Source: Klebsiella variicola (GTDB lineage Bacteria > Pseudomonadota > Gammaproteobacteria > Enterobacterales > Enterobacteriaceae). Taken from it: a DNA stretch of 64,000 nucleotides. The stretch spans positions 4,960,001 through 5,024,000 of the forward strand of contig NZ_CP010523.2 of NCBI RefSeq assembly GCF_000828055.2, in the 5' to 3' direction. Position numbers and translations under genes: made by a program. Positions 1 to 64,000 of this stretch are shown here, one piece after another. Every line of letters begins with the position of its first letter. The first letter of the stretch is position 1. The notes beneath the pieces are model-generated. The model made no database searches. It was not told the DNA's origin and was given only the letters and a program-made list of their open reading frames with translations.

Positions 1-542
1 AGCGAGCCAATCCCGATAGGAATCGAGGCGGTCATCGCGCTGAGGATAATCAAGGGACCGAGGAAGCGGCCGGAGGCATTACCGGCCCCCATCATCACGT
101 CGGCGCCGTAAGTGGAATCGCTCTGGTTAATGGTGAACTTACGCGCCAGAATGATGATGTAACCCACTGCCAGACCAAGGACCAGGCCGGTGACCAGCGA
201 GGCGGCGAAGTTCGCCACCGGGAAGACAAAGCCCGCGCCGAGCAGCAGCGCCGGTACGCCAAGACCGATACCGGTCTGTATCGCTCCGCCGATATCGAGG
301 ATCCCCACCAGCGACCCTTCGATGATGCGGGCGAACAGGAAGCTGGCGCCAAACGCCGCCACCGCGCCGTAAACGCCGCTATCAATCCCCGACTTCAGCA
401 TGGCCACGAAGGCCACTTCGTTAAAGGCGCCGATGCCGTACAGGTAGTACATGTGCGTCCCGGCGAAGACGCCGGAGGAGAGCAGGCCAACAAAGATCGG
501 GAACGACCAGTCGGCATACCAAAAACCTTTATTCTGTTCCAT
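1..542 (-). CDS. DUF4310 family membrane protein (3' end outside the window)
   Basis: The reading frame starts at the ATG at 542 (protein begins MEQNKGFWYADWSFPI) and runs off the left edge, so about 180 N-terminal residues are visible. It is a hydrophobic, Gly/Ala-rich polytopic membrane protein with several predicted helices. I recognise it as the DUF4310 family, which accompanies DUF4311, DUF4312 and SFCGS proteins in a conserved cluster. No biochemical function is established as far as I know. It is the last visible gene of the minus-strand operon starting near 2.4 kb and follows the DUF4311 gene by 13 bp. In related clusters an amidohydrolase, a DgaE-like ammonia lyase and a KDGP aldolase tend to follow; these would lie outside the window. 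A role as a permease subunit is inference. Confidence 0.8.
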   Translation of the reverse strand, partial: MEQNKGFWYADWSFPIFVGLLSSGVFAGTHMYYLYGIGAFNEVAFVAMLKSGIDSGVYGAVAAFGASFLFARIIEGSLVGILDIGGAIQTGIGLGVPALLLGAGFVFPVANFAASLVTGLVLGLAVGYIIILARKFTINQSDSTYGADVMMGAGNASGRFLGPLIILSAMTASIPIGIGS

Positions 543-555
543 TATCAGGCTCCCG

Positions 556-1332
556 TTACTTGCCGCTGAGTGAGTTGTGGATCATGTCCAGCCAGTTCGG
601 CACGGTCAGATGGAAGGATTCGATCATCTTCATGTCGAAGCCGCGGAAGAAGCCGCTGAGGACAAACAGCGCGACGATGGCCACCATCATCACTTTAGTC
701 ACCCGGTTCCAGCCGCTCTCTTCGACGCCTTTACCGATCAGGATCCCCAGCACCAGACCCGGTACGGCGTTACCCATAATCAGCTGCGCGGCGCCGCCGA
801 AAATCGTCGCCCAGAAGCCTGATTTCTTACCGGCATCGATAGCCGCCAGCCAGAAGATCACCGGCATCACGGTGTTCACCAGCAGGTTTGCCGCCGGCAC
901 CAGGACCTTAACCGCGGTCACCTGCAGCGCTTCCGGTACGGACGAGGCGGTGAGGTTGAGGAAGGCGACGACAATCATGCCGATGATGCCGCAGGAGATG
1001 GCCATTTTTTTCGGATCGTGCAGCGTTTCGCCGACGTTACGATTTTTCAGCATCAGCGCCGCCGCGCCCCAGTTGGGGATAATGCGGTGGTCAACATCCT
1101 GGGTGAAGGAGCCTGCTGCCACGGAAGAGGCCCAGGCGTTAAAGAAGAAACCGAGGCCAAAGGAGAAGTGGGAAGCCGGATCGCCTTCGCAGGAATTCAG
1201 CTCGCCCAGGGTTCGAAACGCCCCCATCCCCTGGGTGGTAGGGGCGTGAAACATGCGTGCCGCTCCGGCGCCCACGCCGACGCCGACCAGGCCGCCGATG
1301 ATGAGCGATTTTATTAAAATTATCAGGAACAT
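556..1332 (-). CDS. DUF4311 family membrane protein
   Basis: A 258-residue polytopic membrane protein of the DUF4311 family. A hydrophobic Gly-rich N-terminal helix (about residues 3-22) is followed by a polar stretch with a GELNSCEGDP motif and then at least four more hydrophobic segments. I chose the ATG at 1332 because AAAGGG lies about 8 bases upstream. The frame could be extended to a TTG at 1353 directly after the preceding stop, but that codon has no spaced Shine-Dalgarno. The gene sits between DUF4312 and DUF4310 genes in a tight operon. The pair of membrane proteins with two small soluble partners resembles a multi-subunit permease, possibly PTS-like because a PRD gene heads the operon. 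That function is inference. Confidence 0.8.
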   Translation of the reverse strand: MFLIILIKSLIIGGLVGVGVGAGAARMFHAPTTQGMGAFRTLGELNSCEGDPASHFSFGLGFFFNAWASSVAAGSFTQDVDHRIIPNWGAAALMLKNRNVGETLHDPKKMAISCGIIGMIVVAFLNLTASSVPEALQVTAVKVLVPAANLLVNTVMPVIFWLAAIDAGKKSGFWATIFGGAAQLIMGNAVPGLVLGILIGKGVEESGWNRVTKVMMVAIVALFVLSGFFRGFDMKMIESFHLTVPNWLDMIHNSLSGK

Positions 1333-1353
1333 AGTCAGACCCTTTGCTAACAA

Positions 1354-1653
1354 TCAGGTTTGCGTGACGAAATCCACTTTATCGAGATCGATGGCGGTCA
1401 CGTTGACGGTGACGTCCAGCTCCACGCTGTAGGTCCGTCGTTCACGGCGCAAAAAGAAGAACAGGAAGGCCTCTTTTCGTACCGCTTCGCGCGCATGAAC
1501 AACCGTCACGTCCTGTGGCTCAATACGCAGCAGAATGTGCGATGAGGTTTTCATCACCGCAGCCTGCACATGGTTCAGGGCATCGGCGAAGGCCCGTGAT
1601 TTGCTTTCGCCTTTGCCGGCAACCCTCACCGTGGTGGTGAATTGCTCTTTCAT
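1354..1653 (-). CDS. DUF4312 family protein
   Basis: A 99-residue soluble protein of the DUF4312 family (begins MKEQFTTTVRVAGKGESK). Its charged central part ends in a run of Phe and Arg (LFFFLRRERR, about residues 63-72). The ATG at 1653 lies two bases after the stop of the upstream SFCGS gene (TAAGTATG), so translation is probably coupled. It has no signal peptide or membrane segment and is expected in the cytoplasm. Function is unknown. Its constant association with DUF4310/DUF4311 membrane proteins suggests a subunit of the same complex. Confidence 0.78.
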   Translation of the reverse strand: MKEQFTTTVRVAGKGESKSRAFADALNHVQAAVMKTSSHILLRIEPQDVTVVHAREAVRKEAFLFFFLRRERRTYSVELDVTVNVTAIDLDKVDFVTQT

Positions 1654-1655
1654 AC

Positions 1656-2018
1656 TTATGCGCCGTATTTCTTTTTCCAGGCTTCTACCAGGCGCTCGCC
1701 CAGCTCTTCTTTATCCATAAAGCCGAAGCCCAGCACGTTGCACCCTTCGTTGATGGCAGTGACGCCCTCTTCCACCGAACGCATGCCATATTTCGCTTTG
1801 TAGCCGTATTTGGTCTGGGCGGTGATGGCCCCGGCGCCGCCGCTGCCGCAGAAGGAGATGCCGAAGGTAGCGTTTTCCGCTTTCATCATGTCGCCAAGCT
1901 TCATATCGGCAGCAACGCCAGGGACGACCACAGCACGTGCGCCCGCTTTCTCAGCGCCTGCAGCGACTTTTTGGCCTTTACCCAGACGGTCGCCAATGAC
2001 TACGGTGATTTGTTCCAT
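1656..2018 (-). CDS. glycine-rich SFCGS family protein
   Basis: A 120-residue soluble protein with the diagnostic SFCGSGGAGA motif around residues 55-64, hence the SFCGS family name. The ATG at 2018 is preceded by AAGGAG at good spacing; the longer frame to 2084 has no such site. The N-terminus (MEQITVVIGDRLGKGQ) looks like the first strand and loop of a small alpha/beta fold. A conserved Cys within a Gly-rich loop would suit a phosphocysteine or ligand-binding loop as in a PTS EIIB protein, but that is inference. It lies 10 bp after the PRD gene and overlaps the control region of DUF4312. Confidence 0.8.
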   Translation of the reverse strand: MEQITVVIGDRLGKGQKVAAGAEKAGARAVVVPGVAADMKLGDMMKAENATFGISFCGSGGAGAITAQTKYGYKAKYGMRSVEEGVTAINEGCNVLGFGFMDKEELGERLVEAWKKKYGA

Positions 2019-2028
2019 GTTTTGCTCC

Positions 2029-2367
2029 TTACAGGTTTTCTTTTGCGACTTCGAAATGGACGGACAGCAGCCAGGCCTCTTCATCGGGCAGGTTGCCGAA
2101 CTGCGCGACCACTTCGCGGGCCAGCGTCATTGAATCTGGTGAAATCTCTTCGAACAGGCTGGCATCCACTTCCGGCAGCGGTTCACCACTGATTGACCGG
2201 TGGGCCATGGCCCGCACGTGGGAAGTCAGCATTTGCTCCTGAACGTCGTTAGGGACGATGCCGTGACGGTTTAACAAGGCGTAAACCTGCTGCAGCATCT
2301 TGTCAGCCAGCCGTTCGGTCTGCGCTGCCTGCTCCCCTTCGTCGTGTATTACCGCTCCGTTATTCAC
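2029..2367 (-). CDS. PRD domain-containing protein, regulator of the DUF4310-4312 cluster
   Basis: About 112 residues. The C-terminal half carries PRD (PTS regulation domain) features, with conserved-looking His residues in LTSHVRAMAH and in the terminal LLSVHFEVAKE motif. PRDs sense PTS phosphorylation through such His residues. There is no DNA-binding domain, so this is a stand-alone PRD that may act through another protein. The start is uncertain: I chose the GTG at 2367 (VNNGAVIHDEG) behind a weak GGGG; a TTG at 2400 or the long frame to 2505 are alternatives, but the latter would translate through a perfect palindrome. It is the first gene of the operon, 10 bp before the SFCGS gene. Confidence 0.7.
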   Translation of the reverse strand: MNNGAVIHDEGEQAAQTERLADKMLQQVYALLNRHGIVPNDVQEQMLTSHVRAMAHRSISGEPLPEVDASLFEEISPDSMTLAREVVAQFGNLPDEEAWLLSVHFEVAKENL

Positions 2368-2436
2368 TTCTGATACCCCGCTGATGTCTCTGGAAATCAA
2401 GGTAGCGCCGGGGGATGGGAGTTTGTAGCGAGTTGT

Positions 2437-2456
2437 TTTCCACTTCGAAGTGGAAA
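2437..2456. promoter_or_regulatory. perfect 20-bp palindrome, candidate operator
   Basis: TTTCCACTTCGAAGTGGAAA is a perfect inverted repeat with no spacer. It lies about 70-90 bp upstream of the chosen GTG of the PRD gene and downstream of a CRP-like site. Perfect two-fold symmetry without a loop suits a dimeric repressor site better than an RNA hairpin. The cognate protein is not identified. Confidence 0.55.
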
Positions 2457-2520
2457 GGGAGACGGCAGGCGTGATCGACCCCACATATTCACAGGGAAAA
2501 GGCAAAAACGACGGCTATGA

Positions 2521-2536
2521 CGTGAGATGTATCACA
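2521..2536. promoter_or_regulatory. CRP-like site upstream of the PRD-SFCGS-DUF4312-4310 operon
   Basis: CGTGAGATGTATCACA matches TGTGA-N6-TCACA except for the first base. It lies between cybC and the PRD gene, about 155 bp before the chosen start. This suggests cAMP-CRP activation of the operon, as expected for a carbon-source system. This is an inference from the motif only. Confidence 0.5.
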
Positions 2537-2620
2537 ACAATGAGCGTGGACAAGGCGCCCGCGGCAGCGGAAAGGCCGGAAAAAGAGAGTGGAAAAATGT
2601 GATATCGGTAGGCTTTCAGG

Positions 2621-2646
2621 CGGGAGGCATCGGCTGATGCCTCCCG
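2621..2646. terminator. hairpin downstream of cybC
   Basis: An 11-bp perfect stem (CGGGAGGCATC with GATGCCTCCCG) and a 4-base loop lie just after the cybC stop. There is no clear T-run on the minus strand, so this is either a weak terminator or an RNA 3'-stabilising hairpin. Confidence 0.5.
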
Positions 2647-2656
2647 AAAAGAACGG

Positions 2657-3043
2657 TTAGCGGTACTTCTTATGGTAGGTGTTGCGGGTGGTTTTAAACT
2701 CCTCCGCGGCGGCCTGCGCCTCTTTCACCTTGCCTTCGTTCGCCAGCTTCAGCGCACCGTCGATCTGGCCGATCAGAATATCCAGACCATGACGGTAATC
2801 TTTCATCTCAGCGCTGTCGGCCGCTTTGCCTTCCAGCTTCGGCGGGGTCTCTTTCTGGGCATCGACCGCGGCGGTACGCATCTTATTCAGCGCCGCTTTC
2901 AGCTCGCCGGCGTCGGAGGTCTTCTGTACCACTTGCAGGTTTTCTGCCAGAGTGTCCATGTCTTCGCCCAGGTCGGCGAAGGCCGACGCTGAACCGAGCG
3001 CAAAAGCAGAGACAGCCAGCATCGCTAACAGTTTTTTACGCAT
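2657..3043 (-). CDS. cybC: soluble cytochrome b562 precursor
   Basis: A 128-residue periplasmic haem protein with an N-terminal Sec signal peptide ([20 protein letters not shown], cleavage near residue 22). The mature part is a four-helix bundle. The axial haem ligands known from E. coli, Met7 and His102 of the mature protein, correspond to Met29 and His124 (KKYR tail preceded by His). It is an electron carrier whose partner is not firmly known. It lies 36 bp downstream of pmbA on the same strand, the same order as in E. coli, and may be co-transcribed. Full length and apparently functional; many E. coli strains carry a truncated version. Confidence 0.95.
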
Positions 3044-3079
3044 TGCTCACTTCCTTTTTATTATTTAAGCAAACAGGTG

Positions 3080-4432
3080 TTATTGCCCGGCGATTTTCAT
3101 CTCCGGCAGCAGCACAGAACCGCACTGAATGTTGCTGCGCGTTTCAATATCATCGCCAATGGTCACGATATTACGCCACATTTCTTTCAGATTTCCTGCA
3201 ATGGTGATCTCACTGACAGGATATTGAATTTCGCCGTTTTCTACCCAGAAGCCGGATGCGCCGCGTGAGTAGTCGCCGGTGACGCCACTGACACCCTGCC
3301 CCATCAGTTCGGTAACCACAAGACCGGTGCCCATCTCTTTAAGCATCTTTGCAAAACTCAGGCCGCGGCCGTTAATGCGCCAGTTGTGGATGCCCCCGGC
3401 GTGGCCGGTGCTTTTCATCCCCAGCTTACGCGCCGAGTAGTTGGTCAGCAGCCACTGGGTCAGCACGCCGTCTTTGATGATGTCACGACGCTCAGTGCGC
3501 ACGCCTTCGCTGTCGAACGGCGTGGAGGCCAGCCCTTTCAGCAGGTGAGGATGCTCTTCGATGGTCAGCCACTCTGGCAAAATTTGTTTGCCCAGCGAAT
3601 CGAGCAGGAAGGTGGATTTGCGGTATACCGAACCACCGGCAATCGCTCCGACCAGGTGGCCAAACAGCCCGGTCGCCACTTCGTTGGCGAAAATAACCGG
3701 CGCCTTCATGGTCGATAGCTTACGCGGCGCCAGACGCGACAGGGTGCGGCGAGCGCACTCTTCCCCGACCCATTCCGGGGACTGCAGATCCTCGATCGCC
3801 CGGCCAATGGTGTAGGCGTAGTCGCGCTCCATATCGCCATCATCTTCCGCGATGACGCAGCTGGAGAGCGAATGGCGAGTCGAGCAGTAACTTTGCAGCA
3901 TGCCGTGACTGTTACCGAACACTTTGATGCCGTAGTGGCTGTTAAAGCTGCCGCCTTCGGTGTTGGTGATGCGTTTATCGGCCTTCAGCGCCGCTTGCTC
4001 CGCGCGGGCGGCCAGTTCGATGGCTTCGTCCGGGGAGACCTCCGCCGGGTGGAACAGGTCCAGATCCGGGGCGTCAAAGGCCAGCAGCTCTTTATCGGCC
4101 ACACCGGCAAACGGATCCGGGGAGGTGTAGCGCGCAATATCCAGCGCCGCCTGTACGGTGCGGGCGATGGCGTCCGGGCTAAGATCGGTGGAAGAGGCGC
4201 TGCCCTTGCGGTTCTGATGGTAAACCGTAATGCCTAACGCCCCATCGCTATTGAATTCTACATTCTCCACTTCGCCATAGCGGGTGCTGACGCCGATGCC
4301 CGTCGTTTTGCTGACGGAGACTTCCGCACCGTCAGATTTACCTGCCGCCAGTTCCAGTGCCGTGGTAACGGCTTCTTCCAGCGTCTTACGCTGCTGTGCA
4401 ACTTGAGAGATGACTTTCATTGCTAATGCCAT
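3080..4432 (-). CDS. pmbA: metalloprotease subunit PmbA (TldE)
   Basis: A 450-residue protein matching the E. coli PmbA/TldE length when started at the ATG at 4432 ([16 protein letters not shown]). The longer frame to 4501 adds 23 residues that do not resemble the family. TldD and PmbA form a heterodimeric cytoplasmic metalloprotease that trims modified peptides such as microcin B17 and degrades CcdA. The zinc site is on TldD, which is not in this window. Recognisable family stretches are the [14 protein letters not shown] region and the C-terminal [18 protein letters not shown] motif. It is divergent from yjgA. Confidence 0.96.
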
Positions 4433-4527
4433 AATGTAAGAAGGAGTTAACTGAAGTCTAACAGAGAACCGTTTTTCAGTGCGCGCCTTAACTGGTAACA
4501 TTAGCCTCTTTTTTTAAGGAGCCTGAG

Positions 4528-5079
4528 ATGACAAAGCAGCCCGAAGACTGGCTCGACGACGTGCCCGGTGATGACGTTGAAGATGAAGATGATGAAATCA
4601 TCTGGGTCAGTAAGAGTGAAATTAAGCGCGACGCGGAAGAACTGAAGCGTCTTGGCGCGGAACTCGTTGACCTGGGGAAAAACGCGCTGGATAAAATTCC
4701 GCTGGATACTGACCTGCGCGACGCCATCGAACTCGCCCAGCGAATCAAAAAAGAGGGTCGCCGCCGCCAGCTGCAGCTTATCGGTAAGATGCTGCGCAAC
4801 CGCGATGTCGATCCGATTCGTCAGGCGCTGGACAAGCTGAAAAACCGTCACAACCAGCAGGTTGCGCTGTTCCACAAGCTGGAGCAGATCCGCGACCGAC
4901 TGATTGACGATGGGGATGACGCTGTCGCTGAAGTGCTGAACCTGTGGCCAGATGCTGACCGTCAGCAGCTGCGTTCGCTGATCCGCAATGCGAAGAAAGA
5001 GAAAGAAGGCAACAAGCCGCCGAAATCGGCGCGCCTGATCTTCCAGTATCTGCGTGAACTGGCGGAAAACGAAGGCTAA
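4528..5079 (+). CDS. darP: ribosome-associated protein YjgA / DarP
   Basis: A 183-residue, highly charged protein. The N-terminus is acidic ([15 protein letters not shown], about residues 11-25) and the rest is helical and Lys/Arg/Gln-rich. It matches E. coli YjgA, renamed DarP, which associates with late 50S assembly intermediates and helps maturation around the peptidyl-transferase centre. The ATG at 4528 has AAGGAG upstream. It is transcribed divergently from pmbA across a 95-bp gap, and is followed by a REP array and not by another close gene. Confidence 0.94.
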
Positions 5080-5104
5080 GTCCCGCTGTTTTTGCCCGCA
5101 ATAT

Positions 5105-5662
5105 TCTCCCGGATGGCGGCGCGTTGCGCCTTATCCGGGCTACGGAGCCCTGTATATCAACCGGTTACTCTGTTTCGTAGGCCCGCGCAAGCACAGCGCC
5201 GCCGGGCAACCTGTACCAGACTCCGTTCCCGTCGTTGTGCCGGATGACGGCTAACGCCTTATCCGGCCTACAGAGCCCTGTATATCAACCGGTTAATCTG
5301 TTTCGTAGGCCCGCGCAAGCGCAGCGCCGCCGGGCAATCTGTACCAGACTCCGTTCCCGTCGTTGTGCCGGATGGCGGCTAACGCCTTATTCGGCCTACA
5401 GAGCCCTGTATATCAACCGGTTACTCTGTTTCGTAGGCCCGCGCAAGCGCAGCGCCGCCGGGCAAGCTGTACCATGCTCCGTTCCCGTCGTTGTGCCGGA
5501 TGGCGGCTACGCCTTATCTGGCCTACGGAGCTCTATATATCAACCGGTTACTCTGTTTCGTAGGCCCGCGCAAGCGCAGCGCCGCCGGGCAATCTGTACC
5601 AGACTCCGTTCCCGTCATTGTGCCGGATGGCGGCTAACGCCTTATCCGGCCTACCTTCACCC
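5105..5662. repeat. REP/BIME tandem array, about 128-bp unit
   Basis: Copies of the REP palindrome beginning CCGGATGGCGGC start at 5109, 5240, 5368, 5496 and 5623, giving spacings of 131, 128, 128 and 127. Each unit pairs this element with an inverted partner (GTAGGCCCGCGCAAGCGCAG) and a linker containing CTGTATATCAACCGGTTA. There are four full units and one terminal half. Any open frame here is repeat-driven and not a gene. The array lies between two co-oriented genes (darP and a DUF4432 gene). Such BIMEs can bind DNA gyrase or IHF or stabilise 3' mRNA ends. Confidence 0.9.
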
Positions 5663-5967
5663 CAGTTCTAAGGCTTGCGCCAGCAGGGGGATTCCCGTCG
5701 CATCGGATGAGTCCCCTCATCCGCACGACGATACATTTGTTTTTTGCCTTGTTGCCAAGCTGAATCGTTAAAGCTAAAAACAATATAGATCACATATCCT
5801 GGTGATAAATACGCATTACTTAGCAAAATAATACGACTTTCATCTCATTTAACATCATAAAAACGGCCACTTTCTCACCAGGTGAGGCGCTTCACATTTT
5901 AATCACCCCCATGCCGGTAGATTTCACACGTCAATGACACAATCGATTCAGCAAAAAGGGAATAAAA
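5663..5967. other. non-coding region with the promoter of the DUF4432 gene
   Basis: A 305-bp AT-richer stretch following the REP array. I see no supported gene. TTGCCTT and TAAAATAATA-like boxes and a GTTAAAGCTAAAAACAATATAG stretch (written here only as position 5766-5790) suggest a promoter for the downstream gene, but I cannot pinpoint it. The ribosome-binding site is AAAAAGGGAATAAAA before the ATG at 5968. Confidence 0.4.
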
Positions 5968-7176
5968 ATGAAAAAGACATTGGTTCTGACGACGATCGCC
6001 CTGCTGGTTTCTGGCTCAGCCGCGGCAAAAACATGGGTGCTGACGAACGCTGAAGAGGGCATGGATAAAGGAAACTGGCAGATCAGCAGCGATCAGCTGA
6101 AGGTAAAAGACCATGCGTTCAGCATTGAGCAAAAAGTCCTGCACGGCGGTAAGCAGGAAGGCAGCAAAATCCTCACCATTCACAGTAAAGACGGCCTGAC
6201 CATCACTCTCAGCCCAACCCGTGGCATGAACTTACTGCGTATTGAGGGTTTCGGCAGCCGGATGGGCTGGGATTCGCCGGTTAAAGAGGTCGTCAACCCG
6301 GCGTTTATCAACCTGGAAAGCCGCAATGGACTCGGCTGGCTGGAAGGATTCAACGAGATGATGGTCCGCTGCGGCTATGAATGGACCGGCCATCCGGTGA
6401 CCGCGGACGGGCAGATTTATACCCTGCACGGCAAGGCGGGCAACACGCCGGCCTCGCGGGTAGAAGTCGAGGTGGCTGACAGCGCGCCGTATGAAATCCG
6501 CATCCGCGGCCTGGTGAAAGAGAGCACCTTCAAAAAAGCCGATCTGCAGACCCTGACCGAACTGCGCTACGTGCCGGGCAGCAACAGCTTCAGCCTGCAT
6601 GATGTCTTAACCAACCATGCTGACTATCCGCATGATTATCAGATTATCTACCACAGCAACTTCGGCACCCCGATTCTGGAAGAAGGCGCGCGCTTCCTCG
6701 CCCCGATGTCCAGCATCAGCCCGTTCAATGATTACGCGAAGAGCGGGTTAAAAACCTGGCAGACCTATCAGGGACCGACCAAAGATTTTGACGAGATGGT
6801 ATTTAATATTCAGCCGCTGGCCGATGAAAATCACCAGACCCTGGCCGCGGTGGTCAACAAAGCGGGCGATAAAGGGGCCTCCATTCAGTTTGATACCCGT
6901 CAGCTGCCGGTCCTGACGCTATGGAAAAATACCGACACCATCAAACAGGGCTACGTCACCGGTATCGAACCGGGCACCAGCTACGCCTATCCGGTCACCA
7001 TTGAACGCGAACAAAAACGCGTGAAGCAGCTGCAGCCGGGCGCCAGCGCGCAGTTTGATCTGACCTACACCCTGCTGCACGACAGCGCCCAGGTGGCCGC
7101 CGTTGAGCAGAAAATCGCGCAGATTCAGGGCGACAATAAAGTCGCGGAGAACGAGACGCCAATCGCCAAAGAGTAA
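5968..7176 (+). CDS. periplasmic aldose 1-epimerase-like protein (DUF4432 family)
   Basis: A 402-residue protein with a clean Sec signal peptide (MKKTLVLTTIALLVSGSAAA, cleavage after residue 20). The mature region resembles the galactose-mutarotase superfamily proteins annotated as aldose 1-epimerase family/DUF4432, including an SPTRGMNLLRIEG motif near residue 75 and NHEL-like central strands with LTNHADYPHDYQIIYH near residue 215. The likely role is binding or epimerising a sugar in the periplasm; the substrate is unknown. It stands alone behind a REP array, and E. coli has no gene at this position. A REP-like palindrome follows at 7195-7227. Confidence 0.75.
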   Translation: MKKTLVLTTIALLVSGSAAAKTWVLTNAEEGMDKGNWQISSDQLKVKDHAFSIEQKVLHGGKQEGSKILTIHSKDGLTITLSPTRGMNLLRIEGFGSRMGWDSPVKEVVNPAFINLESRNGLGWLEGFNEMMVRCGYEWTGHPVTADGQIYTLHGKAGNTPASRVEVEVADSAPYEIRIRGLVKESTFKKADLQTLTELRYVPGSNSFSLHDVLTNHADYPHDYQIIYHSNFGTPILEEGARFLAPMSSISPFNDYAKSGLKTWQTYQGPTKDFDEMVFNIQPLADENHQTLAAVVNKAGDKGASIQFDTRQLPVLTLWKNTDTIKQGYVTGIEPGTSYAYPVTIEREQKRVKQLQPGASAQFDLTYTLLHDSAQVAAVEQKIAQIQGDNKVAENETPIAKE

Positions 7177-7194
7177 GGTTGGAACCAGTGAATT

Positions 7195-7227
7195 CCCGGA
7201 GCGGGGCGACGCACCGTTCCGGGCTAC
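7195..7227. repeat. single REP-like palindrome
   Basis: CCCGGAGCGGGGCGACGCAC followed by CGTTCCGGGCTAC forms an imperfect REP-type hairpin between the convergent DUF4432 and GNAT genes. It reaches into the stop codon of the GNAT gene. It may protect both 3' ends. Confidence 0.6.
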
Positions 7228-7751
7228 TCCCGCCCCATCACCTCGCGCCCGAGATCCCGGGCAAACTGCTGGTACTGTCGCTCATCGATCGGCTGCGGGT
7301 AGCTCAGTACCAGCAGCTCATGATCCGCGATGCCCTGATGATAGCTCGGGTGATGATGCGCCCACGCATTGGCATGAAACCCCATCGACTGATAAAAGCG
7401 CAGCCGTTTATGAGCGATTGCCGTGGTTAGCGGATCGATTTCCAGAATGGTCAGCGGCGCGCGCGTCAGGATCTGCGCCAGCAGCTGTTTACCATAGCCG
7501 CGGGAGCGCAGCGTATCGTCGATCGCCAGATGTTCGATATAACCGTAGCCGGCAAACTGCCAGCAGCCGCTGAGGCCGATAAATACGCCCTCATCGAACC
7601 ACGCTTCCAGCGCGTAGCGCGGGTGGCTCAGCGCCTGAAGTTTGGCGTCGCTTTCGCGCTGCTCGTGCCACGGAAAGGCGCGCGCGTAGAGCGCGTCCAG
7701 CGTGGCGAAATGGGGCGAGTCGGTAGAACGTAATCTTTCGCAGGTCAGCAT
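7224..7751 (-). CDS. GNAT family N-acetyltransferase
   Basis: A 175-residue GNAT-fold protein. The acetyl-CoA pyrophosphate-binding motif A is visible as RSRGYGKQLL at about residues 82-91, following the usual IEHLAIDDTLR strand. A C-terminal HKRLRFYQSMGF segment around residue 120 corresponds to motif B. The substrate is not evident. It is separated from the upstream mpl gene by a terminator at 7780-7800 and is convergent with the DUF4432 gene. No equivalent occupies this position in E. coli. Confidence 0.82.
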   Translation of the reverse strand: MLTCERLRSTDSPHFATLDALYARAFPWHEQRESDAKLQALSHPRYALEAWFDEGVFIGLSGCWQFAGYGYIEHLAIDDTLRSRGYGKQLLAQILTRAPLTILEIDPLTTAIAHKRLRFYQSMGFHANAWAHHHPSYHQGIADHELLVLSYPQPIDERQYQQFARDLGREVMGRE

Positions 7752-7769
7752 GGCACAATCCCTGGTAGC

Positions 7770-7802
7770 GAAAACAAAACTGCCCTCACACGGAGGGCAG
7801 TG
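7770..7802 (-). terminator. rho-independent terminator after mpl
   Basis: On the minus strand an 8-bp stem CTGCCCTC/GAGGGCAG (7780-7787 with 7793-7800) is followed by TTTTGTTTT. It lies 20 bp past the mpl stop. Confidence 0.8.
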
Positions 7803-7819
7803 ATCGGAGGCGTTCGCGC

Positions 7820-9193
7820 TTATTCTGCCGCGGCCGCTTTTTGCGCCAGCTTATCCAGCAGCTTCTGATGAATGCCACCGAAGCCGCCGTTGCTCATCAC
7901 CAGGATATGGTCGCCCGGGTGGGCGGTTTTGACCACCATCTCCGCCAGGGTATCGACGTCGGCGCTCCAGTGGGCCGGCTGGACGCAGGCTTCCGCCACT
8001 TCCGCCACCTGCCACGGAATATGCTGCGGCTGCAGGAGGAACACTTCATCAGCGCGACCGAGAGACGGCGCCAGATCGTCTTTGCAGACGCCCATTTTCA
8101 TGGTGTTAGAGCGCGGCTCCAGCACGGCGAGAATGCGCGCGGTGCCGCCCACTTTGCCGCGCAGCGCCTGCAGCGTGGCGAGGATTGCCGTCGGATGATG
8201 GGCGAAATCGTCATACACGGTAACGCCGTTGGCTTCGCCGCGCAGCTCCAGGCGACGGCGGGCGTTGATAAAGCTGCCCAGCGCGTTCGCGGCATCCGCC
8301 GGCAGCACGCCGACGTGACGCGCCGCGGCAATCGCCATCAGGCCGTTATGCATATTATGCTCGCCGACCAGCGCCCACTTCACTTCACCAACCTTTTCGC
8401 CGTCGAGCAGCACTTCCCACTGCGAGGCGTCGGCGTTCAGCTTCTTCGCCTGCCAGTGGCCCTGCTCGCCCACCAGCTCCTGCTCGCTCCAGCAGCCCAT
8501 CGCCATCACCTGCTTCAGGTTGATGTCGTTCTCCGGCAGGATAATTTTGCCTTTGCCCGGCACGATACGCACCAGATGGTGGAACTGTTTCTGAATCGCC
8601 TTCAGGTCGTCAAAGATGTCCGCGTGGTCGAACTCAAGGTTGTTGAGGATCAGCGTCCGCGGGCAGTAGTGAACAAACTTGGAGCGCTTGTCGAAGAAGG
8701 CGCAGTCATATTCGTCGGCTTCAATCACAAAGAACGGGCTGTCGCCCAGGCGTGCGGAAACATCAAAGTTCCCCGGTACGCCACCGATCACGAAGCCCGG
8801 TTTATAGCCGCAGGCTTCGAGGATCCAGGTCGCCATCCCGGCGGTGGTGGTTTTGCCGTGGGTCCCGGCGACGGCCAGCACCCAGCGATCGCGCAGCACG
8901 AAGTCGTGCAGCCACTGCGGGCCGGACATATACGGAATATTGTTTTCCAGCACCGCTTCAACGCACGGGTTGCCGCGAGTCATGGCATTACCGATGATCA
9001 CCAGATCCGGCCGGGGATCCAGCTGGCTGGGGTCATAACCCTGAATTAAATCAATCCCCTGGTTTTCCAGCAGGGTGCTCATCGGCGGATAGACGTTAGC
9101 ATCCGACCCTGTTACCTCATGACCGAGGGAGCGCGCCAGCATGGCCAGGCCCCCCATAAACGTGCCACAGATTCCTAAAATATGAATGCGCAT
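7820..9193 (-). CDS. mpl: UDP-N-acetylmuramate:L-alanyl-gamma-D-glutamyl-meso-diaminopimelate ligase
   Basis: A 457-residue Mur-ligase family enzyme. The N-terminal Rossmann-like UDP-binding motif is HILGICGTFMGGLA (residues 4-17), the ATP P-loop is GTHGKTTT (110-117), and the central-domain motif VIEADEYDCAF lies near residue 176. Mpl joins recycled murein tripeptide directly to UDP-MurNAc, feeding cell-wall recycling in the cytoplasm. The length equals that of the E. coli enzyme. It is divergent from fbp across 175 bp and ends at a good terminator. A long open frame on the opposite strand is a codon-bias shadow. Confidence 0.97.
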   Translation of the reverse strand: MRIHILGICGTFMGGLAMLARSLGHEVTGSDANVYPPMSTLLENQGIDLIQGYDPSQLDPRPDLVIIGNAMTRGNPCVEAVLENNIPYMSGPQWLHDFVLRDRWVLAVAGTHGKTTTAGMATWILEACGYKPGFVIGGVPGNFDVSARLGDSPFFVIEADEYDCAFFDKRSKFVHYCPRTLILNNLEFDHADIFDDLKAIQKQFHHLVRIVPGKGKIILPENDINLKQVMAMGCWSEQELVGEQGHWQAKKLNADASQWEVLLDGEKVGEVKWALVGEHNMHNGLMAIAAARHVGVLPADAANALGSFINARRRLELRGEANGVTVYDDFAHHPTAILATLQALRGKVGGTARILAVLEPRSNTMKMGVCKDDLAPSLGRADEVFLLQPQHIPWQVAEVAEACVQPAHWSADVDTLAEMVVKTAHPGDHILVMSNGGFGGIHQKLLDKLAQKAAAAE

Positions 9194-9368
9194 TCGTCAT
9201 TTCCTTCTCTTATCCGGGGCACATTTTACCCATATCCCGGGCCCTGGCGAAATGCATTTCAGGCGAATCTGTATTTTGCTGGCGCGATTCACCAGTGCGC
9301 ACTTTTTTGATTCTTTGTTAAGATTGTTGCGTTCGTTTTACTCAACATAAAAATGCAGGGAACGAGTT

Positions 9369-10367
9369 ATGAAAACGTTAGGTGAGTTTATTGTTGAAAA
9401 GCAGCACGAGTTCTCCCACGCCACCGGTGAGCTGACTGCTTTGTTGTCAGCAATAAAGTTGGGCGCCAAGATCATCCACCGCGATATCAACAAGGCCGGT
9501 CTGGTCGATATCCTGGGTGCCAGCGGTGCTGAAAACGTTCAGGGCGAGGTTCAGCAAAAACTCGATCTGTTCGCTAATGAAAAATTAAAAGCCGCACTGC
9601 GAGCACGCGATATTGTTGCCGGGATCGCCTCCGAAGAAGAAGATGAAATTGTCGTCTTCGAAGGGTGTGAACACGCCAAATACGTGGTGCTGATGGACCC
9701 TCTGGATGGCTCCTCTAACATCGACGTTAACGTCTCTGTCGGAACGATCTTCTCTATCTACCGCCGCGTCACGCCTGTCGGCACGCCGGTGACAGAAGAA
9801 GACTTCCTGCAGCCGGGTAACAGGCAGGTGGCCGCGGGCTATGTGGTCTACGGCTCTTCGACGATGCTGGTATATACCACCGGTTGCGGCGTCCACGCCT
9901 TCACCTACGACCCGTCCCTCGGCGTCTTCTGTCTGTGTCAGGAGCGCATGCGCTTCCCGGAGAAGGGCAATACCTACTCCATCAACGAAGGCAACTACAT
10001 CAAATTCCCGCAGGGCGTGAAGAAGTACATTAAGTACTGCCAGGAAGAGGACAAAGAGACTCAGCGTCCTTATACCTCACGCTATATCGGCTCGCTGGTG
10101 GCGGACTTCCACCGTAACCTGCTGAAGGGCGGCATCTACCTGTATCCGAGCACCGCCAGCCACCCGGACGGCAAGCTGCGCCTGCTGTATGAATGCAACC
10201 CGATGGCCTTCCTCGCCGAACAGGCGGGCGGTAAGGCCAGCGACGGTAAAGAGCGTATTCTGGATATTATCCCGGAAAGCCTGCACCAGCGCCGCTCCTT
10301 CTTTGTCGGTAACAACCACATGGTTGAAGACGTCGAGAACTTCATTAAAGCATTCCCGGACGCCTGA
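9369..10367 (+). CDS. fbp: fructose-1,6-bisphosphatase class I
   Basis: A 332-residue enzyme of gluconeogenesis that hydrolyses fructose 1,6-bisphosphate to fructose 6-phosphate. The metal-binding signature [14 protein letters not shown] is at residues 110-123, and the acidic EEEDE stretch (about 89-93) supplies further metal ligands. The length matches E. coli Fbp. The ATG at 9369 follows AGGGAACGAGTT. It is divergent from mpl. The convergent yjfF gene begins after a short hairpin region at 10375-10401. Confidence 0.97.
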
Positions 10368-10374
10368 TCCCTGC

Positions 10375-10401
10375 CCTCCCTTCCCGCCTTGCGGGAAGGG
10401 A
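10375..10401. terminator. hairpin between convergent fbp and yjfF
   Basis: CTCCCTTCCCGC and GCGGGAAGGGAG pair around a TT loop to form a strong stem in the 42-bp gap. It lacks a long T-run on either strand but probably ends or protects both transcripts. Confidence 0.6.
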
Positions 10402-10409
10402 GTTCCCTG

Positions 10410-11408
10410 TCAGCGACTCCCCGCTCCGCTCACCCGCGTCACCGCCGCATTCTGCCGATTTTCCCACAGCACCGTCAGCCCACGCTGCAGCGCGATAAAG
10501 ATAAACAGCAAAATACCGATCGCAATTTTCGTCCACCATGAGCTGAGGGTGCCATCGAAGTTGATGTAAGTCTGAATCAGCCCCTGGATCGCCACCCCGA
10601 ACAGCGTTCCCAGCACGGTGCCAACACCGCCGCTGAGCAGCGTACCGCCGATCACCACCGAGGCAATCGCGTCCAGCTCCACGCCGACGCCCGCCAGCGC
10701 ATAGCCCGCCTGGGTATAAATGGAAAAGACGATCCCGGCCAGCGTCGCCAGCCCGGTGGAAAGCATATAGATACGGATCGTGGCGCTGCGAGTCGAAATC
10801 CCCATTAAATTCGCCGACGTCGCGTTGCCGCCGATGGCATACACCTGGTTGCCAAAGCGGGTGCGATGGGCGACAAAAATACCGGCCACCACCACCAGCA
10901 GCATCAATAGCCCCATGGCGCTGAGACGACCGCCGCCGGGGATGGTCCATGCCAGGCCGGACAAGGTGTCGTAGACCGGATGGTTAATCGGAATCGACTC
11001 CTCCGACACCAGATAGCTGACGCCGCGCAGGAAGAACATGCCGGCAAGCGTGATGATAAAAGCCGGGATCTTCAGCGCGTCGATAAGCAGCCCCATAAAC
11101 GCACCGAAGGCGCAGCCCATCACCAGCACCAGCGGAAACGCCACCAGCGGCGATATTCCCCAAAAGCCAATCGCTTTGGCGAGGAAGACGCCGGTAAAAG
11201 CGATCACCGACCCCACCGACAGATCGATCCCACCGGAGAGGATCACAAAGGTCATGCCCACGGCGATGATCCCGAGGAAGGCATTATCCGTCAGGATATT
11301 GCAGATCACCCGCGTTGAGGCAAAGCCGGGGAACTGCGTCAGGCAGTAGAGATAGCCCAGCACAAACACCGCCAGGGTGATCATCAACGGTAAATTACGT
11401 TTTATCAT
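10410..11408 (-). CDS. yjfF: galactofuranose ABC transporter permease YjfF
   Basis: A 332-residue inner-membrane permease of the ribose/AraH-type ABC family with about eight to ten hydrophobic helices. It carries the family GGIDLSVGSVIAFTGV motif near residue 60. It is the second permease of the YtfQ-YtfR-YtfT-YjfF importer, which in E. coli takes up galactofuranose. Its ATG overlaps the end of ytfT by 14 bp, indicating translational coupling. It is the last gene of the operon. Confidence 0.95.
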   Translation of the reverse strand: MIKRNLPLMITLAVFVLGYLYCLTQFPGFASTRVICNILTDNAFLGIIAVGMTFVILSGGIDLSVGSVIAFTGVFLAKAIGFWGISPLVAFPLVLVMGCAFGAFMGLLIDALKIPAFIITLAGMFFLRGVSYLVSEESIPINHPVYDTLSGLAWTIPGGGRLSAMGLLMLLVVVAGIFVAHRTRFGNQVYAIGGNATSANLMGISTRSATIRIYMLSTGLATLAGIVFSIYTQAGYALAGVGVELDAIASVVIGGTLLSGGVGTVLGTLFGVAIQGLIQTYINFDGTLSSWWTKIAIGILLFIFIALQRGLTVLWENRQNAAVTRVSGAGSR

Positions 11409-12420
11409 GGCCGCGTACCCCTTTCAGTAAACCGATAAAGCGCGGCGACTGGACAATCAGTACGCACAGCACCACCACCGCTTTCACCACCTGGTTGAGC
11501 TCCGGCGGAAAGCCAGAAAGCAAAATGCCAGTATTCATGCCCTGGATAATCAGCGCCCCCACCACCGACAGCAGCAGGTTGAAGCGCCCGCCCATCAGGG
11601 AGGCGCCGCCGATGACCACCGCCAGAATGGCGTCCAGTTCGAGCCACAACCCGGCGTTATTCGCATCCGCGCCGCGTATGTCCGCCGCCACGATGATCCC
11701 GGCAATCGCTGCGCAGACGCCGCTCAGGACATAGGCCAGCATCACCACGATGCGGGTATTCACACCGGCGTTTTTCGCCGCGCGGATGTTGATCCCTACC
11801 GCTTCGATAAACATGCCCAGCGCCGTTTTACGGGTAAACAGCCAGAACAACAGCAGGGTGGCGGCAGCGATGATCACCGGCGTTGGAAACAGCAGAAACG
11901 ATCCGCTGCCGAGCCATGCCAGGGCCGGGGAATCAAAGGTGACGATCTGTCCGGCGGTGATTAACTGCGCGACCCCGCGCCCGGCCACCATCAGGATCAA
12001 CGTCGCCACAAAAGGTTGGATCTTAAGGATCGCCACGAGGATACCGTTCCACAGCCCGGCCAGCGCACCGGCCCCCAGTGAGGCCAGCACCACCACCGCC
12101 AGGCTGTGCCCGGCGACGGTCATCGAGGCGGCCGTCGCGCCGGCAATCGCCATCACCGCCCCCACCGACAGATCGATACCGCCGGTGGCGATCACCAGCG
12201 TCATGCCAATGGCCAGCAGCGCCACCGGCGCGGCGCGGTTAAGAATATCGATCGGGCTGCCAAACAGGCGGCCATCCTGGAGCACCACCTGATAAAAATG
12301 GGGCGCGACCAGGCTGTCGACCAGCAGCACCAGCAGCAAGGCAATGATCTGCGGGGTGCCCTTCGGCCAGCTGAAGCGTCGCTTCTCCGGGCCGGTTTGC
12401 GAAAGAGATCGAGGCATCAT
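11395..12420 (-). CDS. ytfT: galactofuranose ABC transporter permease YtfT
   Basis: A 341-residue permease with the same length as E. coli YtfT. The motif GGIDLSVGAVMAIAGATAAS lies near residues 85-104 and is shared with YjfF, consistent with a heterodimeric membrane channel. The start ATG at 12420 lies 10 bp after the ytfR stop. It functions with the ATPase YtfR and the binding protein YtfQ. A cytoplasmic Arg/Lys-rich N-terminus precedes the first helix. Confidence 0.95.
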   Translation of the reverse strand: MMPRSLSQTGPEKRRFSWPKGTPQIIALLLVLLVDSLVAPHFYQVVLQDGRLFGSPIDILNRAAPVALLAIGMTLVIATGGIDLSVGAVMAIAGATAASMTVAGHSLAVVVLASLGAGALAGLWNGILVAILKIQPFVATLILMVAGRGVAQLITAGQIVTFDSPALAWLGSGSFLLFPTPVIIAAATLLLFWLFTRKTALGMFIEAVGINIRAAKNAGVNTRIVVMLAYVLSGVCAAIAGIIVAADIRGADANNAGLWLELDAILAVVIGGASLMGGRFNLLLSVVGALIIQGMNTGILLSGFPPELNQVVKAVVVLCVLIVQSPRFIGLLKGVRGHDKT

Positions 12421-12430
12421 GAGTTACTCC

Positions 12431-13933
12431 TTATGCCGCAATAGCGTTCATGATCGCCGGTACAGAGAGCTCGGCGAGCGGGATCTCCGCCACCTGTCGG
12501 CGATCGCGCATGATAATGACCCGATCGGCGTAACCCACCAGCTCCTCCAGTTCAGAGGAGATAACCAGCAGCGCCAGACCATCGGCGCAGAGGGTTTCAA
12601 TCAGGCGAATAATTTCCGCATGGGCGCCGACGTCGATGCCGCGGGTCGGCTCATCGAGGATCAGGAACTGCGGTTTGGTCAGTAACCAGCGGGAGAGCAG
12701 TACCTTCTGCTGGTTGCCGCCGGAGAGAAACTCGATCGGCTGCTCCGCGCTCGGGGTACGGATCCCCAGCTGGCGAATAAAGCGCTCGGCGATCTCGTTC
12801 TGTTCACGCCGGGGGATCGGCCGCAGCCAGCCGCGCTGCGCCTGCAGGGCAAGGACGATATTTTCCCGCACCGAAGCGGCGGCGATAATGCCGTCGGTTT
12901 TGCGATCTTCAGGACAGAAGCCGATCCCGAGGCAGGAAGCCTGATGCGGGGAGCGCAGGGTCTGCGGTTTGCCTTTGATCCACGCCTTCCCGCTGTCCGC
13001 CGTTTTAATACCGAAGATCACCTCGGCGGTTTCCGTGCGTCCGGAACCCAGCAGGCCGGCGAGGCCCACAATTTCGCCCGGACGGACCTGCAGGTCGAAC
13101 GGGGCGATGGTGCCTTTTTTACCGTAGCCTTCAAACGCCGCCACCGGCTTATCGCTCAGCAGGGTACGGCCCGCCCGCTGCAGGGCATTGTGGTCCAGTT
13201 CGCGACCCAGCATCATTTTCACCAGCTCAATCTGCGGCAGTTCGCGGGTCTCGCGGCAGCCGACGAAACTGCCGTTGCGCAGCACGGTGATGCGATCGCT
13301 GACCGCATAGACCTGGTCGAGAAAATGGGTGACGAAGATCAGACTGACGCCGTTATCCCTGAGCTGGCGCATCAGGGTGAACAGCATCTCCACCTCCTGG
13401 GTATCGAGGCTGGCGGTGGGCTCATCGAGGATCAGCACTTTGGCCGACAGGTCGATGGCCCGACAGATAGCGACGATCTGCTGCATCGCCACCGAAAAGC
13501 GGTTCAGCGGTTCGCGCACGTCGAGAGAAAAGCCGTAGGAGGCCATCAGCGCCGTCGCCCGTGCCTCCATCTCTTTGCGTCGCAGCAGGCCAAACCGCCG
13601 CGGCTCACGGCCGATGAACAGGTTATCCGCCACCGACATATTGGGTAGAAGGTTCACTTCCTGGTAGACGGTACCAATCCCCAGCTGCTGGGCATGGGCG
13701 GTATTTTTGGGCGAAATAGCCTGGCCTTCCAGCCAGATGGTGCCGCGATCGGCATGGTAAACGCCGGTAAGCGCTTTGATCAGCGTCGATTTTCCGGCGC
13801 CGTTTTCGCCCAACAGGGCCATGATTTCGCCGCGCCGCAGGCTAAAGTTGACGTTATCCAGCGCCTTAACGCCGGGGAAGAATTTACTGAGTCCTTCGGT
13901 ACGAAGGATCTCCTGGTGTGCCTCGGCGCTCAT
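12431..13933 (-). CDS. ytfR: galactofuranose ABC transporter ATP-binding protein YtfR
   Basis: A 500-residue protein with two fused ATPase domains, as in the RbsA/AraG family. The first domain has Walker A GENGAGKST at 42-50, a degenerate signature (FSVAMQQ) and Walker B LILDEPTASLD. The second has a degenerate P-loop (GLLGSGRTE), a proper LSGGNQQK signature and LILDEPTRGID. I started at the ATG at 13933 because this gives the E. coli length and the homologous N-terminus; the frame extends six residues further to 13951. An intergenic hairpin region separates it from ytfQ. Confidence 0.95.
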   Translation of the reverse strand: MSAEAHQEILRTEGLSKFFPGVKALDNVNFSLRRGEIMALLGENGAGKSTLIKALTGVYHADRGTIWLEGQAISPKNTAHAQQLGIGTVYQEVNLLPNMSVADNLFIGREPRRFGLLRRKEMEARATALMASYGFSLDVREPLNRFSVAMQQIVAICRAIDLSAKVLILDEPTASLDTQEVEMLFTLMRQLRDNGVSLIFVTHFLDQVYAVSDRITVLRNGSFVGCRETRELPQIELVKMMLGRELDHNALQRAGRTLLSDKPVAAFEGYGKKGTIAPFDLQVRPGEIVGLAGLLGSGRTETAEVIFGIKTADSGKAWIKGKPQTLRSPHQASCLGIGFCPEDRKTDGIIAAASVRENIVLALQAQRGWLRPIPRREQNEIAERFIRQLGIRTPSAEQPIEFLSGGNQQKVLLSRWLLTKPQFLILDEPTRGIDVGAHAEIIRLIETLCADGLALLVISSELEELVGYADRVIIMRDRRQVAEIPLAELSVPAIMNAIAA

Positions 13934-13959
13934 AATCGATGTCACCTTCAAATGATGTC

Positions 13960-14052
13960 AGGTTACCCCGGGTCGCGCTGGGCTTCCCGGGGTTACTGGA
14001 ACGCTGCTTTTTACCCTCTCCCACTGGGGAGAGGGATGGAATGAGGGGCTCC
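13960..14052. repeat. intra-operon hairpins between ytfQ and ytfR
   Basis: Two palindromic elements lie in the 123-bp gap: ACCCCGGGTCGCGC with CTTCCCGGGGTTAC, and CCCTCTCCCACTGGGGAGAGGG. Hairpins after the binding-protein gene commonly protect the upstream mRNA, giving more binding protein than ATPase and permease. That effect is inferred here. Confidence 0.6.
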
Positions 14053-14056
14053 CCAC

Positions 14057-15013
14057 TCAGTAGCCCATATTTTTCTTCTTCTCTAACTCTTCTTTCGCCG
14101 TATCCGGCAGATACAGCGTCGATTTGGTAATGGTCAGCTTCTCAGGCAGGGTGCCGTCTTTTTTGTATTTCTCCAGCGCATCAAACGCCGGGCCGGCCAT
14201 ATTTGGCGTCAGTTCGACGCTGGCGTTGGCTTCACCAGCGATCATGGCTTTATAGATATCCGGCACGCCGTCGATGGAGCCCGTGAGGATATCTTTGCCC
14301 GGCTTCAGACCCGCCTCTTTAATGGCCTGGATGGCGCCGATTACCATGTCATCGTTATGGGCGAAGACCATGCAGATGTTTTTGCCGTTATTCTCAGCTT
14401 TGATAAAGCTCTCCATCACCTCTTTCCCTTTGCTGCGGGTGAAGTCGCCGGACTGAGAGCGGATAATTTTGATATTCGACGCTTTGGCAATCGCGTCGGC
14501 GAACCCTTTCTTACGATCGATGGCCACGCTGGCCCCAACGGTGCCCTGCAGTTCAACGACGTTACACGGCTTACCGTCGACGGTTTTCACCAGCCAGTCG
14601 CCAATCAGCTGGCCTTCCAGCACGTTGTTGGCGGTCACGGTGGTCATGTAGAGATCTTTATCTTTAACATCAATGGAACGGTCGAGAAGGAAGACCGGGA
14701 TCTTGGCCTCTTTCGCCTCTTTCAGCACCGGTTCCCAGCCGGTGGCCACCACCGGTGCAATGAAGATCGCGTCGACCCCCTGAGCGATAAAGGAGCGCAC
14801 TGCTTTGATCTGGTTTTCCTGTTTTTGCTGACCATCAGCGATCTTCAGGGTGATACCGCGCTTGGCGGCCTCCTCTTTCGCGACGCTGGTTTCCGCCGCA
14901 CGCCAGCCGGATTCAGAACCGACCTGCGAAAAACCTACGGTTAGCGGGGCAGCTATCGCCATAGACGACATAGCTGCGGAAACTGCTGTGACAAGAAGTA
15001 AGCGCTTCCACAT
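14057..15013 (-). CDS. ytfQ: galactofuranose-binding periplasmic protein YtfQ
   Basis: A 318-residue periplasmic substrate-binding protein of the ribose/galactose type with a Sec signal peptide (MWKRLLLVTAVSAAMSSMAIA, cleavage about residue 21). The mature start PLTVGFSQVGSESGW and the QGVDAIFIAPVV segment are typical. Length equals E. coli YtfQ. It is the first gene of the ytfQRT-yjfF operon. A GalR/GalS-like palindrome lies upstream at 15238-15251. In E. coli it binds galactofuranose. Confidence 0.95.
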   Translation of the reverse strand: MWKRLLLVTAVSAAMSSMAIAAPLTVGFSQVGSESGWRAAETSVAKEEAAKRGITLKIADGQQKQENQIKAVRSFIAQGVDAIFIAPVVATGWEPVLKEAKEAKIPVFLLDRSIDVKDKDLYMTTVTANNVLEGQLIGDWLVKTVDGKPCNVVELQGTVGASVAIDRKKGFADAIAKASNIKIIRSQSGDFTRSKGKEVMESFIKAENNGKNICMVFAHNDDMVIGAIQAIKEAGLKPGKDILTGSIDGVPDIYKAMIAGEANASVELTPNMAGPAFDALEKYKKDGTLPEKLTITKSTLYLPDTAKEELEKKKNMGY

Positions 15014-15416
15014 AAGGGTATCCTCGTAGGGTTATTGTTGGTTAAAGTCTCACCTGCGGACAAACTATAGACAATCGGTGATGTAACTGAATGCGTTACA
15101 TCACACTTCAAAAAAGTAAATGAGATGTTAATGATAGCCTCGCTGCCCAGCGGAGAGCCGATAAGGCTTCGCAGGGAGCGCGGCTGTTGCGGTTTATGAC
15201 GTTTTTTTAAGCAGTTTGATAAATCAATCACATGCAATGAAAACGGTTACATAAATTTATTCATGATGTGGCTATGTTTATGGATTTTCATGTCATTATT
15301 ACGCGAAAAATTCGGAGCACTCCGCGGCGATATCGGGAAAAAGAAGCGAAGACTTTCGATGTGAGTTGGCTATAATACCGAGCACTTGTTTGCCATACAT
15401 TTTAAAGGAAACAGAC
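15014..15416. other. 403-bp control region between ytfQ and ppa
   Basis: Divergent promoters are expected here. I see a GalR/GalS-like palindrome at 15238-15251. A frame across 14953-15237 on the minus strand overlaps the ytfQ start and looks spurious. The ppa promoter is close to its gene: TATAATAC around 15370-15377 fits a -10 box. Confidence 0.6.
15238..15251. promoter_or_regulatory. GalR/GalS-like operator upstream of ytfQ
   Basis: TGAAAACGGTTACA reads on the minus strand as TGTAACCGTTTTCA, matching the GalR/GalS pattern TGTAA-N-CG-N-TT-N-CA at every defined position. It lies about 225 bp upstream of the ytfQ start. Control of a galactofuranose importer by gal regulators is plausible; it is inference here. 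Confidence 0.55.
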
Positions 15417-15947
15417 ATGAGCTTACTCAACGTACCTGCGGGCAAAGATCTGCCGGAAGACATCTACGTCGTGATCGAAATCCCGGCGAACGCAGATCCT
15501 ATCAAATATGAAGTCGACAAAGAGAGCGGTGCACTGTTCGTTGACCGTTTCATGTCCACAGCAATGTTCTATCCGTGCAACTACGGTTACATCAACCACA
15601 CCCTGTCCCTGGACGGTGACCCGGTTGACGTGCTGGTCCCGACGCCGTACCCGCTGCAGCCGGGCTCCGTGATCCGCTGCCGTCCGGTTGGCGTTCTGAA
15701 GATGACCGACGAATCCGGTGAAGATGCGAAACTGGTTGCCGTACCGCACACCAAGCTGAGCAAAGAATACGATCACATCAACGATGTGAACGATCTGCCG
15801 GAACTGCTGAAAGCCCAGATCACTCATTTCTTTGAGCACTACAAAGATCTGGAAAAAGGCAAGTGGGTTAAAGTCGACGGTTGGGACAACGCGGAAGCGG
15901 CGAAAGCTGAAATCGTTGCCTCTTTCGAGCGCGCAAAGCAGAAGTAA
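15417..15947 (+). CDS. ppa: inorganic pyrophosphatase
   Basis: A 176-residue soluble family I pyrophosphatase, identical in length to the E. coli enzyme when started at the ATG at 15417 ([15 protein letters not shown]). The signature DGDPVD (residues 66-71) holds the catalytic metal-binding Asp residues. It hydrolyses pyrophosphate and drives biosynthetic reactions. AAAGGAAAC precedes the start. The frame extends upstream to 15366, but that part is promoter DNA including a TATAATAC box. A hairpin without a T-run (15957-15977) follows. Confidence 0.98.
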
Positions 15948-15954
15948 TTCTGTC

Positions 15955-15979
15955 TCAGGCAGGGTCATCCCCTGCCTGA
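15955..15979 (+). terminator. weak hairpin after ppa
   Basis: CAGGCAGGG and CCCTGCCTG pair around a short loop just after the ppa stop, but no T-run follows. Some read-through into the gene at 16022 is therefore possible. Confidence 0.5.
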
Positions 15980-16021
15980 TTGCGGCACGGATAGCCGCGA
16001 TAACACCATGGAGGGTGTCCC

Positions 16022-17209
16022 GTGAAAAGCGTTCGCTATTTCACTCTGAACTATACCGGTTTCACCACCGCCGCCTGTGAAAAACAGGGATATCTGCGCC
16101 TTATCGCCGGCGAGCATGTCTTTTATACCGATAAACGCTATTTTAACGACCCCGCGCTTTTTGACCGCCTGACGATCAATCAGCCTCTGCACCTTGGCGT
16201 CCGCCGTCTGGACAACGGCTGTTACTGGATCCACTGGCTCAGCGATGGCGAAACGCTCCTTGAACCCAGTCAACGGGTAACGCGCTGGGCCCGTCCGCTG
16301 CTGATTATCAGCCTGCTGACGCTCATCGTCGCTCTTATCCCGCTCGTGATGAGCACCTCAGAATGGGGAAGGTTCGGCTGCGGCATTATCGCGATCCTGG
16401 CCTTCATCGGACTGTTAACAGGGCTCTATGAGCGACTGTTCCACCCGGCGCTAAAACGGCACCCCGCCATGCGCGATCTGCTGGCGAAGATGGCAATGGC
16501 CCGCCGCCGCGACTTTTCCTTTTGCCAGCCACTACCCGCAACGGCGAAAGCCCTCCGCCAGACGGCAATGCCTTTTACGCAAGCCCTGCCGGAACGCTAT
16601 GCCGTCCGGACGGGAAAAATTAGCAATATCGTTTTTAAGAAGTGGTTCGCGGGGAACCCAACGCGGGAATACCATGGCGTTGGGATACAATGCGACACGG
16701 CGCCGCTGGCCTTCTGGTGGCAGACAGGCTGCGCCAATTTCGCGCTGCATCCCGTTCTCTATCGTCGTCAGCCACCGTTTATCGCCATTGGCGATCGCCT
16801 CGTCGCCGTATACGAGCGCGACAGCCGTGCGATCCACGCGCTATACAATGCCAGCGACGGCGCGGCTTATATAAAAAACCATCCACTCTATCCAGGTCGC
16901 CGACAACTGGCGCTGCTCTATTACCTGTTTTACGGCCTCGCGCTGGTGATGTATCTGCTATTTCTCGCTGTTGAACTCATCAGTGCCCTTCAGTCAGGCC
17001 GGAGCGTCTGGTGGCAGGTTCAGGATTCACTGGACATGCTGTCCCTATTATTACTCAGTTTCGGCGGGATCCTGGCGGTACTAGAGCTGATTGGCCCGAC
17101 GGCCTGGTTATTGTCACACCGGGTGGCTGACTGGCGGAAGATGCGCTCGGCGATGCGGCGCTACCTGCAGGGAGTGGCCCGCCATACCGCGCTCGAGGAG
17201 ATCATGTAA
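16022..17209 (+). CDS. unknown membrane protein, four predicted helices
   Basis: A 395-residue protein I do not recognise. The start is GTG at 16022 with GGAGGGTG about 5 bases upstream. A soluble N-terminal part (1-90) is followed by two membrane helices (about 92-111 and 118-136), a soluble, basic central part of about 160 residues, and two more helices (about 298-320 and 338-358). A positively charged tail (RKMRSAMRRYLQ) ends the protein. There is no signal peptide. It lies between ppa and ytfP, where E. coli carries the chpSB toxin-antitoxin pair, so the site is variable between genera. Its stop overlaps the start of a 31-residue ORF. Confidence 0.75.
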   Translation: MKSVRYFTLNYTGFTTAACEKQGYLRLIAGEHVFYTDKRYFNDPALFDRLTINQPLHLGVRRLDNGCYWIHWLSDGETLLEPSQRVTRWARPLLIISLLTLIVALIPLVMSTSEWGRFGCGIIAILAFIGLLTGLYERLFHPALKRHPAMRDLLAKMAMARRRDFSFCQPLPATAKALRQTAMPFTQALPERYAVRTGKISNIVFKKWFAGNPTREYHGVGIQCDTAPLAFWWQTGCANFALHPVLYRRQPPFIAIGDRLVAVYERDSRAIHALYNASDGAAYIKNHPLYPGRRQLALLYYLFYGLALVMYLLFLAVELISALQSGRSVWWQVQDSLDMLSLLLLSFGGILAVLELIGPTAWLLSHRVADWRKMRSAMRRYLQGVARHTALEEIM

Positions 17210-17304
17210 TGTTCAGCACCCCCACACGACGATTATTATTTCTCGCGCTGACGACGCTGGCTTCCGCGATGTGGCTGGCGAAGGATCGTCTGCCACTCTG
17301 GTAA
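17209..17304 (+). CDS. 31-residue hydrophobic peptide coupled to the upstream gene
   Basis: The ATG at 17209 overlaps the TAA of the 395-residue membrane protein (TAATG), and GAGGAG lies 8 bases before it, inside the upstream gene. The product is MFSTPTRRLLFLALTTLASA followed by MWLAKDRLPLW. It has a basic N-terminus, one hydrophobic segment (about residues 9-23) and a short tail, resembling a single-pass small membrane protein or a non-cleaved signal anchor. Start-stop overlap plus a well-placed Shine-Dalgarno is good evidence for translation. Function is unknown; a partner subunit of the upstream protein is a reasonable guess. Confidence 0.6.
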   Translation: MFSTPTRRLLFLALTTLASAMWLAKDRLPLW

Positions 17305-17309
17305 GGCAT

Positions 17310-17348
17310 GGAGCAGAAAAAACAACGCCACCCGAAGGTGGCGTTGTC
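17310..17348 (-). terminator. rho-independent terminator for tamA-tamB-ytfP
   Basis: AACGCCACC and GGTGGCGTT form a 9-bp stem with a CGAA loop. On the minus strand it is followed by GTTTTTTCT, a good terminator for the ytfP transcript that ends at 17353. Confidence 0.8.
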
Positions 17349-17352
17349 GTGG

Positions 17353-17697
17353 TTAGTACTGGTCGCGATCCAACCAGTTGCCGTTCGCTATCAACGTACA
17401 TCCCTCAACGGAACGTTGATACACATACATCCATGCGCTGCCGTAAGGCGTCTGAATGAGGTGGCGCGCATACTCGCCCCCCTTCGTGCGTAGCGCATCC
17501 AGTTCGGCCAGCGTCGATGCATCAATACGATAAACTTCACCATGTACTGTGCCTTCGCCGGGCACCGCGCCTGGATAGTGGCCCAGGCTGTACAGCTGAT
17601 AATCGTTGACACTATGAGCGCCCAGCCACTGGGCGTTGGTCATCCAGTGGCTGTTGCCTTGTTTGCGTCGTAAACTGCCGTAAACAAATATTCGCAT
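17353..17697 (-). CDS. ytfP: gamma-glutamylcyclotransferase family protein YtfP
   Basis: A 114-residue protein of the AIG2/GGCT fold. The N-terminal IFVYGSLRRKQGNSHWM (residues 3-19) is the typical YGSLR substrate loop. Length agrees with E. coli YtfP (113). The reaction in vivo is not established; a cyclotransferase acting on a gamma-glutamyl amine or peptide is the family expectation. The gene follows tamB by 2 bp, is the third gene of the tamA-tamB-ytfP operon, and ends at a terminator. Confidence 0.93.
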   Translation of the reverse strand: MRIFVYGSLRRKQGNSHWMTNAQWLGAHSVNDYQLYSLGHYPGAVPGEGTVHGEVYRIDASTLAELDALRTKGGEYARHLIQTPYGSAWMYVYQRSVEGCTLIANGNWLDRDQY

Positions 17698-17699
17698 TG

Positions 17700-20600
17700 C
17701 TAAAACTCAAACTGATAGAGCAAATCGAGCGCCTGGTCAATGCCAGACACCGCTTCCACATATAGCCTAGGCATCAGGCGATAACGTAAAGTCAGCGTCG
17801 CCAGGGAGTCGAAAATACCGACCCCATATTTTACCTGCAGACCCGGCAGTACATAGCCGCTGACCACCACCTGGGAAGAGTCGCCTACCCCTTCGGTGTC
17901 CAACGCCAAATTGCTTACGCCAAACGTCTCGCCGATTTTACCCACAACCTGACCACTTTGTGCAACCCCCATTCCAATAAGCATTGAGGTCATCGCGGCG
18001 CTATCGCTCTGTCCGCTGCTCAAACCCTGGCCGCGCAGCAGATAAGATAGCGCTTCCTGCTGGGACATCACCGGGTCAGAGAAGATCTCCGCTTTCGGCT
18101 GATCGGCGGAGCCGGTGACGCGAACGCCGGCGATCACATCGTCTTCGGTAGCATCCGGGTTACGAATCGCTTCGATATTCAGCAGCGGCTGGTCCGGCGG
18201 ACCGGAGAACAGCAGCTCCCCTTTGCGAACAATCAGATCCTGACCATAGGCGTGGAAGCGGCCGTCCGGAATATTGATCTGCCCGTTGAGGCCCAAGCCT
18301 TGCTTGTCCTGCGCCACTTTCAAATCACCGGTCAGACGCGCTTTCAGACCAAAGGCTTCCAGACGCACGTTGTTGCCGACGTGAATCGTCAGGTTGCTGT
18401 TGATCGGGATACCGGCGCTCTGCTGATTAATCGGCTTGAGGTTTTTATCCAGCATCACTTCATCAGAGGAGACGCCAACCGCGCTCTCTGGCACCTCGTT
18501 GACCACGATCCGCGCCCAGGGCACATCCACCTTGCCATCAAGGCTGAACAGGCTCGGCGTGGCGGTAAACACCACGTCCGGCGACACATCGAGACGCACC
18601 ATCGGCGGCACCGTGATCCGCACCCGGCTGCCCTTCGCCGCAATCTGCGCCCGCCAGTTATCGATCTGCGTCCAGTCGGCGTTGCCGCTGAGAGCGATTT
18701 GCCCCTGGCGGGTGTTCACCGTCCCCTGCAGGGTGGAGCGCGTGCCGTTGAAGTTCATCGCCAGCTGGCTCGGCTGCATATCAAACGGCATGAAGTTGCC
18801 ATCGATATCCACCCCGCTCAGCTGCATCTGGCCGAACAGCTGCGGGCTTTTCACGTTGCCGCCCAGACGCAGACGGGCGTTGAGCCTCCCCTCGGCTTTT
18901 TCGCCGCGAGCGAAAATCGGGTTGATCATCGCCAGCGAGAAGTTGCTGATATTGACGTTGCCGCCGAGATTACGCCGCCCCTGCGGGTCGGTGACCTGCA
19001 CCTGCCCATCCAGTTGACCATTGTTGGTCAGGCGGATAAGCCAGCCCAGCTCGGCGCGATTGTTATGCAGGTCGGCGCTGAGGTTCAGCGTATCGAATGC
19101 CACCGGCAGCGGCGCGTCGTTGACCACCTGGGTCACCTTGACGTTGCGCCCGCTGAGGGTCACTTTGCCCTGCGGCAGCCCCTCTTTGGTGGTGTCCCAG
19201 CTCACATCGGCATTACCGGTAAAGACGCCGCTGGCCTGGGTCGCCTCCGGCATAAACGGCTTAAGCATCGCCAGATCGAAGCGGTTGAGGTTCACTCGCG
19301 CCCGCCCGCTGGCGCCCGCGTCGATGGTCTGCGGGACGCAAAGCTCGGCGTTCGGGTTGGTCCAGCAGTGTGGCCCAATGCTGATTTTCTGCTCCTGGTT
19401 GCGGTAGTCCAGCGCAATGCTGCGCGTCAGCGCTACCGGCCCTACCGGCGTCTGGAAGCGGGTATCGCTCAGCGAGCCTCTCCAGCGTTCGGCCTGACGA
19501 TCGAAGCTGCCTGCCAGCGTCAGCTGGCCGGAAACCGGATCGCCCTGCACGCGCAGCCGCAGCTCATGCTGCTTCTCAGTACCTTTGGCATTGAGCTGCA
19601 CCAAACTGATATTGACCCCCGGCTGGCTAATGCGATCGACCCGCACATCCAGATTACCGCCAATCTGATCGGTGGATTTCACGTCCCCTTTGACGTTGAC
19701 CTGGGCGATCGTCAGTTCCTGCCAGCGCAGCGCCCGGGCGGTGATGTCGGCCAGAAGCTGCGGCGCATCGACAGTGCCGCGCACTTTCACCAGCCCCTTC
19801 GCCGTTCCGCCAAGCCCCGGCAATGCATTATCCAGATGCGGAGCATCGATAGTGGCGTCGAGGTTAAGATCCTTCACCCCCAGCTCACCTTTGATATCGG
19901 CGCTGTTCGGGCCTAACGCCAGGTGCAGGCCCGGGATTTTCCACTGCAGATAGCTGTTACCCTGCAGCGATCCCGAAACATCCACTTTGTTCTGCTTCAC
20001 GTTGCCGGTAATTTTCAGCTCCGGCACCGACATCTGCCAGCTGCCGCCGTACAGGCTGCCCTGGGTCTTGATCATGCCGTTGAGCTTCGACGGCCAGTCC
20101 GGCACCTCTTTGGCGGTGTTGATCCCATCGAGGGTCAGCTCGCCGCGCCAGCTGATCGCCTGCTGCCAGTCGAGGAGCGCCTTCAGCTCGGTTTTCCCTT
20201 CCAGGGCGTTGACCGTCAGCTTGTCGAGATTAATCTGCCGCTCATTGCCTTTGGCGTTGAGGGTGATTTTCGCCGGCGGCAGCGACTGGCCTTTCACCGC
20301 CGTAGAGAAGGCCAGCGCGTAGTCGGTCATTTTGCCGCTAAACTTCAGCTGGACGTCGTCGGCCTGGAACTGCTTCTCGCCGCTGAATGGCCAGGCGAGC
20401 TGCTTACTCTTCAGCTCCATATTGAGCGGCAGCCCGGCCTCCGCCAGCTGCGCATCCGCGCGCAGCGTGGCCGCGACCGGCCCGCTTAAGTCCACCCCGA
20501 CCTTAAGCGTTTTACGCACTTCGCCGCCCACCTTCAGCTGCACCTTCTCCCCTTTCATCGGGTCAACGTTCAGCGTTCCGGCGAGGGTAATGTCCACCGG

Positions 20601-21476
20601 CCAGTTATCCTGCAATTGCGCGTGGCCCGAGGCGCTGACCTTGCCCTGATCGGAGTCGATATCGAGGGCGTCGAGCTTCATCTGACCGTCGATACTGCTG
20701 ACTTTCAGCAGCAGGTTATAGACGGTGATGTCGGTATCGCCGGTCAGGCGTAGTTGTTCTCCGCGGAACGCCTGAATATTGAGGTTCAGCGGCAGATGGA
20801 CATCGGTCATTGCCGGCAGCACCGGCTGCGAGAAGAGGTCGGTCATCGTCTCGCCGAGCGGTTTTTCCTGCGGCTGCGGGTTGTCGATTTTCGGCTCGAC
20901 CACCTGCTCCTGCGCCACTTTCGCCACCTTCGGCAGGGCGATTAGCAGCCCCTGCAGCGAGGTCGGCGTCAGGGTCAGGTTTTTCTCCTGCCAGTTCAGG
21001 CCGGTGGAAAAATCGCGCACGGACACTACGGTATCGTCGATTTTGACGTTGACGTTATGCAGTGCGACGCGGCTGAGGGTGATCGGATAAGGGGTGGAGA
21101 GATTCAGCGGCCCGCTGTCTTCTTCCTCGACCGGCGCGGCGGGCGGCATCTTCTTCGTATCGACGGCGACGTAAATATCGCGCAGCGCGATGTCGTTTAC
21201 GCACAGGCTGCTGTCCCACAGGCAGCGCAACCGGACGCTGAGGTGAAACTGACCGGCGGTGACCGCCACCCCGGGCTGCTCGTAGCGGACATTATCGAGG
21301 GTTAAATCACGCCAGCCACCGGTGACTTTGCCGATATCCAGCCCCGGTACCCAGCGATCCGCCGCTTTGAACACCAGATGCAAGCCGGTGGTCGTCCCCA
21401 CCAGGAACCCGACGGTGCCCAGCAGGAGCACCAACACGATTAAGACGCCGAGGCTTATTTTCTTCCATAAACTCAT
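17700..21476 (-). CDS. tamB: translocation and assembly module subunit TamB
   Basis: A 1258-residue inner-membrane-anchored protein. An N-terminal helix (about residues 7-28, [19 protein letters not shown]) is followed by a very long repetitive beta-rich periplasmic region and the C-terminal DUF490/TamB domain ([11 protein letters not shown] near residue 1155). It spans the periplasm and works with TamA in outer-membrane protein assembly. It is also implicated, with YhdP and YdbH, in phospholipid transport to the outer membrane. The ATG overlaps the tamA stop by 4 bp (ATGA), so the two are translationally coupled. Long opposite-strand frames here are shadows. Confidence 0.97.
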
Positions 21477-23206
21477 AATTCAGGCCCCAGACCGATGTAA
21501 AACTGTAAACCATGCTCTTCTTTGTCGCCGATCGGCCGGGCGATATCCAGCTTGATCGGCCCCACCGGCGACTGCCAGCGCACGCCCACCCCGGCGCCGG
21601 TTTTGAAATCGCTCTCGCGAATATCGCTGACCGCTTCGCCGCTATCGACAAACACGGCGCCCCACCATTTACCACTGACGTTGTACTGATACTCCAGCGA
21701 GCCGGTCGCCAGCTTCGAGGCCCCGATCAGCTTGCCGTCATCGTCCTTCGGCGAGATAGATTTGTATTTATAGCCGCGAATACTGCGGTCGCCCCCGGCG
21801 AAAAAGCGCAGATCCGGCGGCACCTTGTCAAAGTTATCCGCTTCGATCCAGCCAAGGTTGCCGCGCACCACAAAGCGGTGGCGGTCATAGAGGGTACGGA
21901 TCCAGACGTCCTGGGCCTGCATCACGATGAAGTTGATGTCCGAGCCCCACATGGTGTTGGAGTAGTCCACGGAGTAGCGCTGTGAATCGCCCCAGGTGGG
22001 CATCAGACCGCCGCGAGAGCGAGTGCGGTTCACCGAGACCCCAGGGTAAATCAGCATGGTGGTGTTGGTGACGTTCGCCTGGGTAAAGTGGTCCAGGCTC
22101 CAGCGCAGGTTGATCGCCCGCTGCCAGCCGCTCGACATCTCCCAGAAACGCGATACCCCAAGCGTGGTGGAGTCGGCCTGGGTGTCATTAAGATCGGTGC
22201 GCTTAAAGCCGCCCTGCATCAGATAGTACTGCTCGAGCGGGCTCTTCAACAGCGGGACTTTATAGGTAAAGTCGAACTGCTGCTCCGGAGCGGAGAGGCT
22301 GACGCTGGAGGTCAGGCTGTGGCCATACGAGTTCATCCACGGTTTTTTCCACGTGGCTTTCACGCGCGGCCCGACATCGGTTGAAAAACCAACCCCGGTT
22401 TCCACGGTGTTCTCTTTGCGTGGCGAAACAACGCCCTGCAGAGGCAGCACCTTGGTTTTCCGTGACTTAGCGAAATCAGGCGCCACCACGACTGAACTGA
22501 ACCAGCCGGTCGCCGCCAGGCGGCGGTTTAGCTCGGCCAGATCCTGCGAGGTGTAGTAGTCGCCCTCTTTAAACGGCACGAGGTTTTGCAGGTATTCATC
22601 GCGAATTTGCGATCCGGAGAAGGTGACGTGACCAAAGCGATAGCGCTCGCCGCTGTCGTAATCGATATCCCAGAACGCCTGGTGGCGGTCAAGGGAGACC
22701 CCGAGCTGGCTTTTGTTGAACTCGCTGTCAAAGTAGCCTTTGCGCAGGGCGACGCGGGTCAACGAGCTCTTGAAACCGTCATAATCGCCATGGTTCAGCA
22801 CCGTCCCGATGGCCGGACGCGTTTTTAGCAGCGCCAGATAGTCGCTATCGGTACGGGCGCCGCCGCGCAGAATGACCTCGGTTCCACCAATGCGCACCGG
22901 TTCACCCGGGGTCACTTTGGCGATCAGCACCTGACGCCCCCTTTTCGGCGGCGGACGTAAATCAAATTCAATCGTCGGCTCGTAATAACCCAGCGCTTTC
23001 AGACCTTCGCGAATGGCGTCATCGACGCGCGCGCGAAAGCGACGATCCGGCGTGACCTCATCACTCTGGATGGTGGAAAGCTGGGCGCGAACGTTTCTCT
23101 CCAGCTCCCCGGATAATCCCTCAACCTGCAAACGCACATTCGCTGCGCTGGCGACCCCGCTGACCAGCAAAAGGCTGGTGATACATAACTGGCGGATTTT
23201 TAGCAC
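21473..23206 (-). CDS. tamA: outer-membrane assembly module subunit TamA
   Basis: A 577-residue Omp85-family protein with a signal peptide ([20 protein letters not shown], cleavage about residue 21). Three POTRA domains (about 22-265) precede a 16-strand beta-barrel. The Omp85 signature is seen as [20 protein letters not shown] (about residues 468-487), and the protein ends in [11 protein letters not shown], giving the C-terminal aromatic strand. It partners TamB. It is the first gene of the operon and is divergent from msrA across about 208 bp. Confidence 0.97.
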
Positions 23207-23414
23207 ATTTTCTCCTGAATCTCCCTGTTTCCCCCTACAGGAAACACTGGCGCCGCTCCACGGCTTAACAAAACCCTAACAACCAGGGTTGAAAAAGTGG
23301 CAATAACCCAAATAATTCTTATGTATTAATCTAGACGTATTACGCGTGTTTATTGTGTTAAAAGACACGCTTCGTTACAACCTTAACGACGATTTCTGTA
23401 TTGAGAGGCCAACC

Positions 23415-24050
23415 GTGAGTCTATTTGATAAAACGCATCTTGTCGCCCAGGCGGATGCGCTGCCTGGACGCAATACCCCCATGCCAGTGGCGACGCTCCA
23501 CGCAGTTAACGGCCACTCGATGACCAACGTCCCGGCGGGGATGGAAGTGGCGCTGTTCGCCATGGGCTGCTTCTGGGGAGTGGAGCGCCTGTTCTGGCAA
23601 TTGCCGGGGGTTTACAGCACCGCCGCAGGCTATACCGGCGGCTATACGCCAAATCCGACCTATCGCGAAGTGTGCAGCGGCCAGACCGGTCACGCGGAAG
23701 CAGTGCGCGTGGTTTACGATCCGCAGGTGATTAGCTATGAGCAGTTATTACAGGTGTTCTGGGAAAATCACGATCCGGCGCAGGGCATGCGACAGGGCAA
23801 CGACCACGGTACCCAGTACCGTTCGGCGATTTACCCGCTGACGCCGGAACAAACGGCAGCGGCAAAGGCCAGCCTCGCCCGCTTCCAGGCGGCGATGAAC
23901 GACGCGCACGATACTCGCCACATCACTACCGAGATCGCTACCGCCAAACCCTTCTACTATGCCGAAGACGATCATCAGCAGTATCTGTATAAAAACCCGC
24001 ACGGCTATTGCGGCATCGGCGGCATCGGCGTGTGCCTGCCGCCTCAGTAA
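23415..24050 (+). CDS. msrA: peptide-methionine (S)-S-oxide reductase
   Basis: A 211-residue enzyme that repairs methionine-S-sulfoxide in proteins and free methionine. The catalytic GCFWG is at residues 51-55 with Cys52. Resolving Cys199 and Cys207 lie in the C-terminal [11 protein letters not shown] motif. I chose the GTG at 23415 (MSLFDKTHL) because it matches the family N-terminus and the E. coli length; the frame extends upstream without homology. It is divergent from tamA. Downstream begins an accessory segment absent from E. coli. Confidence 0.96.
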
Positions 24051-24080
24051 CAACCCGATTGCGCTATCGGGGAGTGGTGG

Positions 24081-24752
24081 TTAATCAGAAAAGACCGGGC
24101 CCGCAGGGAAGTGGGCCAGAAATGCCGTCACGGTTAACCATTCACGTAATGACGGAAACGTCATCTCTTTCTCTGCCAATGCCCGATCGAAAGCGATTAG
24201 CGAATCGATGCCTGCCGTTCCGAACACGCCCCCGGCCCATAGTATTCTTTGCGCCTGGTCCCGCGCCCAGCCACTCTCGCTACGCCAGGCAAGGATATGC
24301 AGCAGAGCCTGTAATAAAGAGGCGACGTGGGTGCGCTGCTCTTTCACCAGCCGGCGGTAAACAGGCAGAGCAACACTTCTTATAATGTCGATACTCTCCC
24401 ATACCGTCTCGTCTTTCAGCAGCCTCCCGGCCTCTTCGCACAGACGATTATGGGTAATAACCTCTTTTTTCTCGATGGTCTTCCCGGCAGCAATCACCAT
24501 CCCACCCAGCAAATAGAGCGACTCTGGCAATAATGGCAAAACAACCCGCCGTTCTCTGGCAAGCTGCTGTCCGGCATAAAGGCAGTTAACCACTGTTTTT
24601 TGGACGTTGTATGGCTCGCTGTGGCTATCGAGGAGGTGTAACTCAGGTACCAGGTGATTCACTAAATCCACCGCCTGGACAGAGTGAAGAATAATGCTGC
24701 TCTGTTCGGAGGTCTGTATTCTCTGCACATCCAGTAAAACAGTCTCTTCCAT
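24081..24752 (-). CDS. unknown protein, last gene of the Nramp/DapA-like operon
   Basis: A 223-residue, mostly helical, Leu-rich protein with no signal peptide or membrane helix, hence cytoplasmic. I do not recognise the family. Features are an N-terminal LLDVQRIQTSEQSS segment, a Gly-containing LLGGMVIAAGK segment near residue 85, and the C-terminal FGTAGIDSLIAFDRAL near residue 180. A distant similarity to triphosphoribosyl-dephospho-CoA synthase-like helical proteins crossed my mind but I see no conserved motif to support it. It follows a 29-residue ORF by one base on the same strand and is probably co-transcribed with the Nramp gene. Confidence 0.7.
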   Translation of the reverse strand: MEETVLLDVQRIQTSEQSSIILHSVQAVDLVNHLVPELHLLDSHSEPYNVQKTVVNCLYAGQQLARERRVVLPLLPESLYLLGGMVIAAGKTIEKKEVITHNRLCEEAGRLLKDETVWESIDIIRSVALPVYRRLVKEQRTHVASLLQALLHILAWRSESGWARDQAQRILWAGGVFGTAGIDSLIAFDRALAEKEMTFPSLREWLTVTAFLAHFPAGPVFSD

Positions 24753-24753
24753 T

Positions 24754-24843
24754 TTATTTTCCCTCTGTTATACGTACTTGCACAACGCCCATGCCGGGAC
24801 GCATCTGATTCCAGCCTTCGCTTAATCGCGCAGCATCAGTCAT
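24754..24843 (-). CDS. possible 29-residue small protein between the Nramp gene and the 223-residue gene
   Basis: The ATG at 24843 lies 8 bases after the TGA of the Nramp gene, with GAGGTGGGG overlapping that stop as a Shine-Dalgarno. The frame encodes MTDAARLSEGWNQMRPGMGV followed by VQVRITEGK. Its TAA ends one base before the ATG of the 223-residue gene. The tight packing on both sides argues for a real coding step or at least a translational coupling leader. It has no hydrophobic segment. Function is unknown; a chance ORF in a short gap cannot be excluded. Confidence 0.45.
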   Translation of the reverse strand: MTDAARLSEGWNQMRPGMGVVQVRITEGK

Positions 24844-24851
24844 ACCCCACC

Positions 24852-26141
24852 TCAAAACAGGGGTGAAAGAGAGGACATAAACTTAGGTAAGGTATTTATC
24901 AGCGCAACGAGAGTGAGCAACAAACAAAAGAGATAGCTGATCGCCATGCATATTTGTAATAACCGTGGCGCCTTGTATCCTTTATTAATATCCTTTCGCC
25001 ACAGCAGCAGGCAAATAAACAAGCCGGCGACCGGCGTGGATACCGCCGTTGCCACATTCGCTAAGTAAATTAACTGCACCGGCGAACCGCCAAAGCTAAA
25101 GCAGATTAACCCCGCCACCACCAGCACCACCATGGATCCCCACTGGACCGCTTTACTCTCCAGCGCGGTAGATTTATTGAAGCCGGAATTGAGCAGCACA
25201 ACCCCACGCTGAGTATTCCCCAGTAGAGATGAGAAACCCGCCCCCAATAGGGCGACACCCATAATGTATTTTGCCGCCCGTCCCATACTGGGCGTTAACA
25301 AATCGGCCAGCTGCGTCGGCGTATTGATTGATATCCCTTGCGGAAAAAGGACGATGGCCCCCACCAGAATAATCGCCCCGCTGATCAGCAGCACACCGAT
25401 AATATGGGCGACGGTATCCGCCACCATCACGCCATTAAAGAGGTCATCTTTTTTCCATTTTTTCTCTTTGCCAAGGTAAGTGCCGTAGATCCCGGTCGTC
25501 AGGGAGGCATTGGTACTGATAAAGCCCAGGGCGGTGACTAAACTCCCCGCAGGAAACATCCAATGCGTTAACCCTTCGCCACTGGCTTTCCAGTCTGGTC
25601 CCCCCGTCCCTACCAGGGTAATATAAAAAGCGATAATCATTGCCACAATACAAATAGTGATCCCTTTTTCGACTTTGGAATAAACGCCTTTAGAGAAATA
25701 GCAATAGATCATCACCGCAATCATAATTAACGCACCGAGTTTCCAGTCAATGCCGAAAACCAGGTTCATGCCGGCCCCGGTACCCGAGATATTCCCCATG
25801 GTAAAAAAAAGACAGGCTAAAAAAGTAGCCACCCCCACAAACCCCGAGGCGACTTTACCGTAATAGTGACGTATCGCCTCGATTGACGGCATTCCGGTGA
25901 GCATCGAGATACGATAGGTCGTCAACATAAACGTGATCCCCATAAAGGCAATGGGGATCAGCAGCCATAACAAAGAGTAGCCATAGTCCGCCCCTAACAT
26001 CGACGCGGTGGTGATAGCGCCGGGACCGACAACGACCCCGGTAAGAACAATACCCGGACCAATACGGCGAATTAATTGAGAGAAGGGAAGTTTTTCTATT
26101 TGTGCGGGTACAGTGGAAGATGTTTTTTCTAAATTATTCAT
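24852..26141 (-). CDS. Nramp-fold transporter lacking canonical metal-binding motifs
   Basis: A 429-residue integral membrane protein with about 11 helices, recognisable as Nramp family. Canonical Nramp metal transporters have DPGN in helix 1 and MPH in helix 6. Here helix 1 reads GPGAITTAS (residues 39-47) and helix 6 reads FISTNASLT (207-215), so Asp, Met and His are all missing. This places it outside the Mn/Fe group, and a different substrate is likely. Its partners are a DapA-like aldolase, a LacI regulator and a KdgM porin, which suggests an organic acid or sugar acid. It is preceded by a hairpin at 26226-26252 and followed by a small ORF. Confidence 0.8.
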   Translation of the reverse strand: MNNLEKTSSTVPAQIEKLPFSQLIRRIGPGIVLTGVVVGPGAITTASMLGADYGYSLLWLLIPIAFMGITFMLTTYRISMLTGMPSIEAIRHYYGKVASGFVGVATFLACLFFTMGNISGTGAGMNLVFGIDWKLGALIMIAVMIYCYFSKGVYSKVEKGITICIVAMIIAFYITLVGTGGPDWKASGEGLTHWMFPAGSLVTALGFISTNASLTTGIYGTYLGKEKKWKKDDLFNGVMVADTVAHIIGVLLISGAIILVGAIVLFPQGISINTPTQLADLLTPSMGRAAKYIMGVALLGAGFSSLLGNTQRGVVLLNSGFNKSTALESKAVQWGSMVVLVVAGLICFSFGGSPVQLIYLANVATAVSTPVAGLFICLLLWRKDINKGYKAPRLLQICMAISYLFCLLLTLVALINTLPKFMSSLSPLF

Positions 26142-26225
26142 GACAGCCTCATTATATTATCTTTACAGAATATTATATGGCCAACCTTATATATTGAATA
26201 AAACCGGATAGTCCCTGGTAAAACC

Positions 26226-26252
26226 AACCCGTATTCATGAAGAATACGGGTT
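26226..26252 (-). terminator. hairpin between the DapA-like and Nramp genes
   Basis: A perfect 11-bp stem (AACCCGTATTC with GAATACGGGTT) and a 5-base loop. On the minus strand GGTTTTACC follows. It is a partial terminator or attenuator, reducing expression of the transporter relative to the enzyme, or it separates two transcripts. Confidence 0.6.
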
Positions 26253-26270
26253 TAACATACAAATAATGAA

Positions 26271-27203
26271 TTAAATAACCGCTTTTTTAATACCTGCTTC
26301 ACGGATAGCCGCTTTGATCTCTTCTTCCGCGCCGGGTTCCAGCGGTAACAACGGTGAACGAACGGTCGCGTGTTCCAGGATGCCACGTTCAACCAGAGCA
26401 TGTTTCAGCGCGACCGTGCCTTCCATATGCGAGCCACGGTGATAAACGGCCTTGGTAACCGGCAGCAGACGATCGTGAACCGCTTTGGCCTTCACATAAT
26501 CCTGCGCTTTTCCGGCCTCCAGCAGCTCTAACAGGAGTTCCGGCGCAATATTGCCATACCCCACCAGGAAACCATCAATATCAAAAGCGGTATGCAGCAA
26601 ATATTCATCATGACAGCTGAGGATCTGTAAATCAGGGCGTTCGCGGCGAATCACCGGAATTTCCGTATCCCAGCGGCGCATATTCCGCACGCCATTTTTC
26701 ATCGCAAAGACTCCCGGTTGCGCGGAGATATCCAGCATCGTTTCGAGGTTATAGGTGGCTTTCGTGACATCCGGATACTGAAACAGAATAAGCGGCAGGC
26801 CGCTCTCTTCGTATACCACGCGATAACGATCCTGCGGCGCCCCTTTTTGGTAGCCAAAACGCAGCCAGCCATGGGAGGGATACAGCAGGCCAGCAGAGGC
26901 GCCAGCGTCGACGGCACGCTGTGCTTCCAGCGCCGCCACTTCCGTCCCTTCGCCGGTAATACCGGCGATAACCGGCACGCGGCCTTCGGTCGAGTCCACA
27001 AAACTACGGATAACATCGGCCTGCTCCTGCTGAGTCAGGAAGGTACCTTCCCCGGCATGTCCCAGCACCACCAGACCTTTCACGCCTTTCACGCTGCCAA
27101 GCCAGGAACCTAAGCGTTTGATCGCTTGATGATCGATGCGTCCATCGCGGGTAAAAGGGGTAACGGGGGCTGGAACAATACCACGCAAATCAAGTGCTTT
27201 CAT
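26271..27203 (-). CDS. DapA-like (dihydrodipicolinate synthase family) aldolase or lyase
   Basis: A 310-residue class I aldolase of the DapA/NanA superfamily. The Schiff-base lysine is expected at Lys169 (VFAMKN) and the conserved tyrosine at Tyr143 (LFQYPD). The substrate-carboxylate loop is GHAGEG (48-53), not the GTTGES of true dihydrodipicolinate synthase, so lysine biosynthesis is unlikely. Family members with such loops act on 2-keto-3-deoxy sugar acids or related 2-oxo acids. It is the first gene of the minus-strand operon with the Nramp-fold transporter and is divergent from a LacI regulator. A candidate LacI-type operator lies upstream at 27252-27265. Confidence 0.82.
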   Translation of the reverse strand: MKALDLRGIVPAPVTPFTRDGRIDHQAIKRLGSWLGSVKGVKGLVVLGHAGEGTFLTQQEQADVIRSFVDSTEGRVPVIAGITGEGTEVAALEAQRAVDAGASAGLLYPSHGWLRFGYQKGAPQDRYRVVYEESGLPLILFQYPDVTKATYNLETMLDISAQPGVFAMKNGVRNMRRWDTEIPVIRRERPDLQILSCHDEYLLHTAFDIDGFLVGYGNIAPELLLELLEAGKAQDYVKAKAVHDRLLPVTKAVYHRGSHMEGTVALKHALVERGILEHATVRSPLLPLEPGAEEEIKAAIREAGIKKAVI

Positions 27204-27251
27204 GTTAACTCCTTACACATTTCAACAATAAAGATGATAAAATCCCCTTCT

Positions 27252-27265
27252 TGAAATCGATTGCA
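27252..27265. promoter_or_regulatory. LacI-type operator before the DapA-like gene
   Basis: TGAAATCGATTGCA is a near-perfect palindrome with the central CG typical of LacI-family sites (mismatch at one symmetric pair). It lies 49 bp before the DapA-like start. A second partial copy (GAACGATTGCA) follows. Related sites lie upstream of the KdgM gene, so the divergent LacI gene is the likely partner. Confidence 0.6.
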
Positions 27266-27494
27266 GGAACGATTGCAAGTGAATTGAAATGTCTTCCCTT
27301 TACTCCGCAAGATCAAGGGTACTCTGCGAATAAATGCAATTCGAATCACAAAAAAGAGCGGCTTAAATGTTTATCAATCTGCATTACGTGATCTATTTCC
27401 CACATTATTGCCTGTTACCGCTCACGCCAATTCAGTTGCGTGGGCGAAATAACTACGAATACAATCTCAGCTGAATTTAAACAGGGAATCGGTC

Positions 27495-28517
27495 ATGGGA
27501 AATCAGTCATCTTCAGAGCAAAATGGAAGAACGATCACGATGCAGGATGTGGCACGCGCTGCAGGCGTGAGTGTTTCAACTGTTTCACGCGTGCTGGATG
27601 AACGTCTCCCCCCGTCCCGCAGCCCTTCCGCTGAAAAAATACGCGAAGCGGCGAAGCAGCTGGGTTATCGACGTGACTACGTGGCGTCAAGTCTGCGCCG
27701 GGGCGATACCGGCACGATAGGCGTTCTGGTGCCCAGATTGACTGATACCGTGACGGCGATGTTCTATGAAGCCGTCTCTCAGGCCGCTGCGCGCCATGGG
27801 TATTTCACGGTAGTGGCCACCTGTGGCAACGATCCAGAAACGGAAGAGCGCGCCACGCAATCTCTGTTAGACCGCCGGGTGGACGGCCTGATCCTTTCCA
27901 CCTGCCGCCTGGGCGATCGCCTGCCCCAGCAGCTACGGGAAAAACAGATCAACCATGTTCTGGCGCTACGTACCGACGGTATAAGCCCATCGGCCATTGG
28001 TGATGACGAACTGGGAGGTTATCTGGCGACCCGCCATTTACTGGATTTAGGGCACCGGGAAATCGGCATCATTGCCGGGCCGAATTTTTCATCAAGCACC
28101 TTAAACCGGCAAAAGGGTTTCCTGCGTGCCATGCAGGAAGCGCAGGCCGAGGTGAATCCCCAGTGGTGGCGAGATTCCGATTTTACCATTGTGGCCGGTG
28201 AAAACGCCGGTTATGAAATACTGAATAGTCCTGCGCGCCCCAGCGCCATTTTCGCCGTCAATGATGACCTGGCGATCGGCGTGATGGCGGCGGCACATCG
28301 ACTCGGACTGGAGATAGGCCGAGACGTTTCTCTGGTGGGTTATAACGACATTCCTTTGGTCAGCCGTCTGCCGATCCCCTTAACCTCGGTAAAAACGCCG
28401 CTTGATCAGCTTGCCAGCCATGCTGTCGAGTTACTGTTAAGCAACCATGTGGAAAATCCTCAGCGCTATTCTCTGCCGACGCTGATCCCGCGCGCTTCCA
28501 CGCGGCCTTATCGCTAA
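27495..28517 (+). CDS. LacI family transcriptional regulator
   Basis: A 340-residue repressor. The N-terminal helix-turn-helix (TMQDVARAAGVSVSTVSRVL, residues 15-34) is followed by the hinge and a periplasmic-binding-protein-like effector domain (TGTIGVLVPRLTD near residue 72 onward). It is divergent from the DapA-like/Nramp operon across 291 bp and convergent with the KdgM gene, and similar candidate operators precede both. Repression of the island until a sugar acid or its catabolite binds is the natural inference. AACAGGGAATCGGTC precedes the ATG. Confidence 0.9.
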   Translation: MGNQSSSEQNGRTITMQDVARAAGVSVSTVSRVLDERLPPSRSPSAEKIREAAKQLGYRRDYVASSLRRGDTGTIGVLVPRLTDTVTAMFYEAVSQAAARHGYFTVVATCGNDPETEERATQSLLDRRVDGLILSTCRLGDRLPQQLREKQINHVLALRTDGISPSAIGDDELGGYLATRHLLDLGHREIGIIAGPNFSSSTLNRQKGFLRAMQEAQAEVNPQWWRDSDFTIVAGENAGYEILNSPARPSAIFAVNDDLAIGVMAAAHRLGLEIGRDVSLVGYNDIPLVSRLPIPLTSVKTPLDQLASHAVELLLSNHVENPQRYSLPTLIPRASTRPYR

Positions 28518-28530
28518 GCGGCGAAGGTTC

Positions 28531-28561
28531 CCGGCCCAAAGGACGTGACAGGGCCGGGGCA
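28531..28561. terminator. hairpin between the LacI and KdgM genes
   Basis: CCCGGCCC and GGGCCGGG pair across a 13-base loop in the gap between the convergent genes. No long T-run follows, so termination strength is uncertain. Confidence 0.5.
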
Positions 28562-28622
28562 GTATTTAATATTATGCCAGCTAATGTTAGCCGATATTGA
28601 TTCTTGCTCGTCGGGGGGAGGG

Positions 28623-29375
28623 TTATAGCGTAAACGTCATGCCAATACGATACCGTGATTCTGAGATTTTATTTTGGCCGTCATGGTAGCCCTGTTTCCC
28701 GAGATAATCATATTCGATATAGGGACTAAACCAGTCATTCCATTTATAGCGTAGCGTGAGCGCATTTTCTGTCGCCGAAGGCTTATCATTTTTATACTTA
28801 TAGTCGTCATTGACGTGGCGATAGACCGTGCCTTGATATAAGGCGCTCCATTTCGCATTAAATTTATAGGCAACATATAAATCCAGACGATTGACGCTAT
28901 CCCGATGCGACTCACCGGCACTATTGGCCGTTTCATAAGTGTTGTAGTCATAGCGATAACGCAGCCCAAAGGTAAGGTCGGGCGTGGCTTTATAATTAAC
29001 GCGCAGATAAGGCCGTAGCTGAGTGCCTTTGCTGCTCCAGTGATAGATGCCGCCAGGCTGCAAGGCCCATTTTTCAGCGAATGGCCAGCTATAGTTAACC
29101 TCTATTTCATTATAATCGACCGTGCTGTCGCCAAAGGAGTGGGAACCATCAGCTCTGTCGGTACCCTGGTTGCCCTGATGGTTATTTTTGTTGTTTTTGT
29201 TATCCATCTCCATACTCGCCCACCAGCCTGTTTCCCACCCCTGGCTGACCTTATAGCGGGACTCGTAAGAGTGGCTTCCCGCCCGATATCCTCCCCTGAC
29301 ATCAAAGGTCAGCGCGTGGCCGGCTGCAGGAATGCCAAGAACGCAACACATAATAAAAGCGGTTTTTGTATGCAT
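28623..29375 (-). CDS. KdgM family oligogalacturonate-type porin
   Basis: A 250-residue outer-membrane protein with a signal peptide (MHTKTAFIMCCVLGIPAAGH, cleavage about residue 21). The mature start LTFDVRGGYRAGSHSYESRYK and the alternating Tyr/Trp-rich strands identify the KdgM family of 12-strand monomeric porins for acidic oligosaccharides. It ends in RIGMTFTL, a typical C-terminal barrel strand. It probably brings in the substrate handled by the Nramp/DapA-like operon. An Asn/Lys-rich loop (KNNKNNHQGNQG, about residues 60-71) is presumably extracellular or periplasmic. LacI-type sites precede it at 29454-29481. Confidence 0.88.
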   Translation of the reverse strand: MHTKTAFIMCCVLGIPAAGHALTFDVRGGYRAGSHSYESRYKVSQGWETGWWASMEMDNKNNKNNHQGNQGTDRADGSHSFGDSTVDYNEIEVNYSWPFAEKWALQPGGIYHWSSKGTQLRPYLRVNYKATPDLTFGLRYRYDYNTYETANSAGESHRDSVNRLDLYVAYKFNAKWSALYQGTVYRHVNDDYKYKNDKPSATENALTLRYKWNDWFSPYIEYDYLGKQGYHDGQNKISESRYRIGMTFTL

Positions 29376-29897
29376 ATTTTATCCCTAAAATTAATCATCT
29401 TGAAATGAAACGGAAAAGAATATGACGGTATCTATATATTATCTAAACCAATGTGAAATCGTTTGCGGTATCGTTTTCAATTACAGATATATTTCTATTA
29501 CTAAATACGAATGGTCAAGACGGTAAAAATACCGATGCTATTCTCATCACAAATTTTCATCCGCTATTATCATGGCAGATGAATTTCTGTGATCGACTCC
29601 GCTCCCTTTATTAGCGGATCATCGACTTCCCTTTCACCTGCAGATGAGTCGCTCTTGTTGCGGGAATTATCCTGCGACGCACCTGTCATCATAAGTACGC
29701 GTTTACGCTGACGCGTGGCGGAGAGATAACCGCGTAATTAACAATGATTAATCAATGCTCTGGCGATTTTGCTGACTGTTACGCTATACTACCTTCTGAA
29801 ATTGCCAGCCCGCGCCTGTGGGCGGGTGTTCAAGTAGCTTCCTTATAGTTCGATCAACTTCCCTTCCGAGGATCTGACCTCAACGGTCAGAAAAGAT
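29376..29897. other. 522-bp control region between kdgM-like and ytfL
   Basis: This is an AT-rich divergent intergenic region. The left part holds the kdgM promoter and LacI-type sites. The right part is the ytfL leader, with a Gly-rich hairpin-like stretch (CCCGCGCCTGTGGGCGGG at 29809-29826). No supported ORF was seen. Confidence 0.5.
29454..29481. promoter_or_regulatory. paired LacI-type sites upstream of the KdgM gene
   Basis: TGAAATCGTTTGCG (29454-29467) shares 12 of 14 positions with the operator before the DapA-like gene. Immediately beside it, on the other strand, TGAAAACGATACCG (29467-29480) is a second copy. Both lie about 80-105 bp upstream of the porin start. The shared motif suggests one LacI regulator controls porin, enzyme and transporter. 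Confidence 0.55.
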
Positions 29898-31235
29898 ATG
29901 TTAAACAGTATTTTAGTAATACTCTGTCTGATAGCCGTCAGTGCCTTTTTTTCGATATCGGAAATCTCACTGGCCGCCTCACGTAAAATCAAACTGAAAC
30001 TGCTGGCCGATGAAGGCAACGTCAACGCACAGCGCGTGCTGAAGATGCAGGAGAACCCGGGCACCTTCTTTACCGTCGTGCAAATCGGCCTCAATGCCGT
30101 CGCCATTCTTGGCGGTATCGTGGGCGACGCGGCCTTCTCCCCGGCGTTTCATAGCCTGCTCAGCGGGTATATGTCGCCGGAGCTGTCCGAGCAGCTGAGC
30201 TTCATCATCTCTTTTACCCTGGTCACCAGCTTGTTCATCCTGTTTGCTGACCTGACTCCGAAACGCATCGGTATGATTGCGCCCGAAACCGTGGCTCTGC
30301 GCATCATCAACCCGATGCGCTTCTGCCTGTTAGTCTTCCGCCCGCTGGTGTGGTTGTTTAACGGCATGGCCAACATGATCTTCCGCATCTTCAAACTGCC
30401 GATGGTGCGTAAAGACGATATTACTTCCGACGATATCTATGCCGTCGTTGAAGCCGGCGCGCTGGCCGGGGTGCTGCGCAAGCAGGAGCACGAGCTGATT
30501 GAGAACGTGTTCGAGCTGGAGTCCCGTACCGTTCCTTCCTCCATGACCTCGCGCGAAAACGTCATTTGGTTTGATTTACACGAAGACGAGCAGAGCCTGA
30601 AAAATAAAGTGGCCGAACATCCGCACTCGAAATTCCTCGTCTGTAATGAAGATATCGACCACATTATCGGTTACGTCGATTCAAAAGATCTGCTGAACCG
30701 CGTACTGGCCAACCAGAGCCTGGTCCTGACCGGCGGCGTGCAGATCCGCAACACGCTGATCGTGCCGGATACCCTGACCCTGTCAGAAGCGCTGGAAAGC
30801 TTCAAAACCGCCGGCGAAGATTTCGCGGTGATCATGAATGAATACGCGCTGGTGGTCGGGATCATCACCCTCAACGACGTCATGACCACCCTGATGGGCG
30901 ACCTCGTCGGCCAGGGGCTGGAAGAGCAGATTGTCGCCCGCGATGAAAACTCGTGGCTGATCGATGGCGGTACGCCGATTGATGACGTGATGCGTGTGCT
31001 GGATATCGACGAGTTCCCGCAGTCCGGGAATTACGAGACCATCGGCGGCTTTATGATGTTTATGCTGCGTAAAATCCCGAAACGCACCGACGCGGTGAAG
31101 TTCTCCGGGTATAAGTTTGAGGTCGTGGATATCGATAACTACCGGATCGACCAGCTGCTGGTGACCCGTATCGATAACAAGCCAACGGTGCTGGTGCCCA
31201 AGCAGGCCGAAGCGGCGGAAAGCCAGAACGCCTGA
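29898..31235 (+). CDS. paeA: polyamine export protein PaeA (YtfL), DUF21/CBS/CorC_HlyC protein
   Basis: A 445-residue inner-membrane protein matching E. coli YtfL. Order of domains is a DUF21 membrane domain (about residues 1-190, three or four helices), a CBS pair (about 210-330) and a C-terminal CorC_HlyC domain (about 345-430). In E. coli the protein exports cadaverine and putrescine and protects stationary cells. The gene is preserved in order relative to msrA but separated from it by about 5.8 kb of accessory DNA. A strong terminator follows at 31255. Confidence 0.95.
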   Translation: MLNSILVILCLIAVSAFFSISEISLAASRKIKLKLLADEGNVNAQRVLKMQENPGTFFTVVQIGLNAVAILGGIVGDAAFSPAFHSLLSGYMSPELSEQLSFIISFTLVTSLFILFADLTPKRIGMIAPETVALRIINPMRFCLLVFRPLVWLFNGMANMIFRIFKLPMVRKDDITSDDIYAVVEAGALAGVLRKQEHELIENVFELESRTVPSSMTSRENVIWFDLHEDEQSLKNKVAEHPHSKFLVCNEDIDHIIGYVDSKDLLNRVLANQSLVLTGGVQIRNTLIVPDTLTLSEALESFKTAGEDFAVIMNEYALVVGIITLNDVMTTLMGDLVGQGLEEQIVARDENSWLIDGGTPIDDVMRVLDIDEFPQSGNYETIGGFMMFMLRKIPKRTDAVKFSGYKFEVVDIDNYRIDQLLVTRIDNKPTVLVPKQAEAAESQNA

Positions 31236-31254
31236 GCCTGACCTTTTCTCTCTC

Positions 31255-31284
31255 AAGGGCGGATAACCATCCGCCCTTTTTTTA
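31255..31284 (+). terminator. rho-independent terminator after paeA/ytfL
   Basis: A stem AGGGCGGAT/ATCCGCCCT with an AACC loop is followed by seven T residues. It isolates paeA from the accessory operon downstream. Confidence 0.9.
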
Positions 31285-31293
31285 TGTCCCGAA

Positions 31294-31309
31294 TGTGAAG
31301 CGGCTCACG
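31294..31309. promoter_or_regulatory. CRP-like site of the permease/beta-galactosidase operon
   Basis: TGTGAAGCGGCTCACG matches TGTGA-N6-TCACA apart from the last base. It lies about 127-142 bp before the permease start and just upstream of the ara-box-like repeats, the same relative order as CRP and araI sites at araBAD. Confidence 0.6.
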
Positions 31310-31321
31310 CCCCTCTGCCGA

Positions 31322-31359
31322 TAGCAGATTACTCCTGCTCGATAGCGGAACGTTCATGA
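31322..31359. promoter_or_regulatory. two ara-box-like direct repeats, 21-bp spacing
   Basis: TAGCAGATTACTCCTGC (31322-31338) and TAGCGGAACGTTCATGA (31343-31359) are direct repeats whose TAGC cores start 21 bp apart, the spacing of araI1 and araI2. The second site resembles araI2 at its first seven and last three positions (TAGCGGA and TGA). An AraC paralogue is encoded at the end of the operon and is the obvious binder. The -35 box would overlap the second site as at araBAD. Confidence 0.6.
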
Positions 31360-31435
31360 CTCCTCGCCACGCAAAAAGGTAACGTTGCCCGCGTCTACAC
31401 GATCATATTCCTGAATAAAGGAAGCGAGGGTTACC

Positions 31436-32668
31436 ATGATAACGTCAAATAAAAATTACTTTATCAGCTGTCTGTTTTTCCTGTTCTTCTTTATAGGCTG
31501 GGGATGCTGCTACCCCTATTTATCACTGTGGTTAACGGAAACCATCGGCATCAATTATACGGACGTCGGCCTGGTCTATTCCTTTACCGCTATTGTCGCC
31601 GTCTGCGTTCAGCCGTTATTCGGCTTCATCTCCGATAAACTGGTATATCGTAAAAATCTGATGTGGATGCTGGCGATTATAATCACGTTATTCGCCCCTT
31701 ATTGGATCTATGTCTTTGCTCCCCTGTTAAAAATAAATGTGTTCCTCGGCGCGCTGGCTGGCGGCCTTTATATTGGCATGGCCTACGGCGCAGGCTGCGG
31801 GGTTTGCGAAGCCTACATTGATAAAGTCAGCCGCGCCTCCAGTTTCGAATTTGGCCGGGCGCGGATGTTCGGCGGCATCGGCGCCGCGATCGGCACCTTT
31901 GCGGCAGGAAAACTCTACGGCATTGATCAGAATATGATTTTCTGGTTGGCCAGCGGCGCAGGCGTCTGCCTGCTGGTCATTGTCTGGAAAATGCAGATCA
32001 GCGCCCACCCGCAGCAGGGATTGCTGTCTGGCAAAGCCTCGCCGGTTACCCTCCGCGATGCCGTCTCGCTGTTAAAAATTAAAAAATTCTGGTTCTTCGC
32101 CCTCTATGTCATTGGCGTCGGGGCGGTCTATGAAACCTATGACCAGCAGTTCGCTATCTATTACAGCCATTTCTTTGAGAGTAAAGCCCGGGGTGCAGAA
32201 GTCTTCGGTTATTTAACCACGGGTCAGATTTTCCTTGATGCTATCGTGATGTTCTTTGCGCCATGGTTTGTGAATAAAATCGGCCCGAAAAATGCGCTGT
32301 TATACTGCGGGCTGATTATGAGCTTGCGCATTATCGGCTCCGCATGGGCTATTGGCCCGGTATCCATCAGCCTGATTAAACTCCTCCACGGCTTTGAAAG
32401 CTCGGTGCTCCTCGTCGCGGCGCTAAAATATATTACCGCTAACTTTAACCCTCTGCTGTCAGCGACTGTTTACTTAATTGGCTTCCAGTTTTCGAAAAGC
32501 TTTAGCTCTATTTTTCTCTCGACCGGTATCGGCCATATGTACCAGAGCATGGGCTTTACCAGCAGTTATATCGTACTCGGCGGTATCGCTCTGTGCTTCA
32601 CGCTCATTTCTTTTATTACGCTGGATAAAGCGCGTGTCTTCGCTTCACAACCGGTGCCCGCGAATTAA
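31436..32668 (+). CDS. LacY-family oligosaccharide:H+ symporter
   Basis: A 410-residue, 12-helix MFS permease of the LacY/CscB/RafB (OHS) family. LacY catalytic residues have counterparts here: Glu126 is Glu125, Arg144 is Arg143 (FGRARMFG), Arg302 is Arg298, and His322/Glu325 are His318/Glu321 (LLHGFE). LacY Glu269 has no counterpart: the region reads TTGQIFLDAIVMFF, as I remember for sucrose permease CscB, with Asp268 nearby. The substrate is therefore probably a galactoside, but not certainly lactose. It heads a three-gene operon with a GH42 beta-galactosidase and an AraC-type regulator. AGCGAGGGTTACC precedes the ATG. Confidence 0.88.
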   Translation: MITSNKNYFISCLFFLFFFIGWGCCYPYLSLWLTETIGINYTDVGLVYSFTAIVAVCVQPLFGFISDKLVYRKNLMWMLAIIITLFAPYWIYVFAPLLKINVFLGALAGGLYIGMAYGAGCGVCEAYIDKVSRASSFEFGRARMFGGIGAAIGTFAAGKLYGIDQNMIFWLASGAGVCLLVIVWKMQISAHPQQGLLSGKASPVTLRDAVSLLKIKKFWFFALYVIGVGAVYETYDQQFAIYYSHFFESKARGAEVFGYLTTGQIFLDAIVMFFAPWFVNKIGPKNALLYCGLIMSLRIIGSAWAIGPVSISLIKLLHGFESSVLLVAALKYITANFNPLLSATVYLIGFQFSKSFSSIFLSTGIGHMYQSMGFTSSYIVLGGIALCFTLISFITLDKARVFASQPVPAN

Positions 32669-32686
32669 TGTCAGGAGGTAGTGTGT

Positions 32687-34696
32687 ATGTCTCATTTATT
32701 TTATGGCGTGGCGTATTACGATGAATATATGCCGGAAGATCGGCTGGCTAAGGATATCGCCTTAATGCGCGAAACCGGCATTAACGTGGTGCGTATTGCC
32801 GAGTCCACCTGGAGTACGCTGGAGCCTGAAGAGGGCCAGTACAATTTCTACCATATCGACCGGGTGCTGGAGGCGATGCATGAGGCCGGCATTGCGGTCA
32901 TCGTCGGGACGCCGACCTATGCGGTACCGGCCTGGCTGGCGGCGAAACATCCCGATATTCTGGTCACCACCGTCGCGGGGCAGCAAAAATATGGCCCGCG
33001 GCAGATCATGGATATCGTCAATCCGACCTTTCGCCGCTATGCCGAAAAAATTATCCGCACGCTGATGGCCCATGTGCAGCACCATCCGGCGATTATCGGC
33101 TGGCAACTGGATAACGAAACCAAGCATTACGACAATATTGGCCGCTATATGCAGGAGGGCTTCGTGCGCAGCCTGCAGGAGAAATATCCTGACCTCCGGC
33201 AGCTGAATCACGATTTCGGTCTGGATTACTGGAGCAACCGCATTGACCGCTGGCAGGATTTTCCGCCGGTGGAAAACACCATCAACGCCAGCCTCGCCTG
33301 CGCCTTCTCCCGCTATCAGCGTCAGCAGGTCACCGAGTATCTGGCCTGGCAGGCGGCCATCGTTCGGGAATACGCCCAGCCGCACCAGTTCGTCACCCAC
33401 AACTTCGATTTCGAATGGCGCGGTTACTCTTACGGCGTGCAGCCGCGGGTCGACCATTTTGCGGCGGCGCAGGCGCTGGATATCGCCGGCGTCGATATCT
33501 ATCACCCGAGCCAGGCGCACCTGACCGGGCGGGAAATCGCCTTTGGCGGCGCCATCACCCGCTCGCTTAAGCCGGGTCAGAACTACTTCGTACTGGAAAC
33601 CCAGGCTCAGGGCTTCGCCCAGTGGACCCCCTTCCCGGGCCAGCTACGCCTGCAGGCATTCAGCCATATCGCCTCCGGCGCCGCCATGGTCTCCTACTGG
33701 CACTGGCATTCGATTCATAACGCCTTCGAAACCTACTGGAAGGGGCTGCTCAGCCACGACTTCTCGCGCAACCCAACCTGGCAGGAAGCCACCACCATCG
33801 GCGCCGATTTCGCCCGCCTGTCGCCGCAGCTGGCGGAGCTGAAGGCCGAAAATGACGTCGCGTTGCTAATAAGCAATGAGGCGATGGACGCCCTCAATCA
33901 CTTCCGTCCCGGCGATGCCGAGGGCAACATTTATAACGATATCTTCCGCCGCTTCCACGATGCGCTGTATGACCACAATATCAGCCTCGACATCATCCAC
34001 GATGTGAACGAGGAAACCTCGCGCTACCGGGTACTGCTCGTTCCTGGTCTGTACGCCGCCGATGATGGCCTGCTAACACGGATTAACGACTATATCGCCC
34101 GGGGCGGCAGAGCGCTGATCGGCTTTAAATCAGGCTTTAGCGATGAAAATGTCAAGGTGCGCAACAGCGCGCAGCCGGGGATTTTGCGCCAGAGCTGCGG
34201 CGTCAGCTACAGCCAGTTCACCCTGCCGGAAGGGACGACGGTAAGCTCATGCAGCGCAGAGATTGATTGCCGCAATGATAATCAGGCTGAGCTGTGGATG
34301 GAATTGCTGACGCCCGATGGCGGAACCCGCACACTGCTGCGCTATCAGCATCCGGCATGGGGCGAATATGCCGCCGCAACGGCGACGGATTACGGTCAGG
34401 GACGCGCCCTGTACGTTGGCTTCCTGCCGCAGAAGCGCCTGATTAGCCAGCTGTTTGATGTCCTGACGGCGGACCTCACGCTGAACTCGCGAACTTCCGC
34501 CTATCGCTATCCGTTAGTGGTTAAAAAGATGCGTAACCGTGCCGGAAATACTATCCACTTCCTGTTCAATTACTCCGGCGAGGCGCTGGATGTTGTCAGC
34601 GAGACCGCGGGTACCGCGCTGCTGAGCGGGGAGGCTGTAGACGTCGGCCAGCCGTTGCGCCTCAGGGCCTGGGAATTTACTATCATCGAAAGCTAA
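32687..34696 (+). CDS. GH42 beta-galactosidase
   Basis: A 669-residue cytoplasmic glycoside hydrolase family 42 enzyme. The catalytic TIM barrel has the acid/base Glu144 (WQLDNET) and the nucleophile Glu304 (YFVLETQAQG); then come the trimerisation domain (LLISNEAMDAL near residue 400) and a C-terminal beta domain. It has no signal peptide. I prefer the ATG at 32687, seven bases after AGGAGGT, over the GTG at 32681, which is too close. With the LacY-type permease 18 bp upstream, the pair would import and split a beta-galactoside. E. coli has no such gene here. The fit to lactose versus plant galacto-oligosaccharides is open. Confidence 0.93.
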   Translation: MSHLFYGVAYYDEYMPEDRLAKDIALMRETGINVVRIAESTWSTLEPEEGQYNFYHIDRVLEAMHEAGIAVIVGTPTYAVPAWLAAKHPDILVTTVAGQQKYGPRQIMDIVNPTFRRYAEKIIRTLMAHVQHHPAIIGWQLDNETKHYDNIGRYMQEGFVRSLQEKYPDLRQLNHDFGLDYWSNRIDRWQDFPPVENTINASLACAFSRYQRQQVTEYLAWQAAIVREYAQPHQFVTHNFDFEWRGYSYGVQPRVDHFAAAQALDIAGVDIYHPSQAHLTGREIAFGGAITRSLKPGQNYFVLETQAQGFAQWTPFPGQLRLQAFSHIASGAAMVSYWHWHSIHNAFETYWKGLLSHDFSRNPTWQEATTIGADFARLSPQLAELKAENDVALLISNEAMDALNHFRPGDAEGNIYNDIFRRFHDALYDHNISLDIIHDVNEETSRYRVLLVPGLYAADDGLLTRINDYIARGGRALIGFKSGFSDENVKVRNSAQPGILRQSCGVSYSQFTLPEGTTVSSCSAEIDCRNDNQAELWMELLTPDGGTRTLLRYQHPAWGEYAAATATDYGQGRALYVGFLPQKRLISQLFDVLTADLTLNSRTSAYRYPLVVKKMRNRAGNTIHFLFNYSGEALDVVSETAGTALLSGEAVDVGQPLRLRAWEFTIIES

Positions 34697-34726
34697 CGAC
34701 GCGGCGGCGCTCAGGTGGGAGAGAGA

Positions 34727-35599
34727 ATGGAACTGGATATCAATGAGCTACTCAATTTCTCGCCATTGATGAAGACCTTTACCTTCAATGCCTGGGTCGT
34801 CGCAGGCTTCACGCCGATTACCCGCGGCTCCACGCTGGACTATTACATTAATCGCCCGCAGGGGATGAAAGGTTACATCATTAATCTGACCCTGCGCGGC
34901 CAGGCGCGGGCGAAAGCGGGCGATGGCTTCCTGCTGTGCCGGGAAAACGATCTGTTGCTGTTTCCTCCCGGCGTGCCCCATCATTACGGCAGGGACGAAC
35001 ACAGCGAGTACTGGGACCATCTGTGGATCTACTTTATCCCCCGCCCCTACTGGATAGACTGGCTAAAGTGGGACCAAACCACCCACGGTATCGGCAAAAC
35101 AACCATTAACGATCCCGACCAGCTCCAGCAGCTGCGCGATCTGTTCTACGAAGTGATACGCCACCACTCTGCGTCCGTACCGCTGTCAGAAGCGCTGGCA
35201 ATGAACGCGCTGGAGAGATTAATTCTCCGCTGTTTTCAGCAGCAGCCCATTAGCAATCGCCATGCCCACGACCCACGGATTAACGCCATCTGCGACTATC
35301 TTAACGCCCATATTGCGCAGGAGGTAAAAATCGAGACCCTGGCGGCGATGGTGTTTATCTCCCCTTCACGTCTGGCGCACCTTTTCAAAAATGAACTGGG
35401 GCAAACGGTCTATGCGTGGCGGGAAACACAGCGCATCAACCGCGCCAGGTGGCTTATTCAGAGCACCTCGCTCCCACTAAACAAAATTGCTTTATCGGTG
35501 GGTTACAGCGATCCGGTCTATTTCACCCGCCTTTTTCGTAAACATAACGGCATCCCACCGGGCGAATATCGGAAACGCTATGCGGAAATGAAGGGCTAA
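34727..35599 (+). CDS. AraC-like transcriptional activator, AraC paralogue
   Basis: A 290-residue protein that aligns along its whole length with E. coli AraC, not only in the DNA-binding part. The N-terminal cupin has GMKGYIINLTLRGQ and LLLFPPGVPHHYGR, both close to AraC; the C-terminal double helix-turn-helix contains MVFISPSRLAHLFKNELGQT and VGYSDPVYFTRLFRKHNG. I start at the ATG at 34727 behind GGGAGAG; a GTG at 34715 is possible. It lies 30 bp after the beta-galactosidase gene, so it is co-transcribed. It presumably recognises the ara-box-like repeats at 31322-31359 and forms a positive loop. The inducer is probably not arabinose. Confidence 0.88.
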   Translation: MELDINELLNFSPLMKTFTFNAWVVAGFTPITRGSTLDYYINRPQGMKGYIINLTLRGQARAKAGDGFLLCRENDLLLFPPGVPHHYGRDEHSEYWDHLWIYFIPRPYWIDWLKWDQTTHGIGKTTINDPDQLQQLRDLFYEVIRHHSASVPLSEALAMNALERLILRCFQQQPISNRHAHDPRINAICDYLNAHIAQEVKIETLAAMVFISPSRLAHLFKNELGQTVYAWRETQRINRARWLIQSTSLPLNKIALSVGYSDPVYFTRLFRKHNGIPPGEYRKRYAEMKG

Positions 35600-35605
35600 A
35601 AACAT

Positions 35606-35634
35606 CAACGGCTCCCATCGGGAGCCGTCTTTTA
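35606..35634. terminator. bidirectional terminator between the AraC-like gene and ytfK
   Basis: A 9-bp stem ACGGCTCCC/GGGAGCCGT with an ATC loop is followed by CTTTT on the plus strand and by TGATGTTTTT on the minus strand. It serves both convergent genes. Confidence 0.85.
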
Positions 35635-35660
35635 CCTACTACGTACTGCTACGTTTCAGG

Positions 35661-35867
35661 TTATGCCATCTCAGTTTGCAGACGCAACACCTGACGATTG
35701 ACTTCGGACATCACTGACAGATGCAGCTTGTCCTTGACCTTCGGGATAAGGATTTTGCCCTTATCAAATTCAAATGCGCCAACGTCCTTGATGTACAACC
35801 GTCCACGAAACAGGATCTTCACGTACTTCGCCACTTGCAGCGGATTGTAGCGTTGGAAAATTTTCAT
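35661..35867 (-). CDS. ytfK: stringent-response modulator YtfK
   Basis: A 68-residue protein ([20 protein letters not shown] at the N-terminus), matching E. coli YtfK in length. In E. coli YtfK promotes SpoT-dependent (p)ppGpp accumulation during phosphate and fatty-acid limitation and belongs to the Pho regulon. It is soluble and basic. I cannot point to a convincing Pho box in the upstream gap; a palindrome CTGTGGTGCCACAG lies at about 35894-35907. It is divergent from ytfJ over 323 bp. Confidence 0.93.
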
Positions 35868-36190
35868 TCTTCTCTCCTGCCAGGGTTACGCTCCTGTGGT
35901 GCCACAGTTAGCCCACGTATCGGGAGCGCAAATTTTAATGCCCTAAAACTATAGTCCAGAATCTCAGAGGGACCCAGTGTGTATAAGTTTATTTACCGTT
36001 TGATGACAATAATTCAGAATTTTCGTTTCGGACATACGATGAAGTAAGTATAAGTCGCCGTTTTTCTACTAATTTGTGCGTCAACACGCAAACTGGCATC
36101 CTCATTGCGGGTAATCGCCGCCAATCGCACTTATGATTAAACGAGACCAAGTGGTCGGATCACCTGCATAAAAATGATTAAGGATTACGC
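35868..36190. other. 323-bp divergent control region ytfK/ytfJ
   Basis: No ORF is supported. A palindrome CTGTGGTGCCACAG at about 35894-35907 and GACCAAGTGGTC at about 36147-36158 are possible regulator sites, but neither matches an activator I can name. Confidence 0.4.
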
Positions 36191-36748
36191 ATGACCCTAC
36201 GTAGCATACTGGCCGCCTCGTTACTGCTTCTCCCGCTGCTGGCCACAGCGCATAACTTCGTCGACGGCCAGCGTGTGGCGCCGGTCGGCGTCGCGGATCG
36301 GGGAGAACTCATTCTGGATAAGGATAAGTTTAGCTATAAAAACTGGAACAGCTCGCAGCTGGTGGGAAAAGTGCGAGTTATCCAGCACATTGCCGGTCGC
36401 TCGTCAGCCAAAGAGAAAAATGCCAACCTGATCGAGGCGATTAAAGCGGCAGGTTTCCCGCACGATCGTTACCAGACTACCACCATCGTTAACACCGACG
36501 ATGCCATTCCGGGCACCGGCATGTTCGTGCGCAACAGCATTGAGAGTAATAAAAAGCTTTTTCCATGGTCGCAGTTTATCGTCGACAGCAACGGGCTGGT
36601 GCGTAAAGCCTGGCAACTGGACGAGAAGAGTTCCGCGATCGTGGTGCTGGATAAGGACGGGCGCGTAAAGTGGGCCAAAGACGGTGCGCTGACCCAGCAG
36701 GAGGTGCAGCAGGTCATCGACCTGCTGCATAAATTGCTTAATAAATAG
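36191..36748 (+). CDS. ytfJ: YtfJ family periplasmic protein
   Basis: A 185-residue secreted protein with a signal peptide ([20 protein letters not shown], cleavage after residue 20). The mature sequence has a thioredoxin-like fold pattern ([21 protein letters not shown]) without the CXXC motif, as in the family. Its function is not established. The gene position next to cysQ and ytfK is conserved in enterobacteria. Its 3' end overlaps the cysQ stop on the other strand by 11 bp. Confidence 0.92.
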
Positions 36749-37481
36749 AGACCCGGAAGCCGGGGTTGAGGAAGGATTCACGCGGCGTGTAGTCGAGGGT
36801 TTTGCCCTGCCAGTCGTGAACATGCGCCCCGGCGGCCACCGCGACCGCGTGGCCGGCGGCAGTGTCCCAGGTGCTGGTCGGCCCGAAGCGCGGATAGAGC
36901 TGGGCCTGACCCTCCGCCACCAGGCAGAACTTCAGCGAAGATCCGATAGAAGTGGTTTGATGCTCGCCCAGTTGCTCAAGATACTCCTGCAGCTCCGGAT
37001 CGTTACCGTGAGAGCGACTGATCACCACCAGCGGCGGACGGGCATCGCGGACCTGGATCTGCTTGCGCACCCCGCACTCTTCTTTCCACGCTTTGCCTTT
37101 TTCCGCGCTGTACATCACCTTCATCACCGGCGCATAAACCACGCCCAGTGTCGGCTTGCCGTTTTCGATCAGCGCGATATTGACGGTGAATTCGCCGTTA
37201 CGCTTAATAAACTCTTTGGTGCCGTCCAGCGGGTCGACCAGCCAGTAGCGCTGCCAGTGCTGACGTACCTCCCAGGCCGGCGGGTCCTCCTCGGAAAGAA
37301 CCGGGGTGTCAGGATCCAGCGCTTTCAGACCGCTGATGATGACGTTGTGCGCTGCGATATCCGCCGCCGTGACCGGAGAATCATCTTTCTTGCTGGCGAC
37401 GTTGATCGGCTGGTTTCCATCGTAGACTTCCATGATGGCATCGCCCGCGTTCCGTGCAAGCTGACATACTTGTTCTAACAT
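36738..37481 (-). CDS. cysQ: 3'(2'),5'-bisphosphate nucleotidase CysQ
   Basis: A 247-residue enzyme of the inositol monophosphatase superfamily. The metal-binding signature DPLDGTKE is at residues 83-90, and Glu64 (SEED) is the other metal ligand. It hydrolyses 3'-phosphoadenosine 5'-phosphate made during sulfate assimilation and prevents its toxic build-up. It is convergent with ytfJ and divergent from cpdB across 192 bp, so two nucleotide phosphatases face each other. Confidence 0.96.
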
Positions 37482-37673
37482 TCTCCACCTCGTCTGGTTA
37501 CAGTGGCGTTAACTCGTTGTTTTATTTATATCGCATCACCGCGAGTTCCGCTATCTGTGATAACGATGGCGGTTTCTCTGCCCGCTTTTCTGGCAAGATT
37601 CACATTTCTGTAAGCAACAGAATATAAATACATTTTCTACTGTGCTATCGCTCATAAAAAAAGGACGCCTCTG

Positions 37674-39617
37674 ATGATTAAGTTTAGCGCAACGCTCCTG
37701 GCCACGCTGATCGCCGCCAGCGTCAACGCCGCGACGGTCGACCTGCGGATCATGGAAACCACCGATCTGCACAGCAATATGATGGACTTTGACTATTACA
37801 AAGATGCCGCCACGGAGAAATTCGGCCTGGTGCGTACCGCCAGCCTGATCGAACAGGCGCGGGCAGAAGCGAAAAACAGCGTGCTGGTGGATAACGGGGA
37901 TGTTATCCAGGGGAGCCCGTTAGGCGACTATATGGCCGCGAAAGGGTTGAAAGAAGGCGATGTGCATCCGGTGTATAAGGCGATGAATACCCTGAATTAC
38001 GCCGTCGGCAACCTGGGCAACCATGAATTTAATTATGGCCTCGACTTCCTGCATAAGGCGCTGGCCGGGGCGAAATTCCCCTACGTGAACGCCAATATCA
38101 TCGATGCCAAAACTGGCAAACCGATGTTTACGCCGTACCTGATCCAGGATACCCGGGTCGTGGACAGCGACGGTCAATCCCACACCCTGCGCATCGGCTA
38201 TATCGGCTTTGTGCCGCCGCAGATCATGACCTGGGATAAAGCCAATCTCAGCGGTAAAGTGACGGTCAACGACATTACCGAAACCGCGCGCAAATATATC
38301 CCGGAGATGCGGTCGAAAGGCGCTGATGTGGTGGTCGTGGTCGCGCACTCCGGCCTCTCCGCCGACCCGTATCAGGCGATGGCCGAAAACTCGGTCTACT
38401 ACTTAAGCCAGGTGCCCGGCGTGGACGCCATTATGTTCGGCCATGCCCACGCGGTGTTCCCGGGTAAAGACTTCGCCAACATCAAAGGCGCGGATATCGC
38501 CAAAGGGACGCTGAACGGCATACCGGCAGTGATGCCGGGAATGTGGGGCGATCATCTCGGGGTGGTTGATCTGGTGCTGAACAACGACAGCGGCAAATGG
38601 CAGGTAACTCAGAATAGAGCGGAAGCGCGGCCAATCTATGACGCGGTGGCGAAGAAATCGCTGGCGGCCGAAGACGGCAAGCTGGTGGCGGTGCTGAAAG
38701 CCGACCACGACGCCACTCGCGAATTCGTCAGCAAGCCGATCGGCAAGTCCGCCGACAACATGTACAGCTATCTGGCGCTGGTGCAGGACGACCCGACGGT
38801 GCAGGTGGTCAACATGGCGCAGAAAGCCTATGTAGAACACTATATTCAGGGCGACCCGGATCTGGCGAAGCTGCCGGTGCTCTCCGCCGCCGCGCCGTTT
38901 AAAGTCGGCGGACGTAAAAACGATCCGGCGAGCTTTGTCGAAGTGGAGAAAGGTCAGCTCACCTTCCGCAATGCCGCCGACCTCTATCTCTACCCCAACA
39001 CCCTGGTGGTGATGAAGGTCAGTGGGAAAGAGGTCAAGGAGTGGCTGGAGTGCTCCGCCGGACAGTTTAACCAGATCGATCCCGCCAGCAGCAAGCCGCA
39101 GTCGCTGATCAACTGGGACGGCTTCCGCACCTATAACTTCGACGTCATTGACGGGGTGAACTACCAGATTGACGTCACCCAGCCGGCCCGCTACGACGGC
39201 GAATGTCAGATGATCCATCCGCAGGCAGAGCGTATTAAGCACCTGACCTTTAACGGTAAACCTGTCGATCCGCAGGCCACTTTCCTGGTCGCGACCAATA
39301 ACTATCGCGCTTACGGCGGCAAATTCGCCGGCACCGGTGAGAGCCATATCGCCTTTGCCTCACCGGATGAAAACCGTTCAGTGCTGGCGGCGTGGATAGG
39401 CGCGCAATCGAAGAAGGATGGCGCGATCCATCCGGCGGCGGATAACAACTGGCGTCTGGCGCCGATCCACAGCAACACGCCGTTGGATATTCGTTTTGAG
39501 ACCTCGCCAGGCGACAAAGCCGCGGCGTTTATCAAAGAGAAAGCACAGTATCCAATGCGCCAGGTGGCCACCGATGATATCGGCTTCGCCATTTATCAGC
39601 TGGATTTGAGCAAGTAA
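37674..39617 (+). CDS. cpdB: 2',3'-cyclic-nucleotide 2'-phosphodiesterase/3'-nucleotidase precursor
   Basis: A 647-residue periplasmic enzyme, equal in length to E. coli CpdB. Signal peptide residues 1-19 ([19 protein letters not shown]). The metallophosphatase domain begins [14 protein letters not shown] with DNGD (about residue 66), GNHEF (about 118) and GHAH motifs. The C-terminal 5'-nucleotidase domain starts near residue 360. It scavenges nucleosides from external 2',3'-cyclic and 3'-nucleotides. AAAAAAGGACGCCTCTG precedes the ATG. An 86-bp REP array follows directly after the stop. Confidence 0.97.
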
Positions 39618-39625
39618 TGCCTGTT

Positions 39626-40590
39626 CCCCGGTGGCGCTGCGCTTACCGGGGCTACAAACCGGGGCTGGCTGGTAGCCCGGATAAGACGCCAGCCGCTATC
39701 CGGGAATATCTCCCCGGTGGCGCTGCGCTTACCGGGGCTACAAACCGGATCTGACGAGTAGCCAGGATAAGGCGCCAGCCGCTATCCGGGTACATCTCCC
39801 CGGTGGCGCTGCGCTTACCGGGGCTACAAACCGGAGCTGACGGGTAGCCCGGATAAGGCGCCAGCCGCTATCCGGGTACATCTCCCCGGTGCCGCTGCGC
39901 TTACCGGGGCTACAAACCGGAGCTGACGGGTAGCCCGGGTAAGGCGCCAGCCGCTATCCGGGAATATCTCCCCGGTGGCGCTGCGCTTACCGGGGCTACA
40001 AACCGGAGCTGACGGGTAGCCCGGATAAGGCGCCAGCCGCTATCCGGGTACATCTCCCCGGCGGCGCTGCGCTTACCGGGGCTACAAACCGGAGCTGACG
40101 GGTAGCCCGGATAAGGCGCCAGCCGCTATCCGGGAATATCTCCCCGGTGGCGCTGCGCTTACCGGGGCTACAAACCGGGGCTGACGGGTAATCCGGATAA
40201 GGCGCCAGCCGCTATCCGGGAATATCTCCCCGATGGCGCTGCGCTTACCGGGGCTACAAACCGGGGCTGGCTGGTAGCCCGGATAAGACGCCAGCCGCTA
40301 TCCGGGAATATCTCCCCGGTGGCGCTGCGCTTACCGGGGCTACAAACCGGAGCTGACGGGTAGCCCGGATAAGGCGCCAGCCGCTATCCGGGTACATCTC
40401 CCCGGCGGCGCTGCGCTTACCGGGGCTACAAACCGGGGCTGACGGGTAGCCCGGATAAGGCGCCAGCCGCTATCCGGGTACATCTCCCCGGCGGCGCTGC
40501 GCTTACCGGGGCTACAAACCGGGGCTGACGGGTAGCCCGGATAAGGCGCCAGCCGTTATCCGGGAATATCTCCCCGGTGGCGGGGCTACA
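39626..40590. repeat. REP-type tandem array, exact 86-bp period, 11 units plus a truncated one
   Basis: The anchor GCTTACCGGGGCTAC recurs at 39641, 39727, 39813, 39899, 39985, 40071, 40157, 40243, 40329, 40415 and 40501, exactly 86 bp apart. A last copy near 40573-40586 lacks the CTGCGCTTACC part. Each unit has two palindromes: CCCCGGTGGCGC...CTTACCGGGG, and CCCGGATAAGGCGCCAGCC...CTATCCGGG. The array fills the gap between convergent cpdB and ytfH. A rare unit variant (GGGGCTGGCTGGTAGCCC with ATAAGACG) occurs at 39661 and again at 40263, 602 bp or seven units later. Confidence 0.95.
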
Positions 40591-40605
40591 GGGAGTGATA
40601 CATTT

Positions 40606-40983
40606 TCACTCCCCGTGGTTAGCCAACACCGCAGGCAGATTGCTCTCGATCCAGTCCGCCAGCGCCGCCACTTTCTCGCTCACCTGCAGGCCGAGCGGCG
40701 TCAGGCTATATTCAACGTGTGGCGGTACCACCGGATAAGAGACGCGGTCGATAAAACCATCCTGCTCCAGGGCCTGCAGCGACTGCGCCAGCATCTTTTC
40801 GCTGACCCCGCCCATTTTGCGGCGCAGATCGCTGAAGCGATGGGTCCCCTCGCGCAGCGCCACCAGAATCAACACGCCCCAGCGACTGGTGACATGTTTA
40901 AGCACATCGCGCGACGGGCACTGTTCCGCAAACAGGTTGCCGTTGCGCAGTTTCTCGCTCAGCGTCGGTTCGGCCATTTTCAC
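40606..40983 (-). CDS. ytfH: HxlR family redox-type regulator YtfH (QorR)
   Basis: A 125-residue winged-helix protein of the HxlR/DUF24 family. The diagnostic Cys is in NLFAEQCPSRDVLKHV (Cys near residue 20), and the recognition region is RFSDLRRKMGGVSEKMLAQS. Homologues called QorR sense quinone, diamide or other electrophile stress through this Cys and repress the neighbouring oxidoreductase. It is divergent from qorB with a shared operator at 41002-41024. I kept the GTG at 40983, five bases after AAGG; the ATG at 40977 (11 bases) is an alternative. Confidence 0.92.
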   Translation of the reverse strand: MKMAEPTLSEKLRNGNLFAEQCPSRDVLKHVTSRWGVLILVALREGTHRFSDLRRKMGGVSEKMLAQSLQALEQDGFIDRVSYPVVPPHVEYSLTPLGLQVSEKVAALADWIESNLPAVLANHGE

Positions 40984-41001
40984 ACTTACCTTTTTGTGCG
41001 T

Positions 41002-41024
41002 ACTTACTAAAAGTTAGTTAAGGT
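41002..41024. promoter_or_regulatory. inverted repeat in the ytfH-qorB intergenic region, candidate HxlR operator
   Basis: ACTTACTAAAAGTTAGTTAA contains the imperfect arms TACTAA and TTAGTT separated by a short A-rich spacer, in the 84 bp between divergent ytfH and qorB. HxlR regulators bind such sites to control both genes. Confidence 0.55.
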
Positions 41025-41067
41025 GTTAGCTTACCACAACTGCCACTAAACACGAAGGAGAAGACCC

Positions 41068-41916
41068 ATGATCGCCCTTACCGGTGCCACCGGCCAGCTT
41101 GGCCACTACGTTCTGCAAGACCTGTTAAAAACCGTCCCTGCCAGCCAGATTGTGGCGATTGTCCGCAACCCGGCCAAAGCCCAGTCCCTCAGCCAGCAGG
41201 GCGTCGTTGTCCGTCAGGCCGACTATAGCGACGAAGCGGCACTGACCGCCGCGCTGCAGGGCGTGGATAAACTGCTGTTAATCTCCTCCAGCGAAGTCGG
41301 TCAGCGCGCCGTTCAGCACCGCAACGTCATCAACGCCGCCAAAGCCGCTGGGGTGACATTCATCGCCTACACCAGCCTGCTGCACGCCGACACCTCGCCG
41401 CTGGGCCTGGCCGCAGAGCATATTGAAACCGAGCAGATGCTGGCCGACTCTGGTATCGCTTACGCCCTGCTGCGCAATGGCTGGTATACCGAAAACTATC
41501 TGGCCAGCGCACCGCCGGCGCTGGAGCATGGCGTGTTTATCGGTGCCGCCGGCGAGGGTAAAATTGCCTCCGCCACCCGCGCGGATTATGCCGCCGCTGC
41601 CGCCCGCGTTATCGCTGGTGAAGGCCATGAAGGGAATATTTACGAACTGGCGGGTGATAACGCCTGGACGCTGAGCGACCTGGCTGCTGAGCTGAGCACG
41701 CAAAGCGGAAAAAACGTGGTCTACCAAAACCTCAGCGAAGCCGATTTCGCCGCCGCGCTGAAAAGCGTCGGTCTGCCGGCGGGTCTGGCGGATATGCTGG
41801 CGGATTCCGATGTCGGCGCGTCGAAAGGCGGGCTGTTTGACGACAGCCGCACCCTGAGTACGCTGATCGGCCGTCCGACCACCTCCCTTGCTGAAAGCGT
41901 GAAAGGCATTCTGTAA
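41068..41916 (+). CDS. qorB: NAD(P)H:quinone oxidoreductase QorB (YtfG)
   Basis: A 282-residue atypical short-chain dehydrogenase (NmrA-like). The Rossmann motif GATGQLG (residues 5-11) binds NADPH. The body matches E. coli YtfG (286 residues). It reduces quinones with two electrons using NADPH, giving protection against electrophile stress. AAGGAGAAGACCC precedes the ATG. It is divergent from its presumed repressor ytfH. Confidence 0.94.
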   Translation: MIALTGATGQLGHYVLQDLLKTVPASQIVAIVRNPAKAQSLSQQGVVVRQADYSDEAALTAALQGVDKLLLISSSEVGQRAVQHRNVINAAKAAGVTFIAYTSLLHADTSPLGLAAEHIETEQMLADSGIAYALLRNGWYTENYLASAPPALEHGVFIGAAGEGKIASATRADYAAAAARVIAGEGHEGNIYELAGDNAWTLSDLAAELSTQSGKNVVYQNLSEADFAAALKSVGLPAGLADMLADSDVGASKGGLFDDSRTLSTLIGRPTTSLAESVKGIL

Positions 41917-41993
41917 CCACCCCTCTCAGCTTTTGCGGTTGCGTCCCGGCGGTTCCTCTCTCATATTGAAGGGATAACCGTCGGGAGGCAGGC

Positions 41994-42818
41994 ATGCAGG
42001 GCGTACCACCCCAATTTAGTGATGAAAAAGACCGCGCGCGCTTTCGCCATCTCGAACAGCTGCCCGGGGTGGAGCTCTACCACGCCCATATCTCCCGCTA
42101 CGCCTTTGAACCCCATACCCACGAAGCCTTCGGCATCGGCGTGATTGAGCAAGGCGCTGAACGCTTTCGCTACCGCGGCAGCCAGCATATCGCCGCCGCG
42201 AACGCCATTGTCACCATGAATCCCGACGAGCTGCATACCGGCGAAGCGGAAACCGCTGACGGCTGGCGCTACCGGATGATTTATCTGGAGCCGGACCGTC
42301 TGGAAGCCATCACCGGGGTACGCGACTGGTGGTTCAGCGAGGTGGTCCGCGAGGATCCCCTGCGTTCCCGACAGATTGGCCAGCTGATTTATGGCCTGTG
42401 GCATAGCGACGATCCGCTGGCCCAGCAGGGAATGCTGCTCGACCTCATCGACGCCTTCCGCCCTCTGGCCCACCATGCCTCTGCGCAGGGTGAGGCCGGG
42501 CATCGCTTCGACCGCGTGCGCGACTACCTGCACGATAACTATATGCGCCCCATCACCCTCGACGAGCTGGCGCAGGTGGCGGCGCTTAGCCCGTACCACT
42601 TTCAGCGCCAGTTTAAAGCCCACTATCACGTGACACCCCATCAGATGCTGATGGCCATCCGTCTGTGGCGCGCCAAGGCATTTCTCACCCACGGTATGCC
42701 CGCCGCCGAAGTGGCGATAGCCGTCGGCCTCACCGACCAGTCCCACCTGACCCGCGCCTTCACCCTGCGTTACGGCATTACGCCGGTGCGCTATCAGAAG
42801 CAGGTCGCCAGGCGCTAA
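41994..42818 (+). CDS. AraC family regulator with N-terminal cupin
   Basis: A 274-residue regulator. The N-terminal cupin-like domain has paired His (FEPHTHEAFGIGVIEQG near residue 38), and the C-terminal helix-turn-helix pair includes LAQVAALSPYHFQRQFK and AVGLTDQSHLTRAFTLRYG. Annotated relatives typically act with a neighbouring transporter. It lies 77 bp after qorB and 75 bp before ytfF on the same strand, so it may control the ytfF transporter, as in many AraC-exporter pairs. E. coli has no gene here. GGGAGGCAGGC precedes the ATG. Confidence 0.87.
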   Translation: MQGVPPQFSDEKDRARFRHLEQLPGVELYHAHISRYAFEPHTHEAFGIGVIEQGAERFRYRGSQHIAAANAIVTMNPDELHTGEAETADGWRYRMIYLEPDRLEAITGVRDWWFSEVVREDPLRSRQIGQLIYGLWHSDDPLAQQGMLLDLIDAFRPLAHHASAQGEAGHRFDRVRDYLHDNYMRPITLDELAQVAALSPYHFQRQFKAHYHVTPHQMLMAIRLWRAKAFLTHGMPAAEVAIAVGLTDQSHLTRAFTLRYGITPVRYQKQVARR

Positions 42819-42893
42819 TGCGCAATCTCATACAATATTCCTGCCCGGCCCCCTTCTACACTGCAGACAACTGTGATGACAACGGATGCAATG

Positions 42894-43865
42894 ATGATTA
42901 GTGGTGTGCTGTACGCCCTGCTGGCGGGGCTGATGTGGGGATTAATTTTTGTCGGGCCTTTGCTGGTGCCAGAGTACCCGGCGATGCTGCAGTCAATGGG
43001 ACGCTATCTGGCGCTGGGCCTGATCGCCCTGCCGCTGGCGTGGCTCGGACGCGCGCGTTTGCGCCAGCTGAGCCGGAACGACTGGTGGACCGCGCTGGGC
43101 CTGACGATGATGGGGAATCTTATCTATTACGTCTGCCTGGCCAGCGCCATTCAGCGCACCGGGGCGCCGGTCTCCACCATGATTATCGGCACGCTGCCGG
43201 TGGTCTTGCCGGTCTTCGCCAATCTGCTCTACAGCCAACGCGACGGAAAGCTGCCGTGGCGGCGTCTGTTTCCGGCGCTGGTCTGCATCGCCGTGGGCCT
43301 GATCTGCGTTAACGTCGCAGAACTGCGCCAGGGGCTGCCTGATTTTAGCCCGTGGCGCTACGGCTCCGGCATCGCGCTGGCGCTGGGATCGGTGGCCTGC
43401 TGGGCCTGGTATGCCCTGCGCAACGCCCGCTGGTTGCGGGAAAATCCGCATCAGCCGCCGATGATGTGGGCTACCGCTCAGGCACTGGTCACGCTTCCGG
43501 TTTCGCTGGCCGGCTATCTCGCCGCCTGCGCCTGGCTGCACGGCCAGCAGGCCGGGTTTCCCCTGCCCTTCGGCCCGCGCCCGGCGGTGTTCATTACGCT
43601 GATGCTGGCCATCGCGGTGCTCTGCTCATGGGTCGGCGCGCTGTGCTGGAATATCGCCAGCCAGCGGCTGCCGACGGTGATCCTCGGGCCGCTGATCGTC
43701 TTCGAAACTCTGGCCGGGCTGCTGTATACCTTCCTGCTGCGGCAAAGTTTACCGCCGCTGCTGACCCTGAGCGGGATCCTGTTGCTGGTGCTCGGCGTGG
43801 TCTCCGCCGTACGCGCCAGACCGGAAAAACCGATGCTGCAGCCGCTGACGGACGAAAAAAAGTAG
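42894..43865 (+). CDS. ytfF: DMT superfamily transporter YtfF (EamA family)
   Basis: A 323-residue inner-membrane protein with about ten helices arranged as two EamA repeats. It matches E. coli YtfF, with its N-terminus MISGVLYALLAGLMWG, which sets the start at the ATG at 42894; the frame extends seven residues upstream. Substrate is unknown; efflux of an amino acid or metabolite is the family expectation. It follows an AraC-type regulator, a context not seen in E. coli. A C-terminal tail is charged (RPEKPMLQPLTDEKK). Confidence 0.92.
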   Translation: MISGVLYALLAGLMWGLIFVGPLLVPEYPAMLQSMGRYLALGLIALPLAWLGRARLRQLSRNDWWTALGLTMMGNLIYYVCLASAIQRTGAPVSTMIIGTLPVVLPVFANLLYSQRDGKLPWRRLFPALVCIAVGLICVNVAELRQGLPDFSPWRYGSGIALALGSVACWAWYALRNARWLRENPHQPPMMWATAQALVTLPVSLAGYLAACAWLHGQQAGFPLPFGPRPAVFITLMLAIAVLCSWVGALCWNIASQRLPTVILGPLIVFETLAGLLYTFLLRQSLPPLLTLSGILLLVLGVVSAVRARPEKPMLQPLTDEKK

Positions 43866-43898
43866 CCAGGCCTCCTTAAGGGGTATTCCCTCGCCAAA

Positions 43899-43921
43899 AA
43901 GATGCATTTAAAATACATCTT
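43899..43921. promoter_or_regulatory. NsrR-binding site upstream of ytfE
   Basis: The 23-bp stretch has arms AAGATGCATTT and AAATACATCTT around one base, matching the NsrR consensus AAGATGYWTTT repeated in inverse orientation. It lies 26 bp before the ytfE start. NsrR is a nitric-oxide-sensing Fe-S repressor; NO destroys the cluster and derepresses ytfE. Confidence 0.9.
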
Positions 43922-43947
43922 ATATTCCTGATGACGAGGTAACTGCT

Positions 43948-44610
43948 ATGGCTTTCCGTGACCAACCTTTAGGCGAGCTGGCGCTGACCATCCCGCGCGC
44001 CTCCGCCCTGTTCCGTCAATACGATATGGATTACTGCTGCGGCGGCAAACAGACCCTGGCGCGCGCCGCATCGCGGAAAGCGCTGGATGTCGCGGTGATT
44101 GAAGCCGAGCTGGCGAAACTGGCCGAGCAGCCTCTTTCCCGCGACTGGCGCGCGGCGCCCCTCCCGGAGATTATTGACCACATCATCGTCCGCTATCACG
44201 ACCGGCACCGCGAACAGCTGCCGGAGCTGATCCTGCAGGCCACCAAGGTTGAACGTGTGCATGCCGATAAACCGAACGTGCCGAAAGGGCTGACCAAATA
44301 CCTGACCATGCTGCATCAGGAACTCTCCAGCCACATGATGAAAGAGGAGCAGATCCTGTTCCCGATGATCAAACAGGGGATGGGCGCCCAGGCCGGGGGG
44401 CCGATCAGCGTAATGGAAAGCGAGCACGATGAAGCGGGTGAACTGCTGGAGGTCATTAAGCACATCACCCATAACGTGACGCCGCCGCCGGAAGCCTGCA
44501 CCACCTGGAAGGCGATGTATAACGGTATCAACGAGATGATTGACGATCTGATTGAGCACATCAGTCTGGAAAATAACGTACTGTTCCCGCGCGCCCTTGC
44601 CGGAAAATAA
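43948..44610 (+). CDS. ytfE: iron-sulfur cluster repair di-iron protein YtfE (RIC)
   Basis: A 220-residue cytoplasmic hemerythrin-like di-iron protein. The N-terminal ScdA-type domain has Cys30-Cys31 ([11 protein letters not shown]), and the helical di-iron domain contributes His and Glu ligands ([34 protein letters not shown] and [10 protein letters not shown] regions). It repairs Fe-S clusters damaged by NO and peroxide. The upstream NsrR site supports nitrosative-stress control. The length equals that of the E. coli protein. Confidence 0.96.
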
Positions 44611-44617
44611 AGAAAAA

Positions 44618-44633
44618 GGCGCCCGCAGGCGCC
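44618..44633 (-). terminator. hairpin after cycA
   Basis: GGCGCC CGCA GGCGCC forms a compact stem. On the minus strand TTTTTCTTT follows, which gives a terminator for the cycA transcript ending at 44678. Confidence 0.75.
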
Positions 44634-44656
44634 CTCGACATTGTCCGTCTTACTTT

Positions 44657-44680
44657 GGCCACTCCGGGTGGCCTTTTTTA
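44657..44680 (+). terminator. rho-independent terminator after ytfE
   Basis: GGCCAC/GTGGCC pairs across a CTCCGGG-type loop and is followed by six T residues on the plus strand, 47 bp past the ytfE stop. The T-run overlaps the cycA stop codon on the other strand. Confidence 0.8.
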
Positions 44681-46081
44681 TTTCGCCAGACGTTTTTTGC
44701 CGGCAAACAGCCAGCCCGCGCCCAGCAGAACAAACCACAGCGGGGTAACCATCAGCGCTTCACGGGTATCATCTTCCAGGGTCAACAGCACCAGTACGAA
44801 GACGAAGAAGGCCATGCACACCCAGCACATGAATTTGCCCAGCGGCATCTTGTATTTGGACTTCTCATGCAGCTGCGGGCGCTTTTTACGGTAGACCAGA
44901 TAAGAGCAGAGGATAATCGTCCAGACGAACATAAACAGGATCGCCGACACCGTGGTGATCATGGTGAACGCGGCAATCACGCTCGGGTTGACCATCAGCA
45001 TGACCACACCGCCCAGCAGGCACATGCAGGAGAAGGTTAAACCCTTCGCCGGCACCGCACGCTTCGACAGCTTGGCGAACATCTTCGGCGCCTGACCATC
45101 CTGCGCCAGACCGAACAACATACGGCTGGTAGAGAACACGCCGCTGTTGGCCGAGGAGGCTGCGGAAGTCAGCACCACAAAGTTGATCAGGCTCGCCGCC
45201 GCCGGCAGGCCGACCAGCACGAACAGCTCAACGAACGGGCTCTTGCTCGGCACCACGGAGCTCCACGGCGTCACCGACATAATCACAATCAGCGCGAAGA
45301 CGTAGAACATAATGATACGCAGCGGGATGGAGTTAATCGCCCGTGGCAGGGATTTCTCCGGGTCTTTGGTTTCGGCGGCGGTGGTCCCCACCAGCTCAAT
45401 CCCCACGAAGGCGAACACCGCAATCTGGAAGCCGGCAAAGAAGCCGCTCAGCCCTTTCGGGAACCAGCCGCCGTCATTCCACAGATGGGCGAAAGAGGCT
45501 TCGACGCCGGTCGGCGATTTGAAATGCATCATGACCATCACCAGGCCGACGACGATTAGCGCCACAATGGCGACGATTTTGATCATCGCGAACCAGAACT
45601 CCATTTCGCCAAACATTTTGACGGTGGCCAGGTTCAGGCCCAGCAGCAGCAGGATCACCGCCAGCGAGGCGACCCAGTCGGAGAGTCCGGGAAACCAGAA
45701 CTGCGCGTAGGCGGTGATCGCCACTACGTCCGCCATTCCGGTGACGACCCAACAGAACCAATAGGTCCAGCCGGTAAAGTAACCCGCCCACGGCCCCAGC
45801 AGATCGGCCGCAAAATCGCTGAAGGATTTATATTCGAGGTTCGACAGCAGTAATTCGCCCATGGCTCGCATAACGAAAAACAGCATAAAACCGATAATCA
45901 TATAAACAAAAATAATAGATGGCCCGGCAAGGCTGATAGTTTTGCCAGAACCCATAAATAACCCAGTGCCGATCGCCCCGCCAATCGCAATCAGCTGAAT
46001 ATGTCGGTTTGTGAGATTTCGCCGTAGCGATTGTTCAGTCGGCTCCTGCTCAATAGCAGCGACTTTAACCTGATCTACCAT
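44678..46081 (-). CDS. cycA: D-serine/D-alanine/glycine:H+ symporter CycA
   Basis: A 467-residue amino-acid permease of the APC family with 12 helices. The first helix region HIQLIAIGGAIGTGLFMGSG (about residues 27-46) holds the substrate-binding GTGLF loop. It matches E. coli CycA (470). It imports glycine, D-serine, D-alanine and D-cycloserine. In E. coli the mRNA leader is a target of the small RNA GcvB; the 305-bp gap upstream (46082-46386) would hold promoter and leader here. ATG at 46081 follows ACAACAGGAAGAAATCAC. Confidence 0.95.
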   Translation of the reverse strand: MVDQVKVAAIEQEPTEQSLRRNLTNRHIQLIAIGGAIGTGLFMGSGKTISLAGPSIIFVYMIIGFMLFFVMRAMGELLLSNLEYKSFSDFAADLLGPWAGYFTGWTYWFCWVVTGMADVVAITAYAQFWFPGLSDWVASLAVILLLLGLNLATVKMFGEMEFWFAMIKIVAIVALIVVGLVMVMMHFKSPTGVEASFAHLWNDGGWFPKGLSGFFAGFQIAVFAFVGIELVGTTAAETKDPEKSLPRAINSIPLRIIMFYVFALIVIMSVTPWSSVVPSKSPFVELFVLVGLPAAASLINFVVLTSAASSANSGVFSTSRMLFGLAQDGQAPKMFAKLSKRAVPAKGLTFSCMCLLGGVVMLMVNPSVIAAFTMITTVSAILFMFVWTIILCSYLVYRKKRPQLHEKSKYKMPLGKFMCWVCMAFFVFVLVLLTLEDDTREALMVTPLWFVLLGAGWLFAGKKRLAK

Positions 46082-46386
46082 GTGATTTCTTCCTGTTGTA
46101 CCTGTCTGTGTTGTTCAGGCTCTGATGGCCCGTCGTCTGTCATTAACCCCAGCAAGGGCTAGTCGATATTAGGTAAGAATCGGAGGGATGAATACTATGA
46201 TTTAGATATAATGTTAATTTTATGTTTAAAGTGAGTGTTATATCACTCATCCACCGCGAAATAGCTCACAAAAATACACCCATACGCGATGAATGCAAAA
46301 CATAATTCTAATTAATTTTTAACTTAAGGATTTTACGCTATTTTTGCGGCTTCCCCCGCCTTAAGGGAAGAGGAAGCCTCTGCTGT
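46082..46386. other. 305-bp gap with cycA promoter and fklB 3' hairpin
   Basis: No ORF. A GGCTTCC...GGAAGCC inverted repeat near 46348-46377 sits just past the fklB stop and may end that transcript. The remaining AT-rich part is the cycA leader and promoter. Confidence 0.5.
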
Positions 46387-47007
46387 TTAGATAATATCCA
46401 GCAGTTCAACTTCGAAGATCAGGGTGCTGAACGGAGGAATCGACGCGCCAGCGCCGCGTTCGCCGTAGGCCAGGTTGTGCGGGATCGTCAGTTCCCATTT
46501 AGAACCGACCGGCATCAGGGTCAGCGCTTCAATCCAGCCGCCGATCACGCCGGTCACCGGGAATTCAGCTGGCTCACCACGGGCGACGGAGCTGTCGAAG
46601 ACGGTGCCGTCGATCAGTTTACCGGTGTAGTGCACGCGTACGCGATCGGTACGTGCCGGGATCGGGCCTTCGCCCTGGGTCAGTACGCGGAACTGCAGAC
46701 CAGATTCGGTGCTATTCACACCCTCTTTCTCGCGGTTTTCATCGAGGTATTTCTGGCCGTCGGCGGCCATAGCCTGGAAACGTTCGCGGCGTACGGCGTC
46801 AGCACGCTCGTGGATTTCACGCAGCGCACGGTGAACGGCTTCTACCGGCACCTGCGGCTGGTTACCTTCCAGCGCATCAGCGATACCCGCTACCAGCGCT
46901 TCCGGCAGCAGCCCCTGCAGGCCGGATTCGCTCAGCTGTTGTCCAACCTGCAAGCCGATACCGTAACTTGCCTGCGCTTCGATAGTGTCAAAAGTTGGGG
47001 TTGCCAT
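46387..47007 (-). CDS. fklB: FKBP-type peptidyl-prolyl cis-trans isomerase FklB (FKBP22)
   Basis: A 206-residue enzyme, same length as in E. coli when started at the ATG at 47007 ([12 protein letters not shown]). The N-terminal helical dimerisation domain (about 1-90) precedes the FKBP domain (about 115-206) with [18 protein letters not shown], the aromatic IGGWIEAL stretch and [22 protein letters not shown]. It speeds proline isomerisation during folding. The upstream extension to 47067 has no family match. AAAAAGGAACAAAG precedes the start. Confidence 0.96.
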
Positions 47008-47225
47008 CTTTGTTCCTTTTTGGGTGATAAACATCAAGAGAAAAGCGTGCGAAAGCATAACAGCCATAGCGAAATGGGTAAAACTTTGTCGGCGGATGAT
47101 GACAAATCTCAGCGAAACAGAAACAATAGGCGGCAGCAGGTTAACTTTACTTTGTTCCGGTCATCAGGACGTTAGCCATCTATACTCATATGCAGGATAA
47201 AAATATGCGGAGCAGGAGGAAAGCC

Positions 47226-47897
47226 ATGCCCGGGCGCTTTGAACTGACATCTACCCTGGCGAAGATCTGGCACGCCCCGGATCATTTTCGCCTCCTGGAC
47301 CCGCTGCCCCCGATGCACCGCCGGGGTATCATCGCAGGCTTCCTGTTGGTTATCATCGGCATTCTGCTTCCCTCAGACGATAGCCAAAACCCGGCCTCCA
47401 CCAGCCGTGAAGCAAACCTGAATCTGCAGTCGCAGTCCCAGCCGCAAGCTGGCGGCAATCAGGCCGTTCCGCTCCCGCCGATCACCAATACGCCGACCGT
47501 GAGCGATGCCGATCAGATGGCGCCCGTCGCCCCGGAGCCGATTCAGGACGAGCAGCCAGATCAGGCGCAGACGCAGCAGCCTGCTTCCCAACCGTATCAA
47601 TCCTCGCAGCAGCAGTCCGCACCGGGCATTGAGCAGCAGTGGCGGACCTATCGCATCGAGTCAGGCAAAACCCTGGCCCAGCTGTTCCGCGATCATGGGC
47701 TGCCGGCCACCGACGTCTACGCGATGGCGCAGGTTGAAGGCGCTGGCAAACCATTAAGCACGTTGCAGAGTGGACAGACGGTGCAAATTCGGCAGAACGC
47801 CAACGGCGTAGTCACCGGCCTCACTATCGATACCGGCAACGGCCAGCAGGTGTTGTTTACCCGCCAGTCGAACGGCAGCTTTGTGCGTGCGCGATAG
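47226..47897 (+). CDS. ytfB: cell-division-associated protein YtfB (OapA family)
   Basis: A 223-residue membrane-anchored protein. A short cytoplasmic N-terminus (1-33) leads into one transmembrane helix (about 34-49), a Gln/Pro-rich low-complexity linker (about 50-135) and a C-terminal OapA/LysM-like domain (about 139-223). In E. coli it localises to the septum and binds glycans. I chose the ATG at 47226 (MPGRFELTSTLAK) because it follows AGGAGGAAAGCC and matches the E. coli N-terminus; the frame extends 12 residues upstream. Divergent from fklB. Confidence 0.92.
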   Translation: MPGRFELTSTLAKIWHAPDHFRLLDPLPPMHRRGIIAGFLLVIIGILLPSDDSQNPASTSREANLNLQSQSQPQAGGNQAVPLPPITNTPTVSDADQMAPVAPEPIQDEQPDQAQTQQPASQPYQSSQQQSAPGIEQQWRTYRIESGKTLAQLFRDHGLPATDVYAMAQVEGAGKPLSTLQSGQTVQIRQNANGVVTGLTIDTGNGQQVLFTRQSNGSFVRAR

Positions 47898-47951
47898 CGG
47901 AGAAGACGACAGCAAGCATTACGCCGCCGCAAAATGAAGGGCGCTAAAAAG

Positions 47952-47980
47952 CAAAACGCCGGCACAAGGCCGGCGATTTG
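47952..47980 (-). terminator. rho-independent terminator of the rpsF-priB-rpsR-rplI operon
   Basis: A 7-bp GC stem CGCCGGC/GCCGGCG with a 5-base loop. GTTTTGC follows on the minus strand, about 25 bp past the rplI stop. Confidence 0.8.
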
Positions 47981-48005
47981 TTGTTACCAGAACGTAAGAA
48001 GCCGA

Positions 48006-48467
<462 letters not shown>

Positions 48468-48496
48468 TCAAAGTCGTATTAATGGACCGTGACCGA

Positions 48497-49043
<547 letters not shown>

Positions 49044-49048
49044 CAGGA

Positions 49049-49785
<737 letters not shown>

Positions 49786-50061
49786 ATGAAACTGAAAATC
49801 ATCGCCATGATGGCTGCGCTTTTCTTCAGCGCCAACGCGCTGGCAGCTATCCAAATCACCGAACGTCAGGCCCGCAACATGGACGACGTGCAGAGCCTCG
49901 GCGTTATCTATATCAATCATAACATGGCCACTGAGCACGAGGCCGAGCAGGCCCTTAGCCAGATGAGCGATGCGCAGGGGGCGAAATACTTTCAGCCTAT
50001 CCTGATGCACGAACCCGAAACCAACGGCCCGCTTCGCGCCAGCGCGGTGATATACCGCTAA
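49786..50061 (+). CDS. yjfY: YjfY, DUF1471 (YdgH/BhsA/McbA-like) protein
   Basis: A 91-residue exported protein with a signal peptide (MKLKIIAMMAALFFSANALA, cleavage about residue 20). The DUF1471 domain has the family IGVIYINHNMATEHEAEQAL and KYFQPILM patterns and ends in ASAVIYR. Other DUF1471 proteins respond to acid, metal or oxidative stress and affect biofilm. The position next to rpsF matches E. coli yjfY. CAGGAGCGTAGTAT precedes the ATG. Confidence 0.88.
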   Translation: MKLKIIAMMAALFFSANALAAIQITERQARNMDDVQSLGVIYINHNMATEHEAEQALSQMSDAQGAKYFQPILMHEPETNGPLRASAVIYR

Positions 50062-50210
50062 CGCCTGCCCGACTCTTCGCCTCTCTTCGCGAGGGGCGAA
50101 GCGAGGTTTTCACCTAAACGCAATTGAGAATTATTTTACAAACCGACTTATCAGCGCCATCGCAACCTGATTTAATCAGCCACTCGCCATTTGATAATCA
50201 GGAGTGATTG

Positions 50211-51404
50211 ATGGTTCCGCGTTTCGCCACTTTAGGCCGTATCCCCAAAGGCGTTTGGGTACTCGGCGGCGTCAGCCTGCTGATGGATGTCTCCTCCGAG
50301 ATGATCCACAGCCTCTTACCGTTGTTTATGGCCACCACCCTCGGCGCCAGCGTGATAATTATCGGTCTTATCGAGGGACTGGCGGAAGCCACCGCCCTGA
50401 TCCTGAAAGTCTTCTCCGGCGTGATCAGCGACTATGTCGGCAAGCGCAAAGGACTAGCGCTGCTGGGATACGGCCTGGGCGCGCTCAGTAAGCCGCTGTT
50501 TGCCATCGCCCCCACCGCCGGAGTGGTGTTTAGCGCCCGCATGATTGACCGCGTAGGCAAAGGTATTCGCGGCGCGCCGCGCGATGCGCTGGTTGCCGAC
50601 GTCACCCCGCCGGAGATCCGCGGCGCCGCCTACGGGCTCCGCCAGGCGCTGGATACCGTCGGCGCCTTTCTCGGCCCGCTGCTGGCGGTGCTGCTGATGT
50701 TTATCTGGGCCAACGATTTTCACGCTATTTTCTGGGTGGCGGTCATTCCCGCCGTGCTCTCCATTCTCCTGCTCGGGTTTGGCCTGCAGGAGCCAAAATC
50801 CGCCATCGCACACAAACGCAGCAATCCGCTGAAGCGCGAAAACCTGAAAAAGCTCTCCGCCGCCTACTGGTGGGTAGTCGCCATCGGCAGCATCTTCACC
50901 CTCGCCCGCTTCAGCGAAGCCTTTCTGGTGCTGCGCGCCCAGCAGATGGAGATCCCGCTGTTTACCATCCCGCTGGTGATGGTGGCGATGAACCTGGTCT
51001 ACAGCCTCACGGCTTACCCGTTCGGTAAACTCTCAGACAGCATGAGCCACAGCAAACTGCTGCAGTGGGGACTGCTGGTGCTGATCCTCGCCGATATCGT
51101 GCTGGCGCTCAGCGGCCACTGGAGTACGCTACTGCTCGGCGTCGCGCTGTGGGGGATTCATATGGGAATGACCCAGGGCCTGCTGGCAGCGATGGTTGCG
51201 CATACCGCGCCGCCGGAACTACGCGGTACGGCATTCGGTATGTTCAACCTGATGAGCGGCCTGGCGCTGCTGCTGGCCAGTACCGGCGCAGGGGTACTGT
51301 GGGAAACCTTCGGCGCCGCCTCGACGTTTTACGCCGGCGCGATAATTTGTATGGTCACGCTCATCGGCATGCGCGTGATGCCGTCGGCCTATCGTCAGGG
51401 CTAA
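50211..51404 (+). CDS. MFS transporter
   Basis: A 397-residue 12-helix major facilitator. The MFS loop signature between helices 2 and 3 is seen as GVISDYVGKRKGLALLGYG (about residues 65-83), followed by ARMIDRVGKGIRGAPRDALVA in helix 4. The latter GKGIRGAPRDA motif is typical of a subfamily of putative drug or metabolite exporters of unknown substrate. I chose the ATG at 50211 behind CAGGAGTG. It lies between yjfY and the ula operon, with no equivalent in E. coli, and is convergent with ulaF. Confidence 0.85.
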   Translation: MVPRFATLGRIPKGVWVLGGVSLLMDVSSEMIHSLLPLFMATTLGASVIIIGLIEGLAEATALILKVFSGVISDYVGKRKGLALLGYGLGALSKPLFAIAPTAGVVFSARMIDRVGKGIRGAPRDALVADVTPPEIRGAAYGLRQALDTVGAFLGPLLAVLLMFIWANDFHAIFWVAVIPAVLSILLLGFGLQEPKSAIAHKRSNPLKRENLKKLSAAYWWVVAIGSIFTLARFSEAFLVLRAQQMEIPLFTIPLVMVAMNLVYSLTAYPFGKLSDSMSHSKLLQWGLLVLILADIVLALSGHWSTLLLGVALWGIHMGMTQGLLAAMVAHTAPPELRGTAFGMFNLMSGLALLLASTGAGVLWETFGAASTFYAGAIICMVTLIGMRVMPSAYRQG

Positions 51405-51407
51405 AAA

Positions 51408-51462
51408 AACGGCTCCGGGGCCAGACCAGTTGCTTCACCGTGAGGGGTGAAAGCCCCGGAGC
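51408..51462. terminator. bidirectional terminator between the MFS gene and ulaF
   Basis: GGCTCCGGGGCC and GCCCCGGAGC form a strong stem around a long structured loop. On the minus strand the stem is followed by seven T residues, ending the ulaABCDEF transcript. Confidence 0.85.
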
Positions 51463-51469
51463 GCGCTAT

Positions 51470-52156
51470 CTACTTTTGCCCATAGTAGGCGTTTGGCCCA
51501 TGCTTACGCTGAAAATGCTTATTCATCAGCCAGCTATCGATGGGCTGCAACTGCGGATTAATCCCGCGGGCAATCCACGCCATGCGCGCCACTTCTTCCA
51601 TTACCACCGCGTTGTGTACCGCCTCGTGGGCGTCTTTGCCCCAGGCAAACGGCCCGTGCTGATAGACGACGATCCCAGGCGTATGCAGCGGATTCGACGC
51701 GCCCAGCGTTTCGATAATCACCTGCCCGGTGTTCAGCTCGTAAGCCTCGTCCACCTCCTGTGCGCTAAGCGCCCGGGTACAGGGGATATCACCGAAGAAG
51801 TAGTCCGCATGGGTGGTGCCGAGCGCCGGGATCGCCAGCCCCGCCTGCGCCCAGGCGGTGGCATGCGTCGAGTGGGTATGCACCACTCCGCCAAGGTCGG
51901 GATAACGACGATAGAGCGCCAGATGGGTGGCGGTATCAGAGGAGGGGCGATACAGCCCTTCCACCACGTTGCCCTCAAGATCCACGACAACCATATCGTC
52001 CGCCTTCATGGTCTCATAGGCGACGCCGCTGGGCTTGATCGCCACCAGCCCGCGCTGCCGGTCAATGGCGCTGACATTGCCCCAGGTGAAGGTCACCAGA
52101 CCGTAGCGCGGCAGATCCATATTGGCCTCGAACACCTGCTGTTTCAGTTGTTGCAT
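51470..52156 (-). CDS. ulaF: L-ribulose-5-phosphate 4-epimerase UlaF
   Basis: A 228-residue class II aldolase-fold enzyme. Zinc ligands are in the [12 protein letters not shown] motif (about residues 95-106) and a downstream HG motif (YQHGPFAW near residue 167). It converts L-ribulose 5-phosphate to D-xylulose 5-phosphate, the last step of L-ascorbate breakdown. Its ATG overlaps the ulaE stop at one base. It is the last gene of the ula operon. It is homologous to AraD, and the ula context decides the name. Confidence 0.95.
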
Positions 52157-53010
52157 TACGCCGCCTCCATCAGGCCCGCGCGGGCCATCCGCGCCTTCAC
52201 CCAGTCACGTGCCTTCGCCACCTCCGCCAGCGGATCAGCGCTGGTTTCGCTCCACATCTCAATCAGATACGGTCCGCAGTAGCCGGTCTGCTTGAGCGTT
52301 TCGAAGCAGCGTTCAAAATCGACCACCCCTTCGCCAAACGGCACGTTTTTAAAGACGCCAGGTTTCGTGTCTTTGACGTGTACCGCCACGATATGCCCGC
52401 TCCCCGCCTTCAGTTCCATCTGGACGTCGTTATCCCACGCTGACAGATTGCCGATATCAGGGTAAAGCTGGAACCACGGATTATTCAGGTAATGGGCGTA
52501 GCCTAAGGCCTTACTGATCGAGTTCATCAGCGGGTAATCCATGATCTCCATCGCCAGCGTGACCTGGGCACGGCTGGCCATTTCGACGCTCTGTTTCAGG
52601 CCGTCGCGAAAGCGGCGGCGCGTCTCATCGTTCGCCTGCTGGTAATAGACGTCGTAGCCTGCCAGCTGGATCACCCGGATCCCCACATCCTGCGCCAGCT
52701 GGATGGCTTTACGCATAATTTCCAGCCCCTGATGACGCACCGCGTCGTCTTCACTACCCAGCGGAAAACGGCGATGGGCGCTAAGGCACATCGATGGTAC
52801 CCGGACGCCGGTGTCAGCCACCGCCTTGACCAGCGCCAGACGCTGCTCGGGGCTCCAGTCCAGTCGCGCAAGGCGCACGTCCGTTTCATCGAGAGACATT
52901 TCCACAAAATCAAAGCCCAGCGCCTTCGCCAGCTGCAGCCGCTCCAGCCAGCACTCCCCGGCGGGGAGCGCTTTTTCATAGATGCCGAGCGGAATGGATT
53001 TCGCCAACAT
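52156..53010 (-). CDS. ulaE: L-ribulose-5-phosphate 3-epimerase UlaE
   Basis: A 284-residue TIM-barrel enzyme of the xylose-isomerase-like family. Metal ligands lie in EIMDYPLM (about residue 155), DIGN (about 185), HVKDT (about 210) and LIEMWSE (about 252). It converts L-xylulose 5-phosphate to L-ribulose 5-phosphate. The length equals that in E. coli. It lies 9 bp after ulaD. Confidence 0.95.
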
Positions 53011-53019
53011 AACCGCTCC

Positions 53020-53670
53020 TTAACCCCACAGCTGGGCGATAGAGCGTTTAAACTGGCGCGCCGCTTCCACCGGCGAGGCGGCATCGCGGATGCTGCGCCC
53101 GGCAATAAAGACGTGAATAGGGATACCCGCGAACAGCGGCAGGTCTTCCAGCGCCAGACCGCCGGTGACAGTCACTTTGAAGCCCATATCGGACAAACGT
53201 TTAATCGCGCTGATATCCGCCTCGCTCCACGCCACGCCTGCCGCCTGTGCGTCGCGGCTGCGGTGATAGACCACCTGCTGAATACCCGCCTCGCGCCATG
53301 CCTGCGCCTGCTCCCAGGTCCAGAAGCCGGTCAGCTCAATTTGCACATCGCCGTTAAATTCTTTGGCGACGTCCAGCGCCCCTTTGGCGGTATTGATATC
53401 GGCACAGCAGATCACCGTGACCCAGTCGGCGTTGGCTTCAAAGCACATCCGCGACAGGATCTTGCCGGCGTCGGCAATTTTGGCGTCCGCCAGCACGATT
53501 TTATGCGGATACAGCGCCTTCAGATCGCGCACCGCACGCACCCCTTCGCCGACGCAAAGAATAGTGCCGACTTCAATGATATCCACCTCTTCGGCGATCA
53601 GGCGGGTCGTTTCATAGGCGCTGGCCAGCGTTTGGTTGTCCAGAGCGACCTGTAACATAGGTAATGACAT
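53020..53670 (-). CDS. ulaD: 3-keto-L-gulonate-6-phosphate decarboxylase UlaD
   Basis: A 216-residue enzyme of the orotidine monophosphate decarboxylase suprafamily. The active-site pattern includes [11 protein letters not shown] (about residues 60-70) with the conserved Asp-x-Lys-x-x-Asp. It turns 3-keto-L-gulonate 6-phosphate into L-xylulose 5-phosphate and CO2. It follows ulaC by 13 bp. A paralogue in the lyx-sgb region has the same activity; the operon context gives the ula name. Confidence 0.95.
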
Positions 53671-53683
53671 GATGGTGTTCCTT

Positions 53684-54151
53684 TTAAACAGCCGCCGCGG
53701 TGGCGTTTTTGATTAAATCCAGCACTTCCTGCTCGCTACGGCAGGCGCGTAAACGGTCGAAATTGGCTTCATCGTCAAACAGGTTAACGATCTGCATGAT
53801 GCCCACCTCCTGGTGGGTGGTGGCGTCAACCGCCGCCATGGTGATCAGAATGTCGACCGGGTCGTTATCTTCATGGTTGAAAATCAGCGGTTTCTTTAGC
53901 GTGACCAGCGCAAAGCCGGTTTTTTTGACGCCCTCTTCCGGCCGCCCGTGCGGCATCGCCAGCCCGGGGGCAATCACAAAATAGGGGCCGTGCTCGGCCA
54001 CGCCGTCGAGAATGGCCTGGTAATAGCGCGGTTCCACGACGTCGGCGGCCACCAGCAGGTCGACGCCGATTTTTACCGCCTCCTGCCAGGTTTCCGCTTC
54101 CGCCTGCAGGCGAATGGAGTGGTTCTGCGCCAGCGATTCATGAAGTTTCAT
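53684..54151 (-). CDS. ulaC: L-ascorbate-specific PTS EIIA component UlaC
   Basis: A 155-residue cytoplasmic EIIA protein of the mannitol/fructose type. The phosphorylated His is His68 in [14 protein letters not shown]. It receives the phosphoryl group from HPr and passes it to UlaB. It lies 9 bp after ulaB. Length matches the E. coli protein (154-155). Confidence 0.95.
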
Positions 54152-54160
54152 GGCCGCTCC

Positions 54161-54466
54161 TTATTTCACGTCCTGCGGGAAGTGAGTTTTAATCACCTCC
54201 AGCAGTTTTGGGCCGAAATCCGCCGGCGACAGCATATTGCGTACGCCCACCACGTGTTTATTGCCGGAGACGGTAATCTCCCCCGCGATATGGGTTGAAG
54301 CGATGATGATATCCGCGCCGTTCAGTTCGCTTTTGTATTCACCTACCGCGCAGCTGTTTACCGTGTGGTCGATGTTGGATTGCGTCAGGAACTGATCCAC
54401 CTTCATTTTCATGATCATGGAACTGCCTTGCCCGTTGCCACACACAGCCAGAATACGTACGGTCAT
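54161..54466 (-). CDS. ulaB: L-ascorbate-specific PTS EIIB component UlaB
   Basis: A 101-residue EIIB protein with the phosphocysteine Cys9 in [18 protein letters not shown]. It phosphorylates ascorbate during uptake through UlaA. It lies 12 bp after ulaA. A small Rossmann-like fold is expected. Confidence 0.95.
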
Positions 54467-54478
54467 AATCAGAACTCC

Positions 54479-56245
<1,767 letters not shown>

Positions 56246-57310
56246 ATGAGTAAAGTCCAAACCATCACCCGAGAATCATGGATCCTGAACACTTTTCCGG
56301 AATGGGGTAGCTGGCTGAATGAAGAGATTGAACAAGAGCAGGTTGCGCCAGGCACCTTCGCCATGTGGTGGCTGGGCTGTACCGGCATCTGGTTAAAATC
56401 CGAGGGTGGGGCTAACGTCTGCGTCGATTTCTGGTGCGGCACCGGTAAACAGAGCCACGGCAATCCGCTGATGAAAACCGGCCATCAAATGCAGCGGATG
56501 GCGGGGGTGAAGAAACTGCAGCCGAACCTGCGCACCACCCCGTTCGTGCTCGATCCGTTCGCCATTCGCCAGATTGACGCAGTACTGGCGACCCATGATC
56601 ATAACGATCATATTGACGTCAACGTCGCCGCCGCCGTGATGCAGAACTGCCCGGCCGATGTGCCCTTTATTGGGCCGAAAACCTGTGTCGACCTGTGGAT
56701 CGGCTGGGGCGTACCGAAAGCGCGCTGTATCGTCATGAAGCCCGGTGATGTGGTGAAGATCAAAGACATTGAGATCCACGCGCTCGACGCGTTTGATCGC
56801 ACAGCGCTGATCACCCTCCCGGCGGATCAAAAAGCCGCCGGCGTGCTGCCGGACGGCATGGACCAGCGCGCAGTCAACTATCTGTTTAAAACGCCGGGCG
56901 GCAATCTCTACCACAGCGGCGATTCCCACTACTCCAACTACTACGCGAAGCACGGCAACGAGCATCAAATTGACGTCGCCCTCGGCTCGTATGGCGAGAA
57001 CCCGCGCGGCATCACCGACAAAATGACCAGCGCCGATATCCTGCGTATGGCGGAGTCGCTCAACGCCAAAGTGGTGATCCCGTTCCACCATGATATCTGG
57101 TCAAACTTTCAGGCCGATCCGCAGGAGATCCGCGTCCTGTGGGAGATGAAAAAGGATCGTCTGAAGTACGGCTTCAAGCCGTTTATCTGGCAGGTCGGCG
57201 GCAAATTTACCTGGCCGCTGGATAAAGACAATTTCGAATATCACTACCCGCGCGGCTTCGATGACTGCTTCACCATTGAGCCGGACCTGCCGTTCAAATC
57301 CTTCCTGTAA
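56246..57310 (+). CDS. ulaG: L-ascorbate-6-phosphate lactonase UlaG
   Basis: A 354-residue metallo-beta-lactamase-fold enzyme. The metal-binding motif THDHNDHID is at residues 116-124. It opens the lactone of L-ascorbate 6-phosphate to 3-keto-L-gulonate 6-phosphate, the first step after uptake. I use the ATG at 56246, five residues inside the frame, since it restores the exact E. coli length and N-terminus ([12 protein letters not shown]). It is divergent from ulaA. Confidence 0.96.
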
Positions 57311-57315
57311 GCCGC

Positions 57316-57340
57316 CTCCGGCAGGCACTGCCTGCCGGAA
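57316..57340 (+). terminator. hairpin between ulaG and ulaR
   Basis: TCCGGCAGGCA and TGCCTGCCGGA pair almost perfectly around a short loop, 6 bp past the ulaG stop. No T-run; probably an mRNA end or a REP-like stabiliser. Confidence 0.6.
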
Positions 57341-57417
57341 ATACCCCGTCTCAGGGTTAGTATTTTCACATGATTTCAAATATCATCTTTGCCGTTCACT
57401 TTTAATCGGATTCGCTC

Positions 57418-58173
57418 ATGACGGAAGCGCAAAGGCACCAAATTCTGCTGGATCTGCTCGCCCAAACGGGGTTTGTTACCGTAGAGCAGGTGATGTCGCG
57501 GCTCGGGATCTCACCCGCAACCGCCCGACGTGATATCAACAAGCTGGATGAAAGCGGCAAACTGAAAAAGGTTCGCAATGGCGCGGAAGCCATTAGTGAG
57601 CAGCGCCCCCGCTGGACGCCGATGAATATCCATCAGGCGCAAAACCTGGATGAAAAAGTGCGTATCGCACGCGCCGCTTCGCAGCTGATCGCGCCGGGGG
57701 AAAGTATCGTCATTAACTGCGGCTCCACCGCCTTTCTGCTGGGGCGGGAACTGTGCGGTAAACCGGTGCAGATCATCACCAACTATCTGCCGCTGGCTAA
57801 TTACCTGATCGACCAGGAGCACGACAGCGTGATTATCATGGGTGGACAGTACAACCGCAGCCACGCCATCACACTCAGCCCCCACGGTAGCGAAAACAGC
57901 CTGTATGCCGGGCACTGGATGTTCACCAGCGGCAAAGGACTCACCGCCGAAGGGCTCTACAAAACCGATATGTTGACCGCCATGGCCGAGCAGAAAATGC
58001 TCAACGTGGTCGGCAAACTGGCGGTGCTGGTCGACAGCAGCAAGGTCGGCGAGCGCGCCGGGATGTTATTCAGCCAGGCCGGGCAAATTGACGTGGTGAT
58101 CACCGGGAAACAGGCTGATGCCGCAATCCTCAAACAGCTTGAGGATCAGGGCGTCAGCGTGATCCGCGTTTAA
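57418..58173 (+). CDS. ulaR: L-ascorbate utilisation repressor UlaR
   Basis: A 251-residue DeoR-family repressor. The N-terminal helix-turn-helix has [20 protein letters not shown] (about residues 19-38). The C-terminal DeoRC effector domain contains [13 protein letters not shown] near residue 100, and L-ascorbate 6-phosphate is the known inducer in E. coli. It controls both ulaABCDEF and ulaG. The stop overlaps the yjfP stop on the other strand by three bases. Confidence 0.95.
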
Positions 58174-58886
58174 AGATGCTGGCGGAAAAAGGCGACCGTC
58201 GCGGCCAGCGCCTCTGGCGTAATACGATGGCGGACGCCCTTTTGCCAGAGGCAGGTCAGCCTGGCGGCAAGATCGCCTTGCCGCAGCGCCTGCTCAAGAC
58301 GGAAGGTCTCTTCCGGCGGCACCACATCGTCAGCGTCCCCATGCCAGAGCAACAGCGGTCGCCGGGCAAGGGACGCCAGCTGATGGCTGACATCCCATTC
58401 GCGGAGACTGTCAGCATCAAAGCCAGGCGAGGGAAACAGGGTTTGCGACAGCGAACGAAAATAGCCCGACCCCATCAGACAAGCGACGCTGTTCAGTTCG
58501 GGATGGTGCGTCATGATGCCCAGCGCCGTCATCCCTCCCATCGAGGCGCCAGCCACCGCCAGCCGCTCTCCCTCCAGCCATCCCTCGGCGATAATCGCCT
58601 CGCGCAACGCGGGAAACTCCCTGAAATTCTGCTGCAGGATCGGCCAGAAGCGCTGCATCCGCCCGGCTTCGTCGCCCTGATAACGCGCCCCATGCTCCGG
58701 CGCATCCGGCATGATCACCCGGAAGCCCGCCTCGGCCAACGCCACCGCAAAGTAGCTGTAAACCAGCTTCGAGGAGGTAAAGCCATGATAAAAGACGATA
58801 CAGGGCAAGGGTTTATCCAGACTCTCCTGCGGGCAGGCATGCAAAATTTCACCGCCGCCGAGGTTGCGCATTTCTAGTGCAATCAT
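58170..58886 (-). CDS. yjfP: alpha/beta-hydrolase esterase YjfP
   Basis: A 238-residue carboxylesterase. The catalytic triad is predicted as Ser115 (GASMGG, 113-118), Asp187 (HGDADDVV) and His220 (GVRHRIT). The N-terminus FYHGFTSSK holds the oxyanion-hole region. E. coli YjfP is 249 residues; the shorter length comes from an internal loop. The physiological substrate is unknown. It is convergent with ulaR and lies downstream of it. Confidence 0.93.
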
Positions 58887-59095
58887 TTATCGTCTCCCTT
58901 CTCTATCGTGGTAAGGCGTCATGGGAAAATTCATTCACCGGGCAACCCAGTTTGCTACGATTCATAATGTTGAGAACCCGGTTACGCTTTCACAACATTT
59001 TCATTCGAAAATCGCGTCAGAGATAACAGTTCGGGAACATTCCCCGGCAATCCTGTTAAGGCTACCACTACACTATCACTATCAGGAAACGAGAT

Positions 59096-59404
59096 ATGGT
59101 TATGCGCAGGTTTTCACCGTGGTTACTGGCTATCGTCCTCAGCGGGTGTAGTGCCCTGCAGGGAACGCCGGAAGCCCCGCCGCCCGCCACCGCCCATCCG
59201 CAGGAGATCCAGCGTAACCAGACGGCTGGCCTGCAGAAAATGGCCACGGTGAGTGTGCTGATGTACGGTTCGCCGATGGATGTCGAAGCGGCGCTGAAGG
59301 CCAAAGCAGAAGCGGCCAAAGCCGATTACTACGTCATCATCATGATCGATGACACCATGGTACCCGGCCAGTGGTATTCGCAGGCGATCCTCTATCGTCG
59401 ATGA
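59096..59404 (+). CDS. bsmA: biofilm and stress lipoprotein BsmA (YjfO), DUF1471
   Basis: A 102-residue lipoprotein: the signal peptide ends in the lipobox LSGC with the modified Cys18. The DUF1471 domain has the pattern QKMATVSVLMYGSPMDVEAAL and ends SQAILYRR. In E. coli it affects biofilm formation and resistance to acid and peroxide. The ATG at 59096 follows AGGAAACGAGAT; an internal ATG at 59102 is possible. The gap 58887-59095 contains its promoter. Confidence 0.9.
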   Translation: MVMRRFSPWLLAIVLSGCSALQGTPEAPPPATAHPQEIQRNQTAGLQKMATVSVLMYGSPMDVEAALKAKAEAAKADYYVIIMIDDTMVPGQWYSQAILYRR

Positions 59405-59541
59405 CGAGGCGGCGTCTTTAAATCTGCTTTACACAGCTTTGCGTCCATTCACGTTCTCCTGTGCATAATAACGTTCGGCCAGCCACCTGGCAGGACGTTA
59501 GCAACGGACTGCCCTTGGGACTACGTGAAATGGAGCTGACG

Positions 59542-59817
59542 ATGAAACGATCTTTTACCCTACCCAGCCTGCTGTTTACCGCTGCGACGGCCAATACGTC
59601 CGCGCAGTCAGCCGAATTCGCCAGCGCGGATTGCGTCACTGGCCTGAATGAAATCGGTCTGATCTCCGTCACTAATCTTTCCGGCAGCCAACAGGATGTG
59701 GAGCACGCCATTGCCCGCAAAGCGGACGAGCAAGGCGCCTCCTGGTATCGCATTATTCAGATGTACGAAGAACAACAGCCGGACAGCTGGCGCGTTCAGG
59801 CCATTCTCTACGCCTGA
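59542..59817 (+). CDS. yjfN: YjfN, DUF1471 protein
   Basis: A 91-residue protein matching E. coli YjfN in length and sequence (AEFASADCVTGLNEIGLISV). The start is the ATG at 59542 (MKRSFTLPSLLFT), which restores the family length; the frame extends 27 residues upstream. It has a short, weakly hydrophobic leader followed by the DUF1471 domain ending AILYA. In E. coli it has been linked to stimulation of the DegP protease. The last 10 bp overlap the aidB 3' end. Confidence 0.87.
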   Translation: MKRSFTLPSLLFTAATANTSAQSAEFASADCVTGLNEIGLISVTNLSGSQQDVEHAIARKADEQGASWYRIIQMYEEQQPDSWRVQAILYA

Positions 59818-61445
59818 GGCGCCTGGCGCCCGCGCCCCATGGCCCGCAGCAGCAGGTCGTCGAGGGTCGGCGCATCAAGACGCATGCCGCCGCGGGTGTC
59901 GAGCATCATCCGACACCAGGCTTCAGCCAGCGGCGGCGAAGCGTGGCGCAGCATCTGCGCCCCCGCGCCAAGACGATAGACCAGCCGGGCAATCTCTCTC
60001 CCCTGCTCTTCGGCGGGCCGTCTCAGCAGCTGCTGCAGTTGACGCCACGCGCGGTCGAGATGGCGATTCTGTCCTTTCACCTCCGCGCACTCTGCCGCCA
60101 GCAGCTCCATCGCCGCCGGCTGCTTGCTGAGCACCCGCATGACATCGAGACACATAATGTTGCCGGAACCTTCCCAGATGCTGTTGACCGGCATCTCACG
60201 GTAGAGGCGCGGGAGTTCGCTCTCCTCGCAATAGCCGATGCCGCCGAGCACTTCCATCGCCTCGGCGACAAACGGGATGCCGGCCTTACAGATGGCAAAC
60301 TTGGCCGCCGGCGTAAACAGGCGCGCCCAGGCGCTTTCCCGGGCATCCTCCCGACGGTCCCAGGCGCGAGCCAGGCGAAACAGAAACGCGGTTTGCCCCT
60401 CCAGACGCAGCGCCATTTGCCCCAGCAGCTGGCGCATCATCGGCTGATCGACCAGGTTTTTGCCAAACGCCTGACGCTGTAGCGCGTGATACAGCGCCAC
60501 CGAGAAGGCGCGACGCATCAGGGCATGGCTGCCCAGCGCGCAGTCAAAGCGGGTCAGGCCGCCCATCCTGAGGATCTGCCGCACGCCGTCGCCCTCTTCG
60601 CCCACCAGCCAGCCGCAGGCATCATAAAACTCCACTTCACTGCTGGCGTTGGAGCGGTTGCCAAGCTTCTCTTTTAAGCGTTCAAGACGCACGCCGTTGC
60701 GCTGCCCGTCGGGCAGCAGACGCGGCACAAAGAAGCACGACAGTCCCGCGGGGGCCTGGGCCAGCACCAGGTGGGCATCGCTCTGCGGCACTGAGAAGAA
60801 CCACTTGTGTCCCACCAGCCGGTAAAACCCTTCCGCCGTTTTCTCCGCTCGGGTGGTATTGCTCAGCACATCGGAGCCCCCTTGCTTCTCGGTCATCCCC
60901 ATGCCGATCAGCAGGCCGCGCTTCTGGCCGCCAGGCGCGAGGTGGGGATCGTAACGGTCGCTCAGCAGCGGCGACAGCCAGTCGCGAAAGGGCGCGGGCA
61001 GGGCGTGCTGCAGCAGGGGCGTCGCGGCGAAGGTCATGGTAATCGGGCACAACGTCCCGGCCTCCACCTGGGCATGGAGCAGAAAGCGGGCGGCACGCGC
61101 CACAAACGCGCCTTCGCGGGCATCCTCCTGCCAGGCGAGGTTATGCACCCGGTTCGCACACAGCCCCTGCATCAGCAGGTGCCAGGCGGGATGAAAGCGC
61201 ACGTCGTCCAGCCGGGCGCCGGTGGCGTCATAGCGCAGCAGCTCCGGCGGGTTACTGTTGGCCAGGCGTCCCAGCTCCAGCGATTCGGCGGTCCCCAGCT
61301 GCTGGCCTATGCTGGCGAGCAAATCGCCATCCCAGCCAGCGCCTTCGCGAGCCACCGCTTCTCGTAGGGCGGTATCGGACAGGAAAAGATTGCTGTTATT
61401 CAGCGGAGTCGGTTGATTAAAAACGGTGTGCGTTTGCCAGTGCAT
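59808..61445 (-). CDS. aidB: isovaleryl-CoA dehydrogenase-like protein AidB
   Basis: A 545-residue acyl-CoA dehydrogenase-fold flavoprotein of the Ada adaptive response. Typical regions are TEKQGGSDV (about residues 186-194), GHKWFFS, and EAMEVLGGIGYCEESELPRLYRE near residue 430. The C-terminal part, about 445-545, is the DNA-binding extension. AidB protects DNA from alkylation. I start at the ATG at 61445 (MHWQTHTVFNQPT), which matches E. coli; the frame goes 25 residues further to 61520. It is separated from rlmB by a terminator. Confidence 0.95.
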   Translation of the reverse strand: MHWQTHTVFNQPTPLNNSNLFLSDTALREAVAREGAGWDGDLLASIGQQLGTAESLELGRLANSNPPELLRYDATGARLDDVRFHPAWHLLMQGLCANRVHNLAWQEDAREGAFVARAARFLLHAQVEAGTLCPITMTFAATPLLQHALPAPFRDWLSPLLSDRYDPHLAPGGQKRGLLIGMGMTEKQGGSDVLSNTTRAEKTAEGFYRLVGHKWFFSVPQSDAHLVLAQAPAGLSCFFVPRLLPDGQRNGVRLERLKEKLGNRSNASSEVEFYDACGWLVGEEGDGVRQILRMGGLTRFDCALGSHALMRRAFSVALYHALQRQAFGKNLVDQPMMRQLLGQMALRLEGQTAFLFRLARAWDRREDARESAWARLFTPAAKFAICKAGIPFVAEAMEVLGGIGYCEESELPRLYREMPVNSIWEGSGNIMCLDVMRVLSKQPAAMELLAAECAEVKGQNRHLDRAWRQLQQLLRRPAEEQGREIARLVYRLGAGAQMLRHASPPLAEAWCRMMLDTRGGMRLDAPTLDDLLLRAMGRGRQAPQA

Positions 61446-61520
61446 CGTGTCTCCCTCCATCAATGGCGATAGCCATAAGTATGGTTTTCCAGGGGGATTC
61501 TCGCCCGCGAAAGCGGTCAC

Positions 61521-61550
61521 AAAAAAGCCATCCCGGAGGATGGCTTTTTT
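61521..61550. terminator. rho-independent terminator after rlmB
   Basis: A perfect stem AAAAAAGCCATCC/GGATGGCTTTTTT with a CGGA loop, T-rich on both sides. On the minus strand it ends the rlmB transcript, 20 bp after its stop. Confidence 0.92.
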
Positions 61551-61570
61551 GGATTCGTCGACGGTTCAGC

Positions 61571-62302
61571 TTAGCTGCGCTGGCGCACCGCTTCAAACAG
61601 GCAGATGCCGGTGGCCACCGAGACGTTCAGCGAGGAGACGCTACCCGCCATCGGGATGCTGATCAGCTCATCGCAGTGCTCGCGGGTCAGACGACGCATA
61701 CCTTCACCTTCAGCGCCCATCACCAGCGCCATCGGGCCGGTCATTTTGCTCTGGAACAGCGTATGGTCGGCTTCGCCAGCGGTCCCGACGATCCAGACGT
61801 TCGCTTCCTGCAGCAGACGCATGGTACGCGCCAGGTTGGTCACGCGGATCAGCGGGACGTTCTCCGCCGCGCCGCAGGCCACTTTCTTCGCCGTCGCATT
61901 CAGCTGAGCGGAACGATCTTTTGGCACGATCACCGCATGCACACCAGCGGCATCAGCGCTACGCAGGCAGGCGCCGAGGTTGTGCGGATCGGTTACGCCG
62001 TCGAGGATCAGCAGGAACGGCTGATCGTGCTGCGCCAGCAGATCCGGCAGATCGTTCTCCTGATACTGACGTCCTGGCTTCACGCGGGCAATGATCCCCT
62101 GATGCACCGCGCCTTCGCTCTTCTCATCGAGGAACTGGCGGTTGGCCACCTGAATCACCACGCCCTGCGCTTCCAGGGCATGGATCAGCGGCAGCAGGCG
62201 CTTATCCTCACGGCCTTTCAGAATATAAACTTCCTGAAAACGCTCAGGTGCGCGTTCCAGCAGTGCCTGCACCGCATGGATGCCGTAAATCATTTCACTC
62301 AT
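61571..62302 (-). CDS. rlmB: 23S rRNA (guanosine-2'-O-)-methyltransferase RlmB
   Basis: A 243-residue SPOUT methyltransferase. The N-terminal substrate-binding domain (1-75) precedes the trefoil-knot catalytic domain with [19 protein letters not shown] (about residues 125-143) and [17 protein letters not shown] (about 196-212). It methylates Gm2251 of 23S rRNA in the P-loop of the peptidyl-transferase centre. Length equals E. coli RlmB. It lies 82 bp after rnr, in the same transcript in E. coli. Confidence 0.97.
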
Positions 62303-62384
62303 TGATGTACTCGTTTTAGGTTCTGTTATCCGTCCCCTTCACCCCGTTCTGCGCCAGCAGACTTCTGGAGTGAAGGGACGTCAA

Positions 62385-64000
62385 TCACTCGGCGATTTTC
62401 TTCTTTGCCGCGCGCTTGGCTTTGGTCGCGGCGGCGATTTTCTGTGTTTTCGCCGACGGTTTTTTCGCTTTCTTCTCGCCTTTGGGCTTCGCTTTAGCCT
62501 GGTCTTTTTCTTTGCGGAACGCGCTATCCGGCTCGAAGTTCACCTGTTTACCCACCTGGCGGCGACGGCCACCCGGTTTGCCAGAGGTGCTCTTTTTCGC
62601 TTTCTCACGGGCGGTTTTGCCAACATTACGCGGCGCACGCTCGCTGGAAATCAGGCTGAAATCAATCTTACGCTCATCCATGTTGACGGCTTCCACGCGG
62701 ACTTCCACGCGGTCGCCCAGACGATAAGTCTGGCCGCCGGACTCGCCGATCAGCCGCTGGCCAACCTGGTCAAAACGGTAATAGTCGTTATCCAGGGAGG
62801 AGACATGCACCAGACCATCGATAAACAGATCGTTCAGGCGGACAAAGAAGCCAAAGCCGGTCACGCTGGCGATGACACCGGAGAAGGTGTTGCCCACCTG
62901 ATCCTGCATGAAGTCGCACTTCAGCCAGTCGGACACTTCACGCGTCGCTTCGTCGGCGCGGCGCTCGGTCATCGAACAGTGCTGGCCCAGCTGGAGCATC
63001 TCTTCCATGCTGTAGTGCCAGCCGCCGGTCTCGGTGCTATTCCCTTTATGTCCCTGCTCTTTTGCCAGCAGATACTTGATGGCGCGGTGGAGCGACAGAT
63101 CCGGGTAGCGGCGAATCGGCGAGGTGAAGTGGGCGTATGACTGCAGTGCCAGGCCAAAGTGGCCACGGTTTTCCGGATCGTAGACCGCCTGCTTCATGGA
63201 GCGCAGGAGCATCGTTTGCAGCATTTCGGCATCCGGACGATCGGCAATGGAGGTCAACAGTTCGGCGTAATCGCGCGGCTCCGGCTTGTTGCCGCCCGGC
63301 AGCTCCAGTCCCAGCTCAGCCAGCACGGTACGGAACGAGGTAATCGCTTCGGTGCTTGGCTTATCGTGGATACGGAACAGTGCCGGCTCCTGCGCTTTCT
63401 CAACGAAACGCGCGGCGGAGATGTTCGCCAGGATCATACACTCTTCAATCAGCTTATGCGCATCGTTACGCTGAGTCTGTTCGATACGCTCAATACGGCG
63501 TTCGGCATTGAAGATGAATTTAGCTTCTTCACTTTCAAATGAGATACCGCCGCGCTCTTCGCGGGCGCTCTCCAGCACTTTGTAGAGGTTATGCAGCTCT
63601 TCAATATGCTTCACCAGCGGCGCGTAGTGTTCGCGCAGCTCCTGATCGCCCTGCAGCATATGCCACACTTTGGTGTAGGTCAGGCGAGCATGTGAACTCA
63701 TCACCGCTTCATAGAACTTAAAGCCGGTCAGGCGGCCTTTTGACGAAATCGTCATCTCGCACACCATACACAGGCGATCGACCTGCGGGTTCAGCGAGCA
63801 CAGGCCGTTCGACAGCACTTCCGGCAGCATCGGTACCACCTGCGACGGGAAGTAGACCGACGTCCCGCGGCTACGCGCTTCGCCGTCCAGCGGCGTACCA
63901 GGGCGCACATAGTAGCTCACGTCGGCGATAGCCACCCACAGACGCCAGCCGCCGCCGCGTTTCTTCTCGCAGTACACCGCGTCATCGAAGTCGCGGGCAT
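62385..64000 (-). CDS. rnr: exoribonuclease R, C-terminal part (5' end outside the window)
   Basis: The frame is open to the right edge (538 codons visible). The last bases encode [13 protein letters not shown], the RNB-domain motif with conserved Asp residues that coordinate Mg2+. RNB continues through [23 protein letters not shown] and the RYPDL and [10 protein letters not shown] stretches. The S1 domain begins [15 protein letters not shown] (about 150 residues before the end), and a Lys/Ala-rich basic tail follows. RNase R degrades structured RNA and rRNA and works in tmRNA-linked decay. It lies upstream of rlmB in the same direction. Confidence 0.97.

Follow-up and report, generated by a model that had tools for sequence, protein, structure and literature searches.

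In E. coli, the araBAD operon is controlled by AraC and CRP. AraC contacts arabinose through P8, F15, T24, R38, Y82, H93 and W95, and the lactose permease LacY of this bacterium contacts galactosides through W151, E269 and N272, as well as A122 and M23. Among the glycosidases of family GH42, the enzyme BlArap42B from Bifidobacterium animalis subsp. lactis (PDB 5xb7) is not known to have a LacY permease or AraC partner. The layout of the araBAD promoter is described in PMC11434276 and PMC4760080. The specificity tryptophan of BlArap42B replaces the histidine contacting the C6 hydroxyl group, and beta-galactosidases have this histidine, as set out in PMC8106489. PMC10673005 describes GH42 enzymes that accept alpha-L-arabinopyranosides as well as beta-galactosides.

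The window, i.e. the whole stretch of 64,000 nucleotides of Klebsiella variicola DNA that was analysed, contains an operon with the gene order lacY-gh42-araC2. From sequence comparison, this is fairly likely to be a self-contained operon for alpha-L-arabinopyranoside utilisation run by AraC2 together with CRP. Its elements in the window are the following:

31259 to 31286, plus strand: hairpin followed by a T-run, 3' of a ytfL-like gene, found by sequence inspection, gggcggataaccatccgccctttttttt
31294 to 31309, plus strand: CRP-like site TGTGAAGCGGCTCACG, 9/10 against the consensus of 10 positions; 12 bp before I1
31322 to 31338, plus strand: araI1-like half-site TAGCAGATTACTCCTGC, 17 bp, 10/17 identical to E. 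coli araI1
31343 to 31359, plus strand: araI2-like half-site TAGCGGAACGTTCATGA, 17 bp, 13/17 identical to E. coli araI2, 21 bp from I1
31356 to 31361, plus strand: predicted -35 hexamer ATGACT, at the same offset from I2 as CTGACG of E. coli araBAD
31380 to 31385, plus strand: predicted -10 hexamer TAACGT, at offset 58 from I1 as TACTGT of E. coli araBAD, on a local conservation peak
31436 to 32668, plus strand: LacY-family sugar:H+ symporter of 410 aa, predicted alpha-L-arabinopyranoside importer (PF01306, NF007077, PDB LacY matches, residue table)
32687 to 34696, plus strand: GH42 enzyme, predicted alpha-L-arabinopyranosidase, 669 aa counted from ATG, with Trp351 corresponding to Trp358 of BlArap42B
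34727 to 35599, plus strand: AraC paralogue (AraC2), 290 aa counted from ATG (profile matches, alignment, tree)
35609 to 35633, plus strand: hairpin followed by a T-run, probable operon terminator, found by sequence inspection

The ytfL-like gene upstream ends at 31235, and the hairpin behind it would, as read from its letters, set the operon promoter apart from this gene. Alternative GTG starts are possible at 32681 for the GH42 reading frame and at 34715 for that of AraC2. An earlier sequence-only reading of the locus had proposed the CRP-like site, two repeats starting with TAGC at 31322 and 31343, and genes for a LacY-family permease, a GH42 enzyme and an AraC-type protein. All the sites were found at these positions, and the three families were confirmed by PF01306 (458 bits), PF02449 (268 bits) and NF007860, respectively. 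The same gene order occurs in 21 further loci, and araC2 directly follows gh42 in all 22 including the window. In L038, an Enterobacterales locus with a related GH42, neither AraC2 nor the permease is present within its 14 kb. No near match to the operon was found for E. coli in 20,395 records searched, and the neighbours of GH42 outside Enterobacterales (L030, L037 and L046; 10 proteins) included no sufficiently clear arabinose genes. Among the open-licence papers listed in literature searches aimed at the lacY-gh42-araC2 operon or its regulator, none describes them, and a search on vicianose gave nothing useful. Public annotation names its products beta-galactosidase, oligosaccharide transporter and AraC.

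The arrangement of the CRP site, I1, I2 and the -10 hexamer in the window departs from that of E. coli araBAD by 1 bp at most. The CRP gap is 12-13 bp (13 bp in E. coli), 17-bp half-sites stand 21 bp apart in both systems, I2 overlaps the -35 hexamer (here the predicted one, read in the window only), and the -10 offset is 58. In random 45-bp stretches of the window, a CRP score of at least 9 was reached in 7 of 5000 and a score of at least 8 in 50 of 5000. When the repeats were aligned with E. coli araI1-araI2, the 39-mer running from I1 through I2 was identical at 24/39 positions, the best value in the window jointly with a minus-strand match at 45879. A matrix of canonical ara sites ranked the window site second among 127,924 positions. 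It was built from 13 araBAD promoters (14 were taken, and L110 was dropped as having no tandem), and 23 further loci with canonical AraC contributed none, the araB start being out of reach. The first rank went to position 6162, which lies inside an open reading frame and was taken as a chance match. Since a position within an ORF scores higher, similarity to ara sites cannot settle the matter by itself, and the canonical matrix was rejected as the sole proof of the site.

The comparison of the related operons settles the question. A second (T/C)AGC stands exactly 21 bp past I1 in 22/22 lacY-gh42-araC2 operons; the alignment of the relatives was anchored on an I1 pattern modelled on the window, so that the height of I1 is partly built in and that of I2 and the CRP site is not, and the 21 relatives are not independent of one another. 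The CRP-like site scores 8-10 of 10 in each operon, lying 12 bp before I1 in 12 of them and 13 bp in 10. Thus, the putative promoter is of the araBAD CRP-I1-I2 type in all 22 of these type 1 operons, and the repeats proved to be kept among the relatives, a point named beforehand as one on which the sequence-only reading could fail. A matrix made from ten distant relatives only (L018-L027) places 31322 at the top of the window with 21.2, the next position scoring 12.3. With the AraC2-site matrix, the canonical araI1-I2 also comes out as the best site in the organism's own ara locus (16.5) and in the E. coli ara locus (19.8), and the matrix likewise finds the promoters in three more operons of the GH42-symporter-AraC kind (26.3, 27.6 and 26.3). 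The 21-bp tandem was not seen in the type 2 relatives (L091-L093). When the site pattern was run against the genome of 5.5 Mb, only the operon matched without mismatch. No place matched with one mismatch and eight did with two, which would be candidates for other AraC2 targets; the reversed pattern used as a control gave one match in all.

AraC2 matches NF007860 over the full length (429.6 bits against the curated cut-off of 208) and is 41-42% identical to canonical AraC across about 270 residues, which bears out the likeness along the whole protein suggested earlier. In the unrooted tree, 28 GH42-linked AraC proteins and 32 canonical ones form two sides of one branch supported by 100/100. Canonical AraC is present in the same genome as AraC2 and in 20/20 genomes of the genus, with up to four AraC/AraC2 matches per genome. 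Because AraC2 lies on a separate side of the branch and both kinds occur in one genome, it is a paralogue of AraC and the public label araC is misleading; orthology with canonical AraC was not found. The residues F15, T24, R38, Y82, H93 and W95 are identical in 31/31 aligned rows, 28 of them AraC2; of the 14 family loci offered to this alignment only L102 passed the filter, and L099-L101 are not in the tree. P8 is present in the window protein, in the other 21 type 1 rows and in three type 3 rows, and is absent in two type 2 rows. The window protein keeps all seven arabinose-contact residues, and it is predicted to bind arabinose and to activate. The second recognition helix has diverged from that of canonical AraC and the second halves of the sites have diverged from araI, which suggests a separate DNA specificity of AraC2.

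It is rather unlikely that canonical AraC is the main activator of the operon, or that both proteins act on both promoters, in which case the operon would simply belong to the arabinose regulon and AraC2 would be partly redundant. The two promoters have similar sites, to the extent that canonical araI1-I2 is recognised by the AraC2-site matrix. The proteins have a near-identical first recognition helix (SPSRLSHLF vs SPSRLAHLF), and canonical AraC, found in 20/20 genomes of the genus and alongside AraC2 in this one, could bind the operon sites. However, araC2 stays immediately behind gh42 in every operon, its product has its own side of the tree, and the second helix and the second halves of the sites differ from AraC and araI.

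An unlikely variant concerns the ligand: instead of free L-arabinose, AraC2 would sense the uncleaved alpha-L-arabinopyranoside or a product of transglycosylation, as LacI does with allolactose. A separate regulator is most sensible if it responds to another ligand than AraC does, and the window protein differs from AraC at AraC positions 11 and 34. The sugar-contact residues are nevertheless unchanged, and the arabinose pocket of AraC is closed over by the N-terminal arm, as stated in PMC11434276.

For the GH42 enzyme, the nearest solved relative is BlArap42B with 670 bits, the next structure reaching 197. The Trp351 column holds tryptophan in 86/86 aligned GH42 sequences (the window and 85 others). 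The second GH42 of the same genome, which belongs to a cluster named gan-like by eye, has histidine in this column, and a LacI-like ORF (by eye) stands there where the operon has AraC. Since BlArap42B is the nearest relative and shares the key tryptophan, the operon enzyme is probably an alpha-L-arabinopyranosidase and not a beta-galactosidase. It may still have some activity on galactosides, given the GH42 enzymes that accept both kinds of substrate. BlArap42B comes from another phylum. The permease is a full-length LacY homologue that keeps the H+-coupling residues, and E126, R144, R302, K319, H322 and E325 are retained in 22/22. The galactoside contacts of the lactose permease are lost: W151 is changed to A, E269 to I and N272 to D, and the A122 and M23 positions are also replaced, in each case in 22/22. 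The permease is predicted to import an alpha-L-arabinopyranoside.

D-galactose and L-arabinose have a common ring configuration, which together with the family names LacY and GH42, the public annotation and the existence of GH42 enzymes active on both sugars speaks for the view of the sequence-only reading that this is a lactose-type operon with a captured AraC paralogue as the sensor of a beta-galactoside or of galactose, but Trp351 in place of the beta-galactosidase histidine, the lost permease contacts and the arabinose pocket kept in all rows make it quite improbable, and it was set aside. With the same three features, the likely signal would be L-arabinose or an arabinopyranoside.

The looping part of the araBAD comparison fared differently. 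In eight loci scanned from -700 to +400, three recurring extra half-sites were found, all within coding DNA: one in ytfL at about -643, one in the early lacY codons and one at lacY codon 71. The ytfL half-site is missing from most loci that have another gene than ytfL upstream. Against 1000 synonymous recodings, the early-lacY half-site was at or below 66 in 7/22 loci and the codon-71 half-site in 2/22. Excess synonymous conservation was observed for lacY codons 1-6, where it may be explained by the translation start, and none was observed for codon 71, whose half-site is explained by the encoded protein. Since the extra half-sites are confined to coding DNA, they neither support nor refute a repression loop, and none is claimed; unlike E. 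coli araBAD with its araO2, the operon offers no convincing candidate for an araO2-like looping site. The light-switch geometry proposed earlier holds for the CRP-I1-I2-promoter part only, a third half-site for repression not being convincingly present.

In the preferred explanation, that of an arabinopyranoside operon under AraC2 and CRP, the permease would import an alpha-L-arabinopyranoside of plant origin; that it might be a disaccharide, for instance vicianose, is a guess. The GH42 enzyme would release L-arabinose for the AraBAD pathway. AraC2 would bind the freed L-arabinose, or an arabinopyranosyl unit, occupy I1 and I2 beside the -35 hexamer and, with CRP, turn the operon on. The gene families, the conserved gene order, the CRP-I1-I2 layout, the GH42 tryptophan and the conservation of the pocket positions are observed features on which the proposed substrate, inducer, binding and activation are modelled. 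The araBAD-like wiring with an AraC paralogue as the likely regulator agrees with the earlier proposal. In E. coli araBAD, araC is divergent, whereas araC2 is the third gene of its operon and runs in the same direction as the other two; lying inside the operon that it would activate, it would give positive feedback, as had also been suggested.

In a broader sense, and with about even confidence, a distinct Enterobacterales sub-family of AraC, parallel to AraC itself, may have accompanied GH42 alpha-L-arabinopyranosidases in three or more operon designs, with a LacY-type, a GPH-symporter or an MFS partner. It would combine the araBAD layout with shifted site specificity, positive autoregulation and cross-talk with canonical AraC, giving two to four AraC circuits per cell on one sugar. 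AraC is a textbook regulator, and the paralogues considered here share its pocket and promoter layout but differ in where their gene lies, in having no clear loop site and in their DNA contacts in the second half. The AraC2 group can therefore be regarded as a natural experiment on the evolution of activator DNA specificity and of feedback wiring. It also corrects the public annotation, the labels of which obscure that Klebsiella and its relatives probably have a route for plant arabinopyranosides.

The genome of Klebsiella variicola studied here is a single contig of 5.52 Mb, and its lacY-gh42-araC2 operon is bounded on each side by a hairpin with a T-run, one of them lying directly 3' of araC2. 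The operon and its promoter are laid out as follows.

ends 31235, ytfL-like gene, flanks the operon on the upstream side
31294-31309, CRP-like site, 12-bp gap to half-site I1
31322 and 31343, araI-like half-sites I1 and I2, 21-bp spacing
31356, ATGACT, predicted -35, position fits the E. coli araBAD layout
31380, TAACGT, predicted -10, offset 58 from I1
31436-32668, LacY-family symporter, co-directional with the other two operon genes
32687-34696, GH42 glycosidase, co-directional, 18-bp gap after the symporter gene
34727-35599, AraC-type regulator (AraC2), co-directional, 30-bp gap after the GH42 gene
other side of the operon, DUF1107-YtfJ-CysQ stretch, labels from a homologous record

Public records label the operon genes as beta-galactosidase, oligosaccharide transporter and AraC. 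Two records of Klebsiella pneumoniae contain the operon at 97% identity, and no near match was found in 20,395 E. coli records. Both the operon anatomy and its conservation among relatives are direct observations.

The promoter shares the 21-bp I1-I2 spacing and the -10 offset of 58 with E. coli araBAD, whereas the CRP gap is 12 bp instead of 13 bp. In E. coli, I2 spans -51 to -35 and the CRP site -104 to -83 (PMC11434276). Numbering the I2 found here likewise, from -51 to -35, would place +1 at about 31394 and centre the CRP-like site at about -92.5. I1-I2 is identical to E. coli araI1-I2 at 24 of 39 positions, which is the joint best within the window, and a canonical ara matrix ranks the site second among 127,924 window positions. 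The top match (6162-6200) lies within an ORF (5968-7176) and was read as chance. Likeness to ara sites alone thus barely exceeds chance; conservation across relatives clearly does.

A GH42 search retained 80 of 320 relatives for comparison. An AraC2-type gene lies directly 3' of GH42 in 22 of these, with a LacY-type gene 5' in all (L007-L027) except L028. The directly downstream AraC2-type gene is absent in the other 58, where any AraC matches reach 24-39% and are largely confined to the HTH part. The CRP-I1-21 bp-I2 arrangement is kept in all 22 operons (the window and 21 relatives), which are kin and not independent cases, aligned by anchoring on I1; araC2 is the third gene in every one. The arrangement is also present in L094, L096 and L139, while L095 and L097 apparently duplicate L012 and L011. 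L139 (CP125156.1) is a 5.37-Mb record entered in PLSDB as a plasmid and chromosome-like in appearance. In a thinned set (n=14), the first halves of both boxes are the most conserved. A matrix built on L018-L027, the ten remotest relatives and none of them Klebsiella, scores 21.2 at 31322, the window runner-up being 12.3.

Judged by its sequence, AraC2 is a paralogue of canonical AraC, the ordinary arabinose regulator. It clears the NCBI equivalog model for AraC with a wide margin, and in an unrooted tree of 60 rows one branch (100/100) splits 28 GH42-linked proteins from 32 canonical AraC proteins. Canonical AraC occurs in 20/20 genus genomes and AraC2 of the present operon type (92-100%) in 10/20; family-wide, at least 5 of 198 genomes, the window's included, hold an AraC2 match at 50% identity or more among the candidates scored (up to 12 per genome). 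In a search made through AraC2, independently of GH42, GH42 adjoins AraC2 or sits one symporter gene off in all 14 loci examined (L088-L097, L099-L102), some of which repeat known loci. At L013:8040-9780, Klebsiella sp. BIGb0407 has another AraC gene immediately 3' of araC2, its product matching the E. coli protein at 74%; with a canonical AraC (82%), this genome has three AraC proteins.

The AraC residues F15, T24, R38, Y82, H93 and W95 contact arabinose, and all are invariant in 31/31 aligned rows, 28 of them AraC2. Recognition helix 1 is almost the same as in AraC. Helix 2 has diverged (DQLYF in AraC versus DPVYF in the window AraC2), as has the second half of each site relative to araI. 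Four relatives (L023, L025-L027) retain DQLYF together with TCAT in I1, akin to CCAT of araI1; this covariation is suggestive only, because the four are close kin. The AraC2-site matrix gives its top place to araI1-I2 in the genome's own ara locus (16.5) and in that of E. coli (19.8), so cross-talk with canonical AraC is plausible.

Among solved GH42 structures, the window enzyme matches 5xb7 best in phmmer (670 bits; all others at most 197). 5xb7 is BlArap42B, an alpha-L-arabinopyranosidase in which Trp358 replaces His and occupies the place of the galactose C6-OH (PMC8106489). Trp351 of the window GH42 holds this position, where Trp is found in 86/86 aligned GH42 (window and 85 others) and His in Thermus A4 and one other beta-galactosidase in printed alignments. 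The one other GH42 in the genome (4224124-4225248) has His in this column and is a natural internal control; by eye, its locus (L140, G000:C1:4219500-4231500) resembles a gan cluster and includes a LacI-like ORF. The window enzyme may have some galactosidase activity, since GH42 enzymes with dual activity exist (PMC10673005). Brenneria roseae carries a related GH42 (L038:6001-7992, 56%), with AraC2 and a LacY-type gene absent from the 14 kb examined.

All 22 permeases retain LacY residues E126, R144, R302, K319, H322 and E325, and all differ from LacY by W151 to A, E269 to I, N272 to D, A122 to C and M23 to W. In LacY, the latter five are among the galactoside contacts, and the retained set includes the H+-coupling residues. 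Most simply, these permeases are read as H+ symporters whose sugar site has been rebuilt.

We infer the substrate, ligand, binding and activation as follows. The symporter would import an alpha-L-arabinopyranoside, which GH42 would hydrolyse to L-arabinose; AraC2 would take up the sugar ligand and sit on I1-I2 beside the -35, with CRP contributing glucose control. Because araC2 is a gene of the operon, positive feedback would result. Recurring extra half-sites are confined to coding DNA (ytfL, early lacY and lacY codon 71), and the two in lacY are mostly unremarkable against synonymous recodings; tight araBAD-style looping repression through an araO2-like third site is therefore not claimed. 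The early-lacY half-site, a weak AraC2-like candidate (31446-31462, minus strand), recurs among relatives; 7/22 loci fall at or below 66/1000 recodings, the window standing at 209/1000. The promoter layout, AraC, GH42 and LacY are each of known kinds. No published description of the gene combination, the AraC2 paralogue group or the arabinopyranoside reading was found among the open-licence literature matches listed.

Two more GH42-AraC2 designs occur within the genus. L088-L090 combine, in this gene order, GH42 (47-48%), a symporter (GPH family in L088, the one scanned) and AraC2 (54-55%), and the tandem TAGCAGATT...[TC]AGCAGC at 21 bp is present in 3/3. L091-L093 and L028 (L092 apparently being the same contig as L028) carry GH42 (61%), then AraC2 (50%), then an MFS transporter (scanned in L091). 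In their promoters the 21-bp tandem is missing; counting by eye gives candidate half-sites spaced at roughly 22 bp. AraC2 of this design (L091:5692-6549, L093:5718-6575, L028:8058-8915) starts at MCFTF, has no N-terminal arm and may be an unswitched activator. Since the three designs differ in their transporters, the association of AraC2 with an arabinopyranosidase-type GH42 outlives transporter change.
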